NCBI GenBank assembly: GCA_040756055.1
Contig: JBFLZR010000005.1
Span: 62,001 to 126,000, forward strand
Source: Candidatus Zixiibacteriota bacterium
GTDB lineage: Bacteria; Zixibacteria; MSB-5A5; GN15; FEB-12
DNA length: 64,000 nucleotides
Direction: 5' to 3'
Positions 1 to 64,000 of the stretch are shown here, piece by piece. The notes under the pieces are model-generated. The model did not search any database and was not told the DNA's origin. It was given only the letters and a program-made list of their open reading frames with translations. Position 1 is the stretch's first letter. Each line of letters starts with the position of its first letter. A program made the position numbers and the translations under genes.

Positions 1-942
1 CTTACCGTCCTCAACAACCGTTACAACGGTGAAGCCTCGGGTTCGGTCCACTACGGACCATCAATCGATGACATCGAAAAGGATATCAAAAAGGGTATAG
101 AGAAAATTCAGGGTTTCAAGGAAATCACGATCGAGACCCTCGAGGACGTCAGCAATTTCAAGATCAACCCGATTGCCCGCTCGGCGCTGGTTGCGATGCT
201 TTTGAATTACATCTCCGGCGAAACGAGGCGCTATCCGTGGGAAGTTTTGGCGCTCGGTTCACCGGTGGGCATCAAAAGCTCCATTACCATCAGTATCGAT
301 AAACCCTCGGAGATGATCGATGCGCTCGAGAGAAGCGACTATCCGATAATTAAGCTCAAGATGGGCAACGAGGAAGATATTATGCTCCTCGATGCCATCG
401 ATAAGGTCAGGGGCAAGGAGATCAGGGTCGATGTAAACGGGGCGTGGTCGTGCGCCAAAGCCGAGGAAATGATCTTCCATCTCTCCAGGAAAGGCGTTAA
501 AATCATCGAACAGCCGACGGACACGGCATTTGTTCAGGAATGGCCGCACCTCAAGGGCAAAGCGACCGAGGTGGAACTGGTGCTTGACGAAGGATTGAAC
601 ACTTCGGAAGATTACAGCGATATGGCCGAGTATGTCGACGGAATAAATATCAAGATGGAAAAGTGTGGCGGCATCCTCGAGGCTGTCAGAATCGCCGATA
701 AGGCCCAGGCGGACAAGAAGAAAGTCATGCTCGGGTGCATGGTCGAGTCTTCGGTCGGAATCGCCCAGTCGGTTTACATGTCGTCAAAGGCGGATTATTT
801 TGACCTTGACGGACCGCTGCTTTTGCAGGATGATATCGCAGATGGGATCAAATACGACAGGGAGTCAATTGAGGTCGACCGTGAGATTATCGGCGGCCCC
901 AAACTTAAACGCGATGTTATGGAGAAGTACATTTCCGGTTAG
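1..942 (+). CDS. L-Ala-D/L-Glu-type dipeptide epimerase (enolase superfamily), 5' truncated
   Basis: The frame is open from the first base, so the N-terminus lies outside the window; 313 residues are visible. Enolase-superfamily hallmarks appear in order: a KLK (KxK) acid/base motif near visible residue 118, DVN with the first metal-ligand Asp near 144, IEQP with the second ligand Glu near 170, LDEG near 196, and the opposite-face Lys in NIKMEK near 218. A DLDGP segment near the C-terminus matches the DxD motif that binds the dipeptide amino group in Ala-Glu epimerases. In that family the enzyme epimerises L-Ala-D-Glu released during murein recycling. The next gene is a murein amidase overlapping by 29 bases, which supports a cell-wall role. 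Exact dipeptide specificity is inference. Confidence 0.85.
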   Translation, partial: LTVLNNRYNGEASGSVHYGPSIDDIEKDIKKGIEKIQGFKEITIETLEDVSNFKINPIARSALVAMLLNYISGETRRYPWEVLALGSPVGIKSSITISIDKPSEMIDALERSDYPIIKLKMGNEEDIMLLDAIDKVRGKEIRVDVNGAWSCAKAEEMIFHLSRKGVKIIEQPTDTAFVQEWPHLKGKATEVELVLDEGLNTSEDYSDMAEYVDGINIKMEKCGGILEAVRIADKAQADKKKVMLGCMVESSVGIAQSVYMSSKADYFDLDGPLLLQDDIADGIKYDRESIEVDREIIGGPKLKRDVMEKYISG

Positions 943-2929
943 GCTGCTTATCAGCCTGATCTTATCCGTTGTTGCCGTCTCATCGGTGATGGGTGCATCG
1001 CTCAAACCCGACGACATCAACGATGTAAATGCCCAGATAAAAATCATCCATCCCAAGCCGAACCAACTGGTAGCATCGGTTGATTCGGCTTTCATATTGG
1101 GGAATGTCCCGGCCGAAAACGATGGCCAGGCCTACAAGCTGTTTATCAACGATCAATTTGTGCCGGTTCATCCCAATGGCGGCTTTATCGCGTTTTTGCC
1201 CATCGCCCCCGACACATTCCAGTTTCACCTTGAGGCCTATCTCGTCGAAAAAGACCGCTACAAAGACCTCAATGGAACCAGTTCCAAAAACGACATTCTC
1301 TCTATCCATATCCAGCGCGCGCTGACAAAAACCCTTTCTGTTGTGGTGCCGAAACCGATGCAGACACTCCCCATGGATTCAACGGTCTTTGACCGGGAAA
1401 TCAACCTTCCGTCGGGCGACATAGTGATGACATCAGGCGACAGGTTCAAAGTCGAGTTTCGAGGTACTCCCGGACGAGCGGCATGGTTTGGCATTCCCGG
1501 AGTGATTGACTCGGTGCCGATGGCCGAACTGGAACCACAAATGCAACAGTTCTTCGGAGAATCCGTCTTCGGCGCCGGAGGGGTCCCTGAATCGCTTAAG
1601 GTGGCGGGGGTGTACTCGGGATTTTATGACATCCCTCCCGGGGTCCAATGCGATACCGTGCGCTTGAATTACTGCCTCGGCCAACTCGGGGTGAGGGAAT
1701 TGCTGCACAGGTTCTGGCTGCCTCCGTACGAGCATGACGACCGAATGCTGTCGATGCTTCTTTCCATGACTGACACCACGTGCGCGGACACGATCAGTTC
1801 CTACCGGGTGTCCATCAACGGCCCCGATTACCCGTTCACTGTCCGCTTCATGGATTCAGTACAGATTATCCGGTACGCGCCGCGCATGGGGTATTTCGCC
1901 ATATTTCAGCCAAAAGGAGTGGAAGCACTGGCCGTGGGAGCCGAGGCAGACTGGTACAGGATTCAACTGTCAAAAACGCAGTTCGCCTGGGTACAAAAAA
2001 ACTCCGTTGAGATTCTCCCCAAGGGTATCCTTCCGCCGTCATCCTATCTTGCCTCGGTGAGAACTTATGATTCGACCGGCAGCCTTCTGTTCGAATTTCC
2101 GCTGACAGGTAAACACCCGTTTCGGGTGTTCGAGGATGACCCCAAAACATTGCGGATACAGTTGTTCGGGGTTACATCAAACACCGACTGGATCCGTTAC
2201 GATTTTGCCGACACTCTGGTGGATATCGCTACCTGGTCGCAACCCGAAAATGGCGTCTACGAATTCAAGATTCATCTGCGCCACGATATCTGGGGATACG
2301 ATACTTTTTACAGGGGAAACACATTCTATTTCCAACTCAACAAGGCTCCTGAAGATCTTAATGATATTGAAGATAAGATAATCGTGATAGACCCCGGTCA
2401 TTCCAAAGACTCCGGCGCGATCGGTCCCACTGGTTACACCGAAGCGGAGGCGAATCTGGCCATTGCCCTGAAAGTGGCCGAGAAGCTCCAATCAAGAGGC
2501 GCCATTGTCGTTCTTACCCGCGAAGATATGAGCGACCTTCCGCTTTACGACCGACCCACCATCGCGAAAATCGTGGATGCCGACCTGTTCGTATCGATTC
2601 ATAACAACGCCCTGCCGGACCGCATCAATCCTTTCCAGAACAATGGTTCATCGACATATTACTATCATCCCCATTCAATCGGGCTGGCGCGCGCCATACA
2701 AAAGGCACTGGTGCCGAAAACCGAGTTAAGAGATTTTGGCCTTTATCATGGCAACCTGGCGGTGAATCGCCCGACTCAGTACCCGGCGGTGCTGGTGGAA
2801 TGTGCTTTCATGATTTTACCGGAGCAGGAGGCATTGCTCAAGACCGACAAATTCCGCGAGCGAATAGCCGAGGCAATAACGGATGGTATTGAAGAGTTTC
2901 TAAAGGAAGCGCACAATGTCCGCAAATGA
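914..2929 (+). CDS. N-acetylmuramoyl-L-alanine amidase (Amidase_3), exported
   Basis: A zinc amidase that should cleave the amide between N-acetylmuramic acid and the stem peptide in the periplasm. The catalytic domain fills roughly residues 489-671. Candidate zinc ligands are the His of DPGH, the Glu of TEAEANL and the His of SIHNN; the catalytic Glu is in LVECAF. The N-terminal ~490 residues are long for the family and include an SH3-like stretch just before the catalytic part. I chose ATG 914 because it begins a clear signal peptide (basic start, hydrophobic run, cut after VMGA). A longer frame from 665 has a non-protein-like prefix lying inside the epimerase gene. Overlaps the upstream gene by 29 bases and the downstream gene by 14. 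Confidence 0.9.
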   Translation: MLWRSTFPVRLLISLILSVVAVSSVMGASLKPDDINDVNAQIKIIHPKPNQLVASVDSAFILGNVPAENDGQAYKLFINDQFVPVHPNGGFIAFLPIAPDTFQFHLEAYLVEKDRYKDLNGTSSKNDILSIHIQRALTKTLSVVVPKPMQTLPMDSTVFDREINLPSGDIVMTSGDRFKVEFRGTPGRAAWFGIPGVIDSVPMAELEPQMQQFFGESVFGAGGVPESLKVAGVYSGFYDIPPGVQCDTVRLNYCLGQLGVRELLHRFWLPPYEHDDRMLSMLLSMTDTTCADTISSYRVSINGPDYPFTVRFMDSVQIIRYAPRMGYFAIFQPKGVEALAVGAEADWYRIQLSKTQFAWVQKNSVEILPKGILPPSSYLASVRTYDSTGSLLFEFPLTGKHPFRVFEDDPKTLRIQLFGVTSNTDWIRYDFADTLVDIATWSQPENGVYEFKIHLRHDIWGYDTFYRGNTFYFQLNKAPEDLNDIEDKIIVIDPGHSKDSGAIGPTGYTEAEANLAIALKVAEKLQSRGAIVVLTREDMSDLPLYDRPTIAKIVDADLFVSIHNNALPDRINPFQNNGSSTYYYHPHSIGLARAIQKALVPKTELRDFGLYHGNLAVNRPTQYPAVLVECAFMILPEQEALLKTDKFRERIAEAITDGIEEFLKEAHNVRK

Positions 2930-3173
2930 TTCCAAAACCGTTTCCACGAAAAAGAAACAGCCGATGTGGCTGGTTTATGTCGCTTTGCTTCTTGGCGGGG
3001 CGATACTGCTCGCCGACGCCTATAATGTCACGCAACTCGACCGGTGGACCGCCCGACTCGGTTTGTCACTGGTCTATACGGCATTGGCTCTTTTCGTGGG
3101 GAATGGCCGTACGGTCGGTTTTGTAGCTGTTGCTATTGTCTGGCTGGCGGTCATAGCCTCTTATATTCTCTGA
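2916..3173 (+). CDS. small two- to three-TM membrane protein, unknown function
   Basis: An 85-residue protein with a hydrophilic Lys-rich N-terminus (residues 1-16), a hydrophobic segment at about 18-35, and a second hydrophobic stretch at about 48-85 that could hold two helices. It overlaps the amidase 3' end by 14 bases, so it is translationally coupled to it and probably acts in the same envelope process. I recognise no family. The overlap and the clean membrane profile are why I regard it as real. Confidence 0.65.
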   Translation: MSANDSKTVSTKKKQPMWLVYVALLLGGAILLADAYNVTQLDRWTARLGLSLVYTALALFVGNGRTVGFVAVAIVWLAVIASYIL

Positions 3174-3221
3174 GAACTACGTATTAGAGATATAACCATT
3201 CAAAATACAGGGGGATGAGTT

Positions 3222-4211
3222 ATGCCCAAAACATTGAGCTTATTGTTGATAATCGTCCTATTTGCGGGCGGAGTATGCGCCGGAGATAACGATGTGGTAA
3301 CGCCGCTTCATCCGGTAAATACCTACTCGATAGTGGCGTACGATTCGACCACCGGGCAGTTCGGGGCGGCGGTGCAGTCGCACTGGTTCAAGGTCGGCGA
3401 TGTTATCTGGCTGGAGCCGGGGGTGGGGGCGGTAGCGACCCAGTCACTGGTGGAATTTTCCTACGGTCCCCTCGGACTGGAAATGATGAAAAACGGCAAG
3501 TCGGCCAAACAGGCTCTCAAGGGCCTGCTTGCCTCAGACCCGCAGAATGCCGTCAGGCAGGTGGCCATGATCGATGCTAATGGAGTTATTGCGACACACA
3601 CCGGCGACAAGTGTATCGCCGAAGCAGGGCACAAAATTGGCGGGAACTACTCCGTGCAGGCTAACCTGATGGAGAAAAACACCGTCTGGGATGCTATGGC
3701 AAGAGCATTCGAAACAACCGAGGGAGACCTTGCTGACAAAATGATGGCCGCGCTTGAAGCCGCTCAGGCTGAGGGGGGAGACATTCGCGGGAAACAGTCG
3801 GCGGCAATGGTTGTCGTCAGCGGCGAGCCGACCGGACGCCCCTGGGTGGACCGGCTGGTTGATATTCGGGTCGATGATTCACCGGAGCCGCTAAAAGAAC
3901 TTCGCCGACTTTTGAACATTACGCGCGCCTATGATCACATGAACAAAGGCGACGAGTATATCGCCGTTAATGATTTCGACAACGCCAACAAAGAATACGC
4001 TAAGGCCGCTGAGATGGCTCCCGGTAACGCTGAGATCATGTTCTGGCATGCGGCCACCCTCGTGACGGCCGGTGAGTTGGAAAGGTCCCTGCCGCTGTTT
4101 AAGAAGGTCTTCGCGATGGATGAAAACTGGCGCATCCTCGTGCCTCGTTTGGTGAAGGCGGACCTTCTTCCGAACGATGATACTATAATCTCAAAAATAC
4201 TGGCGCAGTGA
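3222..4211 (+). CDS. exported DUF1028-family protein with C-terminal TPR-like region
   Basis: Residues 1-20 are a signal peptide ending ...CAG. Residues ~30-230 match the DUF1028 family (Ntn-hydrolase-like fold, function poorly known): NTYSIVAYD start, FGAAVQSHWF, GAVATQS, and the late GRPWVDRLVDIRVDD block. The last ~100 residues read as helical TPR-like repeats (NAEIMFWHAATLV, LPLFKKVFAMDENW), a known C-terminal extension in this family. A GGGGGATG ribosome site lies just upstream. It sits between murein genes, so a periplasmic hydrolase or peptide-handling role is plausible but unproven. Confidence 0.8.
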   Translation: MPKTLSLLLIIVLFAGGVCAGDNDVVTPLHPVNTYSIVAYDSTTGQFGAAVQSHWFKVGDVIWLEPGVGAVATQSLVEFSYGPLGLEMMKNGKSAKQALKGLLASDPQNAVRQVAMIDANGVIATHTGDKCIAEAGHKIGGNYSVQANLMEKNTVWDAMARAFETTEGDLADKMMAALEAAQAEGGDIRGKQSAAMVVVSGEPTGRPWVDRLVDIRVDDSPEPLKELRRLLNITRAYDHMNKGDEYIAVNDFDNANKEYAKAAEMAPGNAEIMFWHAATLVTAGELERSLPLFKKVFAMDENWRILVPRLVKADLLPNDDTIISKILAQ

Positions 4212-4229
4212 AATTATCGACAGATACAT

Positions 4230-4259
4230 TGTAGGCGTTTGATTAATCAAACGCCTACA
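4230..4259. repeat. perfect 30-bp palindrome
   Basis: Thirty bases that equal their own reverse complement, with arm TGTAGGCGTTTGATT. It lies in the 56-base gap after the DUF1028 gene and 8 bases before the next ATG. In RNA it would form a long hairpin without a following U-run, so it is not a canonical terminator. It could be a processing or attenuation hairpin, an operator for a dimeric regulator, or a dispersed palindromic repeat. Confidence 0.8.
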
Positions 4260-4267
4260 GCCAGAAA

Positions 4268-4825
4268 ATGATGAATATGAGAGCACGCACCTATTTTATC
4301 CTGGCTGTCCTGGCGTTTTTGGCCGCAGTCGTGTACATCATCTGGTTGCCTTCCGAGGTCGATAATGAATTGTTGAAAACGGTTGAACAACTCCATAAGC
4401 GGCATGGTGCTGATATCGCAAAAGATGACTATCGCGTAATAGTAGATTACAGTCTGCCTATCTACAGCAAAAGGCTCTGGGTAATCGACGCGAAAACTGG
4501 TGACGTCGTTATACATTCGCACGTTTCTCACGCATGGAAATCCGGGTTTCTGTTTGCCACGGACCTGTCAAATGAGGTCAACTCGGAAAAGTCGTGTGGC
4601 GGAGCCTTCGTCACTGATAAGGCGTACAACGGTGATTTTGGAAACGCCATGCGTATAAAGGGTCTTGATGCCGGTATAAACGACAATGCTTACAGCCGCG
4701 CCATAGTTTTTCACGAATCATTCTGGCCATGGAGTAGAGGTTGCTTTATGACGCTGCCATCGACGAACAGAAAGCTGATAGACCTGACCGGCGGAGGCGC
4801 CTTGTTATACGTTAATGGCCGGTGA
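4268..4825 (+). CDS. membrane-anchored L,D-transpeptidase-like protein (YkuD_2 type)
   Basis: 185 residues: an N-terminal membrane anchor (about residues 7-27) followed by a domain with the pattern of the murein L,D-transpeptidase catalytic (YkuD_2) family: SHVSHAW, DLSNEVNSEKSCGGAF, GDFGNAMRIKGLDAGIND, an IVFH segment, and SRGCF holding the likely catalytic Cys. Classical members crosslink meso-DAP residues or attach lipoproteins to murein; activity here is inferred. Two ATGs six bases apart (4268, 4277) could start it; neither has a strong ribosome site, and a 30-bp palindrome lies immediately upstream. Confidence 0.75.
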   Translation: MMNMRARTYFILAVLAFLAAVVYIIWLPSEVDNELLKTVEQLHKRHGADIAKDDYRVIVDYSLPIYSKRLWVIDAKTGDVVIHSHVSHAWKSGFLFATDLSNEVNSEKSCGGAFVTDKAYNGDFGNAMRIKGLDAGINDNAYSRAIVFHESFWPWSRGCFMTLPSTNRKLIDLTGGGALLYVNGR

Positions 4826-4877
4826 CGATTATGTTATCGAACCTATGAGTCAACACGCAACGACATTGTAAAACATT

Positions 4878-5369
4878 TCAGAACGACCAGTTGACAATAG
4901 GGAAGACCGGGAACTGACCGCCCTGCTTGATTATGTTCACCAACCCGATCTGAAGTCCTTTCATAGTAACGGCATAGTTGACAAGCCCCAGCTGCAGACC
5001 GTTACACTTGTACGCGTAGTTCACGAACCCCCACTGGAAGCCCTCAAAATTGCGCCTGGTAATATTGATAAAGTTGTCCTGGAAGCCCAGGAAGTCCTCT
5101 TCAACCACACCCACCAGTCCGAATTGCCATCCTTTGGTCAGACCGGAGGTAGTGTGGTTCACCAGCCCGAAATCAACACCGCTGACCCAGGCATTTTTGC
5201 CATAGATGAGATTGAATCGCACGCCGCCGATTGAATAATCCTCGGGGAAAATCTGCACCGGATTGAACAAAGCCAACTGGATCGGTCGCTTCTCAGCAAA
5301 ACTCGTAGCGGGCATCAACGAGAGCATTACGAAAAGAAGACTGGCCAGCATGAGACATCTCTTAATCAT
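4878..5369 (-). CDS. secreted LA_2272-type surface-repeat protein
   Basis: 163 residues with a signal peptide (about 1-25, ending SFA). The rest consists of imperfect repeats around GLQxGLVNYA: VDFGLVNHT, WQFGLVGVV, FQWGFVNYA, LQLGLVNYA, LQIGLVNII. This is the pattern of proteins annotated as LA_2272-family surface repeat proteins. Alternating Gly/aromatic strands suggest a beta-rich outer-membrane or surface location. An AGGAGG site lies six bases before the ATG. Function is unknown. It is convergent with the L,D-transpeptidase-like gene. Confidence 0.7.
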   Translation of the reverse strand: MIKRCLMLASLLFVMLSLMPATSFAEKRPIQLALFNPVQIFPEDYSIGGVRFNLIYGKNAWVSGVDFGLVNHTTSGLTKGWQFGLVGVVEEDFLGFQDNFINITRRNFEGFQWGFVNYAYKCNGLQLGLVNYAVTMKGLQIGLVNIIKQGGQFPVFPIVNWSF

Positions 5370-5474
5370 GTTTGCCTCCTATATGACAGGTGTATATTAT
5401 TGCTGCGGATTTATACTCAAGATGAATCCCTGAAGGCAGACCGTCAAGCTCAAAAACCTGGCCTATCCGAAGCC

Positions 5475-6869
5475 CTAACTCGCCCGGCTCGACATCTGCC
5501 GGAAGAGTCGATGTGAGCGCCTCGCGCAGCGAAAGAGATCGACTATCCCCGGCAAAATACGCACCAGCGGTTTGGCGCGCAGAGGCGATACCACCGGACG
5601 AATCCGCACGGCTCTTCCAGCCGACATGGCCTTGCGATGAAGCCGGCTGTAGAAAGTGTAGAACTCATCCAGCGACAGTGTGGTCGGAAGTACCGGGTGA
5701 GCAAGGTCGTAAAGGCGCGTGTCCGTATAGGTTAACTGGTCGCGAACTTCTTCGTAGAATGGTGTGCCGGGAAAGGGAGTTAACACCGTAAATTCGAAAT
5801 AGAATATCTTCATGCGGTCCATATAGCGAAGGATATCCTCAAAATCCCTTTCTTTGAAATCCGGCCTGACAATAAACGCGCCCAGCGGGTCAACCTTGTT
5901 CGCGTGCAGAATTTCAACCGCGCGGGTGTTGATATCCACCGAGCCTTTCTTGTGAAGTTGCTTCATCTCTATGTCGCTGACAGTCTCGAGTCCGATAAAG
6001 ACTTTCTTTAGTCCGATTGATGCCCACTTTTCGACAATATCGGGTCGGTTGACAATGCTGTCTGCCCGGCTGAGCATGTAGTACTCTTTTTTGATCTTGA
6101 ACTGTTCAATCAGGCGGGCAATCTCCGACGCATGCCGGGGATCGAAAAAGAAATTGTCATCGCCAAAATAAACATACTTCTCATTGATCTCGGATAGCTC
6201 TCTGAGCACCAGATGGGGCGAGCGACGCAGGACCCGTCGCCCCGTCAGCACGGGGCAGGGGCAGAAGCTGCATCCGTGGGGACAGCCAATCGACGACACC
6301 ATCAGCGCCACTTTCTCCCAAACGAGGTGGCAGTATTTGGAGCGATACCGTGCAGTGAGGTCACGACGCGGCATCGGCAGGTCATTGAGGTTGGTCCGTT
6401 GCGTGTTGCGTTTTGTATAGCGCAACCCGCGATCCGTGCGGAAAGCAAGATCAGAAATATCGCCGAAGGGAGAATTGGACTCAAATGCTCTGACCACCTG
6501 CTGGAAGGATTGGTGCGAATGGCCGAGCGCGATTATATCCACCGAGGGATCATCGAAATCATCCGGCACGAGGGTAGCGTGCGGCCCTCCGACAATAGTC
6601 AAAATCTGTTGATTCATTTCTTTGATAATGCGAAGGATCTCAATTATTCGTGTCGCGTGGATTACCGTGCCCGTGATTCCGACAATATCGGGAGCGAATT
6701 TCTCGATGACCGTTTTCCATCGGCGGTCGGTTTTCATATCGATGATTATGACATCCTGTTCGGGAATCATGGCCGCCAGGTATTCCATCTGAAGGGGTTC
6801 TATGTTGATAAGTCTTCCGGGGATAATGCTCAGCGGGTCAACATCGGGATATATGAGCATGACCTTCAT
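5475..6869 (-). CDS. B12-binding domain / radical SAM protein
   Basis: Residues ~1-140 form a cobalamin-binding-like Rossmann domain (MLIYPDVDP, PDIVGITGTV, IVGGPHATL). Residues ~185-400 form a radical SAM core with the CPHGCSFC motif (CxxxCxxC) that binds the 4Fe-4S cluster and S-adenosylmethionine. These B12-radical SAM enzymes commonly methylate or rearrange unactivated carbons in lipids or cofactors; the substrate cannot be told here. I start at ATG 6869, seven bases after a GGAGGT site. A GTG at 6878 lies inside that site and is less likely. It appears monocistronic. Confidence 0.85.
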   Translation of the reverse strand: MKVMLIYPDVDPLSIIPGRLINIEPLQMEYLAAMIPEQDVIIIDMKTDRRWKTVIEKFAPDIVGITGTVIHATRIIEILRIIKEMNQQILTIVGGPHATLVPDDFDDPSVDIIALGHSHQSFQQVVRAFESNSPFGDISDLAFRTDRGLRYTKRNTQRTNLNDLPMPRRDLTARYRSKYCHLVWEKVALMVSSIGCPHGCSFCPCPVLTGRRVLRRSPHLVLRELSEINEKYVYFGDDNFFFDPRHASEIARLIEQFKIKKEYYMLSRADSIVNRPDIVEKWASIGLKKVFIGLETVSDIEMKQLHKKGSVDINTRAVEILHANKVDPLGAFIVRPDFKERDFEDILRYMDRMKIFYFEFTVLTPFPGTPFYEEVRDQLTYTDTRLYDLAHPVLPTTLSLDEFYTFYSRLHRKAMSAGRAVRIRPVVSPLRAKPLVRILPGIVDLFRCARRSHRLFRQMSSRAS

Positions 6870-7128
6870 CGTTCTCACCTCCGTTTTCGGGCCGGCTGGA
6901 TGCTTCGGCCCGATTTGGTTTTAGCTGCCCGATGTTAGTGCAATGCCGGTGCCGGCGGCGGTGATGTTATTTACTCTTGAGAGGGGGTTGTGACACAAGG
7001 AGATAGACCTCCAACACAAACTCACATTCGAACTTTACGTGGATAGCGCCTATGCGCGCAGGTAAGGAGATAGCCAGCTTGCGGAGGAGAAGACAAAGTA
7101 ACTTAGAAGTACTGTGATGAGGAGAGCA

Positions 7129-8118
7129 TCAGCCGCCGTGTGAATCACGAAATAACGATAATTGAGTTTCTGAATCCTTGCTCCTATGGATTCGATCCGA
7201 TGAGACGTTCGTGGCCAGATATTTCGAAATCGCATTAGCGGCAGTTTCCATTTCAACAACGATCCCGCCCGTTTCTATTAGAGAAGCGTTTCCTTGTGGC
7301 TGGGGACCAAACTGCGCGTGATCCAACACAAATACCGGTATACCCATCCGCCTCGCAACTTTAGCGGTATCATAAGTACCACTCATCTTGCCATTGGAGT
7401 CGCGTTCGGGACCGGCTTCAATCACAAGAACTGCGGTCGACAGAGCGCATATCAGTCTATTTCTGGCAAAGGCGTTTCCCGGGTGCCATTTATCATCGGG
7501 AGAAAATTGAGAGAGCGCCAGTACGTTGCTGTCCCAGTTAAACTCTTCAAGGGGCGGTTTTGTGGTCAACTGCAGAATGCCGTGGCTGAGAGCAAGCGTT
7601 GTCGTCCCCCCAGCCTCCAAGGCGCCAAGATGCGCTGCTGTATCAACGCCCTTGGCGTAGCCCGACACGATATTGAATCCCTCTCCCGCGAGGTCATAGG
7701 CGATTTTCGATGTTATCTCGAGTGTTTGGTCAGTGGCCGCTCTCGATCCCACCACCGCGATGCTTCTGGCTGAAAGCAGTTTGTTACACCCCCGTGCAAA
7801 CAAAACTGGGGATACCCCAAACTTGTCACAATAGACAAGAAGCTGTTGGGCGTACTGGTCAACTCCGGGATAAATCAACTTCACGCCGAGTTCCTGCAGT
7901 CCGTTCCAGCGTGCTTGGAATTCGTCCTCGTGGTCCGCAATTGGATGTTCTCGGAGGATTCGTGCAACCTCCGGGAGCCGCATCAACTCGTCAATTTGCG
8001 CGTCCGGCGGAAGCTCGCGCAGATTGTAACCTTCTACGGCAGTCGCGATTTTGAGCAAAGTCTTGGGTCCAACACCAGGGGTATTGAATAGACTATACCA
8101 GAAAAGCGCTCGGTCCAT
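7129..8118 (-). CDS. DprA/Smf-like DNA-processing protein (atypical branch)
   Basis: Begins with a helix-hairpin-helix-like segment (FNTPGVGPKTLLKIA), then the DprA Rossmann (SLOG superfamily) core: SIAVVGSRAAT, FNIVSGYAKGVDTAAHLGAL, NRLICALSTAVLVIEA, GIPVFVLDH, GNASLIETGG. The core is convincing. The usual GSLxTA loop reads SGTYDTAK, and there is no obvious C-terminal winged helix (329 residues). Classical DprA loads RecA on incoming ssDNA. This branch sits one base after a ComF-like phosphoribosyltransferase gene and away from competence genes, so a nucleotide-signalling or defence role is equally possible. SLOG relatives are known in nucleotide-centred conflict systems. Confidence 0.85.
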   Translation of the reverse strand: MDRALFWYSLFNTPGVGPKTLLKIATAVEGYNLRELPPDAQIDELMRLPEVARILREHPIADHEDEFQARWNGLQELGVKLIYPGVDQYAQQLLVYCDKFGVSPVLFARGCNKLLSARSIAVVGSRAATDQTLEITSKIAYDLAGEGFNIVSGYAKGVDTAAHLGALEAGGTTTLALSHGILQLTTKPPLEEFNWDSNVLALSQFSPDDKWHPGNAFARNRLICALSTAVLVIEAGPERDSNGKMSGTYDTAKVARRMGIPVFVLDHAQFGPQPQGNASLIETGGIVVEMETAANAISKYLATNVSSDRIHRSKDSETQLSLFRDSHGG

Positions 8119-8119
8119 A

Positions 8120-8710
8120 TTATCTCTTAATCCGGGTTTTAGTAAGTGCTAGTACAAATACGCGTGAAACCCTGCCTTTGGCAAGGATTACCTTCGTCGC
8201 CCACGCGAGCGTTTCTCCGGAGCGGTATAGGTCATCCAACAACAGGATGCACCTTCCTTCGAAGCGCAGGTCTCTAACCGTGAACGCCCCCGCTAATTGC
8301 GTGGACCGGCTGTGGCGATCTTCGATATCTTTGAGGGGTGACGTCTTTTTTACTTTGACCAAATAATCTGACGGTGAATCCAAACCCAGAATCTTGCCTG
8401 TCTCGTTTGCGATTGCCAGTACCGGTTGAAACCTTCTTGATGTGTCAGAAGGTGGAATGGGGACGATTGCGGATATCTGATCCGACAGCTCTACGTCGTC
8501 TCTTATAAACGCGGCGACAGTCCTCGCTATCGGCAGCAAAGGCTTCCTATCACCGCAATATTTGAGTCGGTAAAGGGCTTCTCCCAACTCGGTTCGCTTT
8601 GTGGTAAAAGTGCCGTTATCATGTCTTCGGCTCGATATTGTGTGCCTATCGAGAGTCCAGCCAAGATGCCAGATGCCGCCCAGGCGGTTTGGCTTGATGG
8701 AGATATTCAA
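8120..8710 (-). CDS. ComF-like phosphoribosyltransferase-domain protein
   Basis: Contains the PRPP-binding signature ILLLDDLYRSGET near the C-terminus and an upstream VPIPPSD segment typical of ComF-type PRTases. It lacks the N-terminal Cys zinc finger of classical ComF. The early GGIWHLGWTLDRHT and RTELGEALYRLKY segments look like a conserved N-terminal module. I prefer the TTG at 8710, which follows a GAGGAGGGG ribosome site; the same frame is open back to a TTG at 8773. The stop is one base from the DprA-like start, so the two are surely one operon. Enzymatic substrate unknown. Confidence 0.75.
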   Translation of the reverse strand: MNISIKPNRLGGIWHLGWTLDRHTISSRRHDNGTFTTKRTELGEALYRLKYCGDRKPLLPIARTVAAFIRDDVELSDQISAIVPIPPSDTSRRFQPVLAIANETGKILGLDSPSDYLVKVKKTSPLKDIEDRHSRSTQLAGAFTVRDLRFEGRCILLLDDLYRSGETLAWATKVILAKGRVSRVFVLALTKTRIKR

Positions 8711-8801
8711 TGTCCCCTCCTCTTTAGCGCGTACGGTTATGCGTATTGTCTCGAGTAACCGCCTGAGAAGCAATTTTACCCCGTAGTGATGGTTAAAAAA
8801 T

Positions 8802-8872
8802 ACCCCCGCCAGGAATCGAACCTGGATTACCGGCTCCGGAGGCCGATGCGTTATCCGTTACACCACGGGGGC
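8802..8872 (-). tRNA. tRNA-Arg (anticodon CCG)
   Basis: On the minus strand a cloverleaf folds: acceptor GCCCCCG/CGGGGGT (with a G-U first pair), D-stem GTGT/ACGC, anticodon stem TCGGC/GCCGG with loop CTCCGGA giving anticodon CCG, T-stem CCAGG/CCTGG, discriminator A; CCA is not encoded. As read, the T-loop is TCGATT, six bases rather than seven (one T missing from the usual TTCGATT). That is either an assembly slip or a true variant. The phosphoribosyltransferase gene follows directly downstream in the same direction. Confidence 0.85.
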
Positions 8873-8904
8873 ACAAACTGCGCTTGCTCTATATTCGTAA
8901 GGAT

Positions 8905-9145
8905 CCCACCGTCCGCCATCGGCGGATGGGGTACCCGTCGAGTCGTTGCGATCCCATAGCAAGCTATGGGGCACCCGAACACTCCTGCCCTGCCTAATCG
9001 CGGGACCCTCCCGCAACAGGACGACCCATTAATACGGCAAAGAGCCTATAAAAGCAATAACTTATTGAGGGTACATGATGAAGATGGACCCCTGCGTTCG
9101 CAGGGGTGACTTGAGGGGGCGTTCGCAGGGGTGACCTAGGGGGGC
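8905..9145. repeat. non-coding spacer with three hairpins and a 2 x 25-bp tandem repeat
   Basis: The 440-base gap 8873-9312 has no convincing gene. It holds hairpins at 8905-8930 (TCCGCC/GGCGGA with outer CCCA/TGGG), 8953-8970 (CCCATAGC/GCTATGGG) and 9000-9014 (GCGGGA/TCCCGC). Two tandem 25-base units, 9096-9120 and 9121-9145, both begin GTTCGCAGGGGTGAC and end in GGGGGC. The remainder (9146-9312) is A+T-rich towards proS and probably carries its promoter, though I could not pick a clear hexamer pair. Confidence 0.6.
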
Positions 9146-9312
9146 GAAAGGGCGCTGTCAGGCGAGGACGCCTTACAGCACCGATTGACTGCCAGTCAAC
9201 ATGATTTTAGGTTGCTTTACGCCATAAAATGGCTATTTTTATCAATTACTTTCGCTGCGGGCGAAGTAGAAAAATCCGATTATAACTTCTTGACCGATAA
9301 AGGAAAGCAGAC

Positions 9313-11031
9313 ATGCGCTGGACCAAAACATACATACCGACTTTAAGACAGAAGCAAACCGAGGCAGAACTGATCTCCCACCAGCTCCTGCTCAGAGGCG
9401 GTTATATCCGAAAACTCGCTTCCGGAATCTATCTGTATCTGCCGCTGATGCAGCGCGTGATTGAAAAATTCTCCAATATTGTCCGCGAAGAAATGAACGC
9501 CAAAGGCGCAATCGAAATCCACATGTCGGTCCTCTGCCCGGCGGAAATCTGGCAGGAAACTGGACGCTACCACACGGTCGGCAAAGAGCAAATGCGCATG
9601 AAAGACCGCCACGACCACGAGTTTGTCATGTGCGGAACTCACGAAGAGACCGTTACGACCCTTATCAAGGGAGAAGTCAAAAGTTACCGTCAGCTCCCCA
9701 TGAACCTCTACCAGATTCAGGTCAAGTTCCGCGATGAAATCCGCCCGCGCTTCGGCCTGATGCGCGGCCGTGAGTTTATCATGAAAGACGCGTACACGTT
9801 CGATGCCACCGAAGAGTCATTCGACGAGTCCTACGGCAAGATGGTTGACGCCTATTTCGCTATCTTCAAGCGGGCAGGTCTGGATGTCGTCAAAGTTCAG
9901 TCGGACACCGGTGCGATGGGCGGCAAAGCGGCTCATGAGTTTATGCTGCTGGTCGACACCAACGCCGGGGAAGAGGTAATCCTGATCTGCGACAAGTGCG
10001 GCTACGCCGCCAACCGCGAAAAGGCAACATTTACAAATACTTACAAGCAGGAAGGTGAAGTAATATTTCTACCAACGGAAGTTGTCGATACTCCCGGCGC
10101 GGCGACGATTGAAGAAGTAACAGCGTTCTTGAAAGTCGATGCTAAGCGGCTCGTCAAGACATTGCTATACATGGCCGATGGCAAGCCGGTAGCGGCGATG
10201 GTGCGCGGTGATCGCGATGTAAACGAAATCAAGCTCAAAAACGCTGTCGGGGCAATCGAGCTCGAGTTGGCCACCCCGGCCCAGATTGAAGATATCACCG
10301 GCGCGCCGGTCGGGTTTGCCGGACCAGTCGGTCTGAGAAACGTCCAAACCATAGTCGACCCGATGGTGGCCGAATTGAAGAACTTCATCGTTGGGGCCAA
10401 TGCCAACGAAAAGCATATTCTCAATGTCAACATTGGCCGGGATTTCAAGCCTGCCCGGTTGGTGGATATCACCGTGGCCCGCGGCGGCGACCGCTGCCCG
10501 AATTGCAGCGGCACGCTCGTCGAAAAAAGTGGAATCGAGGTCGGCAATACGTTTATGCTCGGGACCAAGTATTCGGAGTCGCTGGGAGCCAAATTTCTCG
10601 ATGCCGAAGGAAAAGAGCATCCGATAATCATGGGCTCCTATGGTATCGGCATCACCCGTACGCCACAGGCGGCCCTGGAGAAATATTTCGACGACAAGGG
10701 GATTATCTGGCCCAAGAATATCGCCCCTTATCTTGTTGAGATTATTCCTCTTAGCATGGAAAATCAGGCTCAGGTCGAGACCGCCGAAAAGCTCTACCAA
10801 GAGCTTACAGAGGCCGGTTTTGATGTCTTGATGGACGACCGTGACGAGCGTCCGGGTGTGAAATTCAACGATGCTGACTTAATCGGGCTTCCTATACGTA
10901 TAACTATTGGCGATAAGTCGTTGAAGGATGGTAAAATAGAACTTAAGGCCCGGGCCGAGGCCGAAGTTAAGCTGATTGAGGTGGAAAATGTTCTGCAGGC
11001 GGTCAAGGAAATGGCACAAAGGCTTAACTGA
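9313..11031 (+). CDS. proS: prolyl-tRNA synthetase
   Basis: 572 residues, the normal length of the bacterial type with an editing insertion. It shows class II motifs: FRDEIRPRFGLMRGREF (motif 2 region) and GSYGIGITRT (motif 3). The INS editing domain lies between them at about residues 225-395, followed by a C-terminal anticodon-binding domain. Two Cys pairs, CDKCGY near 226 and CPNCSG near 395, border the insertion and may bind zinc. It charges tRNA-Pro in the cytoplasm. An AAGGAAAG ribosome site precedes the ATG. It stands 87 bases ahead of rimP with a hairpin in between. Confidence 0.96.
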   Translation: MRWTKTYIPTLRQKQTEAELISHQLLLRGGYIRKLASGIYLYLPLMQRVIEKFSNIVREEMNAKGAIEIHMSVLCPAEIWQETGRYHTVGKEQMRMKDRHDHEFVMCGTHEETVTTLIKGEVKSYRQLPMNLYQIQVKFRDEIRPRFGLMRGREFIMKDAYTFDATEESFDESYGKMVDAYFAIFKRAGLDVVKVQSDTGAMGGKAAHEFMLLVDTNAGEEVILICDKCGYAANREKATFTNTYKQEGEVIFLPTEVVDTPGAATIEEVTAFLKVDAKRLVKTLLYMADGKPVAAMVRGDRDVNEIKLKNAVGAIELELATPAQIEDITGAPVGFAGPVGLRNVQTIVDPMVAELKNFIVGANANEKHILNVNIGRDFKPARLVDITVARGGDRCPNCSGTLVEKSGIEVGNTFMLGTKYSESLGAKFLDAEGKEHPIIMGSYGIGITRTPQAALEKYFDDKGIIWPKNIAPYLVEIIPLSMENQAQVETAEKLYQELTEAGFDVLMDDRDERPGVKFNDADLIGLPIRITIGDKSLKDGKIELKARAEAEVKLIEVENVLQAVKEMAQRLN

Positions 11032-11080
11032 TAATAATTTTGTTGCTTCGGCAGATCCTTTTCAATATATTTGTTAGCTT

Positions 11081-11100
11081 GAGTGGGCCTACGCCCACTC
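11081..11100 (+). terminator. hairpin between proS and rimP (weak terminator or attenuator)
   Basis: GAGTGGGC, loop CTAC, GCCCACTC is a perfect 8-bp stem, followed by TTTAATTTA. The U-run is interrupted, so termination is likely partial. It ends 18 bases before the rimP ATG, heading the nusA-infB operon, where leader terminators subject to NusA feedback are known in other bacteria. Regulation here is inference. Confidence 0.5.
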
Positions 11101-11118
11101 TTTAATTTATGGAAGCTA

Positions 11119-11565
11119 ATGCCGGACGAACTGAAAGACAAAATCGTCGCTCTAATTGAGCAACCCCTTTTGGATGAGGGGTGCGAGTTGGCCGATGTTG
11201 CTTTGTCGAGATACAAAAACAAAGCCACGCTTCGTCTGTTCGTGTATTCCGCCGGAGGAGTCAATATTGACGAATGCGCCCGGCTGTCTCGCATCTTGGG
11301 CGACATCATCGACGGAACCGATTACTTCAAGTCCGGTTATACTTTAGAGGTGTCATCGCCCGGGTTGGATCGTCCGCTGAAGACGGCGAAAGATTTCCGC
11401 TACCGAGTGGGCGAAAAAGTGACAATCGAGTTTGTGGACCGTAAGAAAAAGAAACTTACGGCCGAGATAAAGGGCGCCTCCGATGAAGAGGTGCAGTTTG
11501 ATGGTGAGGCCGGTGAATTCAGTGTCAAGCTGGCCGAAATAGAAAAAGCTAAAATAATCTTTTAA
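11119..11565 (+). CDS. rimP: ribosome maturation factor RimP
   Basis: 148 residues from ATG 11119. RimP features: N-terminal domain with LLDEGCELADVALSR and LRLFVYSAGGVNIDECARLSR (the DhGVxxdDC-like segment), then LEVSSPGLDRPLKTAKDF, and a C-terminal Sm-like domain rich in Lys/Glu. It assists 30S subunit maturation. A GTG at 11083 in the same frame lies inside the preceding hairpin and is unlikely. Position directly before nusA is the standard bacterial order. Confidence 0.93.
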   Translation: MPDELKDKIVALIEQPLLDEGCELADVALSRYKNKATLRLFVYSAGGVNIDECARLSRILGDIIDGTDYFKSGYTLEVSSPGLDRPLKTAKDFRYRVGEKVTIEFVDRKKKKLTAEIKGASDEEVQFDGEAGEFSVKLAEIEKAKIIF

Positions 11566-11579
11566 AGGCGAGGATATAA

Positions 11580-13031
11580 ATGGCGTTTGATATGATCGAG
11601 GCAATGACCCTTATCGCCCGAGAGAAAAATATCGAGTTCGACGCCGTGCTGGAAACGTTGAAGGGAAGCCTTTTGGCCGCGGCCAAAAAGAGATACGCCT
11701 ACACGGATAATATCAGCTTCAAGTTCGACCGCAAAAACAATGAGTTGCTGATGATGATCACCAAGAAGGTGGTCAAGAAAGTGGAGGACCCCAACATCGA
11801 AATCTCCCTGAAGGAAGCAAAGGAGATTGACCCGGAGGCGGAAATCGATGATGAGATCGATGAATATATCGATTACGAAACCGAGTTCGGACGCAACGCG
11901 ATTCTGACAGCCAAGCAGATTCTTATACAGAAAGTGCGAGAAGCCGAACGCGACCGAATTTACGAAGAATATATCGATAAGGTCGGCACCCTGGGGTCGG
12001 GCGTCGTCCAGCAGATCGATAAGGGCAACGTGATTGTCAATCTGGGACGCGGCGAAGGTATACTTCCGGTAAAGGAACAAATCCCGCGCGAGAAATTCCG
12101 TCAGGGCGACCGCGTGCGCGCTTTTATACTCGATGTCCAGAAGTCGCTTAAGGGTCCGCAGGTGATCCTGTCGCGCGTGAACAACGAGTTCCTGCGTGCC
12201 CTGTTCGCGCTGGAAGTCCCGGAGATTTACGAAAAGGTTATCGAAATCAAGGCTATCGCCCGCGAACCCGGGGAAAGAGCCAAAATAGCGGTCTATTCAT
12301 CCGATGACCGCATCGACCCGGTAGGCGCTTGCGTCGGTATCAAGGGTGTCCGCGTGCAGTCAATCGTGCGCGAGCTTAACAACGAGCGCATCGATATTGT
12401 CCCGTTCTCGTCCAATCCGGAAATTTTTGTCACGCGTGCGTTGGCTCCCGCCAAGGTCGTTCACATCGAAGTATTCGATGCCGAGACCAAAATGACCGTG
12501 GCGGTTGAAGACGAAAAGCTTTCGCTGGCTATCGGCCGCAACGGGCAAAACGCCCGCCTGGCTTCCAAGCTGACCGGCTGGAAAGTCAATATCATGTCCG
12601 AAACCGAGTACAACGATAGCAAACGCAGGGAAGCCGAACTGCTGGTGCCGGTGGGACAGCTCGATGGCGTTGGTGCCAAGATGTCAGAGCGTCTGGCCGA
12701 CGCCGATATCGGCTCGGTGCAGCGCCTGGCCAACACCTCGATCGAGACCCTGCTCAAAATAGAAGGTCTCGGACAGAAATCCGCCGAGAAACTTCTGGAG
12801 AAGGCTAAGGCCTTCGTGGCCCAACTCGAAGCCGACTACGAGCGCAAGCAGAAAGAAAAAGCCCGCCAGGGGAAAGACGAGCGCAAGGAAGAACAGAAAT
12901 TGACGGCCGAGGATGTCTTCACGGAAGACGATGAATTTGTCAGCGAAGAAGACGAGGTCAAAGAAGCGACAGCTCCGGACCTCGAGGAAGTAGAAGAAGA
13001 AAACGACGAAGAGAAAAAAGAGTCGGAATAA
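11580..13031 (+). CDS. nusA: transcription termination/antitermination factor NusA
   Basis: 483 residues. N-terminal RNA-polymerase-binding domain (1-130), S1 domain (~135-200, GSGVVQQIDKGNVIVNLG), two KH domains (~210-345, with KIAVYSSDD, VGACVGIKGVRVQSI, LSLAIGRNGQNARLAS), then a helix-hairpin-helix domain (~365-415, LDGVGAKMSERL, IEGLGQKSAEKLL). The last ~70 residues are a highly charged tail (Lys/Arg-rich, then almost all Glu/Asp). NusA tunes pausing, termination and rRNA antitermination. It lies 14 bases after rimP with a GGCGAGG site. Confidence 0.96.
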   Translation: MAFDMIEAMTLIAREKNIEFDAVLETLKGSLLAAAKKRYAYTDNISFKFDRKNNELLMMITKKVVKKVEDPNIEISLKEAKEIDPEAEIDDEIDEYIDYETEFGRNAILTAKQILIQKVREAERDRIYEEYIDKVGTLGSGVVQQIDKGNVIVNLGRGEGILPVKEQIPREKFRQGDRVRAFILDVQKSLKGPQVILSRVNNEFLRALFALEVPEIYEKVIEIKAIAREPGERAKIAVYSSDDRIDPVGACVGIKGVRVQSIVRELNNERIDIVPFSSNPEIFVTRALAPAKVVHIEVFDAETKMTVAVEDEKLSLAIGRNGQNARLASKLTGWKVNIMSETEYNDSKRREAELLVPVGQLDGVGAKMSERLADADIGSVQRLANTSIETLLKIEGLGQKSAEKLLEKAKAFVAQLEADYERKQKEKARQGKDERKEEQKLTAEDVFTEDDEFVSEEDEVKEATAPDLEEVEEENDEEKKESE

Positions 13032-13089
13032 TTGTTCGAACACCGCTTTGGACGTTACGAAGACGGAAACGCGAGGAGGTGAGTTCTAG

Positions 13090-15297
13090 ATGGCAACCAA
13101 GAGAATATATGAGTTGGCGAAAGAGTACAAAGTATCGTCGAATGCTATGCTTGCCATTCTGCGTGAACTCAACTTCCAGCCGAAATCACACATGTCGGTG
13201 GCCGCCGATGATATGATTAAGGCTATTGAGTCGAAGTTTGCCGAGCAGAAGCAGGCCGCCAAGATGGAAATGGAACACAAGGAGCAGATCAAGGCGGCGG
13301 TTCGCAAGAAAACGACGATAGGAAATGTTGAGATATCTGACGGCAAGTCCCCGATAGCGGGAATTGTCCGCAAGATAGAGAAAAAACAGCGCAAGAAAGA
13401 CCGGCGCAAAAAGAAAGGCCGCAAGGTCGTGGACCAGGCCGAAGTGGCCCGGAGTTTCAAATCGACCATGGCCGGTCTCGCCGGCGCCAAAGGCAAAAAG
13501 AAATACAAACGTACTCCTCAGGGTCAGCATATCGAGGTCGAGGATGATACCAATGTCATCGAGGTCAATGAGTTCATCTCGGTAGCGGAACTGGCCAAGC
13601 AACTCGATGTAAAACCGGCCGAGATAATCACCAAGCTGTTTCAGATGGGCATGATGGCGACTATTAACCAGCGTCTGGATATGGATACCATCGAAATGGT
13701 CGCCAGCGAGTACGGTTTCGAAGTCGCCCAGGTCGCCGAGGTCGGCGAGTATGCTATGGAAGTCGAGCACGAGGAACAGCTCGCCAAGCGCGCTCCGGTC
13801 GTGACCGTGATGGGACATGTCGACCACGGTAAAACATCACTACTGGACTATATCCGCAAGACGAGTGTCGTCGACGATGAAGCGGGCGCCATTACCCAGC
13901 ATATAGGCGCTTACGAGGTCGACCACCAGGGCGATCGCATCGTGTTCGTGGATACGCCCGGTCACGAGGCGTTTACCGCCATGCGCGCCCGTGGCGCCCA
14001 GATAACCGATATCGTGGTCCTTGTGGTGGCGGCTGACGATGGGGTGCGCCCGCAGACTATTGAGGCTATCGACCACGCCCGCGCGGCGCAGGTGCCGATA
14101 ATCGTTGCCGTCAACAAGGTCGATAAGCCGGCTGCCAACCCTGACAATGTGCGTTCCGAACTTTCCAAGCTCAATCTCATACCCGAAGAATGGGGCGGGA
14201 AGACAATCATGGTCGATGTTTCCGCCAAGAAGGGCACCAATATCGAGAGATTGCTGGAGATGATTCTGCTGCAGGCGGAAATGATGGATCTCAAGGCTGA
14301 CCCCACTATCCGTGCTCAGGGTGTCGTGGTTGACGCTCGCCTGGAACGCGGTATGGGACCGGTTATTACCGTTCTCAATCAGAAAGGGACCTGCGAGATT
14401 GGCGATTCAATCGTAGCCGGCACGCAGTGCGGCCGTATCAGGACAATCACCAACGATCGTGATCAGCGTCTGCAGGAGATAGGTCCGTCGACGCCGGCTC
14501 GAATCACCGGTCTGAGCGGCGTGCCACAGGCGGGCGATTCGTTTATCGCCGTTCGAAACGACCAGGAAGCCCGCGAAATCGTCGTGAAGCGCGGCCAGAT
14601 CAGGCGTGAACAGGAAGCGCGACGCACTCTCGGGCGGTTGTCACTCGATAAGGTCTTCGACCGCATCAAGGAAGGACAGATCAAAGAACTGCGCCTGATC
14701 ATCAAGGGCGACGTGGATGGTTCGGTGGAGGTGCTGACCGATACCTTGGGCAAGATTGCCACCGATGAAGTGAAAACGACCATCATCCACGCCAGCGTTG
14801 GAGCCGTCTCGGAATCGGATGTGCTGCTGGCCGCGGCCTCCGATGCCGTCATTATCGGCTTCCATGTCTCCGTCGAAAGCCGGGCACGAGAGCTCGCCAA
14901 GAACGAAAAAGTAGACATACGCCTGTATGAGATAATATATGAGGCCGAGGACAATATCAAGAAAGCCCTCGAAGGCATGCTCAGTCCGGAACTCAGTGAG
15001 AAATTCGTCGGCCTGGCCGAGGTACGGGACGTATTCAAGATTCCGAAAGTAGGGGCTGTCGCCGGCTGTTATGTCAAGGAAGGCCGCTTCAACCGCAAGG
15101 ACAAGGTTCGCCTGGTTCGCGACGGGAAGATTATCTTCACCGGTAACATGCTTTCTCTGAAGCGATTTAAGGATGATGCCCGCGAGGTCAAAGAAGGCTT
15201 CGAGTGCGGAATTGGACTGGAGAACTTTAACGATATCAAGGTGGGCGACTTGATCGAGGCTATCGAGATCGTCGAGACAGCCCGTACCTTAAGTTAG
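13090..15297 (+). CDS. infB: translation initiation factor IF-2
   Basis: 735 residues. A short IF2-N module (1-50), a Lys/Arg-rich linker, a second IF2-N-like segment (~155-205), the GTPase domain from ~240 with GHVDHGKTS (P-loop), DTPGHEAF and NKVDK, then domain II, a second beta-barrel and the initiator-tRNA-binding C-terminal domain. An AGGAGGTGA ribosome site at 13074-13082, an essentially perfect anti-SD match, lies seven bases before the ATG. The ylxR and L7Ae-like genes often found between nusA and infB are absent; the gap is 58 bases. Confidence 0.97.
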
Positions 15298-15304
15298 AGA
15301 AACA

Positions 15305-15586
15305 TTGGTTACGATCATATTGACAGTTCATCTCAACATCCCGGGTATCATGTCGCTCAAAGAAAAAAGGCGGATTCTTAAGTCCCTTATGACCAGACTC
15401 CGTAACGACTTCAATATCTCCGTGGCAGAGGTCGGTGATAACGACATCCTCAGGTCGGCGAAGATCGGGGCCGCCGTTGTCTCCAACAGCCGGAGATTCG
15501 GCCATGAGGTCGCATCCAAGGTCATGAACCGAATCGAGGCCTCCCCCGACGTGCTGGTGTTGGACTTTAGCACGGAAGAGTATTGA
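15305..15586 (+). CDS. DUF503 (YlxP-like) protein
   Basis: 93 residues with the DUF503 signature: an initial beta strand (VTIILTVHLNIPG), SLKEKRRILKSLMTRLRNDF, then VAEVGDNDILRSAKIGAAVVSN. Members are small proteins conserved between infB and rbfA, tied to ribosome assembly by context. The start is TTG at 15305, seven bases after infB stops. No alternative in-frame start keeps the conserved first strand. Confidence 0.88.
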   Translation: MVTIILTVHLNIPGIMSLKEKRRILKSLMTRLRNDFNISVAEVGDNDILRSAKIGAAVVSNSRRFGHEVASKVMNRIEASPDVLVLDFSTEEY

Positions 15587-15587
15587 T

Positions 15588-15944
15588 ATGAAACAATACA
15601 AAAGATCAAGTCGCGTGGGCGAGCAGATGCTCAGAGATATATCGAAACTGATGGGAACCGAGTTCGCCGCCGGCGCTCCGGCTATGATTACCGTCACGCA
15701 CGTGAAGGTCACTGATGACCTCCGCTACGCTACGGTTTATTACTCCTGCCTCGGGCAGGATGAGCAGCGGGACAAAACTGCCGGGTTTCTTGAAAAGGAA
15801 AAGAAAAAGATCAGGCAGGCCGTAGGCCGCAACCTGCAACTGCGTCATGTGCCGGAGTTGACCTTTAAGTTCGATCCTTCCATCGAAGAAGGTATCAAAA
15901 TAGAACAACTGCTGAATGAGATCAAAACTGAACGACAAGAATAG
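15588..15944 (+). CDS. rbfA: ribosome-binding factor A
   Basis: 118 residues with the KH-like RbfA fold: SRVGEQMLRDISKLM, ITVTHVKVTDDLRYATVYYS, RQAVGRNLQLRHVPELTFKFD, and EEGIKIEQLLNEI at the end. It binds the 30S subunit and helps 16S rRNA 5'-end maturation. It starts one base after DUF503 ends, and its 3' end overlaps the next gene by 29 bases. Confidence 0.94.
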   Translation: MKQYKRSSRVGEQMLRDISKLMGTEFAAGAPAMITVTHVKVTDDLRYATVYYSCLGQDEQRDKTAGFLEKEKKKIRQAVGRNLQLRHVPELTFKFDPSIEEGIKIEQLLNEIKTERQE

Positions 15945-16938
15945 AACAATATCCACCGATAGTCGCCCGCCCCTGGCCGAAATCATGGCTATCCTCAATG
16001 ACAGCCGAAAGGTTCTGGTGGCATCGCATATCGATCCCGATGGTGACGCTCTGGGAACTCAGCTCGCCGTCGCGGAGTTTGTCCGGAGCCTCGGTAAGGA
16101 TGTGTCCCTGGTGAGGGATAACGACATCCCGCACAAATACCGCTTCCTTAACGGTGTAAACGACATTCCCCCGGTCGATCATTACCGCGGTAACGAGCTT
16201 TTCGACACCGCCGTCATTCTCGAATGCCCGTCGGTTACCAGGATAGGTCGCGCCAGCAGGTTTCTTAACGACACAAAAATAATCAATATTGACCACCATC
16301 TGGACAACAGCGAATTCGGCGATGTCAACTGGTTGAACGTTAAAGCATCTTCGGTAGGGGAGATGGTATACGAATTGTTCCAGTTGGCCGGCCTTACCAT
16401 CGCCCCGCCGGTTGCCGAGCAGCTCTACACGGCCGTCATGACTGACACCGGACGGTTTCGTTATCGTTCCACTTCGCCAAGGACCATGGAGATTGCGGGC
16501 AAATTGATTGAGGCCGGAGCGGACCCGCAGAAGATTTGCGACGAGGTTTACTATAACGTCCTTCCATCAACGATGAAACTGATCGGAAAGGTGCTCAACG
16601 GAATCGAGTTTCACCACCATGGACGCATCTGCCTGCTTACACTTACCCAAGATATGCTCCGGGCGGCCGAAGCTCATGAGTCGGAGTCAGATGGACTGGT
16701 GGATTACACTCTGTTTAATTGCGGTGTGATCGCCGGGGCATTGCTGAAAGAGATTGGTGCCAATACGACCAGGGTGTCGTTTCGCTCCAAGGATGGAATC
16801 GATGTGTCTGCGATCGCCTCTCGCTACGGCGGTGGCGGGCACTTCAATGCTTCGGGTTGCACCATGCACATGTCTGTGGAGGATACCAGACTGGAATTGA
16901 TCAAGCTGCTCAGCGAGGCAATAGATGACCTTGGTTGA
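15916..16938 (+). CDS. nrnA: DHH-family oligoribonuclease / pAp phosphatase (NrnA-like)
   Basis: 340 residues. DHH domain motifs: SHIDPDGDALGTQ, VILECPS, INIDHHLDNSEFGDVNW, MTDTGRFRYRSTSPRT. The DHHA1 domain ends with GGGGHFNASG. Mn-dependent NrnA enzymes degrade short RNA fragments and 3'-phosphoadenosine 5'-phosphate. The rbfA-nrnA-truB order is common and fits RNA turnover next to ribosome maturation. ATG 15916 lies within rbfA; a later in-frame ATG (residue 24) just before the first motif is a possible alternative start. Confidence 0.93.
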   Translation: MRSKLNDKNRTISTDSRPPLAEIMAILNDSRKVLVASHIDPDGDALGTQLAVAEFVRSLGKDVSLVRDNDIPHKYRFLNGVNDIPPVDHYRGNELFDTAVILECPSVTRIGRASRFLNDTKIINIDHHLDNSEFGDVNWLNVKASSVGEMVYELFQLAGLTIAPPVAEQLYTAVMTDTGRFRYRSTSPRTMEIAGKLIEAGADPQKICDEVYYNVLPSTMKLIGKVLNGIEFHHHGRICLLTLTQDMLRAAEAHESESDGLVDYTLFNCGVIAGALLKEIGANTTRVSFRSKDGIDVSAIASRYGGGGHFNASGCTMHMSVEDTRLELIKLLSEAIDDLG

Positions 16939-17881
16939 CCGCAACATCAGCGGCTTTATGCTTCTGGACAAGCCATCGGGGATATCCAGCCATGACGCTG
17001 TCCAGCAGGTGCGTAAGATAACGCGTCAGCGGCGGGTCGGTCACACCGGCACGCTCGATCCGCTGGCGACGGGGCTGATGATTCTATGCCTCGGCAGCGC
17101 CACCAAAGCGGCCCGCTTCGTTTCGGATATGGACAAAACCTACGATGCTGAAATCTGCCTGGGCCGAACATCCGAAACATTCGATGCCGAAGGAGTTGAC
17201 AGCGACCAGCCTGAGGCAGAGATACCCCAGATGTCAAAGGAACAGCTTTCTGCTGTTCTCGCTGAATTCGTCGGCCCGCAGGTGCAGACCGTGCCGTATT
17301 ATTCCGCTGTTAGCGTTGAAGGTCGAAGGTTGTACGATTTGGCACGTAAGGGAGAGGAAGATATCGAGTTGCCGAAACGAGAAGTAGAAATAAAAACTCT
17401 CGAACTGAACAGCTATGAAACACCGCACATCAGGGCAACAGTAAGCTGCTCTAAGGGCACCTATGTTCGCGCCCTCGCTCACGATATCGGACAGCGACTT
17501 GGCTGTGGCGCTTATCTTTCGGGGCTGCGTCGCGTTGCCATCGGACGATTAAGCGTGAGTAGTGCTTTGACGATGGAGGATATTACTCGATACGCCGATG
17601 ATGGCTCTTTTGGAGAGCATGTGCTCGCCTATGACAAAGTATTCGATTATGGGGCCTTTAAAGTCACCGATGAGTTCGGGCAGAAAGTTGTTTCCGGGGT
17701 GGAACTCCGCTACGAAAATGTGACCGGCGTTGACGGCCAGTTCAAGAAAGGTGATAAGGTGTTCATCCGCAGCAACGCGGGCAAAGTGCTGGCAATCGGA
17801 ACCGCCGAAATGTCGGCTCTCGAAGCGACGGAGCACAAGAATGACTCCAGGCTTTTCAAGTATTTGAGGGTACTGAATTGA
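16925..17881 (+). CDS. truB: tRNA pseudouridine(55) synthase TruB
   Basis: 318 residues. The catalytic motif GHTGTLDPLATG places the nucleophile at Asp45. Further TruB motifs: GFMLLDKPSGISSHD at the start, YSAVSVEGRRLYDLAR, and CSKGTYVRALAHDIG. The C-terminal ~70 residues resemble a PUA-like domain. It modifies U55 in the tRNA T-loop. It overlaps nrnA by 14 bases and ribF by 4. Confidence 0.95.
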   Translation: MTLVDRNISGFMLLDKPSGISSHDAVQQVRKITRQRRVGHTGTLDPLATGLMILCLGSATKAARFVSDMDKTYDAEICLGRTSETFDAEGVDSDQPEAEIPQMSKEQLSAVLAEFVGPQVQTVPYYSAVSVEGRRLYDLARKGEEDIELPKREVEIKTLELNSYETPHIRATVSCSKGTYVRALAHDIGQRLGCGAYLSGLRRVAIGRLSVSSALTMEDITRYADDGSFGEHVLAYDKVFDYGAFKVTDEFGQKVVSGVELRYENVTGVDGQFKKGDKVFIRSNAGKVLAIGTAEMSALEATEHKNDSRLFKYLRVLN

Positions 17882-18861
17882 GCGTGACTTTCGTAAAGGG
17901 CCTGGAGCATTACAGGAAGACCGAGGGGCGTTGCGCGGCTGTCACTATCGGCACGTTCGACGGCATCCATCGCGGACACCAGGAAATTTTCAAAACGCTG
18001 GGCGAGGTGGGTAAGGGGATTGACTGTGACCCCGTTTTGGTGACCTTTAACCCGCATCCCAGAGTAGTCGTCACTCCGGAAGAGATACCGCTGCTTCTGA
18101 CGACGATCAAAGAGAAAGAGAAATTCATTCCGTCGTTTTTTAAGGGGACGGTGCTTGTTTTGGAGTTTAATGAGAAGCTCAAAGAGATGTCAGCTGATGA
18201 TTTCGTCAAGAGTATCCTGATTGATCGGTTGGGAGCCAGAAAGGTGATTGTCGGGTACGACCACGCTTTCGGAAAGAACCGAAGCGGCAGTATCGACAAT
18301 CTCAGAGCCCTCGGCGAGCAGTATGGGTTCGAAGTACAGGTGGTTGAGCCGGTGATGTACGGCGGCAAGCCGATATCATCATCGCGCATAAGGGCCGCCC
18401 TTCGCGACAACGATTATGTCGGCGCCATAGAGATGCTCGGGCATCATTATGGCATTTATGGTGTCGTTGAGCGCGGCATCGGGCTGGGACGTCGCCTGGG
18501 CTATCCGACCGCGAACCTTCGCTACAGCGGCCGCAAACTGCTGCCGAGCGACGGCGTCTACTCGTGTTGGGCCGAGGTTGGCGGCGAGTGCAAGCCCGGG
18601 ATGATGTTTATTGGGACGAATTACTTCAACCCGCAACAGCGCCTTTCGGTCGAAGCCAACCTGTTCGACTTTGATCGCGATATTTACGAGGAAGAAATGA
18701 TGCTCTATCCGAGCGAATATTTGCGGAGCAACCGCAGATTCGATTCGACCGAGAAGCTCAAAGAGCAACTGAAATTGGATAAACAGAATGTTTTAAGTAT
18801 ACTTGAAAAGGAGAGAAAGGATGACAACGAGCAAAGAGCGCAAAGCTCAAATCGTTTCTGA
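17878..18861 (+). CDS. ribF: bifunctional riboflavin kinase / FAD synthetase
   Basis: 327 residues. N-terminal nucleotidyltransferase domain: [43 protein letters not shown]-terminal riboflavin kinase domain from ~190: [28 protein letters not shown]. It makes FMN and then FAD. The start is TTG at 17878 overlapping the truB stop; a GTG two codons later is an alternative. The last ~15 codons run 41 bases into rpsO, an unusually long overlap. Confidence 0.95.
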
Positions 18862-19090
18862 ACACCGTCTGCACGACAGCGATACCGGTTCGCCGGAGGT
18901 TCAGATCGCACTATTAACGGAGCGCATCAATTATTTGACCGCTCACATGCAGGAACACAAAAAGGATTTTCACACGCGTCTGGGATTGCTCAAACTGGTG
19001 GGACAGCGTCGCCGACTGCTCGACTATCTCAAGGACCGCGACATCGTCAGTTACCGACAAGTGATTTCCGAGCTCGGCATACGCCGCTAA
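18821..19090 (+). CDS. rpsO: 30S ribosomal protein S15
   Basis: 89 residues, the standard length. S15 motifs: [47 protein letters not shown] 18821 is chosen because it gives the canonical MTTSKERK start and follows an AGGAG site; an upstream in-frame ATG at 18803 would add six basic residues. S15 binds 16S rRNA early in assembly. The gene pairs with pnp as in most bacteria. Confidence 0.97.
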
Positions 19091-19107
19091 GAAAGCAGGT
19101 CTAATCT

Positions 19108-21228
19108 ATGTCTTATAAGGTTGAGTTTGAACTCGGTGGTCGTACTATGGTCATTGAGACCGGCAAGCTGGCCAAGCAGGCCAACGGCGCCGTAACCGTC
19201 AGATACGGCGATTCAATGATCTTGGCCACCGTCTGCGCGGAAACCGAACCAAAAGAAGGGTTTGATTTTTTCCCTCTCACGGTCGAGTATCGCGAGAAAT
19301 CGTACGCGGCGGGTAAAATTCCCGGCGGCTTTTTCAAACGCGAGGGACGACCGTCTGAAAAAGAAATCCTCTCGGCCCGGATTATCGATCGTACCATCCG
19401 GCCGCTGTTCCCCGATGATTTCAGAGGGGAGACACAATGTATCGCCTACGTGGTCTCGCACGATCAACAGAATGACACCGATATCATGGGCCTGAACGGA
19501 ACATCGGCGGCCATCGCCGTCTCGGATATTCCCATGCAGAAGACCGTGGCCGGTGTTCGGGTGGGGCGCATAAATGGACAACTCGTCGCCAACCCGACAA
19601 TCGAACAGCTCGAGAGCAGCGACATCTATATCACCATGTCCGGCTCCAGGGATGCCATCACCATGGTTGAGGGCGGCGGTCGGGAAATTCCCGAGGACCA
19701 GCTTATTGATGCTCTTATGTTCGGTCACGACCAGATAAGGATGATTGTCGACAAGATCGAAGAGTTGAAGGCGCAGTGCGGTAGGCCGAAGTTCGAGTAC
19801 ACGCCGGTTGCCAAAGATGAGACCCTGGTAGCCAAAGTTAAGGAAATGCTGGGCGATAAACTTGACCGGTTTAACCGAATCGCTGTCAAGGAGGAGCGAA
19901 ACGAACAGAAAAAGAAACTCGCGGCCGAAATAGTGGAAGCTCTCGCCGAAGAGTTTGACGACAGCGAAAAGGATATCAAAGAGATAATCCACGATGTCGA
20001 TTCTGCCACCATGAGAGCCATGATCGTCAACGAGGACAGGCGTATCGACGGTCGCGGTCCGGACGATATCCGTGATCTATCCAGTGAAGTGGGTGTCCTG
20101 CCGCGTGCCCACGGTTCAGCGTTGTTCACGCGAGGACAGACCCAGGCTTTGGTTGCGGTCACGCTCGGCACCAAGATCGATGAGCAACGGCTCGATGAAC
20201 TAGAAGGTGAGTCCACCAAGAGCTATATGCTGCACTACAATTTCCCGCCGTTTTCTACGGGCGAAACCAAGCCCATCAGGGGGACAAGCCGGCGTGAGAT
20301 CGGTCACGGCGCATTAGCCGAACGGGCGCTCTTCCCGGTTATTCCCGCTGAAGACGGTTTCCCGTACACCATCCGCATCGTGTCGGACATCCTGGAGTCC
20401 AACGGCTCCTCGTCGATGGCCTCAGTTTGCGGCGGCTCGCTCTCACTGATGGATGCCGGCGTACCGATTAAATCCGCTGTCGGCGGCATCGCTATGGGTC
20501 TTATCAAGCAGGATGAGAAAGTGATTATCCTTACCGATATCCTCGGCGATGAAGATCATTTCGGCGATATGGACTTCAAGGTCACCGGCACCGCTGAAGG
20601 CGTCACCGCCATTCAGATGGATATCAAAATCACCGGTCTGGATATCGAGATCATGCGCCAGGCCCTTGACAAGGCCAGAATCGCACGCTTGAAAATCATC
20701 GAGCATATGACCACGACCCTCCCGACCCATCGCGCGCAGCTCTCCGACTATGCCCCGAGAATAATAACCATCAAGATTCCGGTCTCCAAGATCGGAGAGG
20801 TGATTGGCCCCGGAGGCAAGATGATCCGCGCTATTATCGAAGAAACCGGCGCCAAGATCGATATCGAAGACGATGGCACGGTGCTGATTGCGTCTGTTGA
20901 TGGTGAGGCCGGTCGTCGCGCCAAAGAGAGAATCGAAGCCCTGGTCGAAGAAGCTGAGATCGGCAAGACCTACGATGGCGTGGTTCGCCGTATCACCAAT
21001 TTCGGCGCCTTCGTCGAAATAATTCCGGGCACCGATGGACTGGTTCACATCTCGGAACTTGATGTCGGTCGGGTTAACAGAGTCGAGGACGTCTGCAAAG
21101 TCGGAGACCGCATGCAAGTCAAGGTCATCGATATCGACGGTGACGGCAAGGTGCGGCTTTCCCGGAAGGCTTTGCTGACGGGCGGCTCCGATAATAACCG
21201 CAATTCTCAGAGGTCGAGACAACGTTAA
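19108..21228 (+). CDS. pnp: polyribonucleotide nucleotidyltransferase (PNPase)
   Basis: 706 residues with both RNase PH-like domains (catalytic second domain with FSTGETKPIRGTSRREIGHG, LESNGSSSMASVCGG, SDILGDEDHFGDMDFKV), a KH domain at ~550-610 (IGEVIGPGGKMIRAI) and an S1 domain at ~620-690 (YDGVVRRITNFGAFVEI). It carries out phosphorolytic 3'-5' mRNA decay. It lies 17 bases after rpsO, and its stop overlaps the next start by one base. Confidence 0.97.
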   Translation: MSYKVEFELGGRTMVIETGKLAKQANGAVTVRYGDSMILATVCAETEPKEGFDFFPLTVEYREKSYAAGKIPGGFFKREGRPSEKEILSARIIDRTIRPLFPDDFRGETQCIAYVVSHDQQNDTDIMGLNGTSAAIAVSDIPMQKTVAGVRVGRINGQLVANPTIEQLESSDIYITMSGSRDAITMVEGGGREIPEDQLIDALMFGHDQIRMIVDKIEELKAQCGRPKFEYTPVAKDETLVAKVKEMLGDKLDRFNRIAVKEERNEQKKKLAAEIVEALAEEFDDSEKDIKEIIHDVDSATMRAMIVNEDRRIDGRGPDDIRDLSSEVGVLPRAHGSALFTRGQTQALVAVTLGTKIDEQRLDELEGESTKSYMLHYNFPPFSTGETKPIRGTSRREIGHGALAERALFPVIPAEDGFPYTIRIVSDILESNGSSSMASVCGGSLSLMDAGVPIKSAVGGIAMGLIKQDEKVIILTDILGDEDHFGDMDFKVTGTAEGVTAIQMDIKITGLDIEIMRQALDKARIARLKIIEHMTTTLPTHRAQLSDYAPRIITIKIPVSKIGEVIGPGGKMIRAIIEETGAKIDIEDDGTVLIASVDGEAGRRAKERIEALVEEAEIGKTYDGVVRRITNFGAFVEIIPGTDGLVHISELDVGRVNRVEDVCKVGDRMQVKVIDIDGDGKVRLSRKALLTGGSDNNRNSQRSRQR

Positions 21229-22508
21229 TGACCACACGTTCCACTACAGCCGGAGGCGGACTGTATCGGAAAACGACATTGAAGAACGGATTGAGGGTAA
21301 TAACCGAGAGGATACCCTCAGTTCGTTCTATTTCATTGGGAGTCTGGGCCGATGTTGGTTCGCGCAATGAATCTAAAGCCGAAAACGGCCTGAGTCATCT
21401 CATCGAACACATGGTGTTCAAAGGCACTAAGAATCGAACGGCCAAAGAGATTGCCTCCTCGCTTGAATCTATCGGCGGTTCCCTCAACGCTTTTACCTCC
21501 AAAGAACAGACCTGTTTCACTGCCCGTATTCTCGATGAACATCTGGATATCGGCGTGGATGTTCTCGCCGACCTTGCCTGCCACGCCAGGTTCACCCCGC
21601 ATAATTTGGCACGCGAGAAACAGGTGGTTTACGAGGAGATCAAGGAAAGCAAAGACACACCATCGGATTACATCCACGATATCTTCGCCGAGGCCTACTG
21701 GGGCGACCATCCCTTGGGCCGTCCGATACTCGGAGAAGTCGAGACTCTCGCCCCGGTGCGAAGGTCGGCAATTATGGGATATCTGCACAAAAACTACCGC
21801 GCCGGTTCGGTGGTTATAGCTGCCGCCGGCTCGGTTTCTCATGATAAGCTGGTACGGTTGGTAAAAGAGAAGTTCGATTTTCCCAATGGCTCGGCTCAGG
21901 CGTATGAGACCGCAAAAAGGTCGACCGATCGAACTGTCGTCGCTCAGCCCGATGATAACCAGCAGATTCACATTTGTCTGGGTTTCCCCAGTGTTAAATA
22001 TGACGCCAGGGAAAAGATGGCGGTTCTCGCTCTTCAGTCATATCTCGGTGGCGGGATGTCTTCGGTCCTCTTCCAGAAGATCAGGGAAGAAAAAGGACTG
22101 GCATACACCGTGTACACTTTCAATGAATTCTATCGCGACGCCGGACAGTTCGGCGCATACATGAGTGCTGACAAAAAGAATCTGGCGGCGTGCATTCAGA
22201 TAACCCTCAAAGAACTCACTCGCACGACGAGGAAACGCCTGGATACAAAACAGCTCGACCAGATTAAAGCGCAGCTCAAAGGTCAGTTGACTCTCGGCAT
22301 GGAGTCAACCTACAGCCGAATGAATCGACTTGCCCGTCAGGAATTAATGCTGGGAAGTTATATACCCGTCAGGAAATCTCTGAGAGAAATCGACCGCGTA
22401 ACCCCTCAGCAGGTACTCGAACAGGCCAACAAGACTTTCGACAACTCGCAAATAGCCATAGCTGTACTCGGGATTGAAGATAAGAGTGCTATTGAGAATG
22501 CCCTCTGA
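21228..22508 (+). CDS. M16-family zinc peptidase (pitrilysin/MPP-like)
   Basis: 426 residues. The inverted zinc motif HLIEH (HxxEH) is at His57/Glu60/His61, with a downstream EEIKESKD segment near 137 carrying the third ligand. A typical ITERIPSVRSISLGVW strand precedes it, and the non-catalytic half carries LGGGMSSVLFQKIREEKGLAY. There is no signal peptide, so it is likely cytoplasmic, like the YmxG/PepR proteins commonly encoded after pnp. Substrate unknown, probably unfolded peptides. Confidence 0.92.
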   Translation: MTTRSTTAGGGLYRKTTLKNGLRVITERIPSVRSISLGVWADVGSRNESKAENGLSHLIEHMVFKGTKNRTAKEIASSLESIGGSLNAFTSKEQTCFTARILDEHLDIGVDVLADLACHARFTPHNLAREKQVVYEEIKESKDTPSDYIHDIFAEAYWGDHPLGRPILGEVETLAPVRRSAIMGYLHKNYRAGSVVIAAAGSVSHDKLVRLVKEKFDFPNGSAQAYETAKRSTDRTVVAQPDDNQQIHICLGFPSVKYDAREKMAVLALQSYLGGGMSSVLFQKIREEKGLAYTVYTFNEFYRDAGQFGAYMSADKKNLAACIQITLKELTRTTRKRLDTKQLDQIKAQLKGQLTLGMESTYSRMNRLARQELMLGSYIPVRKSLREIDRVTPQQVLEQANKTFDNSQIAIAVLGIEDKSAIENAL

Positions 22509-23295
22509 TTCTGAAACAGACAATGAAGAGCGTACGATAATACGCCATGAACCAACTCTGGCGTTTCACAAAATAATGCCGGGTTTCAGCTACGGCTCGA
22601 CCAATTTCTCACCGCGCAGACTGGACAGGCTCCTGCATTTTCTCATCCATAACGGTTTTCGCTTCGATGACAACAACGGGGGAGAAGCGGGGAGCACCTT
22701 CGTAAGACTGACGTTCGATGACGGTTACAGCCATCTCTCTGAATTCCTCCCACCACTCATCGACAAGTACGGTTTAAGGCCGATTGTTTTTGTCCCCACG
22801 GCTTACATAGGCAAGAGCAACAAATGGGACTACAGCTTTATCTTCCGGGATACCCCGCACCTGGACACAAATGCCATAAGAGAGTTGGCTCAAATGGGTG
22901 TCACCTTCGGCAGTCACGGCCACAGTCATCGGCCCCTAACTTCCCTTACCGACGCAAAACTAAAGGAGGAACTGTCATCCTCAAAAGCAGTCCTTGAAGA
23001 TGCATTACAGGTAGCGGTCGAAAGTATAAGCTACCCGTTCGGGCGCTTCAATCGGAGGGTTATTGACACCGCCTGCGAGTCCGGCTACAACAGTGGCTAC
23101 ACCATGAATTTCCCCACAGAAAATGACAGTCAGATGGCAGAGGGCAGGTTCGCGGTGTATTTTTATGACACTCCCTTTACGGTTCGTCAAAAGCTAGGCT
23201 GTGGGGGGCTTTATCGCCTGGAGCAGGTCAAAGCCAACATTAGCAATCGGCTCTCATATGGTACCGGGCTGTATCGGTTTTTGAGTCGACAGTAA
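22498..23295 (+). CDS. polysaccharide deacetylase-like (NodB fold) protein
   Basis: 265 residues from ATG 22498. NodB-homology motifs are clear: LTFDDGYSHL (catalytic Asp and metal Asp), SHGHSHRPL (metal His pair) and SYPFGRFN. There is no signal peptide, unlike secreted chitin/peptidoglycan deacetylases, so a cytoplasmic sugar-intermediate substrate is possible. It overlaps the M16 gene by 11 bases. A TTG at 22474 would add eight residues but has no better ribosome site. Confidence 0.85.
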   Translation: MPSDSETDNEERTIIRHEPTLAFHKIMPGFSYGSTNFSPRRLDRLLHFLIHNGFRFDDNNGGEAGSTFVRLTFDDGYSHLSEFLPPLIDKYGLRPIVFVPTAYIGKSNKWDYSFIFRDTPHLDTNAIRELAQMGVTFGSHGHSHRPLTSLTDAKLKEELSSSKAVLEDALQVAVESISYPFGRFNRRVIDTACESGYNSGYTMNFPTENDSQMAEGRFAVYFYDTPFTVRQKLGCGGLYRLEQVKANISNRLSYGTGLYRFLSRQ

Positions 23296-23324
23296 GGTCA
23301 CATCGTGTCAGAGGGCATAAAATC

Positions 23325-23352
23325 TTGCGTTTTTGTCTATTTTTGCTATTAT
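23325..23352 (+). promoter_or_regulatory. candidate sigma70-type promoter for leuS
   Basis: TTGCGT at 23325-23330, a 16-base spacer, then TATTAT at 23347-23352, in an A+T-rich gap 32 bases before the leuS ATG. Confidence 0.4.
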
Positions 23353-23384
23353 TTCGACTTAATAATTTCCGACAGGGTTAAAAT

Positions 23385-25874
23385 ATGACAGTGAAACTGG
23401 ATAAATACAATTTCAAGGAAATCGAAAGCCACTGGCAGCGTGTCTGGGAAGAAACCGGTTTGCACCGGGCGCCGGAACAGCCGGACGCTAAAAACAAATT
23501 CTACATGCTGGTTATGTTCGCCTATCCATCGGGCGACATCCACATGGGCCACTTTCGCAACTACATAATCGGCGATGCTGTCGCGAGACACCAGATGATG
23601 CTGGGCAAGGACATCCTGCACCCATTCGGATGGGATGCTTTCGGATTACCCGCCGAAAGAGCCGCCATCCAGCGCAATATCCACCCCCAGGACTGGACTC
23701 TCCAGAATATCGCCGTTTCCCGGGCCACCCTTCAGAAGGTAGGCATTTCTTTCGATTGGTCGCGCGAGGTGACCTCGTGCCTTCCGGATTACTACAAATG
23801 GACACAGTGGATGTTTATACAGCTGTTCAAAAACAAGCTCGCCTACCGCAAGCGTGGCTTTGTAAACTGGTGTCCCGAAGACAAAACCGTGCTCGCGAAC
23901 GAGCAGGTTAAAGACGGCAAATGCGAACGTTGTCACACACCGGTGGTAAAGAAAGACCAGGAACAGTGGTATTTCAAAATCACCGATTACGCCGATCGCC
24001 TCGTTGACGACCTTGATAGCCTCCCGGGTTGGCCGGATAACGTTAAAACGATGCAGAAAGAGTGGATTGGGCGCTCCTATGGCGCGGAGATAGATTTCAC
24101 GATCGAAGAAACCGGCGAAAGACTCCCGGTCTTTACGACCCGCCCCGACACAATCTACGGTGTCACGTTCATGGCAATAGCGCCCGAAGCTGAAATAGTG
24201 GATAGACTGAATTTGAAGGGCGAGTATAAGCAAAAGGTCGACGAATACCGCCAGAAGGCCATGGCGCGAACGGATATTGAAAGGGCAACCGCCACCGAAG
24301 ACAAAGACGGTGTCTTCACCGGAAAATACGCTATCAATCCGTTCAACGGTGAGAGAATTCAGTTGTGGGTGGCCGACTATGTTCTGGCGGGCTATGGTAC
24401 GGGAGCCGTTATGGCAGTACCGGCCCACGATACCCGCGATTTCGCGTTCGCCAAACAATACGGAATTCCTATTAAAGTGGTGATTCATCCGGATGAGCGC
24501 ACCTCTCTGGATGTCAATAAGATGGATGATGCTTTCGTCGAGTATGGCCCGATGGTCAATTCGGAGCATTTTGATGGCCTGATTGGGCAGGAAGCGATTC
24601 GGACTGTCACCGAGTACGCCGCCGACAATGGATTTGGCCGCGCCAAAGTGAACTACAAGCTCAAAGACTGGTCCATATCGCGTCAACGCTACTGGGGCTG
24701 CCCGATCCCGATAATCCATTGCCCGACGTGTGGCGAAGTTCCTGTCCCCGTTTCAGATCTGCCGGTCGAGCTCCCCAAAGTGGAGAACTATACGCCAAAA
24801 GGCCGCTCACCCCTGGCTGATGTACCTGAATTTATGAATGTGAAATGTCCCCAGTGCGGGGGAGAAGCACAGAGAGATCCCGATACGATGGATACGTTCG
24901 TCTGTTCCTCCTGGTACTATTTGCGCTATATTGACCCGCACAATGCGCGTGAGCCGTTTGACAAAGACAAGGCAAGCGCCTGGATGCCAATTGACCTTTA
25001 TATTGGCGGAATCACCCACGCCACCGGACATCTGATCTATTTCAGGTTTTTCCACAAGTTCCTGCGGGACATCGGCTGGGTAAAAACCGCCGAGCCGGCG
25101 ACTCGTCTTTTCAACCATGGCATGGTCATGGATTCTCACGGCGAGGTCATGTCCAAATCAAAAGGCAATGTGGTTTCTCCAATCGCGCTGGTTGATACTC
25201 GTGGAGTCGATGTTACCCGTCTTGGGATGTTCTTCACGGCGCCATCGGAAAAAGAAGTTCTCTGGAGTGACGACACCTTGACCGGGGTCGAGAAATTCGC
25301 GCTGAATAAGTTCTACCCGATGATCTCGAGTTATTCCGGTTCGCCGCTGGACTTAAAGCAATACTTTAAGCGCGGGGATCTCGATGATGCCGAATGGGCG
25401 CTGTATATCAAGTTGAATCAGACAATCAAAAAAGTCAGCGAGTCCTTCGAAAGGCTTCAATTCAATACTGCCATCGCCGCCCTGATGGAACTCACCAGGG
25501 ACTTCGAGCCGGATAGTATCAAGGATGCCCGGTTGAAAGACTATGTAATACTTAAGGCTGTTCAGTTGGCCGCGCCAATGATACCGCACATGGCCGAACA
25601 AATGTGGCATACGGCCGGATTCAGCGATTCGGTCTTTAAATCCGCATGGCCGCAGCACGATCCTGAGGCTATCGTTGGCGACAGTATAGAGATTGCGGTT
25701 CAGGTCAACGGAAAGCTCCGGGATTCTGTGATGGTGCCGGCCGACGCGAGCCAGGAGACGGTGGAGAAAGCGGCTTTTGAAAGCCAGAAAGTGCTTAATT
25801 TTACCGATGGCAAGCAGATTGTCAAAAAGATCTACGTTAAGGGTAGAATCCTTAATATTGTGGTCAAAGGCTAA
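23385..25874 (+). CDS. leuS: leucyl-tRNA synthetase
   Basis: 829 residues, normal for bacterial LeuRS. The HIGH-type motif is in YPSGDIHMGHFRNY (~46-59) and the KMSKS motif reads VMSKSKGN (~587). The CP1 editing domain (~220-420) contains TRPDTIYGVTFM and GTGAVMAVPAHDTRD. Cys pairs CPTCGE and CPQCGG lie near 447 and 488. It charges tRNA-Leu and edits mischarged products. It appears to be transcribed from its own promoter. Confidence 0.97.
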   Translation: MTVKLDKYNFKEIESHWQRVWEETGLHRAPEQPDAKNKFYMLVMFAYPSGDIHMGHFRNYIIGDAVARHQMMLGKDILHPFGWDAFGLPAERAAIQRNIHPQDWTLQNIAVSRATLQKVGISFDWSREVTSCLPDYYKWTQWMFIQLFKNKLAYRKRGFVNWCPEDKTVLANEQVKDGKCERCHTPVVKKDQEQWYFKITDYADRLVDDLDSLPGWPDNVKTMQKEWIGRSYGAEIDFTIEETGERLPVFTTRPDTIYGVTFMAIAPEAEIVDRLNLKGEYKQKVDEYRQKAMARTDIERATATEDKDGVFTGKYAINPFNGERIQLWVADYVLAGYGTGAVMAVPAHDTRDFAFAKQYGIPIKVVIHPDERTSLDVNKMDDAFVEYGPMVNSEHFDGLIGQEAIRTVTEYAADNGFGRAKVNYKLKDWSISRQRYWGCPIPIIHCPTCGEVPVPVSDLPVELPKVENYTPKGRSPLADVPEFMNVKCPQCGGEAQRDPDTMDTFVCSSWYYLRYIDPHNAREPFDKDKASAWMPIDLYIGGITHATGHLIYFRFFHKFLRDIGWVKTAEPATRLFNHGMVMDSHGEVMSKSKGNVVSPIALVDTRGVDVTRLGMFFTAPSEKEVLWSDDTLTGVEKFALNKFYPMISSYSGSPLDLKQYFKRGDLDDAEWALYIKLNQTIKKVSESFERLQFNTAIAALMELTRDFEPDSIKDARLKDYVILKAVQLAAPMIPHMAEQMWHTAGFSDSVFKSAWPQHDPEAIVGDSIEIAVQVNGKLRDSVMVPADASQETVEKAAFESQKVLNFTDGKQIVKKIYVKGRILNIVVKG

Positions 25875-25895
25875 AGATATGAGCGGTTTGCTATA

Positions 25896-25924
25896 TTGGC
25901 TTCATGTGGTAGTTAACATAATAT
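25896..25924 (+). promoter_or_regulatory. candidate promoter for the glycosyltransferase gene
   Basis: TTGGCT at 25896-25901, 17-base spacer, TAATAT at 25919-25924, 28 bases before the ATG at 25953. Confidence 0.4.
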
Positions 25925-25952
25925 ATCTTATGGGACGCTATTCGGCTGAATC

Positions 25953-26642
25953 ATGAAGCTCTCAATTGTCATACCGGTTTATAATGAGCTCTCCACTATC
26001 GAAGAGATTGTGTCTCGAGTAAAAGCAGCCCCAGTTCAGGACAAGGAAATCATTCTCGTCGATGATTTCTCCACCGACGGCACTCGGGAGCTTCTCGAAA
26101 ACAAACTTCGTGATCAGGTCGATCAGATAATTTACCAGCCGCAGAATTTCGGTAAAGGTTATGCCCTGAAGACCGGATTTCAGCACGCCACGGGAGATAT
26201 TGTGATAGTCCAGGACGCGGACCTCGAATATGACCCCAACGAATACCCTGCCATGATAATGCCTATTGTTGATGATAAAGCTGATGTCGTGTATGGCTCC
26301 CGCTTTCAGGGCGGCGCGCCGCACCGGGTCGTGTATTTCTGGCATTACATCGGCAACCGTCTTTTGACCCTACTGTCCAACATGTTCACGAACATTAACT
26401 TGACTGACATGGAGACCTGTTATAAGGCTTTTCGCCGCGAGTTGATACAATCGATAGATATCGAAGAAAACCGGTTCGGATTTGAGCCGGAAATCACTGC
26501 CAAGGTGGCCAGACGTCGCGCCAGAATATATGAAATTGGGATATCGTACTACGGCCGTACTTATAATGAAGGTAAGAAAATTGGCTGGAAAGACGGTGTC
26601 AAAGCGATCTGGTGTATTCTCAAGTATAATCTGTTCCGCTGA
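25953..26642 (+). CDS. family 2 glycosyltransferase (dolichyl-phosphate mannose synthase-like)
   Basis: 229 residues of GT-A fold without C-terminal membrane helices. Features: [10 protein letters not shown] start, [39 protein letters not shown] (DxD metal/nucleotide site), VYGSRF, and a late [11 protein letters not shown] segment. Such enzymes move a sugar from a nucleotide donor to a polyprenyl phosphate or similar lipid. It converges on a sugar-nucleotide epimerase gene six bases away, so both may serve surface-glycan synthesis. Confidence 0.88.
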
Positions 26643-26648
26643 ATTAAA

Positions 26649-27623
26649 TCAGGCCCAACCTCGCTTTAGCAAATCACGTCGCTGAGCCTCATATATTCTT
26701 CGACTTTTCATAACTTTCAGATACCACTCGATATTCCGCTCGAGGCCTTCTTCAAGTGATACTTTAGGTCGGTAGCCAAGGAGCTTTCCGGCCCGCGAAA
26801 TATCAGCTACAAAAGTCGATATCTCGCCGGTTCGCTTGTCGTCTATGCTGATTTCTGATTTTGAGTCGAGATTATCGATAATAATCCGGGCAACATCAAC
26901 GATCTTTGCCCCTTTGCCGGCTGTGATATTGAGAGTATTTGGCGCTATTCGATCGAATTTGCGGACAATCCGATTGAAACCGTCGATAGCGTCATCGGTG
27001 TGGGTAAAGTCGAGTTTCTTCTCTTTTCCGAATATGTTTATGGTCCGATTTCGCCGGGCATAATAGATAAACAGCGGCACGGCCCGCTCCGAGACATCAA
27101 AACGCCCATAAACATTAGACAACCGTACTATTACCGGAACGATTCCGTAACACTCATGGTACGAGTGAATCAGAGCTTCTGAGGCGAATTTCGATGCCGT
27201 GTAGGGCGACTTTATGCGGGTTACGTGTGTCGAGTCTTCCCGGCGCTTATCGTCAACCTTCGATTCTCCGTAAACCTCCCGCGAGGAGGCGAAAATGAAC
27301 CTCTTTACGCTGTTGTGCCGGGCGTACTCGAGGATATTGTGGGTCATCACATAGTTATCGAGAGCTTTCTGTGGGTCGACCACCAGGTCGTGGACGCGGG
27401 CGTTTGACGCCAGGTGAATGATAAGGTCTGGTTTAAGGCGCAAGCGCAAATTAGACAGTGGCTTGCGAAGGTCGCGAAAAATGGTTTTCCGATCGATGCC
27501 GACATCCCACAAAGAGCGACGAATGTCCAGCGGTAGCACATAGTAGCCTTGAGACGAGAGGCTTTGTACCAGAGCAGTCCCGACCGTACCGGATGATCCT
27601 GTAACCATTATAGTCTTTAGCAT
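26649..27623 (-). CDS. NAD-dependent sugar epimerase/dehydratase
   Basis: 324 residues of the extended short-chain dehydrogenase type. NAD-binding TGSSGTVG at the N-terminus, LIHLASNARV, FASSREVYG, the active-site YTASK (YxxxK), and RLSNVYGRFD. A UDP-glucose 4-epimerase-like reaction is the likeliest, but 4,6-dehydratases share these motifs. It probably makes a nucleotide sugar for envelope glycans. Confidence 0.85.
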   Translation of the reverse strand: MLKTIMVTGSSGTVGTALVQSLSSQGYYVLPLDIRRSLWDVGIDRKTIFRDLRKPLSNLRLRLKPDLIIHLASNARVHDLVVDPQKALDNYVMTHNILEYARHNSVKRFIFASSREVYGESKVDDKRREDSTHVTRIKSPYTASKFASEALIHSYHECYGIVPVIVRLSNVYGRFDVSERAVPLFIYYARRNRTINIFGKEKKLDFTHTDDAIDGFNRIVRKFDRIAPNTLNITAGKGAKIVDVARIIIDNLDSKSEISIDDKRTGEISTFVADISRAGKLLGYRPKVSLEEGLERNIEWYLKVMKSRRIYEAQRRDLLKRGWA

Positions 27624-27711
27624 GTGCTGACGCGATCCCTTCGTGAATTCAGATAGGTCATGCCGTCAAGGACTCCAATATACAGGGAAATCGGCTGATT
27701 CAGAAGAAAAT

Positions 27712-28611
27712 TCAGATAATTTGTTTGAAGCCCCAGTCAATGAGGCGACGGGCTTCTTTGAACCGAAGGCGGTCGCCGGGAACCCCCAGAACCACCACAG
27801 TTAACCTCTCCCCTTTCTTGTTTCTGACCAGCGCTGTCAGGCAATAATCAGAGGCTTTTATATATCCCGTCTTTCCTGAAAGCACGGTATAGCTGGAGTG
27901 AATCAACAGATTGGTGTTCGCCATCTGGAGTCGCGTGTTCTTTCGATTTAACACACGGACCATGTAAGTTTTTTTGGATGTAATTTTCCGGATTATCTCA
28001 TAATCGTAGGCGTAGTGCAGAATCTTGGCTATTTCGTGTGCTGTGGAAACATTGCCGTCATCAAGTCCGCTGGGTTCATAAAAGACGGTGTTTTCCAGCC
28101 CCAGCTTTTTCACCTTGCGATTCATCTCGGCGGCAAAACTCTCTATCGAACCGCTGGTGGCCTCGGCGAGAGCCCGAGCGGCCCGGTTGTCAGAATTGAG
28201 CAACATGGCGTGCATCAGATCGCGTACAGTCAACTGGTAACCGACGCGAAGCCGTGACCGCGAAGACCGCTTGGCATCTTCGCGGGTTATCGTAACCACT
28301 GTATCAAAATCAAGTCCCTTGTCGATTATCACCATCGCAGTCACCAGCTTCGACAGCGAGGCAATCGGGCGTATTTCATCAGGATTCCTGGCGTACAAGA
28401 CCTGGCCGTTTTCATAGTTTAGAAGCAAAGCTGATTTGAGATTGAGCTGCGGTCCTTTGCGTACATGTTCGAAATCAAAATGATAACACTTGTCAAGGGC
28501 AGTATTGAAATGAGTCGGGTCAGCCTCAAGCAGGTAAATTGTATTGGCCGAGAAAAACACGAAGGCGGCCAAAAATAACAGAACTTTGGGTAATGTACTT
28601 CTTTTTATCAT
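27712..28611 (-). CDS. D-alanyl-D-alanine carboxypeptidase (S11, PBP5-like)
   Basis: 299 residues from ATG 28611. An N-terminal hydrophobic anchor/signal (about 8-28), then the penicillin-binding triad: SLSK (SxxK, nucleophile Ser near 85), SDN (SxN) and SGKTGYIK (KTG). It removes the terminal D-Ala from murein pentapeptides in the periplasm. It lacks the usual long C-terminal domain and amphipathic anchor of PBP5. A GTG 33 bases upstream would overlap the ABC permease gene; the ATG has the more typical signal start. Confidence 0.9.
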   Translation of the reverse strand: MIKRSTLPKVLLFLAAFVFFSANTIYLLEADPTHFNTALDKCYHFDFEHVRKGPQLNLKSALLLNYENGQVLYARNPDEIRPIASLSKLVTAMVIIDKGLDFDTVVTITREDAKRSSRSRLRVGYQLTVRDLMHAMLLNSDNRAARALAEATSGSIESFAAEMNRKVKKLGLENTVFYEPSGLDDGNVSTAHEIAKILHYAYDYEIIRKITSKKTYMVRVLNRKNTRLQMANTNLLIHSSYTVLSGKTGYIKASDYCLTALVRNKKGERLTVVVLGVPGDRLRFKEARRLIDWGFKQII

Positions 28612-28628
28612 CTCTCGCTGTGAACCTG

Positions 28629-29939
28629 TTAGTATTTCACCCACCTCATTATTTCCGGAAGAGTCGGGCGTTTGCCGTACATCAGAATGCCAATCCGGAA
28701 TACTTTGCTCGTCAGCCAGATCATGCCGATCACGCTGAGCGTTACAATGACAAAGCCGATTGTCGCCTGTGCCAGAATACCACTGAATAGCGAATAACTC
28801 TGAAGAGTCGGGGCCATGAAAACTACCCGCATGGTCATCATGGTAGGCGTAAAAAACGGAAACATCGAAAGAGCTATCGAAACGGGTGAATTGGGCTCCT
28901 GAACGACGTACATGGCGATCATCACCGGCAGAACCATCGACATCGTTATGGGAAAGACGAAATTCTGAGCCTCTTTCTCACTGTTGACAATCGAACCTAT
29001 GAAGGCGAACAACGCGGAGTACAACAGATACCCGGTGACCAAAAACAACACGAAGAACACTGCTATGGCAGGGTTAAACACGAGTCTGTCAACGGATGGA
29101 TCAATATTAAGCGTGGCCTTCATCGAATAAATTCCGGATCCGATTATAATCCAGACCGCCGCCTGCGTGAATGTGGCGGCCCCCAATCCAAGGATCTTCC
29201 CCAGCAGAAGCTGAAAGGGTGTCACCGACGATATCATTACTTCCATGATGCGCGAACTCTTCTCCTCGATCACTGATCGCATGACCATTTGACCATAAGC
29301 CATTATCATCCCGAACATCAGCATGACAAACAACAGTGAACCAAGGTATTTGACTACGAAAGGAAGCGATTCCCCTTTGGCATCCCGCGTGGGAAGTTCG
29401 ACCTGGCGCGTAAGACTCAAAACGGAGTCCACACCCAGATTGACATCGGACACCTCAAGCCGCACCGATGACAGGATGTTCGACAGACGATCCTCGAACC
29501 GTTTCATCGTGCGAAACTTGTCCGAGTTCGTTATCATGTACATGCAGCTGTCGCACAGATAAGCATCCGGTCCAACCACCAGCGTGTATTTCAATTCCTC
29601 ATTCGCTATCAGGGCGCGAAGCGAGTCCTCGACCGCGATGAACCTGGCCGAGTCGGCGACATCGATTTCGAAAATGCCCTTGACATCGTAATAAGCCCTG
29701 GAGGTATCCTCGAGGCGATACTGCTGAAGACTCTCGGCAAACCTCTGGCCGATGCCCATCCCCGTCCGGTCGATAACGGCGAGTGGTTCGGCTTCCGATG
29801 ATTTCGTGTTTACGAACATCGTGGGCAGAATCAAAAAACCCGCCATCAATGCCGGAGTCAGAAAAATACCAACGACAAATGATTTCTTCTTAACTACCTG
29901 AGCGTATTCCCGCTTGAAGATAACCCAGAATTTAGACAC
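28629..29939 (-). CDS. ABC-2-type exporter permease (NatB-like)
   Basis: 436 residues from GTG 29939, which follows a GGGGGGAGG site six bases upstream. One N-terminal TM helix (KKSFVVGIFLTPALMAG...), a ~190-residue extracytoplasmic domain, then five or six TM helices from ~200, with EEKSSRIMEVMISSVTPFQLLLGKILG marking the NatB/ABC-2 fold. It overlaps the ATPase gene by 8 bases. Substrate unknown; Na+ or antibiotic export is typical for relatives. Confidence 0.88.
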   Translation of the reverse strand: MSKFWVIFKREYAQVVKKKSFVVGIFLTPALMAGFLILPTMFVNTKSSEAEPLAVIDRTGMGIGQRFAESLQQYRLEDTSRAYYDVKGIFEIDVADSARFIAVEDSLRALIANEELKYTLVVGPDAYLCDSCMYMITNSDKFRTMKRFEDRLSNILSSVRLEVSDVNLGVDSVLSLTRQVELPTRDAKGESLPFVVKYLGSLLFVMLMFGMIMAYGQMVMRSVIEEKSSRIMEVMISSVTPFQLLLGKILGLGAATFTQAAVWIIIGSGIYSMKATLNIDPSVDRLVFNPAIAVFFVLFLVTGYLLYSALFAFIGSIVNSEKEAQNFVFPITMSMVLPVMIAMYVVQEPNSPVSIALSMFPFFTPTMMTMRVVFMAPTLQSYSLFSGILAQATIGFVIVTLSVIGMIWLTSKVFRIGILMYGKRPTLPEIMRWVKY

Positions 29940-30864
29940 GGCTGGCCTCCCCCCTTTTTTCATACTCGGCCGGATCAACTTTGGCCATGCCTATGAAAAT
30001 GTCGTAAAGCGAGGGCTCCACGATGTCGAAGCGAAGTACCCTGACCCTCTGCACCACCTGTTTGAGTATCTCATTGGCGTCAGCGCCGTCATCGAGCTGA
30101 AGCTCGATATAGTTGTTGAATTCGGTCATCTTTTTAACACCCGGAAGTCCGGCGATGAAATTACCCTCACCCTCGATTTCGATCTGCACCGAGTTTTTCC
30201 CGAACTGCGCTTTTATATCCGTAAGCTTGCCGTCGATTACTTTCTTCCCGCGATTTATCATGCACAGATGGTCGCACAATTTTTCCGCCTGCTCCATGAC
30301 GTGTGTCGAGAACAAAATCGTTTTGCCGCCGCGCTTCATCTCCAGAATGATGTCCTTGATTAATTCCATGTTGAGGGGGTCAAGTCCAGAAAAAATCTCA
30401 TCGAGAATGACGAGATCGGGTTCGTGAAGAATAGTGGTGATAAACTGGAGTTTTTGCTGCATCCCCTTGGATAGCTCCTCCACTTTCTTGTGGCGATAGT
30501 CACCCAGGTCAACTCTTTTGAGCCAGTAATCGATCTTTTCGGCAGCTCTGGACGACGGGTAGTCCTTCAACTCGGCCATGTATATCATAACCTCTTCAAG
30601 GGTCATCTTCTTGTACAGGCCGCGCTCTTCCGGAAGATAGCCTACCCGGTTGCGAAACGCCTCGCCGGTTTGCGCCCCTTCCATTGTAATGGAGCCGGAA
30701 TCGGGAATGGTGATGTTCATTATCATCCGGATAGTGGTTGTTTTGCCGGCTCCGTTAGGGCCGATTATGCCGTAAATGACCCCTTTGGGGACTTCGAGCG
30801 AGAGATCATCCACTGCCACCTGCCCGGTAAACTCTTTTCGGATTCGATCCAGCTTCAGAAACAT
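29932..30864 (-). CDS. ABC exporter ATPase (NatA-like)
   Basis: 310 residues from ATG 30864. Walker A GPNGAGKTTT, Q-loop GYLPEERGLYKKMT, signature LSKGMQQKLQF, Walker B LVILDEIF, and an H-loop FSTHVMEQA. The C-terminal ~90 residues are the extra domain usual in NatA/CcmA-like exporter ATPases. It powers the permease encoded just downstream. Two in-frame upstream starts exist, but 30864 begins the conserved FLKLDRIRKEF strand and follows AAAGG. Confidence 0.92.
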   Translation of the reverse strand: MFLKLDRIRKEFTGQVAVDDLSLEVPKGVIYGIIGPNGAGKTTTIRMIMNITIPDSGSITMEGAQTGEAFRNRVGYLPEERGLYKKMTLEEVMIYMAELKDYPSSRAAEKIDYWLKRVDLGDYRHKKVEELSKGMQQKLQFITTILHEPDLVILDEIFSGLDPLNMELIKDIILEMKRGGKTILFSTHVMEQAEKLCDHLCMINRGKKVIDGKLTDIKAQFGKNSVQIEIEGEGNFIAGLPGVKKMTEFNNYIELQLDDGADANEILKQVVQRVRVLRFDIVEPSLYDIFIGMAKVDPAEYEKRGEASRV

Positions 30865-30927
30865 GCTTGCCTTTCTAAGCGATAGTGTCACTAATTACAA
30901 AGCTATTATGCGTTCGTCAACAAAAAC

Positions 30928-31710
30928 CTAAAGGCCAAGCATGTCTGAAAAGCGGGTGGCGTTCGCCGTTGCCTGTCCCAGATGGCAGTTGTTGAAATAT
31001 ATATAGATACGTGCTACTTTACTTTTGATTTTTTCCAGCTTCTCTTTCCACTCCTTCAACTCTTCGTCGGAATAACTGTAATCATAGCGCAGCGGGCCTC
31101 CCCCCCACCACTGGTCTTTGTTGCGCCCGTGAAGGCGCACGTAGGCCGTATTCGTGGTGGCAAACAGGTCCGGGTTGAGCAATCCTGGAAGCTGTGGCTC
31201 ATCGACACACACATATCCGATTGCTTCCGCCTTGAGACGGTCGTACATCTGCCGATTCACCCAGCCGTTGTGACGGAATTCCACGAACAGTTCATTCGGA
31301 GCGACGGCATCGCGGCAGACAGCTATATAGTCCAGGCTGTCCGGACTGAACTTGAAAGAATAAGGAAATTGCGCCAGAAGTCCCGATAATTTGCCGGACT
31401 CCTCAAACGGTTTGATAGCCTCGCGAAACCTCGCAACATCATCCTCCAGGTCAGAGCGCCGGTGAGTAAATGATTGAGGAACCTTTACCATGAAGTCAAA
31501 ACCATCGGGCGCCTTCTTGACTATGTTAGCCATAACCGCCGGATGTGGAATGCGATAGTATGTCGAGTTAATTTCAACCGTCGGGAAAAACCTGATATAA
31601 TAGTCAAGCATCTTGCCTTTGTCGATATCCTTCGGGTAAAACGTCCCTTTCCAATCCTCGAAGCTATAGCCCGAGGTCCCTATTCTTATCTCTGCTTGTT
31701 TGTCATTCAT
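30928..31710 (-). CDS. DUF72 (YecE-like) family protein
   Basis: 260 residues. DUF72 TIM-barrel pattern: IRIGTSGYSFEDWKGTFYP, VEINSTYYRIP, FMVKVPQSFTH, LFVEFRHNGW, YVRLHGRN, and YIYFNNCHLGQATANA near the end. Function is unsettled. It does not overlap its neighbours and looks like a single gene. Confidence 0.9.
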   Translation of the reverse strand: MNDKQAEIRIGTSGYSFEDWKGTFYPKDIDKGKMLDYYIRFFPTVEINSTYYRIPHPAVMANIVKKAPDGFDFMVKVPQSFTHRRSDLEDDVARFREAIKPFEESGKLSGLLAQFPYSFKFSPDSLDYIAVCRDAVAPNELFVEFRHNGWVNRQMYDRLKAEAIGYVCVDEPQLPGLLNPDLFATTNTAYVRLHGRNKDQWWGGGPLRYDYSYSDEELKEWKEKLEKIKSKVARIYIYFNNCHLGQATANATRFSDMLGL

Positions 31711-31785
31711 GATAATAACCGAAAAGACGGTTTGCAGATATACTCACCATACGGGAAGATATTCAACGTGGTTACAGGCAGGCAA

Positions 31786-31914
31786 TCACTTTTCCTTTTT
31801 AGGTTTGGGCTGCTGAAACCTGATAAAACCGCATCCTGGGCAGATCCACTTGCGCTGTTTATGAAACGACCGCTTTTGCTCTTTCATCGTAGATTTGCAG
31901 CGGGGACACTTCAT
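31786..31914 (-). CDS. 42-residue zinc-ribbon protein
   Basis: A short frame with two CxxC knuckles, MKCPRC near the start and WICPGCGF near residue 25, separated by a Lys/Arg-rich linker and followed by a basic tail ending KPKKEK. This is a classic minimal zinc ribbon able to bind nucleic acid or protein. It starts 8 bases after the last gene of the membrane cluster and runs in the same direction, so it is probably its last member. It is easily missed because of its length. Confidence 0.65.
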   Translation of the reverse strand: MKCPRCKSTMKEQKRSFHKQRKWICPGCGFIRFQQPKPKKEK

Positions 31915-31922
31915 AGGCCATC

Positions 31923-32537
31923 TCAGTTCGTGAGTTTGAAGAAATCCGTCAGCAGAAACTCCATGCGGCCAATCAATGTCGACATACGGGACATAACAGT
32001 ATAACCGAACGTGGTGCCGAAAAATATCATCAGGAAGAACGTGCCAATTGTCGCGGCTTTGCCGAATGTCCCCTTGTGCTCGCGGCCGAAATAGAAGTAT
32101 GCCAGGGTACTTATAAGCCCAACAATCACGACCAGCCCGGAAATATCGGGGACACCTGAAGCGTCAGTCAGTGGCATCACAGTGGCTGACATTTGTTTCA
32201 GAGTGCGGCCGTAAAGCATGGCAGGAATGGCCACCCCGGCGCCGGAGCCAATCATAAAGGCAATCGGGATGCGCGACAGCGATGAAGTCTTGTCGTGGAA
32301 CCGTCCCCACATCAAAAGCCCAAGCGCGAATGGAATTATCAGCCAGAAATTCCGCCCCGAAAATAGCGGCTCAAAAAGAATTGCCATCAACGTGTTGGTC
32401 CAGGCAACCACCAGTATATATCCAATAGACACGCCGATTAGCAGATACTCGGCCATCTTGTAAATCGGGTTGTCCCGGTACAAAAAAGTAAGTATGGCCA
32501 GGGTCAGGATTCCCGCGATCAGTGTTCCGGCGTCCAT
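31923..32537 (-). CDS. polytopic membrane protein (cluster gene D), unknown
   Basis: 204 residues with five or six predicted TM helices: a near-terminal pair, YLLIGVSIGYILVVAW, FWLIIPFALGLLMW, FMIGSGAGVAIPAMLYG, LVVIVGLISTLAYFYFG and FFLMIFFGTTFGYTVM. It overlaps gene C by one base. It contains no channel, transporter or enzyme signature I recognise. Tight coupling with genes A, B and C suggests a subunit of one membrane complex. Confidence 0.8.
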   Translation of the reverse strand: MDAGTLIAGILTLAILTFLYRDNPIYKMAEYLLIGVSIGYILVVAWTNTLMAILFEPLFSGRNFWLIIPFALGLLMWGRFHDKTSSLSRIPIAFMIGSGAGVAIPAMLYGRTLKQMSATVMPLTDASGVPDISGLVVIVGLISTLAYFYFGREHKGTFGKAATIGTFFLMIFFGTTFGYTVMSRMSTLIGRMEFLLTDFFKLTN

Positions 32538-33349
32538 CAGGCCCCTCTCCCCTTTTTTCTCGATGCGAAGTACAAAATATTGCCGAGCGCTATTAGCAGA
32601 ATGATGTACAAATGAGCGCTCGATTGAGCCAGCATTCCGCGCGCCCCTCCCCCGCTGACAGCCAAGAGCTTCTCATACTCGGCCGCTCCCCGGAGCCCGC
32701 CCATCATAGCGTACATCTGCCCGGATGACAGGTATGGGTCGTAAGTTGTCACCATCGCCGCCGTTACCGCCCCCAGAACACGGACCCCGTAACGCGCCTG
32801 ACCGTATTCTATCCAGTGCGTCGTCAGAGAACCATCCGCAATGGACAGCACCGCGGCGACATCATCGTAGTTCTTCACCGATCGGGTGAGTTCGAATTGC
32901 CCATAGGGTCTTCCCAGATAATCGAGCGGATAGGTAGTGCCGATCGACTCACCCATCGCCAGAATCGCGGCTATATACTGTGGTCGAAAGCCGAGATAGA
33001 CGTAATCCACGCCATACACCCGGCCGTATTCGCGCGCCGTTTCCTGCATCAGCCGATACCCGATGAGCGTACCCTCGGCCAGGAGAGACACTCCTATGAG
33101 CTTGTGACCTTTCTTGAAGGTGTGACGGAGTACACTCTGTGCGATTGGCCTGATCTCCGGCAGCGATGAAGCCTCGTGATCAAACGAGACAATCAGCACG
33201 GAGCCATCCGGGAGCGAATCGATACAATCATATAGTCGCTGGGTGTACGGCGACACCCGCATATCCAATTTGATGTTGAGAATCATGGCGCCGGCCACAA
33301 CTACGAGAAGACCGAGAAAAGTCCAATGCCGGGCTTCGAATGTTTTCAT
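32537..33349 (-). CDS. TM-soluble-TM membrane protein (cluster gene C), unknown
   Basis: 270 residues from ATG 33349 (after GGGAGGGGACAA). TM helix at ~8-28, a ~200-residue soluble domain with alternating strands and helices (LPDGSVLIVSFDHEASS, KGHKLIGVSLLAEG, YGVDYVYLGFRPQYIAA), and a C-terminal TM helix at ~243-262. Its C-terminal part (YDPYLSSGQMYAMMGGLRG, then MLAQSSAHLYI before the TM) closely parallels gene A, suggesting divergent paralogues. Overlaps gene B by 4 bases and gene D by 1. A longer frame to 33676 lies within gene B and is rejected. Confidence 0.8.
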   Translation of the reverse strand: MKTFEARHWTFLGLLVVVAGAMILNIKLDMRVSPYTQRLYDCIDSLPDGSVLIVSFDHEASSLPEIRPIAQSVLRHTFKKGHKLIGVSLLAEGTLIGYRLMQETAREYGRVYGVDYVYLGFRPQYIAAILAMGESIGTTYPLDYLGRPYGQFELTRSVKNYDDVAAVLSIADGSLTTHWIEYGQARYGVRVLGAVTAAMVTTYDPYLSSGQMYAMMGGLRGAAEYEKLLAVSGGGARGMLAQSSAHLYIILLIALGNILYFASRKKGRGA

Positions 33350-33966
33350 TTGTCCCCTCCCAGCCATGTTCGTTCGATGCCAACAATGACCCGAAGCGAT
33401 GTCGTCAATGAGCCCAGCCCGATTCCAATCAAGATCGCCCGTCGGGCGGCCATCGAAGGATAGTTGCGGATCCAGTCCGCCACCTGTGGCAGTCCGTCGG
33501 AGAAGAAGCCGCCGATATTGGAACGGCTCAGCAGCATCAACAGGGCTGATATCAAAAGCACCGCGGCTGGAAAGGAGCGAGCTCTGAACCCACGAAACGA
33601 TGCCGAAGCGACGAAAAATGCCAGCAGCGCGAACACCGTCGACTGCATCGGAGCTTGAACATTCTCGAACGTCCACATAAACGGCGTATCCGCCTTAATG
33701 CCCCAGATCAATGCAAAAACCGGCATAGACAAGAATCCGAGCAGACCCACCGCACGATAAACCGTATCCTTGTTGCGACTCATCTCGGTCATATTGTTCT
33801 TCAGGTAACTGAACACACCCACAATCAATGTAAAGGCGAAAACGATCTGCCAGTAATCCAAAATGGCCTGATTCAGTGCGCGAGCTGTCGGGTGAGCGGA
33901 GAAATACTGCGCGAACATCACCAATCCGAAAATGAAACAGATAAAAAGCGGTAGCTTGCGACCCAT
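33346..33966 (-). CDS. polytopic membrane protein (cluster gene B), unknown
   Basis: 206 residues with about six hydrophobic segments: LFICFIFGLVMFAQYF, WQIVFAFTLIVGVF, GLLGFLSMPVFALIWG, STVFALLAFFVASAS, FPAAVLLISALLMLL, AILIGIGLGSLTTSL. The start ATG 33966 overlaps the stop of gene A (TGATG), so it is translationally coupled. No recognised family. It resembles gene D in size and layout, though I see no clear sequence similarity. Confidence 0.8.
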   Translation of the reverse strand: MGRKLPLFICFIFGLVMFAQYFSAHPTARALNQAILDYWQIVFAFTLIVGVFSYLKNNMTEMSRNKDTVYRAVGLLGFLSMPVFALIWGIKADTPFMWTFENVQAPMQSTVFALLAFFVASASFRGFRARSFPAAVLLISALLMLLSRSNIGGFFSDGLPQVADWIRNYPSMAARRAILIGIGLGSLTTSLRVIVGIERTWLGGDK

Positions 33967-34793
33967 CAGAACACCCACCAATCGCTCGGGCTGATTCCCA
34001 GGAGAGTCTCAATCGTACTCCACAGGATGGCTGCTGCCAGAAAGATCACGATCAATATTTTCATGATATCCTGTGCTTCGACCGACGCCAGAACGGAACG
34101 GTCCTGCGAAAGGTAACCTGACGCCGCGAATAGTTCTTCGCCGATCAGAGTGTAATCACAGGCTACGATAAAGAAGGACAGTTGTATGGTTGAGTCGGTT
34201 CCGGCTATCTGGATAGCATTTATTGAATTGCCTGTCTCAGCCAAAATCAGGGACTCCGCCTCGAAAGTACCCAGCAAAAAAATCGACGCCGGCTTATGCC
34301 TGGTGATAAGACCGTCGACAGCGGCCGCGTAGCCGAATTGCGATGATGACACATAGGCGATATCATCGGCTTTGTACCGGTCGGGATACCCCTGGCGGGC
34401 ATAACTTCCTTTCACGACCTCCTGTGCCACCGTCATTATGACAGGATCGTGAGTGGGATATACCAGACGGCAGTCATAAGAGGCCGTTTTCTCGGCTACA
34501 TGACTGAGGATATTCATTGAGGCTATCGTGGTAGGCCGCTGGATGTCTCCCCCCCACCCCGGAGTGTATAACACCGGCCGGGCCATTTCAGTCGCCCTCC
34601 CGATAGCGTCTTCAACCGCCTTCAACCCCCCGATTTCCCGAACCTTGAATTCCCTGCCCCGACGCTGACTGAAAGTTGTATAAAGAACAACCAGTATGGC
34701 TATGACTGACGCCGCCAGCGTTGCCAGGGTTTCGGGATTGAACCATTCACCGACCGGCGCGGCGGCCGAAAAGAGTAGATAGGCACCCATCAT
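33966..34793 (-). CDS. TM-soluble-TM membrane protein, DUF6754-like (cluster gene A)
   Basis: 275 residues, first gene of the cluster. TM helix at ~22-42, a soluble Rossmann-like domain with VLYTPGWGGDIQRPTTIASM, DCRLVYPTHDPVIM and SIFLLGTFEAESLI, then DYTLIGEELFAASGYLSQD, EAQDIMKI and a C-terminal TM helix at ~245-265. From memory this matches proteins catalogued as DUF6754; no function is known to me. It is divergent from the sugar ABC operon. Starts at 34793 or the adjacent ATG 34790. Confidence 0.8.
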   Translation of the reverse strand: MMGAYLLFSAAAPVGEWFNPETLATLAASVIAILVVLYTTFSQRRGREFKVREIGGLKAVEDAIGRATEMARPVLYTPGWGGDIQRPTTIASMNILSHVAEKTASYDCRLVYPTHDPVIMTVAQEVVKGSYARQGYPDRYKADDIAYVSSSQFGYAAAVDGLITRHKPASIFLLGTFEAESLILAETGNSINAIQIAGTDSTIQLSFFIVACDYTLIGEELFAASGYLSQDRSVLASVEAQDIMKILIVIFLAAAILWSTIETLLGISPSDWWVF

Positions 34794-34840
34794 AAATCAA
34801 GTTGATCGGGCCGGGCGTCGGTGGCAACAAAAAGATTTTT

Positions 34841-34869
34841 TTGTTTGCCCGGCAGGCCGGTTTTGTTAT
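34841..34869 (+). promoter_or_regulatory. candidate promoter of the sugar ABC operon
   Basis: TTGTTT at 34841-34846, 17-base spacer rich in GGCC-type symmetry, TGTTAT at 34864-34869. It lies in the 122-base divergent gap and 46 bases before the ATG. Confidence 0.35.
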
Positions 34870-34915
34870 TTTCGAAAGGTTCATATTTAAAAGTTAACTT
34901 GTCAGGGAGATTGAT

Positions 34916-36130
34916 ATGAAATCCAGACTATTACTTGGTATCTTTTTGATTCTGTTATTGAGTGTATCCGCTAACGCCAAAACCACCATTACCTGGTGGC
35001 AGTTCTGGACCGATCCCCAGATCAAACCGGTCATCGAGCAAATGACGGCTGAATTTGAAAAGGCAAATCCCGATATCGAGGTAAAACTGACCGATCTCAC
35101 CTGGGCCAACGGTCACGAAAAGATCGTTATCGCTTTCGGCTCCAGTACCGGCCCCGATATAGTCGAACTTGGCTCAGACTGGATTGCCGAGTTCGCAACC
35201 AATGGCCTGCTTTACGATATGTCGGCCGAGATCGCCGCCGATAGCTCCCGGTATCAGGGCTGGAGCATGGCCACATATAAGGGCAAGGTCTTTGCCTATC
35301 CATGGATTCTCGGAACGCGCGTGATGTTTGCAAACCGTGATCTTCTCAATCGTGCCGGCTACGATAGCAGCTTCGTGCCGCTCTCTCTGGACGAATTCAA
35401 GGCCGCGGCGGAGAAGATTGATAGTCTCGACTCGAAAATATACGGGTGGGGCTCCAACACTCCGGAAAAGCATCGCCTCTACAAAAAGTATTTGCCCTTC
35501 TTCTGGTCCAAGGGAGCACAGATTTTCTCCGATGACGGTCGGTTCTGCCTGGTGGCCTCCGACCTGGCCATCTCCGCTCTCAAGCTCTACAAAGAACTGC
35601 ACGATAGTTGCGGCTATGTCGCCGACCAGCGCGGAATAGAGGACGCGTTCCTCGAAGGCAGGATCGGCTTTATACTTTCGGGCGATTGGCTTTTGAAGAG
35701 GATCGAAAAAGAGAAACCAAATTTTCCGCTGGTCTCGACCCTGATGCCGGGGGCCAAATTGCCAGGGCGGTCATTTCTTGGCGGGGAATTTTTGGCCGTG
35801 AATGCCGCGTCGAAACACAAAGATGCCGCCATGAAATTCATCCGGTTCGTTACATCTGCCGAGAACCAGCTCAGGTTCTGCAAAGCTAATTACTCGGCGA
35901 ATCCGTCAAGTTACCAGGCTCAGGACGATGGATACTTCGCATCGAATATACATCTTCTTACCTTTATCAAACAAATGCGTCTGGCAAAACATCCCCCGGT
36001 TGACCCCGACTGGGTGTATATCGAAGAAGCCATCGAAAAGGCCGTCGAGGACGTAGTGTTTAAGAATGCTTCCGTGGCTAATTCCCTGATGACGGCACGC
36101 AAAAAAATAGAGAAGATGAAACAAAGATGA
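34916..36130 (+). CDS. ABC transporter sugar-binding protein
   Basis: 404 residues with a signal peptide (1-21, cut after ANA). Family-1 solute-binding pattern: ITWWQFWTDP, EFEKANPDIEVKL, GPDIVELGSDWIAEFA, YPWILGTRVMFANRDLL, GRIGFILSGDWLL, FLGGEFLAVNAASKHKDAAMKF. There is no lipobox, so it is a free periplasmic protein, fitting a diderm cell. It delivers a sugar or oligosaccharide to the permeases encoded directly downstream. GGGAG ribosome site. Confidence 0.92.
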   Translation: MKSRLLLGIFLILLLSVSANAKTTITWWQFWTDPQIKPVIEQMTAEFEKANPDIEVKLTDLTWANGHEKIVIAFGSSTGPDIVELGSDWIAEFATNGLLYDMSAEIAADSSRYQGWSMATYKGKVFAYPWILGTRVMFANRDLLNRAGYDSSFVPLSLDEFKAAAEKIDSLDSKIYGWGSNTPEKHRLYKKYLPFFWSKGAQIFSDDGRFCLVASDLAISALKLYKELHDSCGYVADQRGIEDAFLEGRIGFILSGDWLLKRIEKEKPNFPLVSTLMPGAKLPGRSFLGGEFLAVNAASKHKDAAMKFIRFVTSAENQLRFCKANYSANPSSYQAQDDGYFASNIHLLTFIKQMRLAKHPPVDPDWVYIEEAIEKAVEDVVFKNASVANSLMTARKKIEKMKQR

Positions 36131-36996
36131 AATGGTCAAAAGCCGGGGCCTTCACCCTTGCACTCCCCTGGCTGATTACATTCGCCGTTTTCTGGTTGTT
36201 CCCGATCGTCTATTCATTTGTGATCGGGTTTACCGACCAGCAGCTACTGGCGAAGGATTACGACTGGATAGGTCTGGACAATTATCGCGCGCTCTTTACG
36301 GATCCGGCCTTTATCTCTTCGCTTGAAAGCACCTTTGTCTTCGTGTTCGGCACCATCCCGGTTACGACCATTATCGCGCTCGGCATGGCGCTTCTGATAA
36401 ACCGGCAATTTCGATTGCGTGGATTGTTCAGGGCCGGCTATTTCTTGCCGTCAATCACTTCAATAATCGTCATAGCGCTGATTTTCACCAACCTGTATCA
36501 GCGGGGAGGTTATATCGCGTACCTGGCGTCGCTAGTCGGGCTCGATGTCCCCGAACACGGATTTCTACTTTCCAGTGATACCTCTCTGTATTCCATTATG
36601 GCTATGGATGTCTGGATGGCGGTCGGATATTACATGCTTATTTTCCTGGCCGGGCTCAAATCAATACCGGATGAACTGTATGAAGTTGCCGAGTTGAGCG
36701 GCGCTGGCAAGATCCGTCAATTTTTCTCGATAACACTGCCGCTGCTCAGACCGGTTGCGCTCTTCATTATCGTAATAAATTCAATCAAATCTTTCCAGGT
36801 ATTTGCCGAGATCTTCGTGATGACAAAAGGGAAATTTGAGACTTCCACGATGGTGTACTTCATATATGAAACCGGCCTGACGACGAAATTCGAATTCGGC
36901 TACGCCTCGGCGGCCGCTTATGTTCTGTTTATCATTATCGCCGTCTTTGCCGCCATCCAGTTTACACTCTTCAGAAAGAGGCAGGCTGTATGGTGA
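36127..36996 (+). CDS. sugar ABC transporter permease (MalF-type)
   Basis: 289 residues, six TM helices, with the EAA loop EVAELSGAGKIRQFFSIT that docks on the ATPase. It overlaps the binding-protein gene by 4 bases (ATGA) and the next permease by 7, so the three are translationally coupled. Confidence 0.92.
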   Translation: MKWSKAGAFTLALPWLITFAVFWLFPIVYSFVIGFTDQQLLAKDYDWIGLDNYRALFTDPAFISSLESTFVFVFGTIPVTTIIALGMALLINRQFRLRGLFRAGYFLPSITSIIVIALIFTNLYQRGGYIAYLASLVGLDVPEHGFLLSSDTSLYSIMAMDVWMAVGYYMLIFLAGLKSIPDELYEVAELSGAGKIRQFFSITLPLLRPVALFIIVINSIKSFQVFAEIFVMTKGKFETSTMVYFIYETGLTTKFEFGYASAAAYVLFIIIAVFAAIQFTLFRKRQAVW

Positions 36997-37811
36997 TACG
37001 ATTCCTTCGTGCCTCTGCGCGATACCTGGCGCTGTCACTAATCCTGCTTGTGATGGTTTTCCCTCTCGTCTGGATGATGCGCGTGTCTCTGCTTCAATCC
37101 GGAGCAAGCATCGCTCTAAGCGATATTTTCAACCACCAGTTTACTTTTGATAACTACCTCGACCTTTTCCGAACCACCAGCATCGGGATAGCTCTTTTCA
37201 ACTCGGCGCTTGTGGGACTCGTTGTAACACTCGGCAACATCTTTTTCTGTTTCATGGTCGCCTACACGCTGGCCCGCTATGAATACATCGTCAACAAACT
37301 CTTGTTCGTTATCGTTATTGCGATTCTGATGATCCCGGCGCATATCGTGATTATCCCGATGTATCTTCTGATGGTCAAGACGGGCCTTTATGACGGCTTC
37401 GGGGCGCTTATACTCCCCTGGCTTGTCAACCCGATCGGGATTTTTCTCGTAAAACAGTATATAGAAACCATACCTCCATCGATGGAAGAAGCTGCGCGTA
37501 TCGATGGCGCCGGTGAGATGCGGATAATTTTCAGGATCATCATGCCCCTGTGCAAACCGGCGCTGGCTGTGCTCGCGATTCAGGTATTTTTTACCAACTG
37601 GAACTCGTTTCTCTTCCCATTTATTCTGACTCAGAGCGAGCAAATTAGGACTCTTCCCGTCGCTCTAGCCGTCTACCAGGGTCATCAGGCCGTCGACTGG
37701 CAACATCTTATGGCCGGCTCCACGATAGCCGTTATCCCCGTTCTGGTTATCTTCATCATAATGCAGCGGCAGATAGTCTCCGGAATAACTTCAGGGGGCA
37801 TAAAACAGTAA
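36990..37811 (+). CDS. sugar ABC transporter permease (MalG-type)
   Basis: 273 residues, six TM helices, EAA loop EEAARIDGAGEMRIIFRIIM, and the terminal VSGITSGGIKQ typical of MalG/UgpE-like permeases. It closes the operon; no ATPase gene follows, so a shared MsmX/UgpC-type ATPase encoded elsewhere must energise the importer. Confidence 0.92.
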   Translation: MVIRFLRASARYLALSLILLVMVFPLVWMMRVSLLQSGASIALSDIFNHQFTFDNYLDLFRTTSIGIALFNSALVGLVVTLGNIFFCFMVAYTLARYEYIVNKLLFVIVIAILMIPAHIVIIPMYLLMVKTGLYDGFGALILPWLVNPIGIFLVKQYIETIPPSMEEAARIDGAGEMRIIFRIIMPLCKPALAVLAIQVFFTNWNSFLFPFILTQSEQIRTLPVALAVYQGHQAVDWQHLMAGSTIAVIPVLVIFIIMQRQIVSGITSGGIKQ

Positions 37812-37831
37812 AAAAATATCTTCTTTTTTAG

Positions 37832-37860
37832 TTGCGCCGGTCTGTAATTATTGTTTTTAT
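37832..37860 (+). promoter_or_regulatory. candidate promoter of the Pal-like lipoprotein gene
   Basis: TTGCGC at 37832-37837, 17-base spacer, TTTTAT at 37855-37860, leaving a ~60-base A+T-rich leader with a small GACT/AGTC inverted repeat and an AAGGA ribosome site. Confidence 0.3.
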
Positions 37861-37921
37861 AGCGACTAAGTAGTCGAGGAGCATAAATCATATTAACATA
37901 TGTAGAAAGGAACTCTTAATT

Positions 37922-38515
37922 ATGCGAATCTTTCTAGTTGTTGCACTGTTGCTGTCGCTTATGTTTGTCGGCTGCGGAGCCAGCAAAGACTACGTAGCAC
38001 AGCAGATTCAACAATCCGAGGCTAAGACAAGCGCCGAGATCAACGCTGTCCGTGAAAAAACTGATACTAACGCGGCTGAGATCAAAAAACTGCAGTCACT
38101 GGCCGCCCAAATTTCTGAGAAAGCCGACCTCGCTATCAACAAGGCCAAAGGATTTGAGAACTATCAGATTATCTGGCAGGGCGAAATCAATTTCGATTTC
38201 GACAGCTATCTCATCACCGGCACCGCCGAGTCGATTCTCAACGAAGCCGGTGAGAAAATGGAAGAATTCCCCGGTTCTATCCTTGAAGTAGCCGGTTACA
38301 CCGACCGCACTGGAACGGCGAAATACAACTATATGCTGGGTCAGCAGCGCGCCGATGCCACCAAAAGGTTTTTGGCCTCCAAATTCGGCATCTCCCTGTA
38401 TCGCATGTTCACGGTGTCTTACGGCGAGGATAAGCCTGTGGCCCTTCCTGATGAGCAGAACGCTTCCTCCAAAAACCGCCGCGTGACTCTCGCCGTCTGG
38501 GGCGAACTGAAGTAG
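37922..38515 (+). CDS. OmpA/Pal-like peptidoglycan-associated lipoprotein
   Basis: 197 residues. Lipobox LMFVGC at ~15-20, a heptad-rich coiled-coil segment (~25-75), then an OmpA_C-like domain with INFDFDSYLITG, LEVAGYTDRTGTAKYNYMLGQQRA (murein-binding Asp/Arg region) and NRRVTLAVWG. It should tether the outer membrane to murein. It is followed by a strong terminator and has its own candidate promoter, so it is likely a highly expressed single gene. Confidence 0.88.
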   Translation: MRIFLVVALLLSLMFVGCGASKDYVAQQIQQSEAKTSAEINAVREKTDTNAAEIKKLQSLAAQISEKADLAINKAKGFENYQIIWQGEINFDFDSYLITGTAESILNEAGEKMEEFPGSILEVAGYTDRTGTAKYNYMLGQQRADATKRFLASKFGISLYRMFTVSYGEDKPVALPDEQNASSKNRRVTLAVWGELK

Positions 38516-38541
38516 TATCTCACACAAGCTGAGAAAAGCAT

Positions 38542-38570
38542 AAAGGCGGGAATGAGCTTCCCGCCTTTTT
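38542..38570 (+). terminator. rho-independent terminator
   Basis: Stem AAAGGCGGGA / TCCCGCCTTT (10 bp), loop ATGAGCT, then further T residues. It sits 27 bases after the Pal-like gene stop and also separates it from the convergent lipoprotein gene. Confidence 0.85.
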
Positions 38571-38602
38571 CATTTTGTTTGATGAACTGACAGAGACAGC
38601 GA

Positions 38603-39142
38603 CTACTGCTGCAGCAAAGGCACCTTCAACGTCTGTTCCTCCCGAACCATTGTGAACGCCATCGCATAGGTCGAACTATTCTGCCCGTCCACCGCTACAG
38701 CATCAAAACGGAGCAATATGGTATCTACCCCCTCGGGAATGACAATCCCCTGGTCGCCAAAGAAATCAAACAGCTTCTTTATCTCTCTGTCGTCGGGTCG
38801 TCCGTACTGGCTTGCCCGCGTCGGCGCACGCCAGTAAACGATATTTTCGGGCAAAAAGGTCACGCTTACGGAGTCGATGTTAAGGTCGATATCCGAAGTA
38901 GAATTGTTCGGGCGGGGGCGATGAGCCCGCAGACTGACCCAGAACATCGTCGTGTCCTGGATATCATCGAGCTTTATAACATCCTTGAATGCCACCACCG
39001 AGGGGGCTTCCAGCACCCATTCGCCGGCAGTGAAGCCATCAGTGGCGGCTTCGGGTACGATAAACTGACGTGTACGGCGTTTCGAGCAGCCAAGACCTAC
39101 CGCCAGAGATACTATCATAAGAGTTATTAGAGTTTTTTGCAT
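38603..39142 (-). CDS. lipoprotein of unknown function
   Basis: 179 residues from ATG 39142 (AGGTGG site). Signal sequence with a lipobox-like AVGLGC at ~14-19. The rest is a beta-rich domain with alternating polar/hydrophobic strands (TMFWVSLRAH, IDLNIDSVSVTFLPE, VDTILLRFDAVAVDG). No family recognised. It is the last gene of a minus-strand run after the MscS channel gene, 61 bases downstream of it. Confidence 0.7.
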   Translation of the reverse strand: MQKTLITLMIVSLAVGLGCSKRRTRQFIVPEAATDGFTAGEWVLEAPSVVAFKDVIKLDDIQDTTMFWVSLRAHRPRPNNSTSDIDLNIDSVSVTFLPENIVYWRAPTRASQYGRPDDREIKKLFDFFGDQGIVIPEGVDTILLRFDAVAVDGQNSSTYAMAFTMVREEQTLKVPLLQQ

Positions 39143-39203
39143 ACCCACCTGCGATACTTTGGTTTTATAAATGGCTGTTGGTTTCTGTACGCAATTCAAT
39201 CCC

Positions 39204-40310
39204 CTAAGTTTCTCTATCGGGAGCTTTGTCTTTTACAATTGTGACGACACGCTGAGGGAACGGAATCTCGATTCCCTCCTTGCGGAACCGATTCAGAATC
39301 TGCTCGCGAAGGTCCGAACCTGCCTGGTATTGATCAAGCACCTCCGGAACGCGACAGAACATGGATACGTTCAAGCTACTGTCCCCAAACTCCAGAAACC
39401 TGAAAACTGGCTCAGGCTCATCGAGTATCATTGGATTCTTACGCGCTTCATCGAGCATGACGCGCTTGACGAGGTCCATATCCGAGTCGTAACTCACGCC
39501 CACATCGATACGAACGCGGATCTCCGGGTATGGATAGGTGATATTATGCACCGTGGATTTCATCAGTTCGGCGTTAGGCACGATAATCAGCGTATTTTCG
39601 AATGTTAGAAATTTGGTTGACCGTACTCCGATCTGATGCACCTTGCAGGTTGTGCCGTCAGGAAGACGCAGCCAGTCCCCTGCCCTGAAGGGCCGGTCGA
39701 TCATGATCACGAACCCCCCGATCATATTTGCGATCGTATCTTGCGCCGCCAGCGCTATCGCCAGAGAGCCGATACCGAGGACCGTTATTAATCCCTTAAT
39801 GTCAATGTCGAAATGTTCCAGAATTATCAGAATCGCAAGCACATACACAATGGCTTTTGTGGTGCGGTCCAGAAGCGGCACAAACTCATCATCGACTTCC
39901 GATTCCGTCTTGACAGCTATATTGGCTCCGTACCAGTGCAAGAATGTCGATATGACCCTCACGAGGATATTGGCGACGAGCAGCACACCGATCGTGTAAA
40001 TGACACCGTCCATTATCTCGTAAAACTCCTCCCCCAAACTCTCGACAGAGAATGACTGAAGGAAATTCAGTAGCTGCGTGAGCCCAAGCAGCAAGATGAA
40101 AAGGAAGATGGGTTTGCGCGACTTATTCAACAGTGCGTCGTCAAGCGTTGTCTTCGTCCTGGCTGTAATTTTGGTGGCCAGCGACGTCATAGTCAGACGC
40201 ACGATGTAGGCCGCTATAAGTGTAACAACGACAATGCCCGCGACGCCGATGAGTTTCTGCCAGAGGGGGGCAACCGGTATTTCATCAAGTAGTTTTGTAA
40301 AAATCGTCAT
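39204..40310 (-). CDS. MscS-family mechanosensitive ion channel
   Basis: 368 residues. N-terminal TM helices, then the MscS core: GLITVLGIGSLAIALAAQDTIANMIGGFVIMIDRPFRAGDWL (pore helix and beta domain), TKFLTFENTLIIVPNAELM, and the C-terminal alpha/beta domain with VRIDVGVSYDSDMDLVKRV. It releases osmolytes on hypo-osmotic shock. ATG 40310 overlaps the preceding stop (TGATG), so it is coupled to the Ig-like lipoprotein gene. Confidence 0.93.
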   Translation of the reverse strand: MTIFTKLLDEIPVAPLWQKLIGVAGIVVVTLIAAYIVRLTMTSLATKITARTKTTLDDALLNKSRKPIFLFILLLGLTQLLNFLQSFSVESLGEEFYEIMDGVIYTIGVLLVANILVRVISTFLHWYGANIAVKTESEVDDEFVPLLDRTTKAIVYVLAILIILEHFDIDIKGLITVLGIGSLAIALAAQDTIANMIGGFVIMIDRPFRAGDWLRLPDGTTCKVHQIGVRSTKFLTFENTLIIVPNAELMKSTVHNITYPYPEIRVRIDVGVSYDSDMDLVKRVMLDEARKNPMILDEPEPVFRFLEFGDSSLNVSMFCRVPEVLDQYQAGSDLREQILNRFRKEGIEIPFPQRVVTIVKDKAPDRET

Positions 40311-42013
40311 CACTTAAACTCGAAGACTATTCCGGCCGTTTCGAAACGCGCCCTGACGGCAATCGTATCCGAAAGTGTAGCGGCTGTCTCTGAGAACAGA
40401 TACGGGACAACCGAACCCGGGTCTCTGCGGCCGTTGCCGTTGGAGTCCAAGAAGCCCCAGAGCTGATACTTGCCTGCCGGTAAATCAATATTAAACCGGC
40501 GCGCCGCCACTGGCAAGTCAAAAGTCTGGCGATTGTCCACCCTTTTGAATTGGAGAACAACAGGGGTATTCTCCCGTCCGGCAAGTCGAATATCAATCTC
40601 ACCGCTGATACTTCCGAGAGAATCGGTGTCAATCGTGGTAAATACAAACTCCGTCAAACTGTCACCGAGCACATTACCTGCCCTGTCGGCTATCTCGAAC
40701 TCGGTGACCTGCAACCGGTAAAGCATTCCCGGTTTCAAATCGCGAGAATCGAACTTCAGGTGCAGCGGGTCGAGCCAGATATGCTCGAGGGCGAGTCGTT
40801 TGCCTTCCAGATCGAACAGCGCGAACGTCTCGCCTGAAAACAATCCGGTGTCAAGCGGCTCGCTAAGCGATGCTCTCATTTCAATCTCGTCAACAAATCT
40901 CGGCAGACGATCCGGTTTGAAGGTGACCATAGGCGTCTGTTTATCTTGCTTCATCGCAACCTTCATACTGTCGAAAACTATCGGCACGCCCGTTGTGTCA
41001 TGAAGCAGGCGGAGCATGTACACGCCGTCGGACAGGCTGTCAGTAAGAAAGTGTACAGCGGAAGCCGCAAGCTGATCCCATTCCAGTATTGCCTGACTTT
41101 CGTAAACGGCGCTGGAGTCAGTCGTTGACATCACCAACAGACTTCTGGGATTGTCCTGAAGATACGCGAGGTCTATTTCGCGCGATAACTTCATCCGAAC
41201 GAGACCGTCGGGAGTATAGTTTGCTGCCGTAATCCGAAGAGTAGCTGTATCCTGTCGCGCTAACTGAAGATTGATGTCCTCGAACGAGAGCGACGTTGCC
41301 AGGTTTATCGGGCGATCAGGGACGGCGTACGATTCCCTACCCGGGTTATAGCGGTCATCGCGATTCTGATCGACAAAGGCGACCATTCGATACTCCCGCT
41401 GCGGCAGATACTGAAAGGAGAACAATCCAGCCTGGTTCGATTGATTGATGTATATGGGATAAATTGAATCTATAGGCAGGGTGTCCTCGAACTGAGACGG
41501 ATCATACAGCGCCACGATAACACCACCCTGGGCCGTGTCCTCCTGGTAAACATGCCCGGAAATCGCCCCGGAATCGATCGTCGCTCCGGTCGAGAAAGCC
41601 ACGACCGTCGAAGCATCGAAGCGATTCCTCCTCAGGTCGGTGATGTCGGAACTCACCGATATTATGTATGTCTGGTCGGAATTGAAGCTGTCAGCGAAAT
41701 TTATCACGAGACGGTCGGACTTCCAACTCAGCTTCGGCTCGGCGGCCGGACGCGGCGAGACAAAAACGGCCGTCTTACCTTCCGGCTTGACCACGCTTTC
41801 CGAGAAATAGAGGGTTACCCTGTCATCTATCGGCACACTGGTGGCCCCGTTGACCGGATCGGAACCGATCAGAATCGGCGCCGTACGATCCTCTTCGCCT
41901 CCGGGAGGCGGTCCCACCTCGGCACAGTGAACGATCAGCAGAACGCTAATAAATAAAAATGAGAGAAGGATCTTGAGATGGCGGTAGCGGTCAGTGTTTG
42001 TTCTTGGAACCAT
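40310..42013 (-). CDS. lipoprotein with N-terminal Ig-like (Big_5) domain
   Basis: 567 residues. Signal with lipobox-like LLIVHC near 25-30. Residues ~40-145 have the bacterial Ig-like Big_5/SbsA pattern (APILIGSDPVNGATSVPID, VTLYFSESV, DQTYIISVSSDI, VAFSTG). Carboxypeptidase-like regulatory repeats follow (GVIVALYDP, YRMVAFVDQNRDDRYNPG), recurring near the C-terminus (YQLWGFLDSNGNGRRDPG). Probably an outer-membrane or surface structural protein. It is in a minus-strand run with MscS and the TPR lipoprotein. Confidence 0.8.
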   Translation of the reverse strand: MVPRTNTDRYRHLKILLSFLFISVLLIVHCAEVGPPPGGEEDRTAPILIGSDPVNGATSVPIDDRVTLYFSESVVKPEGKTAVFVSPRPAAEPKLSWKSDRLVINFADSFNSDQTYIISVSSDITDLRRNRFDASTVVAFSTGATIDSGAISGHVYQEDTAQGGVIVALYDPSQFEDTLPIDSIYPIYINQSNQAGLFSFQYLPQREYRMVAFVDQNRDDRYNPGRESYAVPDRPINLATSLSFEDINLQLARQDTATLRITAANYTPDGLVRMKLSREIDLAYLQDNPRSLLVMSTTDSSAVYESQAILEWDQLAASAVHFLTDSLSDGVYMLRLLHDTTGVPIVFDSMKVAMKQDKQTPMVTFKPDRLPRFVDEIEMRASLSEPLDTGLFSGETFALFDLEGKRLALEHIWLDPLHLKFDSRDLKPGMLYRLQVTEFEIADRAGNVLGDSLTEFVFTTIDTDSLGSISGEIDIRLAGRENTPVVLQFKRVDNRQTFDLPVAARRFNIDLPAGKYQLWGFLDSNGNGRRDPGSVVPYLFSETAATLSDTIAVRARFETAGIVFEFK

Positions 42014-42021
42014 TATGAAAT

Positions 42022-43656
42022 CTACTGGCTCAGTTTCTGCTTAATCTGCTCATTCTCCGGTTGGAGGTCAAGAGCCTTTTGCCACCACACCCGCGCGTTT
42101 TCGACATCCCCCGTAGCCTCGTAAGCGTCTCCAAGATGATCATATATTATCGGGTCGCTTTCCAGCTCGGCCGCCTTTTTCAACTGAACGAGCGCTTGAT
42201 CGTACTTCTTGAGACGATAAAACACCCAACCGTAGCTGTCAAGATATGCTCCGTTCTCCGGCGCCAGATTGACCGCCTTTTCGATCAAGTCCTTGGCGTA
42301 TTCCAAACGCTCCCCGCGATCGGCCAGCATGTAACCGAGGTAATTCAAAGCCTGCGCATGCAGCGGACTGGCGGCAATGATCTCTTCAAAAACCGGTACC
42401 GCTTTGTCAAACTGCCCACTCTGCTCATAGGCGGCCCCGAGGGCGAACATGAGCTTTAGCTCGCCTTCCTCACCCCGGACATGGTTCAAACCGGTCTGAT
42501 AGGTCAATATCTCTTTTTCCGCATTGCCCATTTTCTTGTAGGCAAAGCCCAAATCGAGCCAGCTCTCAAATAGCGTATCCGCCATCTGGGTAAGAACCGT
42601 GAACTGCTCAACCGCCTTCTGGTAGTCACCGCTCAATACGGCTATCCTACCAAGATAGTAGTAATTGGCCGTATGACGTTCACCGCCGTCAATAAGCGAT
42701 GTAAGGATAGAGTCAGCCAGACGAAGTGAATCCAGCCCGAAATAAACGACAGCCAGTCGACGAATCGCATCGCGATCGAGCGGCGTGACTTCGGCAACCC
42801 TCCGGGCGTGTTCGGCCGCCTCCGCTAAAGAATCCATGCGAACATAGAGGGCAGTTAACTCTCTATTAGCAATGAGGTTGTATGGCTCCACCTCAAGTGC
42901 AGTCTTATATGCCGTCAACGCCGAATCGTCGTGCCCGCCAATTTGATACAATTCCGCCAGACCAAGAAACGACATGATATTGGTGGGATCGCCGGTAATC
43001 GCGATCGAGCGGGCAAAAGACTCCTTTGCGGAGGTGAAATCTCCATTCTGTGCCTGAAGACGTCCCAGCTCCCGCAGAACCCGCTCATTGTCAGGACGGA
43101 TTCGGGAAAGATTCTCGTATGCCCAGATGAGGGAATCCAGATTGTCGGACTGACGGTAATAACCGGCCAAATGTGAATACGCTATCGAGTTCTGGTCATC
43201 TAACTCGATCAGGTTCAGATAGGTGGTTTTGGCTTCCTCTTCCCTGCTCAGAGACACATAACAGGCGCCGCGCAGAAGATAAACATCGGCGTCCTCCGGC
43301 TCGATCGATTCGAGCGCCTCAAGAGCTTTGTCATACAAGCGAAGGTTGAAATATGATTCCGCCAGGGCATGCCGAATCTGATAGGATGCGGGATAAAACT
43401 GCAGGGCCTGTTCGAAATTGGCCGCTGCCTTGCGGTAGTTGCCGATTTGCTGGTAGATCAGTCCGTCCTCATAGAACGAGAAGGCTCTTGAATTTATTCG
43501 CTCATCCTCGGGCTTGTCTTTCAGCACGGTCGTCTTCAGCGGCGGATTATCAACCTTAACCTCAACTACCTCGTGCTTGACCGCTTTCGAGGAACAGCCC
43601 GATATAAGCATCAGGCCCATTAATAGAACCAGCCCGTACAAGGACAGCTTTGCCAA
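42022..43656 (-). CDS. TPR-repeat lipoprotein
   Basis: 544 residues with lipobox LISGC at ~17-21, followed by roughly a dozen tetratricopeptide repeats (for example YRKAAANFEQALQFYP, YDKALEALESIEPE, DKAVPVFEEIIAASP, YDQALVQLKKAAELES). A membrane-anchored scaffold, probably periplasmic. It precedes the Ig-like lipoprotein gene by 8 bases in the same direction. Confidence 0.88.
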   Translation of the reverse strand: MAKLSLYGLVLLMGLMLISGCSSKAVKHEVVEVKVDNPPLKTTVLKDKPEDERINSRAFSFYEDGLIYQQIGNYRKAAANFEQALQFYPASYQIRHALAESYFNLRLYDKALEALESIEPEDADVYLLRGACYVSLSREEEAKTTYLNLIELDDQNSIAYSHLAGYYRQSDNLDSLIWAYENLSRIRPDNERVLRELGRLQAQNGDFTSAKESFARSIAITGDPTNIMSFLGLAELYQIGGHDDSALTAYKTALEVEPYNLIANRELTALYVRMDSLAEAAEHARRVAEVTPLDRDAIRRLAVVYFGLDSLRLADSILTSLIDGGERHTANYYYLGRIAVLSGDYQKAVEQFTVLTQMADTLFESWLDLGFAYKKMGNAEKEILTYQTGLNHVRGEEGELKLMFALGAAYEQSGQFDKAVPVFEEIIAASPLHAQALNYLGYMLADRGERLEYAKDLIEKAVNLAPENGAYLDSYGWVFYRLKKYDQALVQLKKAAELESDPIIYDHLGDAYEATGDVENARVWWQKALDLQPENEQIKQKLSQ

Positions 43657-43747
43657 TTACAACTCCACTCGACTCGGTTCAACCAATAACAATTTTACTC
43701 AATGGCGCTCCATACCGATAACAACCGAAGGTGCCAACAGTTGCATA

Positions 43748-45007
43748 CTATTCGGCGCGAAGCTTCAAAAATCTTCGCTTACCAACCTTGAGAATGACGT
43801 CCTGTTTTAGCTCAAATTCATAGTCGACATCGGTAATCTTGTCGCTATTAAGTGATACCCCGCCGGCCTGTATAAGTTTCCTCGCCTCCGAGTTCGACTT
43901 GGCCAGTCCGCTCTTCGACATGAGATGAACCAGATAGATTTTGGACGGGTCAATTTCGTGAGCCTTAAGTTGCTCTATCGATAGCTGCGGCATATCGTCC
44001 GGAACCTGCTTCTGGGAAAAGACCCTCTCGAATTCTTCCCGGGCCACCTTTCCTGATCCTTGCGGGTGATACATATCCACCAGCGTCTCAGCCAGTCCCT
44101 TTTTCAGCACCATGGGATTCATCTCAGGCCGCGACAGCTGTTGCTTTATTGCCTGCAGCTTCTCGATAGTGACATCGGTAGTAAGTTCAAAATAACTGTA
44201 AATCAACTCATCCGGAATAGACATCGCTTTACCGAAAATGTCCCTCGGAGACTCTTCGATTCCAATATAGTTGTCCAGCGACTTGGACATCTTCTTCTCA
44301 CCGTCCAGCCCCACCAGAAGCGGCATAGTCAAGACAAGCTGCGGCGCTACATTGTAGGCTTCCTGAATTGTCCTGCCGACCAGAAGATTGAATTTCTGGT
44401 CCGTGCCGCCGATCTCGACATCGGCCTTGATAGCCACCGAATCATACGCCTGCATCAGGGGATAAAACAATTCGTGAATCGAGATAGGAATTCCCCGGCG
44501 CATCCGGTTGGTGAAATCATCTCTTTCCAAAAGCCGGGCCACGGTGAATTTGGTGGCCAGATGCATTACATCCACAAAGCTCATGCCATTGAACCACTCC
44601 CCGTTGAAATGAATTTCGGTTTTGGACTTATCCAGAATTTTAAAAAACTGGTCCTGGTAGGTTTTGGCGTTGCGCATGATTTCGCTGTAGCTCAGTGATG
44701 GTCTGGTGGCGGACTGCCCTGACGGATCGCCGACCATAGCCGTGTAATCGCCCACTATGAGTACAATCTGATGGCCCAGGTCCTGAAGTTGCCGGAGTTT
44801 TCTGATACCCACCGAATGGCCCAGGTGGATGTCGGGCGAGGTAGGATCAAAACCCTGTTTAACCCTCAGAGGCTTGTTTTCTTTGATGGATTTCTTGAGC
44901 TTATCTTCGAATTCGCCTTCGGGAAGAAGATCCACTGCCCCCCGGGATATTATCTTCCACTGACGCTCAAACTCTTTTTTCAGGTCAGAATTCTCGAATT
45001 CCTGCAC
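43748..45007 (-). CDS. tyrS: tyrosyl-tRNA synthetase
   Basis: 419 residues. Class I motifs HLGHSVG (~61-67) and KKMSKSLDN (~236), tyrosine/tRNA-binding IGGTDQKFNLLVG, and a C-terminal S4 RNA-binding domain (GLAKSNSEARKLIQAGGVSLN). The start is GTG 45007, eight bases after a clear AAAGGAG site. The long N-terminus before HIGH resembles the TyrZ-type subgroup. Confidence 0.96.
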   Translation of the reverse strand: MQEFENSDLKKEFERQWKIISRGAVDLLPEGEFEDKLKKSIKENKPLRVKQGFDPTSPDIHLGHSVGIRKLRQLQDLGHQIVLIVGDYTAMVGDPSGQSATRPSLSYSEIMRNAKTYQDQFFKILDKSKTEIHFNGEWFNGMSFVDVMHLATKFTVARLLERDDFTNRMRRGIPISIHELFYPLMQAYDSVAIKADVEIGGTDQKFNLLVGRTIQEAYNVAPQLVLTMPLLVGLDGEKKMSKSLDNYIGIEESPRDIFGKAMSIPDELIYSYFELTTDVTIEKLQAIKQQLSRPEMNPMVLKKGLAETLVDMYHPQGSGKVAREEFERVFSQKQVPDDMPQLSIEQLKAHEIDPSKIYLVHLMSKSGLAKSNSEARKLIQAGGVSLNSDKITDVDYEFELKQDVILKVGKRRFLKLRAE

Positions 45008-45206
45008 AGTATGTTCTCCTTTAAGGAAATATCGGCAGACCCGGCGTATTCTTTTAAGGACAACCGATAATCTAATAAGCAGTTATAATAATAATAGATG
45101 ATGTAAAACGAAACAAAAATAACGCCCGATTGTATGACAACTGAGAAGGCCACAAACCCTGTTTTAACTTGACTTGGCCGGGCATAACGGTGCAAATATC
45201 TGACCT

Positions 45207-47360
45207 ATGAGCGTAGGATTCAACAAAAGCCGCCACAAAGCGCGGCGATTCAGAAACGCGGTCATCATTCTGGTGGTGCTCTGCCTTATTTTTGTCTTCA
45301 TCGTAGGCTATAAAACCTACCGGGTCTATCAGTCCGAACTGCCCTCGTTTGAGCAGTTGCACAATATAGAGCCAAGCCTGAAAACGAAGGTTTACGACCG
45401 CAACGGCGTCTTGCTGAAAGAATTCTACAGCGAAAATCGCGTACTCACCCCTTATAAAGACTTCCCGCCGTATCTGGTCGGAATGCTCCTGGCTTCGGAA
45501 GATCAGGCTTTCTTCAACCACTGGGGTATCGACCTTCGACGGGTTTTCATCGTGGCTCTGAAAAATATCCTCAAATGGCGTATTACCGCGGGTGCCTCGA
45601 CTATTACCCAGCAGCTTTCCAGAATGTTGTTTCTCACACGTAAGCAAACTCTGGAGAGAAAAGTCAAAGAAGCCCTCACGGCTATCAAGCTGGAGAGAAC
45701 ATACTCGAAGCAGGAGATAATAGAGATGTATCTCAACCAGTACTATTTTGGCCGTGGCGCCTATGGTATCGCCGCAGCCTCCAGGACCTACTTCTCCAAA
45801 ACGGTATCTGAACTGACGCCTCAGGACTGCGCCATCCTGATCGGCTTGCTCCCCGGACCAAACATCAACTCCCCGTTTAACAATCCGGACAAGGCCCTCC
45901 AGGCGCGCAACCGCGTTCTTTACAGCTATTTCTCGGAGGACGGCCTATCGCGCGAGGAGTATGATTCACTCAAGAACCTGCCGCTCGAGGTCTCCCCTGT
46001 CGAGGAGCAAATTGGTATCGCTCCTTATTTCACCGAGACCATCCGGCAGTACATATATGAAAAGTACGGCGAAAACACCCTTTACTCCGGCGGATTGAAT
46101 GTGATTACCTCGCTTGATGTTGACCTTCAGGCCGCCGCTGAAGCCGCTCTCTACAAAAAGATAGATTCGCTCCGCGCCCGTATCGCCCGCACCTACGGTC
46201 TGGATAATCCCACCTACACGCAATTCATGCCTGATACGGTCGATGCCTACGGTGACTCTATCAAGACGCACAAACCGGTTCAGGGTGCTTTCATTGCTTT
46301 TGACAACAGCAATGGCGATATTCTCGCGATGGTGGGCGGCCGCAATTTCGAAAAAACCGAGTTTAACCGCGCTTATCAATCATTGCTTCAACCCGGTTCG
46401 GCTTTCAAACCGTTTGTGTATACCGCCTGTATTGACAACGGCTACAAGACGACGGATATAATCGATGACAACCCTATCGTGCTCGATATCCCCGGAGCCA
46501 AACAGTGGCGACCGCACAACTTTGACAGCAAATTCATGGGCCCGATTACCCTCCGCGATGGTATCCGGCTCTCGCGAAACCTTATCGCTATTCGCCTCAT
46601 CTTGAGAATCAACCCCGAGCAGGCGATCTTCTATGCCAAACGTCTGGGTATAACAACACCCCTGACCCCGGTGGCCTCGATTGCGCTCGGCACCGAGCCG
46701 GTACGCCTTATCGAAATGGTATCGGCTTTCTCGGTATTTCCTAATCAGGGAATCCATATACCCTATCGCCTGATTCACAAGATAGTCGATCGTTACGGGC
46801 GTGTTCTTGAAGACAATATTTCTATTCAGAAGGAAGAAGTCCTGTCGGCTCAGACATCATATATCATGGTCAGTTTGATGCAGTCGGTTGTCGATGCCGG
46901 TACCGGCCGCAGGGCGCGATGGATGGGGTTCAGTCGTCCGGCCGGTGGAAAGACCGGAACATCGAGCAACTTCTGTGACAACTGGTTTATCGGCTATACG
47001 CCGCAGATTACGGCCGGATGTTGGGTGGGCTTCGATGAAAAGATTTCGCTGGGACGTAACCAGGATGGCGCCAAGAACGGCGTTCCGGTCTGGGCCGACT
47101 TTATGATCGCCGCCCATGATTCACTGCCGGCGCTCGATTTCGAGGAGCCCGATGGTATCGCGCATGCCGATGTCTGCCTGGAATCAGGCGAACTGGCTAC
47201 GGATCGATGCACCGATGTCCGCAGCGAGGTGTTTATCGAGGGGACCGAGCCGACTACCACGTGCCACATCCATCCCTCGGCCGGGCGCTACAATCCCGCC
47301 AAGGCCCGCAAAGAAGAGCTTATCCCCGAAGACACCACCGAAGAGCGCGTGCATTTCTAA
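45207..47360 (+). CDS. class A penicillin-binding protein (PBP1A-like)
   Basis: 717 residues. A cytoplasmic basic tail, one TM helix (~18-38), a GT51 glycosyltransferase domain (~75-250: SEDQAFFNHWGID, GASTITQQLSR, IEMYLNQYYFGRGAYG) and a transpeptidase domain (~330-640: PGSAFKPFVYT SxxK, LSRN SxN, GGKTGTSSNF KTG). It polymerises and crosslinks murein. It is divergent from tyrS. Confidence 0.95.
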   Translation: MSVGFNKSRHKARRFRNAVIILVVLCLIFVFIVGYKTYRVYQSELPSFEQLHNIEPSLKTKVYDRNGVLLKEFYSENRVLTPYKDFPPYLVGMLLASEDQAFFNHWGIDLRRVFIVALKNILKWRITAGASTITQQLSRMLFLTRKQTLERKVKEALTAIKLERTYSKQEIIEMYLNQYYFGRGAYGIAAASRTYFSKTVSELTPQDCAILIGLLPGPNINSPFNNPDKALQARNRVLYSYFSEDGLSREEYDSLKNLPLEVSPVEEQIGIAPYFTETIRQYIYEKYGENTLYSGGLNVITSLDVDLQAAAEAALYKKIDSLRARIARTYGLDNPTYTQFMPDTVDAYGDSIKTHKPVQGAFIAFDNSNGDILAMVGGRNFEKTEFNRAYQSLLQPGSAFKPFVYTACIDNGYKTTDIIDDNPIVLDIPGAKQWRPHNFDSKFMGPITLRDGIRLSRNLIAIRLILRINPEQAIFYAKRLGITTPLTPVASIALGTEPVRLIEMVSAFSVFPNQGIHIPYRLIHKIVDRYGRVLEDNISIQKEEVLSAQTSYIMVSLMQSVVDAGTGRRARWMGFSRPAGGKTGTSSNFCDNWFIGYTPQITAGCWVGFDEKISLGRNQDGAKNGVPVWADFMIAAHDSLPALDFEEPDGIAHADVCLESGELATDRCTDVRSEVFIEGTEPTTTCHIHPSAGRYNPAKARKEELIPEDTTEERVHF

Positions 47361-47410
47361 CTTTCATCGCGCATTTTGAATTCAAATTAGACCGGAAAAG
47401 GGTGCCCCAT

Positions 47411-47599
47411 CCCGCTCGAAGCGGGACTGTGGGTCTCATCTCTGTGCGCGGCAGATCTCCTGATCTGCCCGTCTTTTACAGGCGGCTTTGCCCTCACTCT
47501 AATTTTGTGCGCGGCAGATGTCTCATCTGCCGCGTTTCCAGCATTGTTCCAATGTTCCGGCAGGTCTTGTCCCGACGGAGTCGGGATGTGACCTGCCGG
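47411..47599. repeat. cluster of four hairpins after the PBP1A gene
   Basis: The 330-base gap 47361-47690 has no gene. Hairpins: 47411-47425 (CCCGCT/AGCGGG), 47450-47469 (GGCAGATC/GATCTGCC), 47511-47533 (GCGGCAGATG/CATCTGCCGC) and 47557-47599 (CCGGCAGGTC/GACCTGCCGG with inner CCCGAC/GTCGGG, followed by TCTTTGTT). The second and third share the word TGTGCGCGGCAGAT, so they are related repeat units. The last may terminate the PBP1A transcript. Confidence 0.7.
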
Positions 47600-47690
47600 T
47601 CTTTGTTGACTCTTGGGGATGATTTCTAATCTTGACAATTGATTCTGATAGCGTTTATTTATGCCTCAGCCTGAACTAGGCGTCGCCTGT

Positions 47691-47777
47691 GCCGGAGTGG
47701 TGAAATTGGTAGACGCAGGGGACTCAAAATCCCCCGATGGCAACATCATGTCGGTTCGATTCCGACCTCCGGCACCA
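47691..47777 (+). tRNA. tRNA-Leu (anticodon CAA)
   Basis: 87 bases including an encoded CCA. Acceptor GCCGGAG/CTCCGGC, anticodon stem GGGGA/TCCCC around loop CTCAAAA giving CAA, a long class II variable arm (GATGGCAACATC), T-arm with GGTTCGATTCC, discriminator A. The last 14 bases recur at 49626-49639. Confidence 0.95.
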
Positions 47778-47819
47778 TTTCCATGGATTTATTTGAGACT
47801 TCCGAGCTCGATCCGCGAC

Positions 47820-47849
47820 TTGACAAACCCGGCCTTGTTGTCGTCATTA
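47820..47849 (+). promoter_or_regulatory. candidate promoter of secreted paralogue 1
   Basis: TTGACA at 47820-47825, 18-base spacer, TCATTA at 47844-47849. The same arrangement, with TTGACA and an identical distance to a shared GGTAG word, precedes the second paralogue. Confidence 0.45.
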
Positions 47850-47879
47850 CGGTAGATGGACCTTTGCGGGAGGATGAGA

Positions 47880-48653
47880 ATGTTCACTCACCGACTATAT
47901 ACATCGACAATTCTATTCCTGCTTTGCATTTGCACGGTTTCAGCTCATCCCGACACCGCCCGCCGGTCGGTGGATAGCCCAGAGAGGGCCCTTGAGGTAG
48001 CCCTCGCCTACACCGGCTTCAATGAAATTCAAATGCTTCTCGACAATGAAAAATACTCCGGTGTCGAATTAATCCTCTGCAAAGACTCGACCATTCCCTT
48101 TCTGGTCGATCAGGTCTACAACAAGCCAGTCTGGCACATTTTTCTCGACAGTGTCAATCTTCATGTGCCTGGATGTCCTGCCGAGGAGGAAGCAAAATGG
48201 AACCCAAAGAAATTCCATATACTTATAGATTCCGCGGCCGGGTTCTTCATAAAGGCATACACCAAGCGGGAAGGGGAATATGATTACTATCTTGGGGAAG
48301 AGCCCCCAGCGCATAGAGCCGAACAAGGATACCGCTCAAGTGAAGTCATTCACGATTATTGTCGCACAGTACCGAACGTTACTATGCAGCAGGCAATAGG
48401 GGCAGCAGCAGGATCCGACCCTCTAGCATCCAAGGAGTTGACTATCCTGCTCGTCTCGCAGAATAAGCGAGGAGAGGGGGCGAAACCCTTATGGAATATT
48501 CTCGGAAGAGGTTTTCCCCCAAGACCTTTTACAACGGGCGAGACCATTCCGCAAAATAACCATGCGCGTTCCGTAGTTGATGCTGAAACCGGACTCCTTC
48601 TTTATTGGACTAGTTCACCTCACCCCGACCTTCCCAAGAAAGTGAGCGATTAG
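47880..48653 (+). CDS. secreted protein of unknown function, tandem paralogue 1
   Basis: 257 residues from ATG 47880, six bases after GGGAGG; in-frame ATGs at 47856 and 47874 are upstream or inside the ribosome site. Signal peptide (~1-22, cut after VSA). The mature part shares several blocks with the next gene: YTGFNEIQ, LLDNEKYSGVE, CKDSTIPFLVDQVYN, AGSDPL. No recognised family. The tRNA-Leu gene ends 102 bases upstream. Confidence 0.72.
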   Translation: MFTHRLYTSTILFLLCICTVSAHPDTARRSVDSPERALEVALAYTGFNEIQMLLDNEKYSGVELILCKDSTIPFLVDQVYNKPVWHIFLDSVNLHVPGCPAEEEAKWNPKKFHILIDSAAGFFIKAYTKREGEYDYYLGEEPPAHRAEQGYRSSEVIHDYCRTVPNVTMQQAIGAAAGSDPLASKELTILLVSQNKRGEGAKPLWNILGRGFPPRPFTTGETIPQNNHARSVVDAETGLLLYWTSSPHPDLPKKVSD

Positions 48654-48675
48654 TCGCGAGCCGCGTAACCCAAGC

Positions 48676-48705
48676 TTGACAACCGGCCCTCCATGTCCGT
48701 CTTTA
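48676..48705 (+). promoter_or_regulatory. candidate promoter of secreted paralogue 2
   Basis: TTGACA at 48676-48681, 18-base spacer, TCTTTA at 48700-48705. Conserved in layout with the promoter of paralogue 1, so the duplication appears to have copied the regulatory region. Confidence 0.45.
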
Positions 48706-48735
48706 TGGTAGTTACCACAACGCGGGAGGATGAAA

Positions 48736-49515
48736 ATGCGCGTTTGCCAAATCTCTATTCTTGTGATTTTCGGGATGCTCTGCACTTCAGGCACTGTAGC
48801 CCAAACCGATAGCACCAGCCACTCGGTAGACACCCCGCGAGAAGCGCTGGAAAGAGCCTTGCAGTACACCGGCTTCAATGAAATTCAAAAGCTTCTCGAC
48901 AATGAAAAATACTCCGGTGTCGAGGTGATCATCTGCAAAGACTCGACTATTCCATTCTTGGTTGACCAAGTATACAACAGACCGGTATGGAAGGTCAGTG
49001 TAGAAAATGTGCGCCTTGATGGCCCCAACTGGCTGCGCGAGACAGTTGAGTCGCAAACTCCCAAGAACTTTACAGTTGTCCTCGACTCAACGGGAGGATT
49101 CTTTGTAAAAGCCTACTCTGTGTATGAAGGGTACGATCCGCAACTCGCTCCCGAGCCGTCTGCGGCTCACGCCGAGAAGCGACTCCGGTTCAAAGCCTTC
49201 ACAGGCTTTTGTGCTTCGATACCACCGATAACTCTTTTCGATGCACTCGGCAGGGCAGCTGGTTCAGACCCTCTGGGAGCAAAGGAGATTGTGGCCTACT
49301 TGGTAAAGTACAAGGGAAATAACGCCACGTGGCAGATCATTGGCAGGGGTATCGCACCGCTCTATCCCCTACTATCTGGGCCACCGCCGAATCCAGAAAC
49401 TGATTCTATGCTGTACATGGTGAACCGAGGACGAACTGTAATCGATGCGGAATCGGCAGCTCTATTGGAGATCTCAAATCAGCCCCTGCCTGAGTTGAGG
49501 CCGGAGCACAGATGA
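48736..49515 (+). CDS. secreted protein of unknown function, tandem paralogue 2
   Basis: 259 residues from ATG 48736, six bases after GGGAGG (an ATG at 48730 abuts that site). Signal peptide (~1-22, cut after VAQ). Aligns along its length with paralogue 1, diverging most in the middle and at the C-terminus. A 59-base DNA block at 48865-48923 differs by one base from 48009-48067. No function can be assigned. One conserved Cys is kept in both copies (CKDSTIPF). Confidence 0.72.
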   Translation: MRVCQISILVIFGMLCTSGTVAQTDSTSHSVDTPREALERALQYTGFNEIQKLLDNEKYSGVEVIICKDSTIPFLVDQVYNRPVWKVSVENVRLDGPNWLRETVESQTPKNFTVVLDSTGGFFVKAYSVYEGYDPQLAPEPSAAHAEKRLRFKAFTGFCASIPPITLFDALGRAAGSDPLGAKEIVAYLVKYKGNNATWQIIGRGIAPLYPLLSGPPPNPETDSMLYMVNRGRTVIDAESAALLEISNQPLPELRPEHR

Positions 49516-49605
49516 ATGGCTGACCATATCTGACGATCGTCTTTTTTGCAATTCGATCTCTGCCTTATAAGCTTAATAACTAAACAACCGCCTGATAATA
49601 TTCTG

Positions 49606-49639
49606 TGTCGGATTCGGGCCTGTAAGACCTCCGGCACCA
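49606..49639 (+). repeat. decayed copy of the tRNA-Leu 3' end (possible attachment site)
   Basis: GACCTCCGGCACCA at 49626-49639 is identical to the last 14 bases of the tRNA-Leu gene (47764-47777, including CCA). Upstream the match continues imperfectly with TGTCGG and TTCG, so this looks like a T-arm plus acceptor remnant. The two copies bracket the paralogue pair. Confidence 0.7.
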
Positions 49640-49652
49640 ACAAAAATCCAGA

Positions 49653-52600
49653 TCATTCCCGCTCAAACTTGAGTATCACGTCGAAACCGGCCTCCTTGGG
49701 GTCGCCCTCGGTCAACTGAAGATATATCAGACGCGTCAACTGATACTCCAGCGTCACTGTCTCAGGCTCCAAATCGTTGTCGGTCGAGGCTCCAAAGCTG
49801 CGCTCATAACTCATGAACAAATCCGGCGTGAGATACTTGCCTATCACGACCGATGCGCTCTGGAGATCCCCTTCCGCCTTTACCTCGATAACATCGAGAT
49901 TCAATTCGTTGCCAAGCGCCTGCGCGAGTTGTCCGGCCAGCAGTTTGGCCGCGACGCCGCCCGCTACGGCACCGGCGCTGGTACCGTTTTCGCCGACGAC
50001 CGACGATCGCTGACCCTGCGTCAGCTCATCAAGACTCCTGCCGAAGACTATATACGCCATGGCATCACCCTCGGAAATCTCCGTTTCATCCAGTGTAAAT
50101 CTTATCTGCGGCGTTTCCGATGTTCCCGTCACAAGCAAGTGCAGTGTCTTCTTTTCCTTCGCTGCTGTCCGGAAGACATAGCCTGCCTCAATGTCCAGAT
50201 TGGCAACATAGTCTTTTCCCCCCTGAAAGGACAGTTGCCCCTGCTTAATAGTAAATTTCTTGCCATACAGGCTGTACTGCCCTCGGACAACATTTACACT
50301 GCCGAACAGCTCAAAATCCGGGCCCTCCTTCACGACATCGATATTTCCCGACACCTCCAGTTTCATATCGGGACTTCTAATCCACGTATTTTTGGGGATA
50401 GTTACTGTGATCGTTCCACGAAGGTCTTCCATATATTTCGATTCAACGGTATCCGGTATCACTTCTTCAACAGCCGGCCCCTGCGCGGCCAGAGGACTGC
50501 GCAGACTATCCGGCCGCGTAGCCTTGACAAGCATCGGTGTGGTCGGTCTGCTCGCGGTCGACTGTCCAAACTGCGTCATGATCGCCGGAAGCCAGAGATT
50601 CGAGCGGTTCACTGTTATCGTCCCACTATAGGTTGGCTCGTCGGCGCCCTCGAGCCGGGCATCAGAGGTAACCTGAACTTCATAATGCTTGTGCCGCACG
50701 AGATAAAAATCTTTCGTGGCGAGCTCAAACCGCGATGATGATATCTCGCCGCTCACTAACCCTCCGTCGAATGTCATCTCCCCGGACAGACGAAACTTAC
50801 CGCCATTCTGCGTCATCACCACGCTATCGATCGACGTCCTGCCCGGAGCAAAGCCTATTCCCGCCTCCATGTCCGTATAGTTGATACCGTACACAGGAAT
50901 GCTGAGCGCACCTTTACGCACTCTGACATTACCGGATACTTTCGGGTCCGACAGGGTATTTGATGCCTGTAGAGCACATTGGATATATCCCTCCGCTTCG
51001 TTCACAACATACCCCGCCGCCTTGAGAACATCGAGCGAAAGACTATCAGTTATTATACGAACATCTATGGTACTGTCCACCCCGGCTTGAGATGTTGTGT
51101 CGAGTACAAACGGCGCCGAACCGGCAATCATCAGACTCTCCGCCTGAGTCGGTTTTAGATTCATTGAAAAGTTTACCCGCTGATCGGAATAATCGAAGTT
51201 ACCGTCAAGTCGTTCGAAGTCAAAATTGGAGTACTTTCCCGATGAGATCACAAGATTACCGTGTATCGTCGGATTATTCGTCTTACCGGACAATCTCCAA
51301 TCGCTGTTGAGTGTGCCGGTCACCGGCAAGTCGACAATGGACCCAAATTGCGCCAGCGATAGATTTTCCACTCTCGCCGTAAGATCAGACTCACCCTCCG
51401 GATCAACTGTCCCATCCACACCGACCGTCTGCATCCCCGCGCCATTGGGCTCTTCAGATCGCAAGATGAAATTATCAATATTGTAACGACCGCTATCGAT
51501 CGTGAGAAGGCTTAAGTCACTTGCCTTCCAGAGCAGATCTTCATAACGCAACGACAGATCAGTGGGATTTATTCGGGTAACGCTGTCAAGAAAGATTCTG
51601 CAGTTAAGACTGCCCGCGAACTCATTAGCTCCGAACGCGCTGAGTGTGACAGTCGCGATATTACGAGAGTAGTCGGCATCGGCGTTTACACTATCCAATC
51701 TCAGGCCACCGCGTTCAATCTGTTCGCCCCGAAGCCACCCCGAAAACGATAGCACCGAGTCAATAAGACTGCCCTCCGTATTCGCTGACAGCGAACCCAC
51801 AGAAATATCGTTATACTTCAATCCCGATGCGTTTATCTTTGCCGTGCCGATGAGGCTATCGGGCAGGCCGTGCAATCGTCCCTCAATAGTCCCTCGACCT
51901 TCAAGAACTTCCGCACCGGCGAATTCCCTTAGGCTGGAGATGTCATTTACACTTGCTCTGTATCCCAAGTCGCTTGCCCCGGTGGCGCTGAGCACGCCTG
52001 AAAGATTTATGTCTGCAATCGATGATCCCAGCAGTGCGGTGTCAATTTTCAGTCGTTCTTCACCAAACTCCGTGGCTATATATCCGCTGTCTAGATCATA
52101 TTGAAGCACCCGCGATGACCTCAGTACCATACGGGCATAGCCCCGCGCCGTTTCCCGCGTATATCCCTTCCCGCTGGTTTGCGCCGACAGGTTGATGTCG
52201 GTCTGAAGGGTGTCGCCAAATCCAAGTCGGGCGAGGTTTAGCCCCGCGATATCAAGGTCGAGATCATATGAGACCGAGTCAAATAATTCGCCAACCTCGC
52301 CCCTTGCCTCAATCTTCCCGAACTCTCCCTCACCCTTGAAAGCCCCGGAAACTGCTTGTTCGGCATAGTCGATGTCAAACCAGAAAGCCGATAGTCGATA
52401 AATATCAATCAGCGATCTCTCGAAATCCGCCTCGACCGACACTCTCGCCTGCTCCGGCTCCATACCTGAGCCTTCAATAGCAACAGAGCCATTTAGAGTA
52501 ACCCTTACAGTCGTATCCGTAACCCAGTCTTCCGAGGCTACGCGGTCGAAAACCGCATCCGCCAAATAACTAAGTGGTCCGCTGGTCAATGAATCGTACG

Positions 52601-53567
52601 CCACCGAGAGCGGGTAAGCATCGGCTTCTATGTCGATTCGCTGCTCGCCGCGTTGCGCCGACACGGTAACCCATAGGGAGTCTTTGGTCAATTCGCCGAA
52701 AAGAAAGACCAAGGGCAGGGGATCTTTCATCACCGATGGTATGAATCGCCTGAATTCCGACAACGTTAGAGAGTCAGCAGATATCGTCGCCGAATTCGCT
52801 ACGGGATTGTCCGGATGATATTCAGCGTCTCCCGTGATGCGGTTCATCGGAGTCTCAATGGTAACGCTTTCGAATCTATAAGCGGCACTGTCGACCGTTG
52901 CTCGCAATTCGGCGTGGCTTATGCGAAAATCAGGGTCGAGTGTGTGAAGTCTCAAATCATAAAGACCAACCTCTATCATGCCATCGGCGAACTTGCCGCC
53001 AACGTGTATATCCAAATCTTCAATTCTCCGGGGTATCAGTGAGTCCGAACCGACAATATCTACCGCGCCGCTGTTCAATACCAGGTCGTCGACAACAATG
53101 TCATAACCGAATTCTGCTGCCGAGGTGTCGACCTGTCCCGTTGCAGTATCCGATAGCACAACCTTCGCCAGGTTCCATGAGGAATCCTTTCTCTGCAGAG
53201 CAAGCAGGTACAGAGAGTCAATCGCAACCGAGTCGACCTGCACCGTTTGATTGACCAGCTTCCAGGGGTTATACTGTAAGTAGAGGCTGGATATACGCGC
53301 TACAGTGTCGTTATCCATCACGAGGCTCACCCCTCGAAGTGTAAGATGGTTGAAGACATTTCCATCCATACCCTCTATGGCGAGCTCTCCGTTAATTGAT
53401 TCATTCGCGGTTGATACTATTTTTGCGCGCAACCAGTCACGGAAGAACCCGGTCTGAGTGAAGACAATGGCGAGAACAGCCAACACGACCACCGCCGTAA
53501 GCAGCTCTGACAGTATGGTCCCGATGCGATGCCGGATAGGCTTGCTGTTTTTCTGTTTATGAGGCAT
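49653..53567 (-). CDS. TamB-like translocation/assembly module protein
   Basis: 1304 residues. One N-terminal TM anchor (~17-40) followed by a very long beta-rich region of repeated strands, typical of AsmA/TamB lipid-transfer or OMP-assembly proteins. The C-terminal ~350 residues carry the TamB (DUF490) domain: FELFGSVNVVRGQYSLYGKKF, GQLSFQGG, YIVFGRSLDELT and LEYQLTRLIYLQLTEG near the end. It lies 20 bases after the Omp85 gene in the same direction, the usual TamA-TamB order. Role in outer-membrane protein or phospholipid transport is inferred from family. Confidence 0.92.
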   Translation of the reverse strand: MPHKQKNSKPIRHRIGTILSELLTAVVVLAVLAIVFTQTGFFRDWLRAKIVSTANESINGELAIEGMDGNVFNHLTLRGVSLVMDNDTVARISSLYLQYNPWKLVNQTVQVDSVAIDSLYLLALQRKDSSWNLAKVVLSDTATGQVDTSAAEFGYDIVVDDLVLNSGAVDIVGSDSLIPRRIEDLDIHVGGKFADGMIEVGLYDLRLHTLDPDFRISHAELRATVDSAAYRFESVTIETPMNRITGDAEYHPDNPVANSATISADSLTLSEFRRFIPSVMKDPLPLVFLFGELTKDSLWVTVSAQRGEQRIDIEADAYPLSVAYDSLTSGPLSYLADAVFDRVASEDWVTDTTVRVTLNGSVAIEGSGMEPEQARVSVEADFERSLIDIYRLSAFWFDIDYAEQAVSGAFKGEGEFGKIEARGEVGELFDSVSYDLDLDIAGLNLARLGFGDTLQTDINLSAQTSGKGYTRETARGYARMVLRSSRVLQYDLDSGYIATEFGEERLKIDTALLGSSIADINLSGVLSATGASDLGYRASVNDISSLREFAGAEVLEGRGTIEGRLHGLPDSLIGTAKINASGLKYNDISVGSLSANTEGSLIDSVLSFSGWLRGEQIERGGLRLDSVNADADYSRNIATVTLSAFGANEFAGSLNCRIFLDSVTRINPTDLSLRYEDLLWKASDLSLLTIDSGRYNIDNFILRSEEPNGAGMQTVGVDGTVDPEGESDLTARVENLSLAQFGSIVDLPVTGTLNSDWRLSGKTNNPTIHGNLVISSGKYSNFDFERLDGNFDYSDQRVNFSMNLKPTQAESLMIAGSAPFVLDTTSQAGVDSTIDVRIITDSLSLDVLKAAGYVVNEAEGYIQCALQASNTLSDPKVSGNVRVRKGALSIPVYGINYTDMEAGIGFAPGRTSIDSVVMTQNGGKFRLSGEMTFDGGLVSGEISSSRFELATKDFYLVRHKHYEVQVTSDARLEGADEPTYSGTITVNRSNLWLPAIMTQFGQSTASRPTTPMLVKATRPDSLRSPLAAQGPAVEEVIPDTVESKYMEDLRGTITVTIPKNTWIRSPDMKLEVSGNIDVVKEGPDFELFGSVNVVRGQYSLYGKKFTIKQGQLSFQGGKDYVANLDIEAGYVFRTAAKEKKTLHLLVTGTSETPQIRFTLDETEISEGDAMAYIVFGRSLDELTQGQRSSVVGENGTSAGAVAGGVAAKLLAGQLAQALGNELNLDVIEVKAEGDLQSASVVIGKYLTPDLFMSYERSFGASTDNDLEPETVTLEYQLTRLIYLQLTEGDPKEAGFDVILKFERE

Positions 53568-53587
53568 GTATCATCCGTGCTCTTATC

Positions 53588-55429
53588 TTAAAATGCCTCT
53601 CCGACACTGATATGAACCTGGCCGGTCGCTTCGTCATCGAACACCGGTCTGGCTACATCTACCCGTATCGCTCCGATGGGAGTCTTTACTCGCAGACCGA
53701 GCCCCGCTGAGTACCTCAAATCGTCAACAGGAAAGCGGTACGATTGAAGCCATACGTTACCACCGTCAACAAACATAGCGCCCGACAGAATGCCCCAGAT
53801 AGGATGACGCAGTTCGAGACTTCCCTCGAGCAAACTTTCGCCGCCCACAGGTATGTCATTTTCCACAGGTCCCAACTCCGCTCGAGCCCAGCCTCTGACC
53901 GAGGCGCTCCCACCCGAAAAGAATCTATCCTCGACAGGTACGAATCCATGGGTATCAGAGGAACGGATTCCGCCGATCCTGACGCGCGCGGCGAGCACCA
54001 TCCCCAGAACCGGCTGATACCGGCGCAACTCAAAGAGACTTCGCGTAAAATGATAATCGCTTCCCAGTCCCAGCCCGCTGATTTTGAACGCTCCAGCTAT
54101 ATAAAGTCCCTGGGTGGGTGACAGCACCGGCGTCGAATTATCCCAGGTAAGCCCGAACATTACGCTCGACTTATTATATAAATCGGATATCTCGTTCGAA
54201 TCGCCGATATCGGCCAGTGAGGTGGTATCCAGCTTCACGCGCTCGAAAGTATATGTCACCGAACTCCGCAGAGACCGACTGAACTCGTGAAGAGCCGAAA
54301 CGTTGCCCCCGTACCTGTTCTCGGTGAATCCCGGTTCCTCCTGTCGCAGTATGAACGGATTGATCTCAAGGCGGGTATTAATGGTCAGGAAAGCCGGCTG
54401 GATGTGCTTGAGACTGACGTGGTACGGTTCTATGTCCGAGTGCTTGGCATACAGGTTGATGCGCCGAGCACCGCCAAAAACGCCGAGAACATACGAATCG
54501 GAATACACTCGAATCTTCTCTTCACGCCCGTAACCAAAACCAATTCTCGTTGTGAATCGGGGCGCCTCCTTGACTCGCACTTCTACCGGTACGATAGAAT
54601 CCTGTGTCGATGTCAGCCGCGCCGTGACTGTTGCTACATGAAAAAGCGATAGGTTGTAAATGCGGCGCTGCGACTCCTCTAAATCTTTACGGCTGTACTC
54701 ATCCCCGCTGGAAAAAGCCAGATACTTCCGAATGAGCGCTTCCGAGACGTTATCATTGCCGATTACCGTGATTTCGCCAAAGCGGCTATGCGGACCCGGT
54801 ACGACCGTCCATGTGATATCTACCGTCCTCTGCGGTTCATTGACTTCGAGGTTGGGGATGATCTGAGAGAACGGAAAACCGGCGTCATCGAGCGCTCTTC
54901 CCAGAGCCATCCGGTCGGCATCCACATCTGCATCTCGGAACCGTTTCCCGGTGCGGGCTTTGAGTTCCAGAGAAACTTTATCGACGAGGGCAGCTATCTG
55001 AGAGCCAAGAGCAGCCAGAGAATCCGGTTTGACCAACGATACCTTGCCGACCGAAATGGAATCCCCCTCGTCAACTCGTATCGTAATCCTGACCGTCCGA
55101 TCCTTCGCATCAGTATCAAGGTCAGCCAACACAGCCTTCGCATAAAGAAATCCCTCCTTCTGATAATACCGGACAATTGCCTCCAGATCGTTTGCCAGAA
55201 TGTCTTCACTGTAAAGAAATGACTCCTTGCCGAGTATTGTTTTGGCGAATCCCCCTGTAGCATACGTTGCCATCTGCAGGCGAAGATCGTCGTCTGAGAT
55301 AACCTGGTTGCCCACGAATTCCAGACTTCGAACCTCAAAATTGTTCTGGCTGAAAGCAAGCTCCGCCAAAAGTGAGGTCAGGATAAGGACGAAGGAAAAC
55401 CGAAATATTGTATTCAAGAATTTCTTCAT
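53588..55429 (-). CDS. Omp85-family outer membrane protein (TamA/BamA-like)
   Basis: 613 residues. Signal peptide (~1-27, ending AFS), POTRA domains at ~28-310 (VRSLEFVGNQVISDDDL, ALIRKYLAFSSGDEYSRKDLEESQRRIYNLSLF), and a C-terminal beta-barrel with VRGWARAELGP (VRGF-like loop-6 motif), GLRVKTPIGAIRVDVARP and a final HISVGEAF strand. Paired with TamB it should act as the outer-membrane partner. A good promoter candidate lies upstream. Confidence 0.92.
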   Translation of the reverse strand: MKKFLNTIFRFSFVLILTSLLAELAFSQNNFEVRSLEFVGNQVISDDDLRLQMATYATGGFAKTILGKESFLYSEDILANDLEAIVRYYQKEGFLYAKAVLADLDTDAKDRTVRITIRVDEGDSISVGKVSLVKPDSLAALGSQIAALVDKVSLELKARTGKRFRDADVDADRMALGRALDDAGFPFSQIIPNLEVNEPQRTVDITWTVVPGPHSRFGEITVIGNDNVSEALIRKYLAFSSGDEYSRKDLEESQRRIYNLSLFHVATVTARLTSTQDSIVPVEVRVKEAPRFTTRIGFGYGREEKIRVYSDSYVLGVFGGARRINLYAKHSDIEPYHVSLKHIQPAFLTINTRLEINPFILRQEEPGFTENRYGGNVSALHEFSRSLRSSVTYTFERVKLDTTSLADIGDSNEISDLYNKSSVMFGLTWDNSTPVLSPTQGLYIAGAFKISGLGLGSDYHFTRSLFELRRYQPVLGMVLAARVRIGGIRSSDTHGFVPVEDRFFSGGSASVRGWARAELGPVENDIPVGGESLLEGSLELRHPIWGILSGAMFVDGGNVWLQSYRFPVDDLRYSAGLGLRVKTPIGAIRVDVARPVFDDEATGQVHISVGEAF

Positions 55430-55497
55430 ATACTGCTGTTAGCACCCGCGTACGCCGCGACGGCTCTGCTGAAACTGACAGCTCCGGGTGTCCCCAC

Positions 55498-55526
55498 AAT
55501 ATACGGTATAGCCGGGTTTTGAACAA
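55498..55526 (-). promoter_or_regulatory. candidate promoter of the Omp85-TamB operon
   Basis: On the minus strand TTGTTC (55526-55521), 17-base spacer, TATATT (55503-55498). It sits between the preceding terminator and the Omp85 start at 55429. Confidence 0.5.
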
Positions 55527-55546
55527 CAGCCGAGCCAGGCACATAC

Positions 55547-55572
55547 AAAAAGGCCAGCCCAATGGGCTGGCC
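55547..55572 (-). terminator. rho-independent terminator (minus strand)
   Basis: Stem GGCCAGCCC/GGGCTGGCC with a three-base loop, followed on the minus strand by five T residues. It ends the transcript of the 115-residue gene and isolates the Omp85 promoter. Confidence 0.85.
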
Positions 55573-55662
55573 CTAAGATGTCGTGCGAGATGTTATACCG
55601 GTGTCAAATATGAGTAAATGCTCTCTGCTGTCCACTCAATAGAGTCTGAAACCCTGCTTCCC

Positions 55663-56010
55663 TCAAATAAGTTCCTCGTCCGGATCGATTGAGGAATTTT
55701 CCGCACCGTTGGGTATATCTTCCGAGTCGTGACTGTTCATCTTCTGCCGCCATCGAATCAGTCTAATACGCTTTATGGTCTCGTCTATCGTTGCGTTCGG
55801 CCTATACGGAAGGCCATACTTCTGCCTGAGTTCGATAATATACTCACGCTCCTTCTCTCGAATTCGAAGGGCCTTTATGTCAGCCGACAGCTTCTGAAGC
55901 TCTTCTATGCTCGTAGGAAGGAATATGCTCCACAGGTCTTCGGGTATCTCCGACAGATACTGCTTTATTTCCGGAAATTCCTCAAAAGTCCTGTTTTTTT
56001 GCTGTGTCAT
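55663..56010 (-). CDS. small charged helical protein, unknown function
   Basis: 115 residues, highly charged. The central part (~45-90) is helical (LSADIKALRIREKEREYIIELRQKYG, then TIDETIKRIRLIRWRQ) and the C-terminus is acidic. There is no signal or TM segment, so it is cytoplasmic. No family recognised. It has its own strong terminator 90 bases downstream, which supports it being a real gene. Confidence 0.6.
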   Translation of the reverse strand: MTQQKNRTFEEFPEIKQYLSEIPEDLWSIFLPTSIEELQKLSADIKALRIREKEREYIIELRQKYGLPYRPNATIDETIKRIRLIRWRQKMNSHDSEDIPNGAENSSIDPDEELI

Positions 56011-56142
56011 TTGCCTTACCCCTAAATCGGGTTAAATGGGTCTGTTTTGACTTCTGTCATGTTCAACAAGACGAAAACCAAATTGTTCCACAAAAAAGAA
56101 TATGCCTGCAAATCAGGCCTTCTGCCTGACCAGCGGTTTTTG

Positions 56143-56171
56143 TTGACCCGATTTCCTGTCCCCCATATCCT
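56143..56171 (+). promoter_or_regulatory. candidate promoter of the DUF885 gene
   Basis: TTGACC at 56143-56148, 17-base spacer, TATCCT at 56166-56171, giving an ~80-base leader before the ATG at 56260. A TCAGGC/GCCTGA hairpin (56113-56129) lies just upstream. Confidence 0.5.
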
Positions 56172-56259
56172 GTGATCTGGGCTGGCGTTTGTATCTTAAG
56201 CCGTTGCAGATGACGCCAGTGAATGCCAGCTGGCCTCAGGGAAATAAGGAAAACAGAAT

Positions 56260-58008
56260 ATGTACCGTACACACTCTCGCTTTGTGGAAGAATGCCGGAA
56301 ACTCGCCTCTGGAGTGCCGGGCCTATTGGACCGGGAGCGCCTCCACAAGATCTTCGAACTTGAATGGTCCTATAGAATGGCTGAAAACCCGATGTCGGCC
56401 ACGTACGAGGGTTACCCCGGATATAATCACGTCTGGCCCAATCTATCCATCGACAACATCGAGCGCCATAAAACCGACTGGCGTCACTGGCGCTCAGCTC
56501 TGGCCACGGTTGATCCAGGCCAACTGACTCCCGAGGACAAACTTAGTTACGATTTGTTCGAGTATTACCTCAATGACGGTTTCGAAGGCGCGCGTTTCCC
56601 TGCTGAGCTGCTTGCGATTTCGCAGATGGACGGCGTCCATCATTGGGTACCCGACATTTTGAATATTATGCCGCTCTCGACCGACTCACAGCGCGATGAT
56701 ATACTCAACCGTCTGGATAAAGTCCCTGCTCTTATCGATCAGGTGATAACATTGCTTGGAGAGGGCATCAAAAGGCAAATTACTCATCCTGGACCGGTGA
56801 TCGCTGACACGTCTCAGCAAATCAAAAATCTGCTGACGGAAAATCCTGCTGACTCGCCCATCCTTGCGGTACTGAAGAAGCTGCCGACTGCCACCGAGCC
56901 TGCGGTCAGAGAGAAACTCACCCGACAGGCTGAATCACTTTACATCGGTAAAGTGAAGCCTTCATTCGAGAGGCTCCTGAATTATGTGGCCCATACGTAT
57001 CTTCCGGCTTGTCGTAAATCGATCGGGCTCAGCGAACTGCCCGATGGCCGCGCCTGGTATGAACATCTCGTCCGAAGTTTCACCACCACCCAATTTAGCC
57101 CGGATGATATCTTTGCCATAGGCGAAGATGAGGTTGCTCGAATACGCTCGGAAATGGATAAAGTAATCGCGTCAAGCGGCTTTAAGGGCAATTTCGAACA
57201 GTTTACGGAGTTCCTGCGCACTGACCCGCAATTTTATTTCGACAAGAAAGAAGATCTTGTCAAAGAATACCGCGATATATCAAAGCGCGCCGACCCAGAA
57301 CTTGCCTCTCTCTTCGGCCGGCTGCCGGCTCTTCCCTATGGCGTGGCCGTGATTCCCTCTTACGCTGAAAAATCTCAGACAACCGCGTTCTACCAGCCTG
57401 GTTCGCCTGATGCAGGGCGTCCGGGATACTATTACGTCAATACCTACGATCTCGGCTCGCGCCCCAAATGGGAAATGGAAGCTCTCACGCTGCACGAAGC
57501 CGTCCCGGGACACCATCTCCAGATAGCCCTTTCACAGGAATTGACGGATCTGCCTCAATTTCGCGCCAGAGGATGGATCACCGCTTATGGCGAAGGTTGG
57601 GCGCTCTACGCCGAAAGCCTCGGTGAGCAGATGGGCTTTTACACCAATCCCTACTCCAAATTCGGCCAGCTCACCTATGAAATGTGGCGGGCGATTCGGC
57701 TGGTCGTGGATACCGGCATGCACTGGAAAGGCTGGACCAGACAACAGGCTATTGATTATATGATGGCTAATTCGGGGAAGACCGGACACGATGTCCAGGT
57801 CGAAATCGATCGATACATCGTCTGGCCCGGTCAGTCCCTGGCCTACAAAATAGGCGAACTGAAAATCAAGGAGCTTCGGCGGCATGCCGAAGAGGCACTC
57901 GGCGACAAAATGTCCCTGCGGGATTTTCATGACCAACTGCTGTGTCACGGTTCGATGCCGCTGAGCGTTCTCGAAAAGAGACTCAAAGCCTGGGTGGCTG
58001 AGAAGTGA
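56260..58008 (+). CDS. DUF885-family zinc peptidase-like protein
   Basis: 582 residues, the usual family length. The characteristic HEAVPGHHLQ motif (~410) supplies candidate metal ligands and the catalytic Glu, followed by YGEGWALYAESLGEQMG near 445 and the late IDRYIVWPGQSLAYKIGELKI. The family is related to M32/M3-like gluzincins; activity is mostly uncharacterised. There is no signal peptide. An AAGGA site lies seven bases before the ATG. It ends in a strong terminator. Confidence 0.9.
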   Translation: MYRTHSRFVEECRKLASGVPGLLDRERLHKIFELEWSYRMAENPMSATYEGYPGYNHVWPNLSIDNIERHKTDWRHWRSALATVDPGQLTPEDKLSYDLFEYYLNDGFEGARFPAELLAISQMDGVHHWVPDILNIMPLSTDSQRDDILNRLDKVPALIDQVITLLGEGIKRQITHPGPVIADTSQQIKNLLTENPADSPILAVLKKLPTATEPAVREKLTRQAESLYIGKVKPSFERLLNYVAHTYLPACRKSIGLSELPDGRAWYEHLVRSFTTTQFSPDDIFAIGEDEVARIRSEMDKVIASSGFKGNFEQFTEFLRTDPQFYFDKKEDLVKEYRDISKRADPELASLFGRLPALPYGVAVIPSYAEKSQTTAFYQPGSPDAGRPGYYYVNTYDLGSRPKWEMEALTLHEAVPGHHLQIALSQELTDLPQFRARGWITAYGEGWALYAESLGEQMGFYTNPYSKFGQLTYEMWRAIRLVVDTGMHWKGWTRQQAIDYMMANSGKTGHDVQVEIDRYIVWPGQSLAYKIGELKIKELRRHAEEALGDKMSLRDFHDQLLCHGSMPLSVLEKRLKAWVAEK

Positions 58009-58059
58009 TATTGGCAAAATAGCCGTAACGGACTAACAGTACCGTTATAGTCTGCTTTG

Positions 58060-58093
58060 GGCCGTCTCAAAACCTGGGACGGCCTTTGTCTTT
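58060..58093 (+). terminator. rho-independent terminator of the DUF885 gene
   Basis: Stem GGCCGTCTC / GGGACGGCC (9 bp with one G-U pair), loop AAAACCT, followed by TTTGTCTTT. Confidence 0.8.
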
Positions 58094-58239
58094 CAATGGC
58101 CTGACAAAAGGTGGCTATCCTTAGAAACGGCACTATTATGAATCCGGCGCACAAGTTGCGAAGCAATTCCATATAAAAAAATTAAGAAAAATCCCCACGG
58201 TCCCCGTCAATTGAGTAGGAACGTTGGTGGATGTTAATC

Positions 58240-58332
58240 GGGACCAAGCTATTTGTCCCAGCAAACCGGGTGCTAAACTGGGCTGTTGAGGCGAAAGCGG
58301 GTGTGATGACTAGTCCCGAAACGGTCATCCCC
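58240..58332 (+). other. candidate structured RNA element in a 623-base gene-free gap
   Basis: The gap 58009-58631 holds no gene. Within it are GGGAC/GTCCC (58240-58244 / 58255-58259), CCCAG/CTGGG (58257-58261 / 58278-58282, sharing three bases with the first stem, so the two exclude each other) and a 9-bp stem GGG-GATGAC/GTCATC-CCC (58299-58310 / 58324-58332). A terminator follows at 58366. The layout resembles a folded leader or an independent small RNA. I could not match it to a known riboswitch class. Confidence 0.4.
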
Positions 58333-58365
58333 AAGGATCTCCTCTCCGCTTACTGTTGACGCTCG

Positions 58366-58421
58366 GAATGTCGCGCAAAGGCCATCCCTGCCCCCTCGCA
58401 GGGATGGCCGACATTCTTTTT
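58366..58421 (+). terminator. long composite terminator hairpin
   Basis: A 12-bp perfect stem GGCCATCCCTGC / GCAGGGATGGCC (58380-58391 / 58398-58409) is extended by an outer 7-bp GAATGTC/GACATTC helix (58366-58372 / 58410-58416) around a one-sided GCGCAAA bulge, then TTTTT. No coding sequence ends just upstream, so it must terminate a non-coding transcript or read-through. Confidence 0.8.
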
Positions 58422-58631
58422 GGCAGACAACAAACTCAATCATCCTCCGATTTTACTTGACAAACAGCGTAAGATTAGGTCTCTTAAGCAAGTACAATGA
58501 CTTCGTGCGCGCCGCCGATGGCCTCGCTCACAGATGACCAGCGGAACGCCATAATGCTCTAGTTTTACCTGAACCTGAACCATCGGCTACATCCGGTCAA
58601 TTGAAGAAAATCAGAATAGAAAGGGTGAAGT

Positions 58632-59090
58632 ATGCTCGTCAAAAACCTGCTCGAGAGCAAGCCCAAAGAGGTGATCACGGTTGGTCCCCATACTTCGATC
58701 GATGACGCTATGGATCTGCTCATTAGAAAAAACATCGGTTGCCTGCCGGTTCTCGGCGACCAGAAACAGCTTGTTGGTATTGTCAGCGATAAAGACATAT
58801 TCAAAAGAATCCATCAGACAAAAGGAGAATACCACAGCCTGAAAGTCGCTGACATAATGACCACCAATCTCATCGTAGGTCTTCCCGATGATGATGTCAC
58901 CTATATCGCCGGAATCATGAAGAAGAATTGGATTCGGCACGTACCTATTGTCGAAGAAAACCAGGTGATAGGACTCGTTTCGCAGCGCGATATTCTGAAA
59001 ATTATGGCCAGGACTACGGACATTGAAAATCGCTACTTGAAAATGTATATGGATGGCCTTCACTCCCGAGATCGTTCGTCCGACTACTAG
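58632..59090 (+). CDS. two-CBS-domain protein
   Basis: 152 residues made of a CBS pair: LLESKPKEVITVGPHTSIDDAMDLLIRKNIGCLPVLGD ... GIVSDKDIF, then VADIMTTNLIVGLPDDDVTYIAGIMKKNWIRHVPIVEE ... GLVSQRDILK. Bateman modules bind adenosyl ligands (AMP, ATP, SAM) and regulate partner proteins. There is no fused effector domain, so the partner is unknown. An AAAGGGTG ribosome site precedes the ATG. Confidence 0.9.
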   Translation: MLVKNLLESKPKEVITVGPHTSIDDAMDLLIRKNIGCLPVLGDQKQLVGIVSDKDIFKRIHQTKGEYHSLKVADIMTTNLIVGLPDDDVTYIAGIMKKNWIRHVPIVEENQVIGLVSQRDILKIMARTTDIENRYLKMYMDGLHSRDRSSDY

Positions 59091-59111
59091 AGTCGGAATC
59101 ACGAGTTATAC

Positions 59112-59142
59112 AAAAAAAACGAGTGGAGATTGCTCCACCCGT
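59112..59142 (-). terminator. rho-independent terminator (minus strand)
   Basis: On the minus strand ACGGGTGGAG / CTCCACTCGT (one mismatch, 4-base loop) is followed by an eight-T run. It lies 27 bases after the PilX-like gene stop and also faces the CBS gene end. Confidence 0.85.
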
Positions 59143-59169
59143 AATTCAATCCTGGTATAAGGATTTTTC

Positions 59170-60354
59170 TTAGATTTCTTTCCAGGCTATCATAATCATC
59201 TCACCGGTCGTCCCCATCGGCTTCTCCATCAAAGCACGGTCATAATGCACCTGGGCCGCGTCCTCCATCCAAACGGATTTGGCAATAATCGAGCCGTAAA
59301 AATTGGAGGCGTTGTTGATTATCACATCAGTTCCCGGTCCGTAAAAGGCGGCAGTTATCTCAATGCTCATCCCTATCGCAACTAGATCGCCCTTTGAAAA
59401 AATCTGCAGACTTGCCGGCGGCTCGGTCGGATTAACCAGAGCGCTGCTCGATACAACAAGATCGCCGCTCATATAGATTCTGACTACTTCTCCAGACGCA
59501 ACCATAAAGTCCGACGTTGACCCAAGGTTAATATCAGAGAAATAGTATGTTCCCCCGCTCAGTGTAGCAACAGCGTTGTTTGCCAGGGTCAATTCGTGTG
59601 TCGCGCCATCGTAGGAAAAGCTGCCCGACAATCCTCCGGGCGCCGAATTATTATCGTGTGCCCAAACGTATTCGGAATCAGGCACTATCGGTAAATCATA
59701 AGGGTCAATTCCACTTTCCACATCACCGAAAACTGTACATGTCGCGCACACATCGACCCCTCCTGCGACTGCGCTCGAAGCATCGCCGCCAATCGTGGCG
59801 GTATTTACCAGATCGATCGTTCCATTCGAAGCTATATCACCGTCGGTGTTGGCGACTGTGCCCGCATAAGTCCCGGAGTCCGAGTTATAGGAATCCGTGT
59901 TGATACTATTTATCATATCTATACTATCTTTACCGAACACCGCGTACTGAAAGGGATACCACAGCCTGGGTACGACGACAGCCTCCAGGTTCGCGTGGGC
60001 GTCCTGCACTGTAGCTGTAGAACGAAGTATTACTGTGTCAATAATCAGGGAGTCGATGTCCGAGTGCGCCACCGCTACCGAATACGCGCCGGACTCGAAA
60101 GAAACTCCCGCATAGCCGTCATCCCACGAATTATACGAAATAAGTTCCACCAGGGCACGCTTTAAGCCAGCCTCGGCCACGTAAAAGGCCTGATCCGCGT
60201 GCAGCTGATTGAAAGACAATTCTATATCGGTTTGAGCTGTATCGACAGCCGTGAGGGCTGCTATGGCAAGCATTGCCATGAGGAAAATGGTAATTAATAA
60301 TGCTCCCCCCTTGTTGTTTCGGGAAACGCGCCTAGCCTTTGTTCCCATCTCCAT
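59170..60354 (-). CDS. PilX-like type IV pilus-associated protein
   Basis: 394 residues. A basic N-terminus, then GGALLITIFLMAMLAIAALTAVDTAQTDIELSFN, a PilX_N/prepilin-like hydrophobic helix, and AFYVAEAGLKRALVEL, the usual AEaGl motif. The rest is repetitive and beta-rich (DGDIASNGTIDLVNTATIGGDASSA, SGDLVVSSSALVN, DVIINNASNFYGSIIA), like the C-terminal region of PilX-type minor pilins (called DUF7305, from memory). Possibly a minor pilin or adhesin. No other pilus genes are in view. ATG 60354 or 60348; the second has better ribosome-site spacing. Confidence 0.78.
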   Translation of the reverse strand: MEMGTKARRVSRNNKGGALLITIFLMAMLAIAALTAVDTAQTDIELSFNQLHADQAFYVAEAGLKRALVELISYNSWDDGYAGVSFESGAYSVAVAHSDIDSLIIDTVILRSTATVQDAHANLEAVVVPRLWYPFQYAVFGKDSIDMINSINTDSYNSDSGTYAGTVANTDGDIASNGTIDLVNTATIGGDASSAVAGGVDVCATCTVFGDVESGIDPYDLPIVPDSEYVWAHDNNSAPGGLSGSFSYDGATHELTLANNAVATLSGGTYYFSDINLGSTSDFMVASGEVVRIYMSGDLVVSSSALVNPTEPPASLQIFSKGDLVAIGMSIEITAAFYGPGTDVIINNASNFYGSIIAKSVWMEDAAQVHYDRALMEKPMGTTGEMIMIAWKEI

Positions 60355-60590
60355 AACCCCTTTCTCGTGCGTTTGTCGGCCGTCGAGTCTGCTCTACCGC
60401 TCCGTGGCTCAACGCAAAGACAAACCGGTAGCCCTCGCCCCTCTTGCCCATTCGTTTCCTTATATCAGAAGAAGCCCCACTGGTCAGCCCCATGGAGTAC
60501 TTTCAGATATCTGATATGATTATTAAATCGGCCAATTTCGCTTAAACCTTGAGTCCGTCATGAGGCTCGGCGTTTTCGAATTGCTGAGGG

Positions 60591-61670
60591 TCAAACATGC
60601 TCTGCCATAACGTGTTGACCGGATGACCGCTTCGCCTCGTACATCAGCTTGTCGGCCCGCTTGATTAGACTATCCATATCCAAATGCTTGTCAGGGCCGG
60701 TCTGAACAATGCCAAAACTAACAGTGACGCTCCTGAATTCCTTCGTAAACTCACTCATGACGCGTTGACAGTAGATCTTCGCCTGAGCAACAATGGAATC
60801 TGGAAGAATCACGCAGAACTCGTCGCCGCCATACCGGCAGGCGATATCCGACTCCCTCGATACCCCCATCAGTATCCACCCTAGCCGCTTGAGTACCTCA
60901 TCTCCCTCATAATGTCCTAATTCATCATTCACATATTTGAAATCGTCCACATCCATATATACCAGACAAAGAGGACTGTTGTTGCGAATTGCCAGCGCCA
61001 GATACCTCCTCAGATATTCCGTGAATGCCCGGTGATTATAAAGACCGGTCAGACTGTCTCTTCGCGACAGCTCTTCCAGCTGACGAGTCCTCAACGATAC
61101 TTTCTCCTCGAGCGTTCGGGCGTAGTGCTCCACCTCTTGCTTTGCTTCGTCGATCTCCGCGATGAGACCGTAGAAGTAGGTATCGAGAACAAAGAGACTG
61201 TCCAGCGACAACAGAGCGTCGAGAGCGTTCCACGTGCTTAGCCCCGATTCATGAGGTCTGATTTGCTGAGCCACATGGCGACGAAGAATATCGCGAAGTC
61301 CTTTCATCGCCGACAGGTACAGCTTGGGGGTAATTCCCGAGCGCTGATGCATCAGACCGATATGCACCCGATTATATACATATTCCCGGTCGTACTTTCC
61401 GCTGAACAAGTCCAGGAGATATTGTTCCATCCGGTCGTGTAAGCGCTGAAACATATCAACATTCAGACCGAACCCGGCTATCGCATTCTTCGCGGCAATC
61501 TGAGAAAAAAAAGCTACAATTATGTCGTATATTACCGGCTCAATCAGCTTACCGGCGTTGATCAAAAGGGGGATATGATCTCGCTGAAGACCTACGAGAT
61601 CCTTGCGCTGTTCGATCTCCCTGTCATCGATCCCCATGCGATCGATCAGGGCCTGGTCGACCTTATTCAT
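60591..61670 (-). CDS. globin-coupled diguanylate cyclase
   Basis: 359 residues. Residues ~10-160 have the globin-coupled sensor pattern, with RVHIGLMHQRSGITPKLYL placing the likely heme-ligand His near 108. A short coiled coil (~170-200) joins it to a GGDEF domain (~203-355) with an intact active-site YGGDEF (281-285) and an RESD inhibitory site (272-275) five residues before it. It should make cyclic di-GMP in response to O2 or another diatomic gas. ATG 61670 chosen; GTG 61685 is possible. It lies 236 bases upstream of the PilX-like gene on the same strand. Confidence 0.88.
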   Translation of the reverse strand: MNKVDQALIDRMGIDDREIEQRKDLVGLQRDHIPLLINAGKLIEPVIYDIIVAFFSQIAAKNAIAGFGLNVDMFQRLHDRMEQYLLDLFSGKYDREYVYNRVHIGLMHQRSGITPKLYLSAMKGLRDILRRHVAQQIRPHESGLSTWNALDALLSLDSLFVLDTYFYGLIAEIDEAKQEVEHYARTLEEKVSLRTRQLEELSRRDSLTGLYNHRAFTEYLRRYLALAIRNNSPLCLVYMDVDDFKYVNDELGHYEGDEVLKRLGWILMGVSRESDIACRYGGDEFCVILPDSIVAQAKIYCQRVMSEFTKEFRSVTVSFGIVQTGPDKHLDMDSLIKRADKLMYEAKRSSGQHVMAEHV

Positions 61671-61986
61671 CCTGGTGCATCCCACGTTGCTACGGGCAGC
61701 GATCCAAGTCTCTGTCTATCCGCGGGTTTCAAAGAAGATACCCACACGATAGCATCCACAGTTGGCTGCCCTTTTCTCACAGTTGTCCGGCACAATATAT
61801 ATCTTACTATTTCGGTAGGATTTTCGTAATCTTTACCCGTTTGCCACAATGACCATCCGATTCGCCAAATGAAAAAAGAACGGGGTCCAAACCCAATGCT
61901 GCGCCGGTGGCTTGTCGGACCATTCCGGCATCCAACTCCTGTTTAAGCGCGCTCGTATGTTGTTCACAAGCAACAAAGGAGTACTT

Positions 61987-62448
61987 ATGAAAACATTAGC
62001 CTTAGCGGCAATCGGCTTTTTGGTTCTGGTAGGATGTGCCGCCCAAAATGACATTGTAAAAGAAACTCAATCCCTAATGCAGACTGATCGCGATTTCTCC
62101 GCCGTTTCCGAGAGCTTGGGGATGTACGCCGCCTTCGAACAGTACATGGCCGACAGCGCCACCGTACTGACCGATGGTTCACACCCCCTTACCGGACATG
62201 ACGAAATCATGAAAATGCATTCCCCGACCGACAGCGCCCGACTTACCTGGGAACCGATTTTTGCCAGGATCGCGGAGTCCGCAGACCTCGGCTATACTAT
62301 CGGGCATTATGATTACTCAACCATGGACTCGGCCGGCAATGATATCAATATGGAGGGATATTACGTGACCATCTGGGAACGCCAACCCGATGGTAGCTGG
62401 AAATACGTTTTCGATACGGGTACGCAGGGAGTACCACCGCAACAATAA
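61987..62448 (+). CDS. DUF4440-like (NTF2-fold) lipoprotein
   Basis: 153 residues from ATG 61987, seven bases after AAAGGAG. Lipobox VLVGC at ~12-16. The mature part matches the DUF4440/SnoaL-like pattern: ETQSLMQTDRDFSAVSESLGMYAAFEQYMADSATVL, then GYTIGHYDY and YYVTIWERQPDGSWKYVFDTG. Likely a small ligand-binding or ketosteroid-isomerase-like protein anchored to a membrane. Role unknown. Confidence 0.85.
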   Translation: MKTLALAAIGFLVLVGCAAQNDIVKETQSLMQTDRDFSAVSESLGMYAAFEQYMADSATVLTDGSHPLTGHDEIMKMHSPTDSARLTWEPIFARIAESADLGYTIGHYDYSTMDSAGNDINMEGYYVTIWERQPDGSWKYVFDTGTQGVPPQQ

Positions 62449-62460
62449 TACAGCGTTCGG

Positions 62461-63792
62461 TCAATTTCGAAGCCAGTCCACTAAGATATCAGTGGCCTCG
62501 AGCATTTTGTGGCACCACTTTTTGGTGAAGTCCTGCGGCAGCGGTTTATCAAGTGGCAGGGTCTCACTGGCTGCCAAAGCCCGAGCGCCGTCAAAATCAA
62601 CATATGCCAGACGCGCCGTAAATTCCTCGACGGGTCGCTCGAATGCGGAGCCAGGGAGAATGGCCACCCCGGTATCGCTCAACAAGCGCTCACACATCTG
62701 CACGCCATTATATATTCCCCGGGAGGCAAATTTGTCCTTTAAGGCACCGAGATCCAGAAACAGGTAAAAGGCCCCCTCCGGAGCGTGAATGCGAGCGCCC
62801 GCCTCAACCAGTCTGCCGCATATCTGGTTACCCAGAGCCGCGAGAATCCGACGCGCATGCCATAGATATCGCTCAATTGTGACGCCGCCGCTGAAGGCTC
62901 GCACGGCGGCATATTGTATTGGCGTTGATACCGAAGTATAAGTTTCCGACGCCACCGAAGCCATAGTCTCCAGCAGCCAGTCCAGTTCGGCCGGAAAAGC
63001 GAAAGTCCCCAGCCTCCAGCCGCCCGCTCCGCACCATTTTGAAAGGCCGGAACTGATTATGGTTCCCTCCGGATAGTACCTGGCCACAGAAACATGAACT
63101 CCCTCGTGATGCAGCTGTCCATAAATCTCATCCGATAACAGAATGACCTCGAATTCTCGAGCGACTCCCGCGAGATCTTTCAGCTCTGTCGAAGTATAGG
63201 TGCATCCATCGGGATTACCGGGGTAATTCAGTATAAGAATCCGAGGACGATACCTGTCCCCCTGGCTTCCGCAGTGCTGGCGGAGTCGTTCGGCTGTAAT
63301 GTGCCACTTTTCTTTGAAGGTCGTGTGAATCAGGCTGACCTTACGGCCCAAAATCTGCGCCTGCGGTACGTATGAAACCCAGCATGGTGTCGGGAGCAGA
63401 AGTTCCCCATAGTAAACCAGTTGAAGGAGAAACATTAGTTCCTTGGAACCCGGACCGATCAGGACATTTTCCCTGTCGGCATGCACTCCATCCTTACGAC
63501 GATGAAATTCCGCTACGGCCCGTCGCAATTCGGGGTGTCCCTTGGCGGGTAGATAGTGCTTTTCGTGGGCGTTTGCCTTCAGAGCGTCCACCACGACTGT
63601 GGGTACGGGAAACGGAGACTGCCCCAAACCCAGACGATAGACCGTCCTCCCCTCCGATTGCAGTTCGCGGCTGCGGTCATTGATGGCCAGTGTTGCCGAC
63701 TGCTTTAGCCCCCGAACATCCAGATTGAGACTTACCCGTTTGCTAAGATTCAGAGCTGACCTTTCCGACATCGGTTTCCCTGAATTCATCAT
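62461..63792 (-). CDS. class I/II PLP-dependent aminotransferase
   Basis: 443 residues from ATG 63792. Fold-type I motifs: YRLGLGQSPFPVP, HYLPAKGHPELRRAVAEFH, ILNYPGNPDGCTYT, VILLSDEIYGQLHH, and SSGLSKWCGAGGWRLG with the PLP-binding Lys. Closest in pattern to aspartate-type aminotransferases; the substrate cannot be fixed. Start uncertain: tandem ATGs at 63792/63789 or ATG 63771 (after AGGGA). Confidence 0.88.
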   Translation of the reverse strand: MMNSGKPMSERSALNLSKRVSLNLDVRGLKQSATLAINDRSRELQSEGRTVYRLGLGQSPFPVPTVVVDALKANAHEKHYLPAKGHPELRRAVAEFHRRKDGVHADRENVLIGPGSKELMFLLQLVYYGELLLPTPCWVSYVPQAQILGRKVSLIHTTFKEKWHITAERLRQHCGSQGDRYRPRILILNYPGNPDGCTYTSTELKDLAGVAREFEVILLSDEIYGQLHHEGVHVSVARYYPEGTIISSGLSKWCGAGGWRLGTFAFPAELDWLLETMASVASETYTSVSTPIQYAAVRAFSGGVTIERYLWHARRILAALGNQICGRLVEAGARIHAPEGAFYLFLDLGALKDKFASRGIYNGVQMCERLLSDTGVAILPGSAFERPVEEFTARLAYVDFDGARALAASETLPLDKPLPQDFTKKWCHKMLEATDILVDWLRN

Positions 63793-63890
63793 AGCCCCGC
63801 TAATAGAGTTACGCAATAAAAAAAGCGAAAATCACAAAGCCGCCTTTCCGGAGTCATCTCAAGGCGCCCACGAAAAGACCGTTCGAGTTA

Positions 63891-64000
63891 TTACCCTATC
63901 GTCGTCTGGTTATCCCGCTCATCGTCAGTCAACTTGCCCACGAGGGGAAAACGCAAAAGCAAGTCCATCACGTGAGGGGCATTCTGCATTGCCTCGGTCA
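63891..64000 (-). CDS. 3' end of a gene running in from the right, unknown
   Basis: On the minus strand the frame is open from the window edge to a TAA at 63893-63891, giving 36 visible C-terminal residues that include VMDLLLRFPLVGKLTDDE and NQTTIG. Too short to identify; it could be chance, but the residue mix is protein-like and the strand matches the aminotransferase downstream. Confidence 0.4.
   Translation of the reverse strand, partial: TEAMQNAPHVMDLLLRFPLVGKLTDDERDNQTTIG

Follow-up and report, generated by a model that had tools for sequence, protein, structure and literature searches.

What do four overlapping membrane-protein genes, encoded on the minus strand of the 64,000-nucleotide stretch of Zixiibacteriota DNA analysed here (the window), do for the cell, and do they do it alone? 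A sequence-only reading of the window had described a five-gene cluster in which two paralogous proteins, A and C, would form one complex with a membrane core of B and D. The underlying annotation is sound: the genes, their coordinates and their couplings are real, and the four overlapping genes with the 42-aa zinc ribbon were reproduced. The relevant features are as follows.

33966..34793 (-): gene A, DUF6754 protein, 275 aa (PF20539, E = 1.8e-97; AF2 model)
33346..33966 (-): gene B, about six transmembrane (TM) helices, 206 aa, ORF read from ATG; without known family
32537..33349 (-): gene C, 270 aa (AF2 model, K+R flanks); without known family
31923..32537 (-): gene D, five to six TM helices, 204 aa; without known family
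31786..31914 (-): gene Z, 42-aa zinc ribbon, CPxC ... FHKxRKWxCPxC; 13 loci including the window
34916..36130 (+): sugar-type ABC solute-binding protein, divergent (SBP_bac_1, 1.6e-39); 12 loci
36127..36996 (+): ABC permease, divergent (BPD_transp_1, 2.1e-14); kept in 13 loci
36990..37811 (+): second ABC permease, divergent (BPD_transp_1, 3e-16); kept in 12 loci
37922..38515 (+): OmpA-family lipoprotein (OmpA, 2e-17); kept in 9 loci

Genes A and B overlap by 1 base (TGATG), B and C by 4 bases (ATGA) and C and D by 1 base (TGATG); Z follows D after a gap of 8 bases. The solute-binding protein, divergent from the window cassette, lies outside the core, and a promoter and terminator scan gave nothing above chance.

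A four-gene unit conserved across phyla

The window cassette is one of five in its genome, the other four being a tandem of three (L007) and a single copy (L008). A profile scan for A in genome contigs yielded 80 loci, or 82 with these two. When genes were ordered by profile position, 72 of the 82 loci carried A-B-C-D; the remainder comprised one A-B-D-C locus, seven cut at contig ends and two with A only. Tandem cassettes of two to three copies occurred in about ten loci. The A-B-C-D loci come from about 15 phyla: Zixiibacteriota, Fermentibacterota, Poribacteria, WOR-3, TA06, Latescibacterota, Cloacimonadota, Gemmatimonadota, Armatimonadota, Eisenbacteria, Stahlbacteria, Mcinerneyibacteriota, Edwardsbacteria, Riflebacteria, CSSED10-310 and Bdellovibrionota. 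The NCBI label 'Ignavibacterium' of one locus (L019) does not count as a phylum in this tally, because the genome concerned yields a match to the partner protein L, introduced below, that equals that of a member of the window's own order. This neighbourhood check, which the sequence-only reading had proposed, showed that the gene order is co-conserved, and it supports A-B-C-D as one conserved unit.

The distribution of A is uneven. All 98 genomes of the window's own phylum (Zixibacteria-type) carry it, mostly in several copies, as do 110 of 121 Armatimonadota genomes and 11 of the 13 Gemmatimonadota genomes examined; it exceeded the cut-off in 3 of 114 Bdellovibrionota genomes and in none of 14 well-known control genomes.

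The zinc ribbon has a much narrower range. The DNA downstream of D could be read for 81 copies; the ribbon is present there at 13 loci including the window, all within one Zixibacteria clade of 18 A proteins. In the A tree this clade, which holds the window protein, has a support of 100 and consists of Zixibacteria or their relatives, the doubtful Ignavibacterium label set aside; most of its members are divergent from a sugar ABC importer and an OmpA lipoprotein. Being restricted to the window's subfamily, the ribbon was ruled out as a core component. The description as a five-gene cluster therefore holds for this subfamily and not for the wider system, whose core is four genes.

Families, folds and topology of the four subunits

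Protein A is a full-length member of DUF6754 (PF20539; 326 bits against a Pfam cut-off of 27), and B, C and D stayed below the cut-off of every Pfam and NCBIfam family. The earlier statement that no subunit has a family of known function stands: B to D lack a match and A belongs to a family that is named, yet unstudied. DUF6754 supplies no more than this name, and neither B to D nor the further partners and the system described below are part of it. Alignments of 72–93 homologues revealed no significant PDB sequence relative of A, B, C or D. Domain searches found no ABC nucleotide-binding domain in A to D and no MotA_ExbB domain in B or D.

Both A and C carry one hydrophobic helix at either end of a soluble alpha/beta domain, confirming them as TM-soluble-TM proteins. 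The AF2 models (mean pLDDT 91.9 for A and 96.1 for C) place a Rossmann-like domain between an N-terminal and a C-terminal TM helix in each. Lysine plus arginine counts average 1.7 before and 4.5 after the first TM helix of A (96 homologues), and 2.8 before the first and 4.2 after the last TM helix of C; from these positive charges, the two soluble domains are predicted to face different compartments, that of A the cytoplasm and that of C the periplasm. Foldseek searches of A against the PDB returned only generic Rossmann-like folds (best E 7e-3, a MoCo-binding protein and the MthK RCK domain) and no match with E below 0.001, and those of C returned glycosyltransferase and dehydrogenase folds (best E 8e-4) with low TM-scores. 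Longer A proteins have an N-terminal extension ahead of the first TM helix, which was called fn3 in 3 of 20; an FN3-like ectodomain is present in most A homologues and missing from many A proteins of the window's subfamily.

Whether A and C are paralogues, as had been claimed, has a divided answer. Their predicted models share the element order TM-H-(E-H)x6-TM, with two extra short helices in C, which supports a similar architecture at the level of the models. Sequence kinship was probed with five-member and deep profiles, trimmed, reversed and column-shuffled controls, and an ungapped motif search, and it stayed at chance: hhalign gave a probability of about 5% or less, its score of 18.0 equalled that of the reversed profile and fell inside the column-shuffle range, and the best ungapped match was reached by 51 of 60 shuffles. 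The C-terminal pattern said to be common to both proteins proved to be mis-registered. The corresponding stretch reads LIGEELFAASGYL in the window A and LSSGQMYAMMGGL in the window C, and the motif core [LM][FY]A..G.L is shared by 15 of 93 homologues of A and by 2 of 80 of C. Descent of A and C from a common ancestor is thus unproven.

B and D are polytopic, as had been read from their sequences, and close in length (206 and 204 aa). B is predicted to be oriented N-in and D N-out. Conserved residues of B include R123, R126, R174, E196 and R197 (aligned-fragment numbering), and D carries the motifs FLY.DNPFYK.AEH and FG..FGYTVM.R. Profile comparison detected no mutual similarity between the two, and a B-D relation was dropped.

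Partner genes encoded outside the window

Clustering of neighbouring genes identified four recurrent companions of A-B-C-D over several phyla, designated M, L, S and P. M is a GlmL/MutL-family ASKHA protein of about 600–655 aa (PF13941, 429.7 bits against a cut-off of 27) with intact ASKHA motifs, DCGSTTTK and GVDIGGATTDVF; it falls under all three NCBIfam GlmL cut-offs, including NF040745 and TIGR01319 (238 against 475; 176 against 204). L is a protein of about 375 aa with a mean column identity of 63%. Its N terminus gave weak matches to RnfC_N (8 of 13 members; best 1.2e-5 among the 13, the first member scoring 20.5 bits against a cut-off of 25.6), Biotin_lipoyl (11 of 13) and NQRA_N (3 of 13), and there was one weak KOW match. 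The rest of L had no strong match, and no significant PDB sequence relative was found for the protein. S is small, about 95–165 aa and at times longer, and P has about 140 aa and about two TM helices. A to D, L and S showed no conserved cysteine cluster. An anti-phage defence system was set aside, A to D, M, L and S having matched no PADLOC model.

The window's own cassette lies far from M and L, and the earlier proposal of a complex made of A to D alone overlooked these further subunits outside the window. Elsewhere the genes are joined: P-S-M-L-A-B-C-D forms a single gene run in Armatimonadota (L144) and Fermentibacterota (L154), S-M-L-A-B-C-D an operon in Gemmatimonadota (L153) and A-B-C-D-S-M-L an operon in Riflebacteria (L077). 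In some genomes (L107–L109), M and L are naturally fused into one protein of 931–982 aa.

Presence and absence follow the same lines. Of 60 genomes of the window's own phylum, 58 have M and 59 have L, both usually as single copies. Three of 114 Bdellovibrionota genomes carry both A and L and 111 carry neither; M exceeded the cut-off in exactly those three, one of which (G251) has M-L apart from its A cassettes. Among Armatimonadota, 110 genomes have both A and L, eight neither, three L only and none A only. Fisher tests of the A/L association, uncorrected for kinship, gave p = 2e-10 for Armatimonadota and 4e-6 for Bdellovibrionota. Of 41 A-bearing genomes reached via loci of many phyla, 38 also had L. 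Glutamate mutase subunit E (PF06368), by comparison, is missing from the window's genome and exceeded the cut-off in 5 of 60 genomes of the phylum; a link between M and glutamate mutase was rejected for this phylum on these counts (5/60 against 58/60). The co-occurrence, the scarcity of subunit E and the sub-cut-off GlmL scores together tie M to A-B-C-D rather than to glutamate mutase. That A-B-C-D with M, L and the other companions form one system is highly probable.

Envelope context

In the window's genome, M, a 259-aa protein with a hydrophobic segment at its N terminus, and L are followed by tolQ-tolR-tolA-tolB-pal, and this run is divergent from three A-B-C-D copies. The order M-259aa-L-tol recurs in another genome (G044). 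The genes 3′ of D in Fermentibacterota encode a TonB-dependent receptor and ExbB/ExbD-type proteins. The Tol-Pal and TonB context suggests a role in the envelope. Such neighbourhoods are confined to some lineages.

Proposed mechanism and alternative readings

We propose that A-B-C-D in the window is one of several paralogous four-subunit inner-membrane modules and belongs to an ATP-dependent inner-membrane machine that serves the envelope, a function that we infer with a probability of about 40%. Elsewhere in the genome, one M and one L (barrel-sandwich/KOW-like) would complete the system, to which S and the two-TM P may be added in other genomes. M and L could act as a single cytoplasmic ATP-using unit that docks on A at the Rossmann-like domain predicted to face the cytoplasm. 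On binding or hydrolysing ATP, M would then alter the shape of A, and this change would be relayed through B and D, as the core, to the periplasmic domain of C and, in A proteins that have one, to the FN3-like ectodomain, so that something in the envelope is moved, loaded or assembled. The multiple A-B-C-D copies may be versions with differing cargo or partners that share one M-L engine. Against this machine stand the three Armatimonadota genomes with L and no detected A, the distance of the window cassette from M and L, and the restriction of the Tol-Pal and TonB neighbourhoods to some lineages; M and L may also be regulatory instead of motor components.

Several known systems resemble parts of this proposal. 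M is a Pfam member of the MutL/GlmL family (PF13941; NCBIfam TIGR01319, NF040745) and has intact nucleotide motifs, but it differs in scoring under the NCBIfam cut-offs, in residing in a genome without mutase subunit E, in its tie to DUF6754 and in its fusion to L in some genomes. The Tol-Pal and TonB-ExbBD motors, whose genes adjoin the system here and in Fermentibacterota, respectively, would be similar in transferring energy from the inner membrane to the envelope, but the cassette has no TolQ/ExbB-like subunit. In secretion and pilus systems, ASKHA scaffolds of the GspL/PilM type are cytoplasmic actin-fold proteins that work with an inner-membrane platform, a combination that M and its module recall; no secretion ATPase, pilin or secretin genes were found among the neighbours examined.

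Other readings distribute the roles differently. The module could be a sensor or regulator in which the cytoplasmic domain of A or the periplasmic domain of C binds a ligand, B and D relay the signal, and M and L regulate or read it. The ligand-binding RCK domain of MthK and the molybdenum-cofactor-binding protein are among the best, weak Foldseek matches of A, the window copy is divergent from a sugar importer in about a dozen loci, and the subfamily's zinc ribbon could be an output domain; with the matches of A all at E of 0.001 or above and no kinase, cyclase or HTH output domain found in the cassette, we regard this reading as unlikely. We give similarly little weight to a solute or lipid transporter, with B/D as permease, C as a tethered periplasmic binding domain, and A and M-L providing ATP gating. 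The pair of polytopic subunits, their conserved charged residues, the predicted placement of a Rossmann-like domain on each face of the membrane and the ATPase partner M would suit such a role, but A to D contain neither an ABC nucleotide-binding domain nor a known permease family, and the ASKHA family of M is not known to power transport.

Much less probable than either is a redox pump of the Rnf/Nqr kind, with L as its RnfC/NqrA-like subunit and B/D as membrane electron carriers. The weak RnfC_N, Biotin_lipoyl and NQRA_N matches make L faintly similar to RnfC/NqrA in its N-terminal barrel-sandwich, and the predicted N-in and N-out orientations of B and D are compatible with it; yet Fe–S cysteine clusters are lacking in A, B, C, D, L and S, the membrane partners are unrelated by sequence, and no PDB sequence match to Rnf/Nqr was found. 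We likewise hold it very improbable that M is a GlmL-type accessory of a B12-dependent mutase whose co-occurrence with A-B-C-D is coincidental. The founding members of PF13941 do adjoin glutamate mutase genes and M scores 430 bits against that family, but its failure to reach any of the three GlmL cut-offs, the rarity of PF06368 compared with M in the phylum and its absence here, the linked operons and the matching presence and absence of M, L and A all speak against coincidence. The envelope machine remains our preferred reading. More tentatively still, A-B-C-D with M, L, S and P could represent a new kind of inner-membrane machine, powered by ATP and serving envelope maintenance or assembly in general, in a dozen or more phyla; its two similar Rossmann-like domains would face different sides of the membrane, and several paralogous membrane modules would share a single ASKHA engine.

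Significance

The open-access papers searched contained no description of such a cluster and no mention of DUF6754, PF20539, PF13941 or 'methylaspartate mutase accessory protein'. The work gives a testable role to a GlmL-family ATPase that is named as a glutamate mutase accessory and occurs in genomes mostly without the mutase. Because single-operon versions exist in several phyla, the whole system could be transferred, expressed and structurally solved together. Since it is near-universal in at least two phyla, frequent in another and missing from all 14 controls, it is probably important in the cell biology of these bacteria and has probably been missed by work on model organisms.

Placement of sugar-type ABC permease and binding-protein genes divergent to the cassette is conserved in the window's cassette subfamily; at 36127-37811 in the window, sugar-type permeases and a binding protein are encoded without an ATPase gene alongside. 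Regarding gene order, an Armatimonadota cassette has two consecutive A genes followed by B-C-D (A-A-B-C-D; L143:8006-9771), and A-B-D-C order was found solely at locus L079:1488-3031.

Several loci encode an unnamed protein between M and L, or a second, fused M::L protein:

L106:5197-5976, ~259-aa unnamed protein, gene between M and L
L113:10208-10984, ~259-aa unnamed protein, gene between M and L
L107:9563-12358, second, fused M::L protein
L108:6965-9808, second, fused M::L protein
L109:8010-10958, second, fused M::L protein

The ~259-aa protein carries an N-terminal hydrophobic segment at both loci, and its L106 copy had no Pfam match; tol-pal lies immediately downstream of both M/~259-aa protein/L stretches. 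No A-B-C-D adjoins the fused genes at their three loci. The fusions measure 931-982 aa, and their genomes also have separate M and separate L.

The contig of cassette locus L019 is labelled Ignavibacterium sp. This label looks wrong, because the L match from its genome is identical in contig number, coordinates and score to that of G037, a genome from the same order as the window's.
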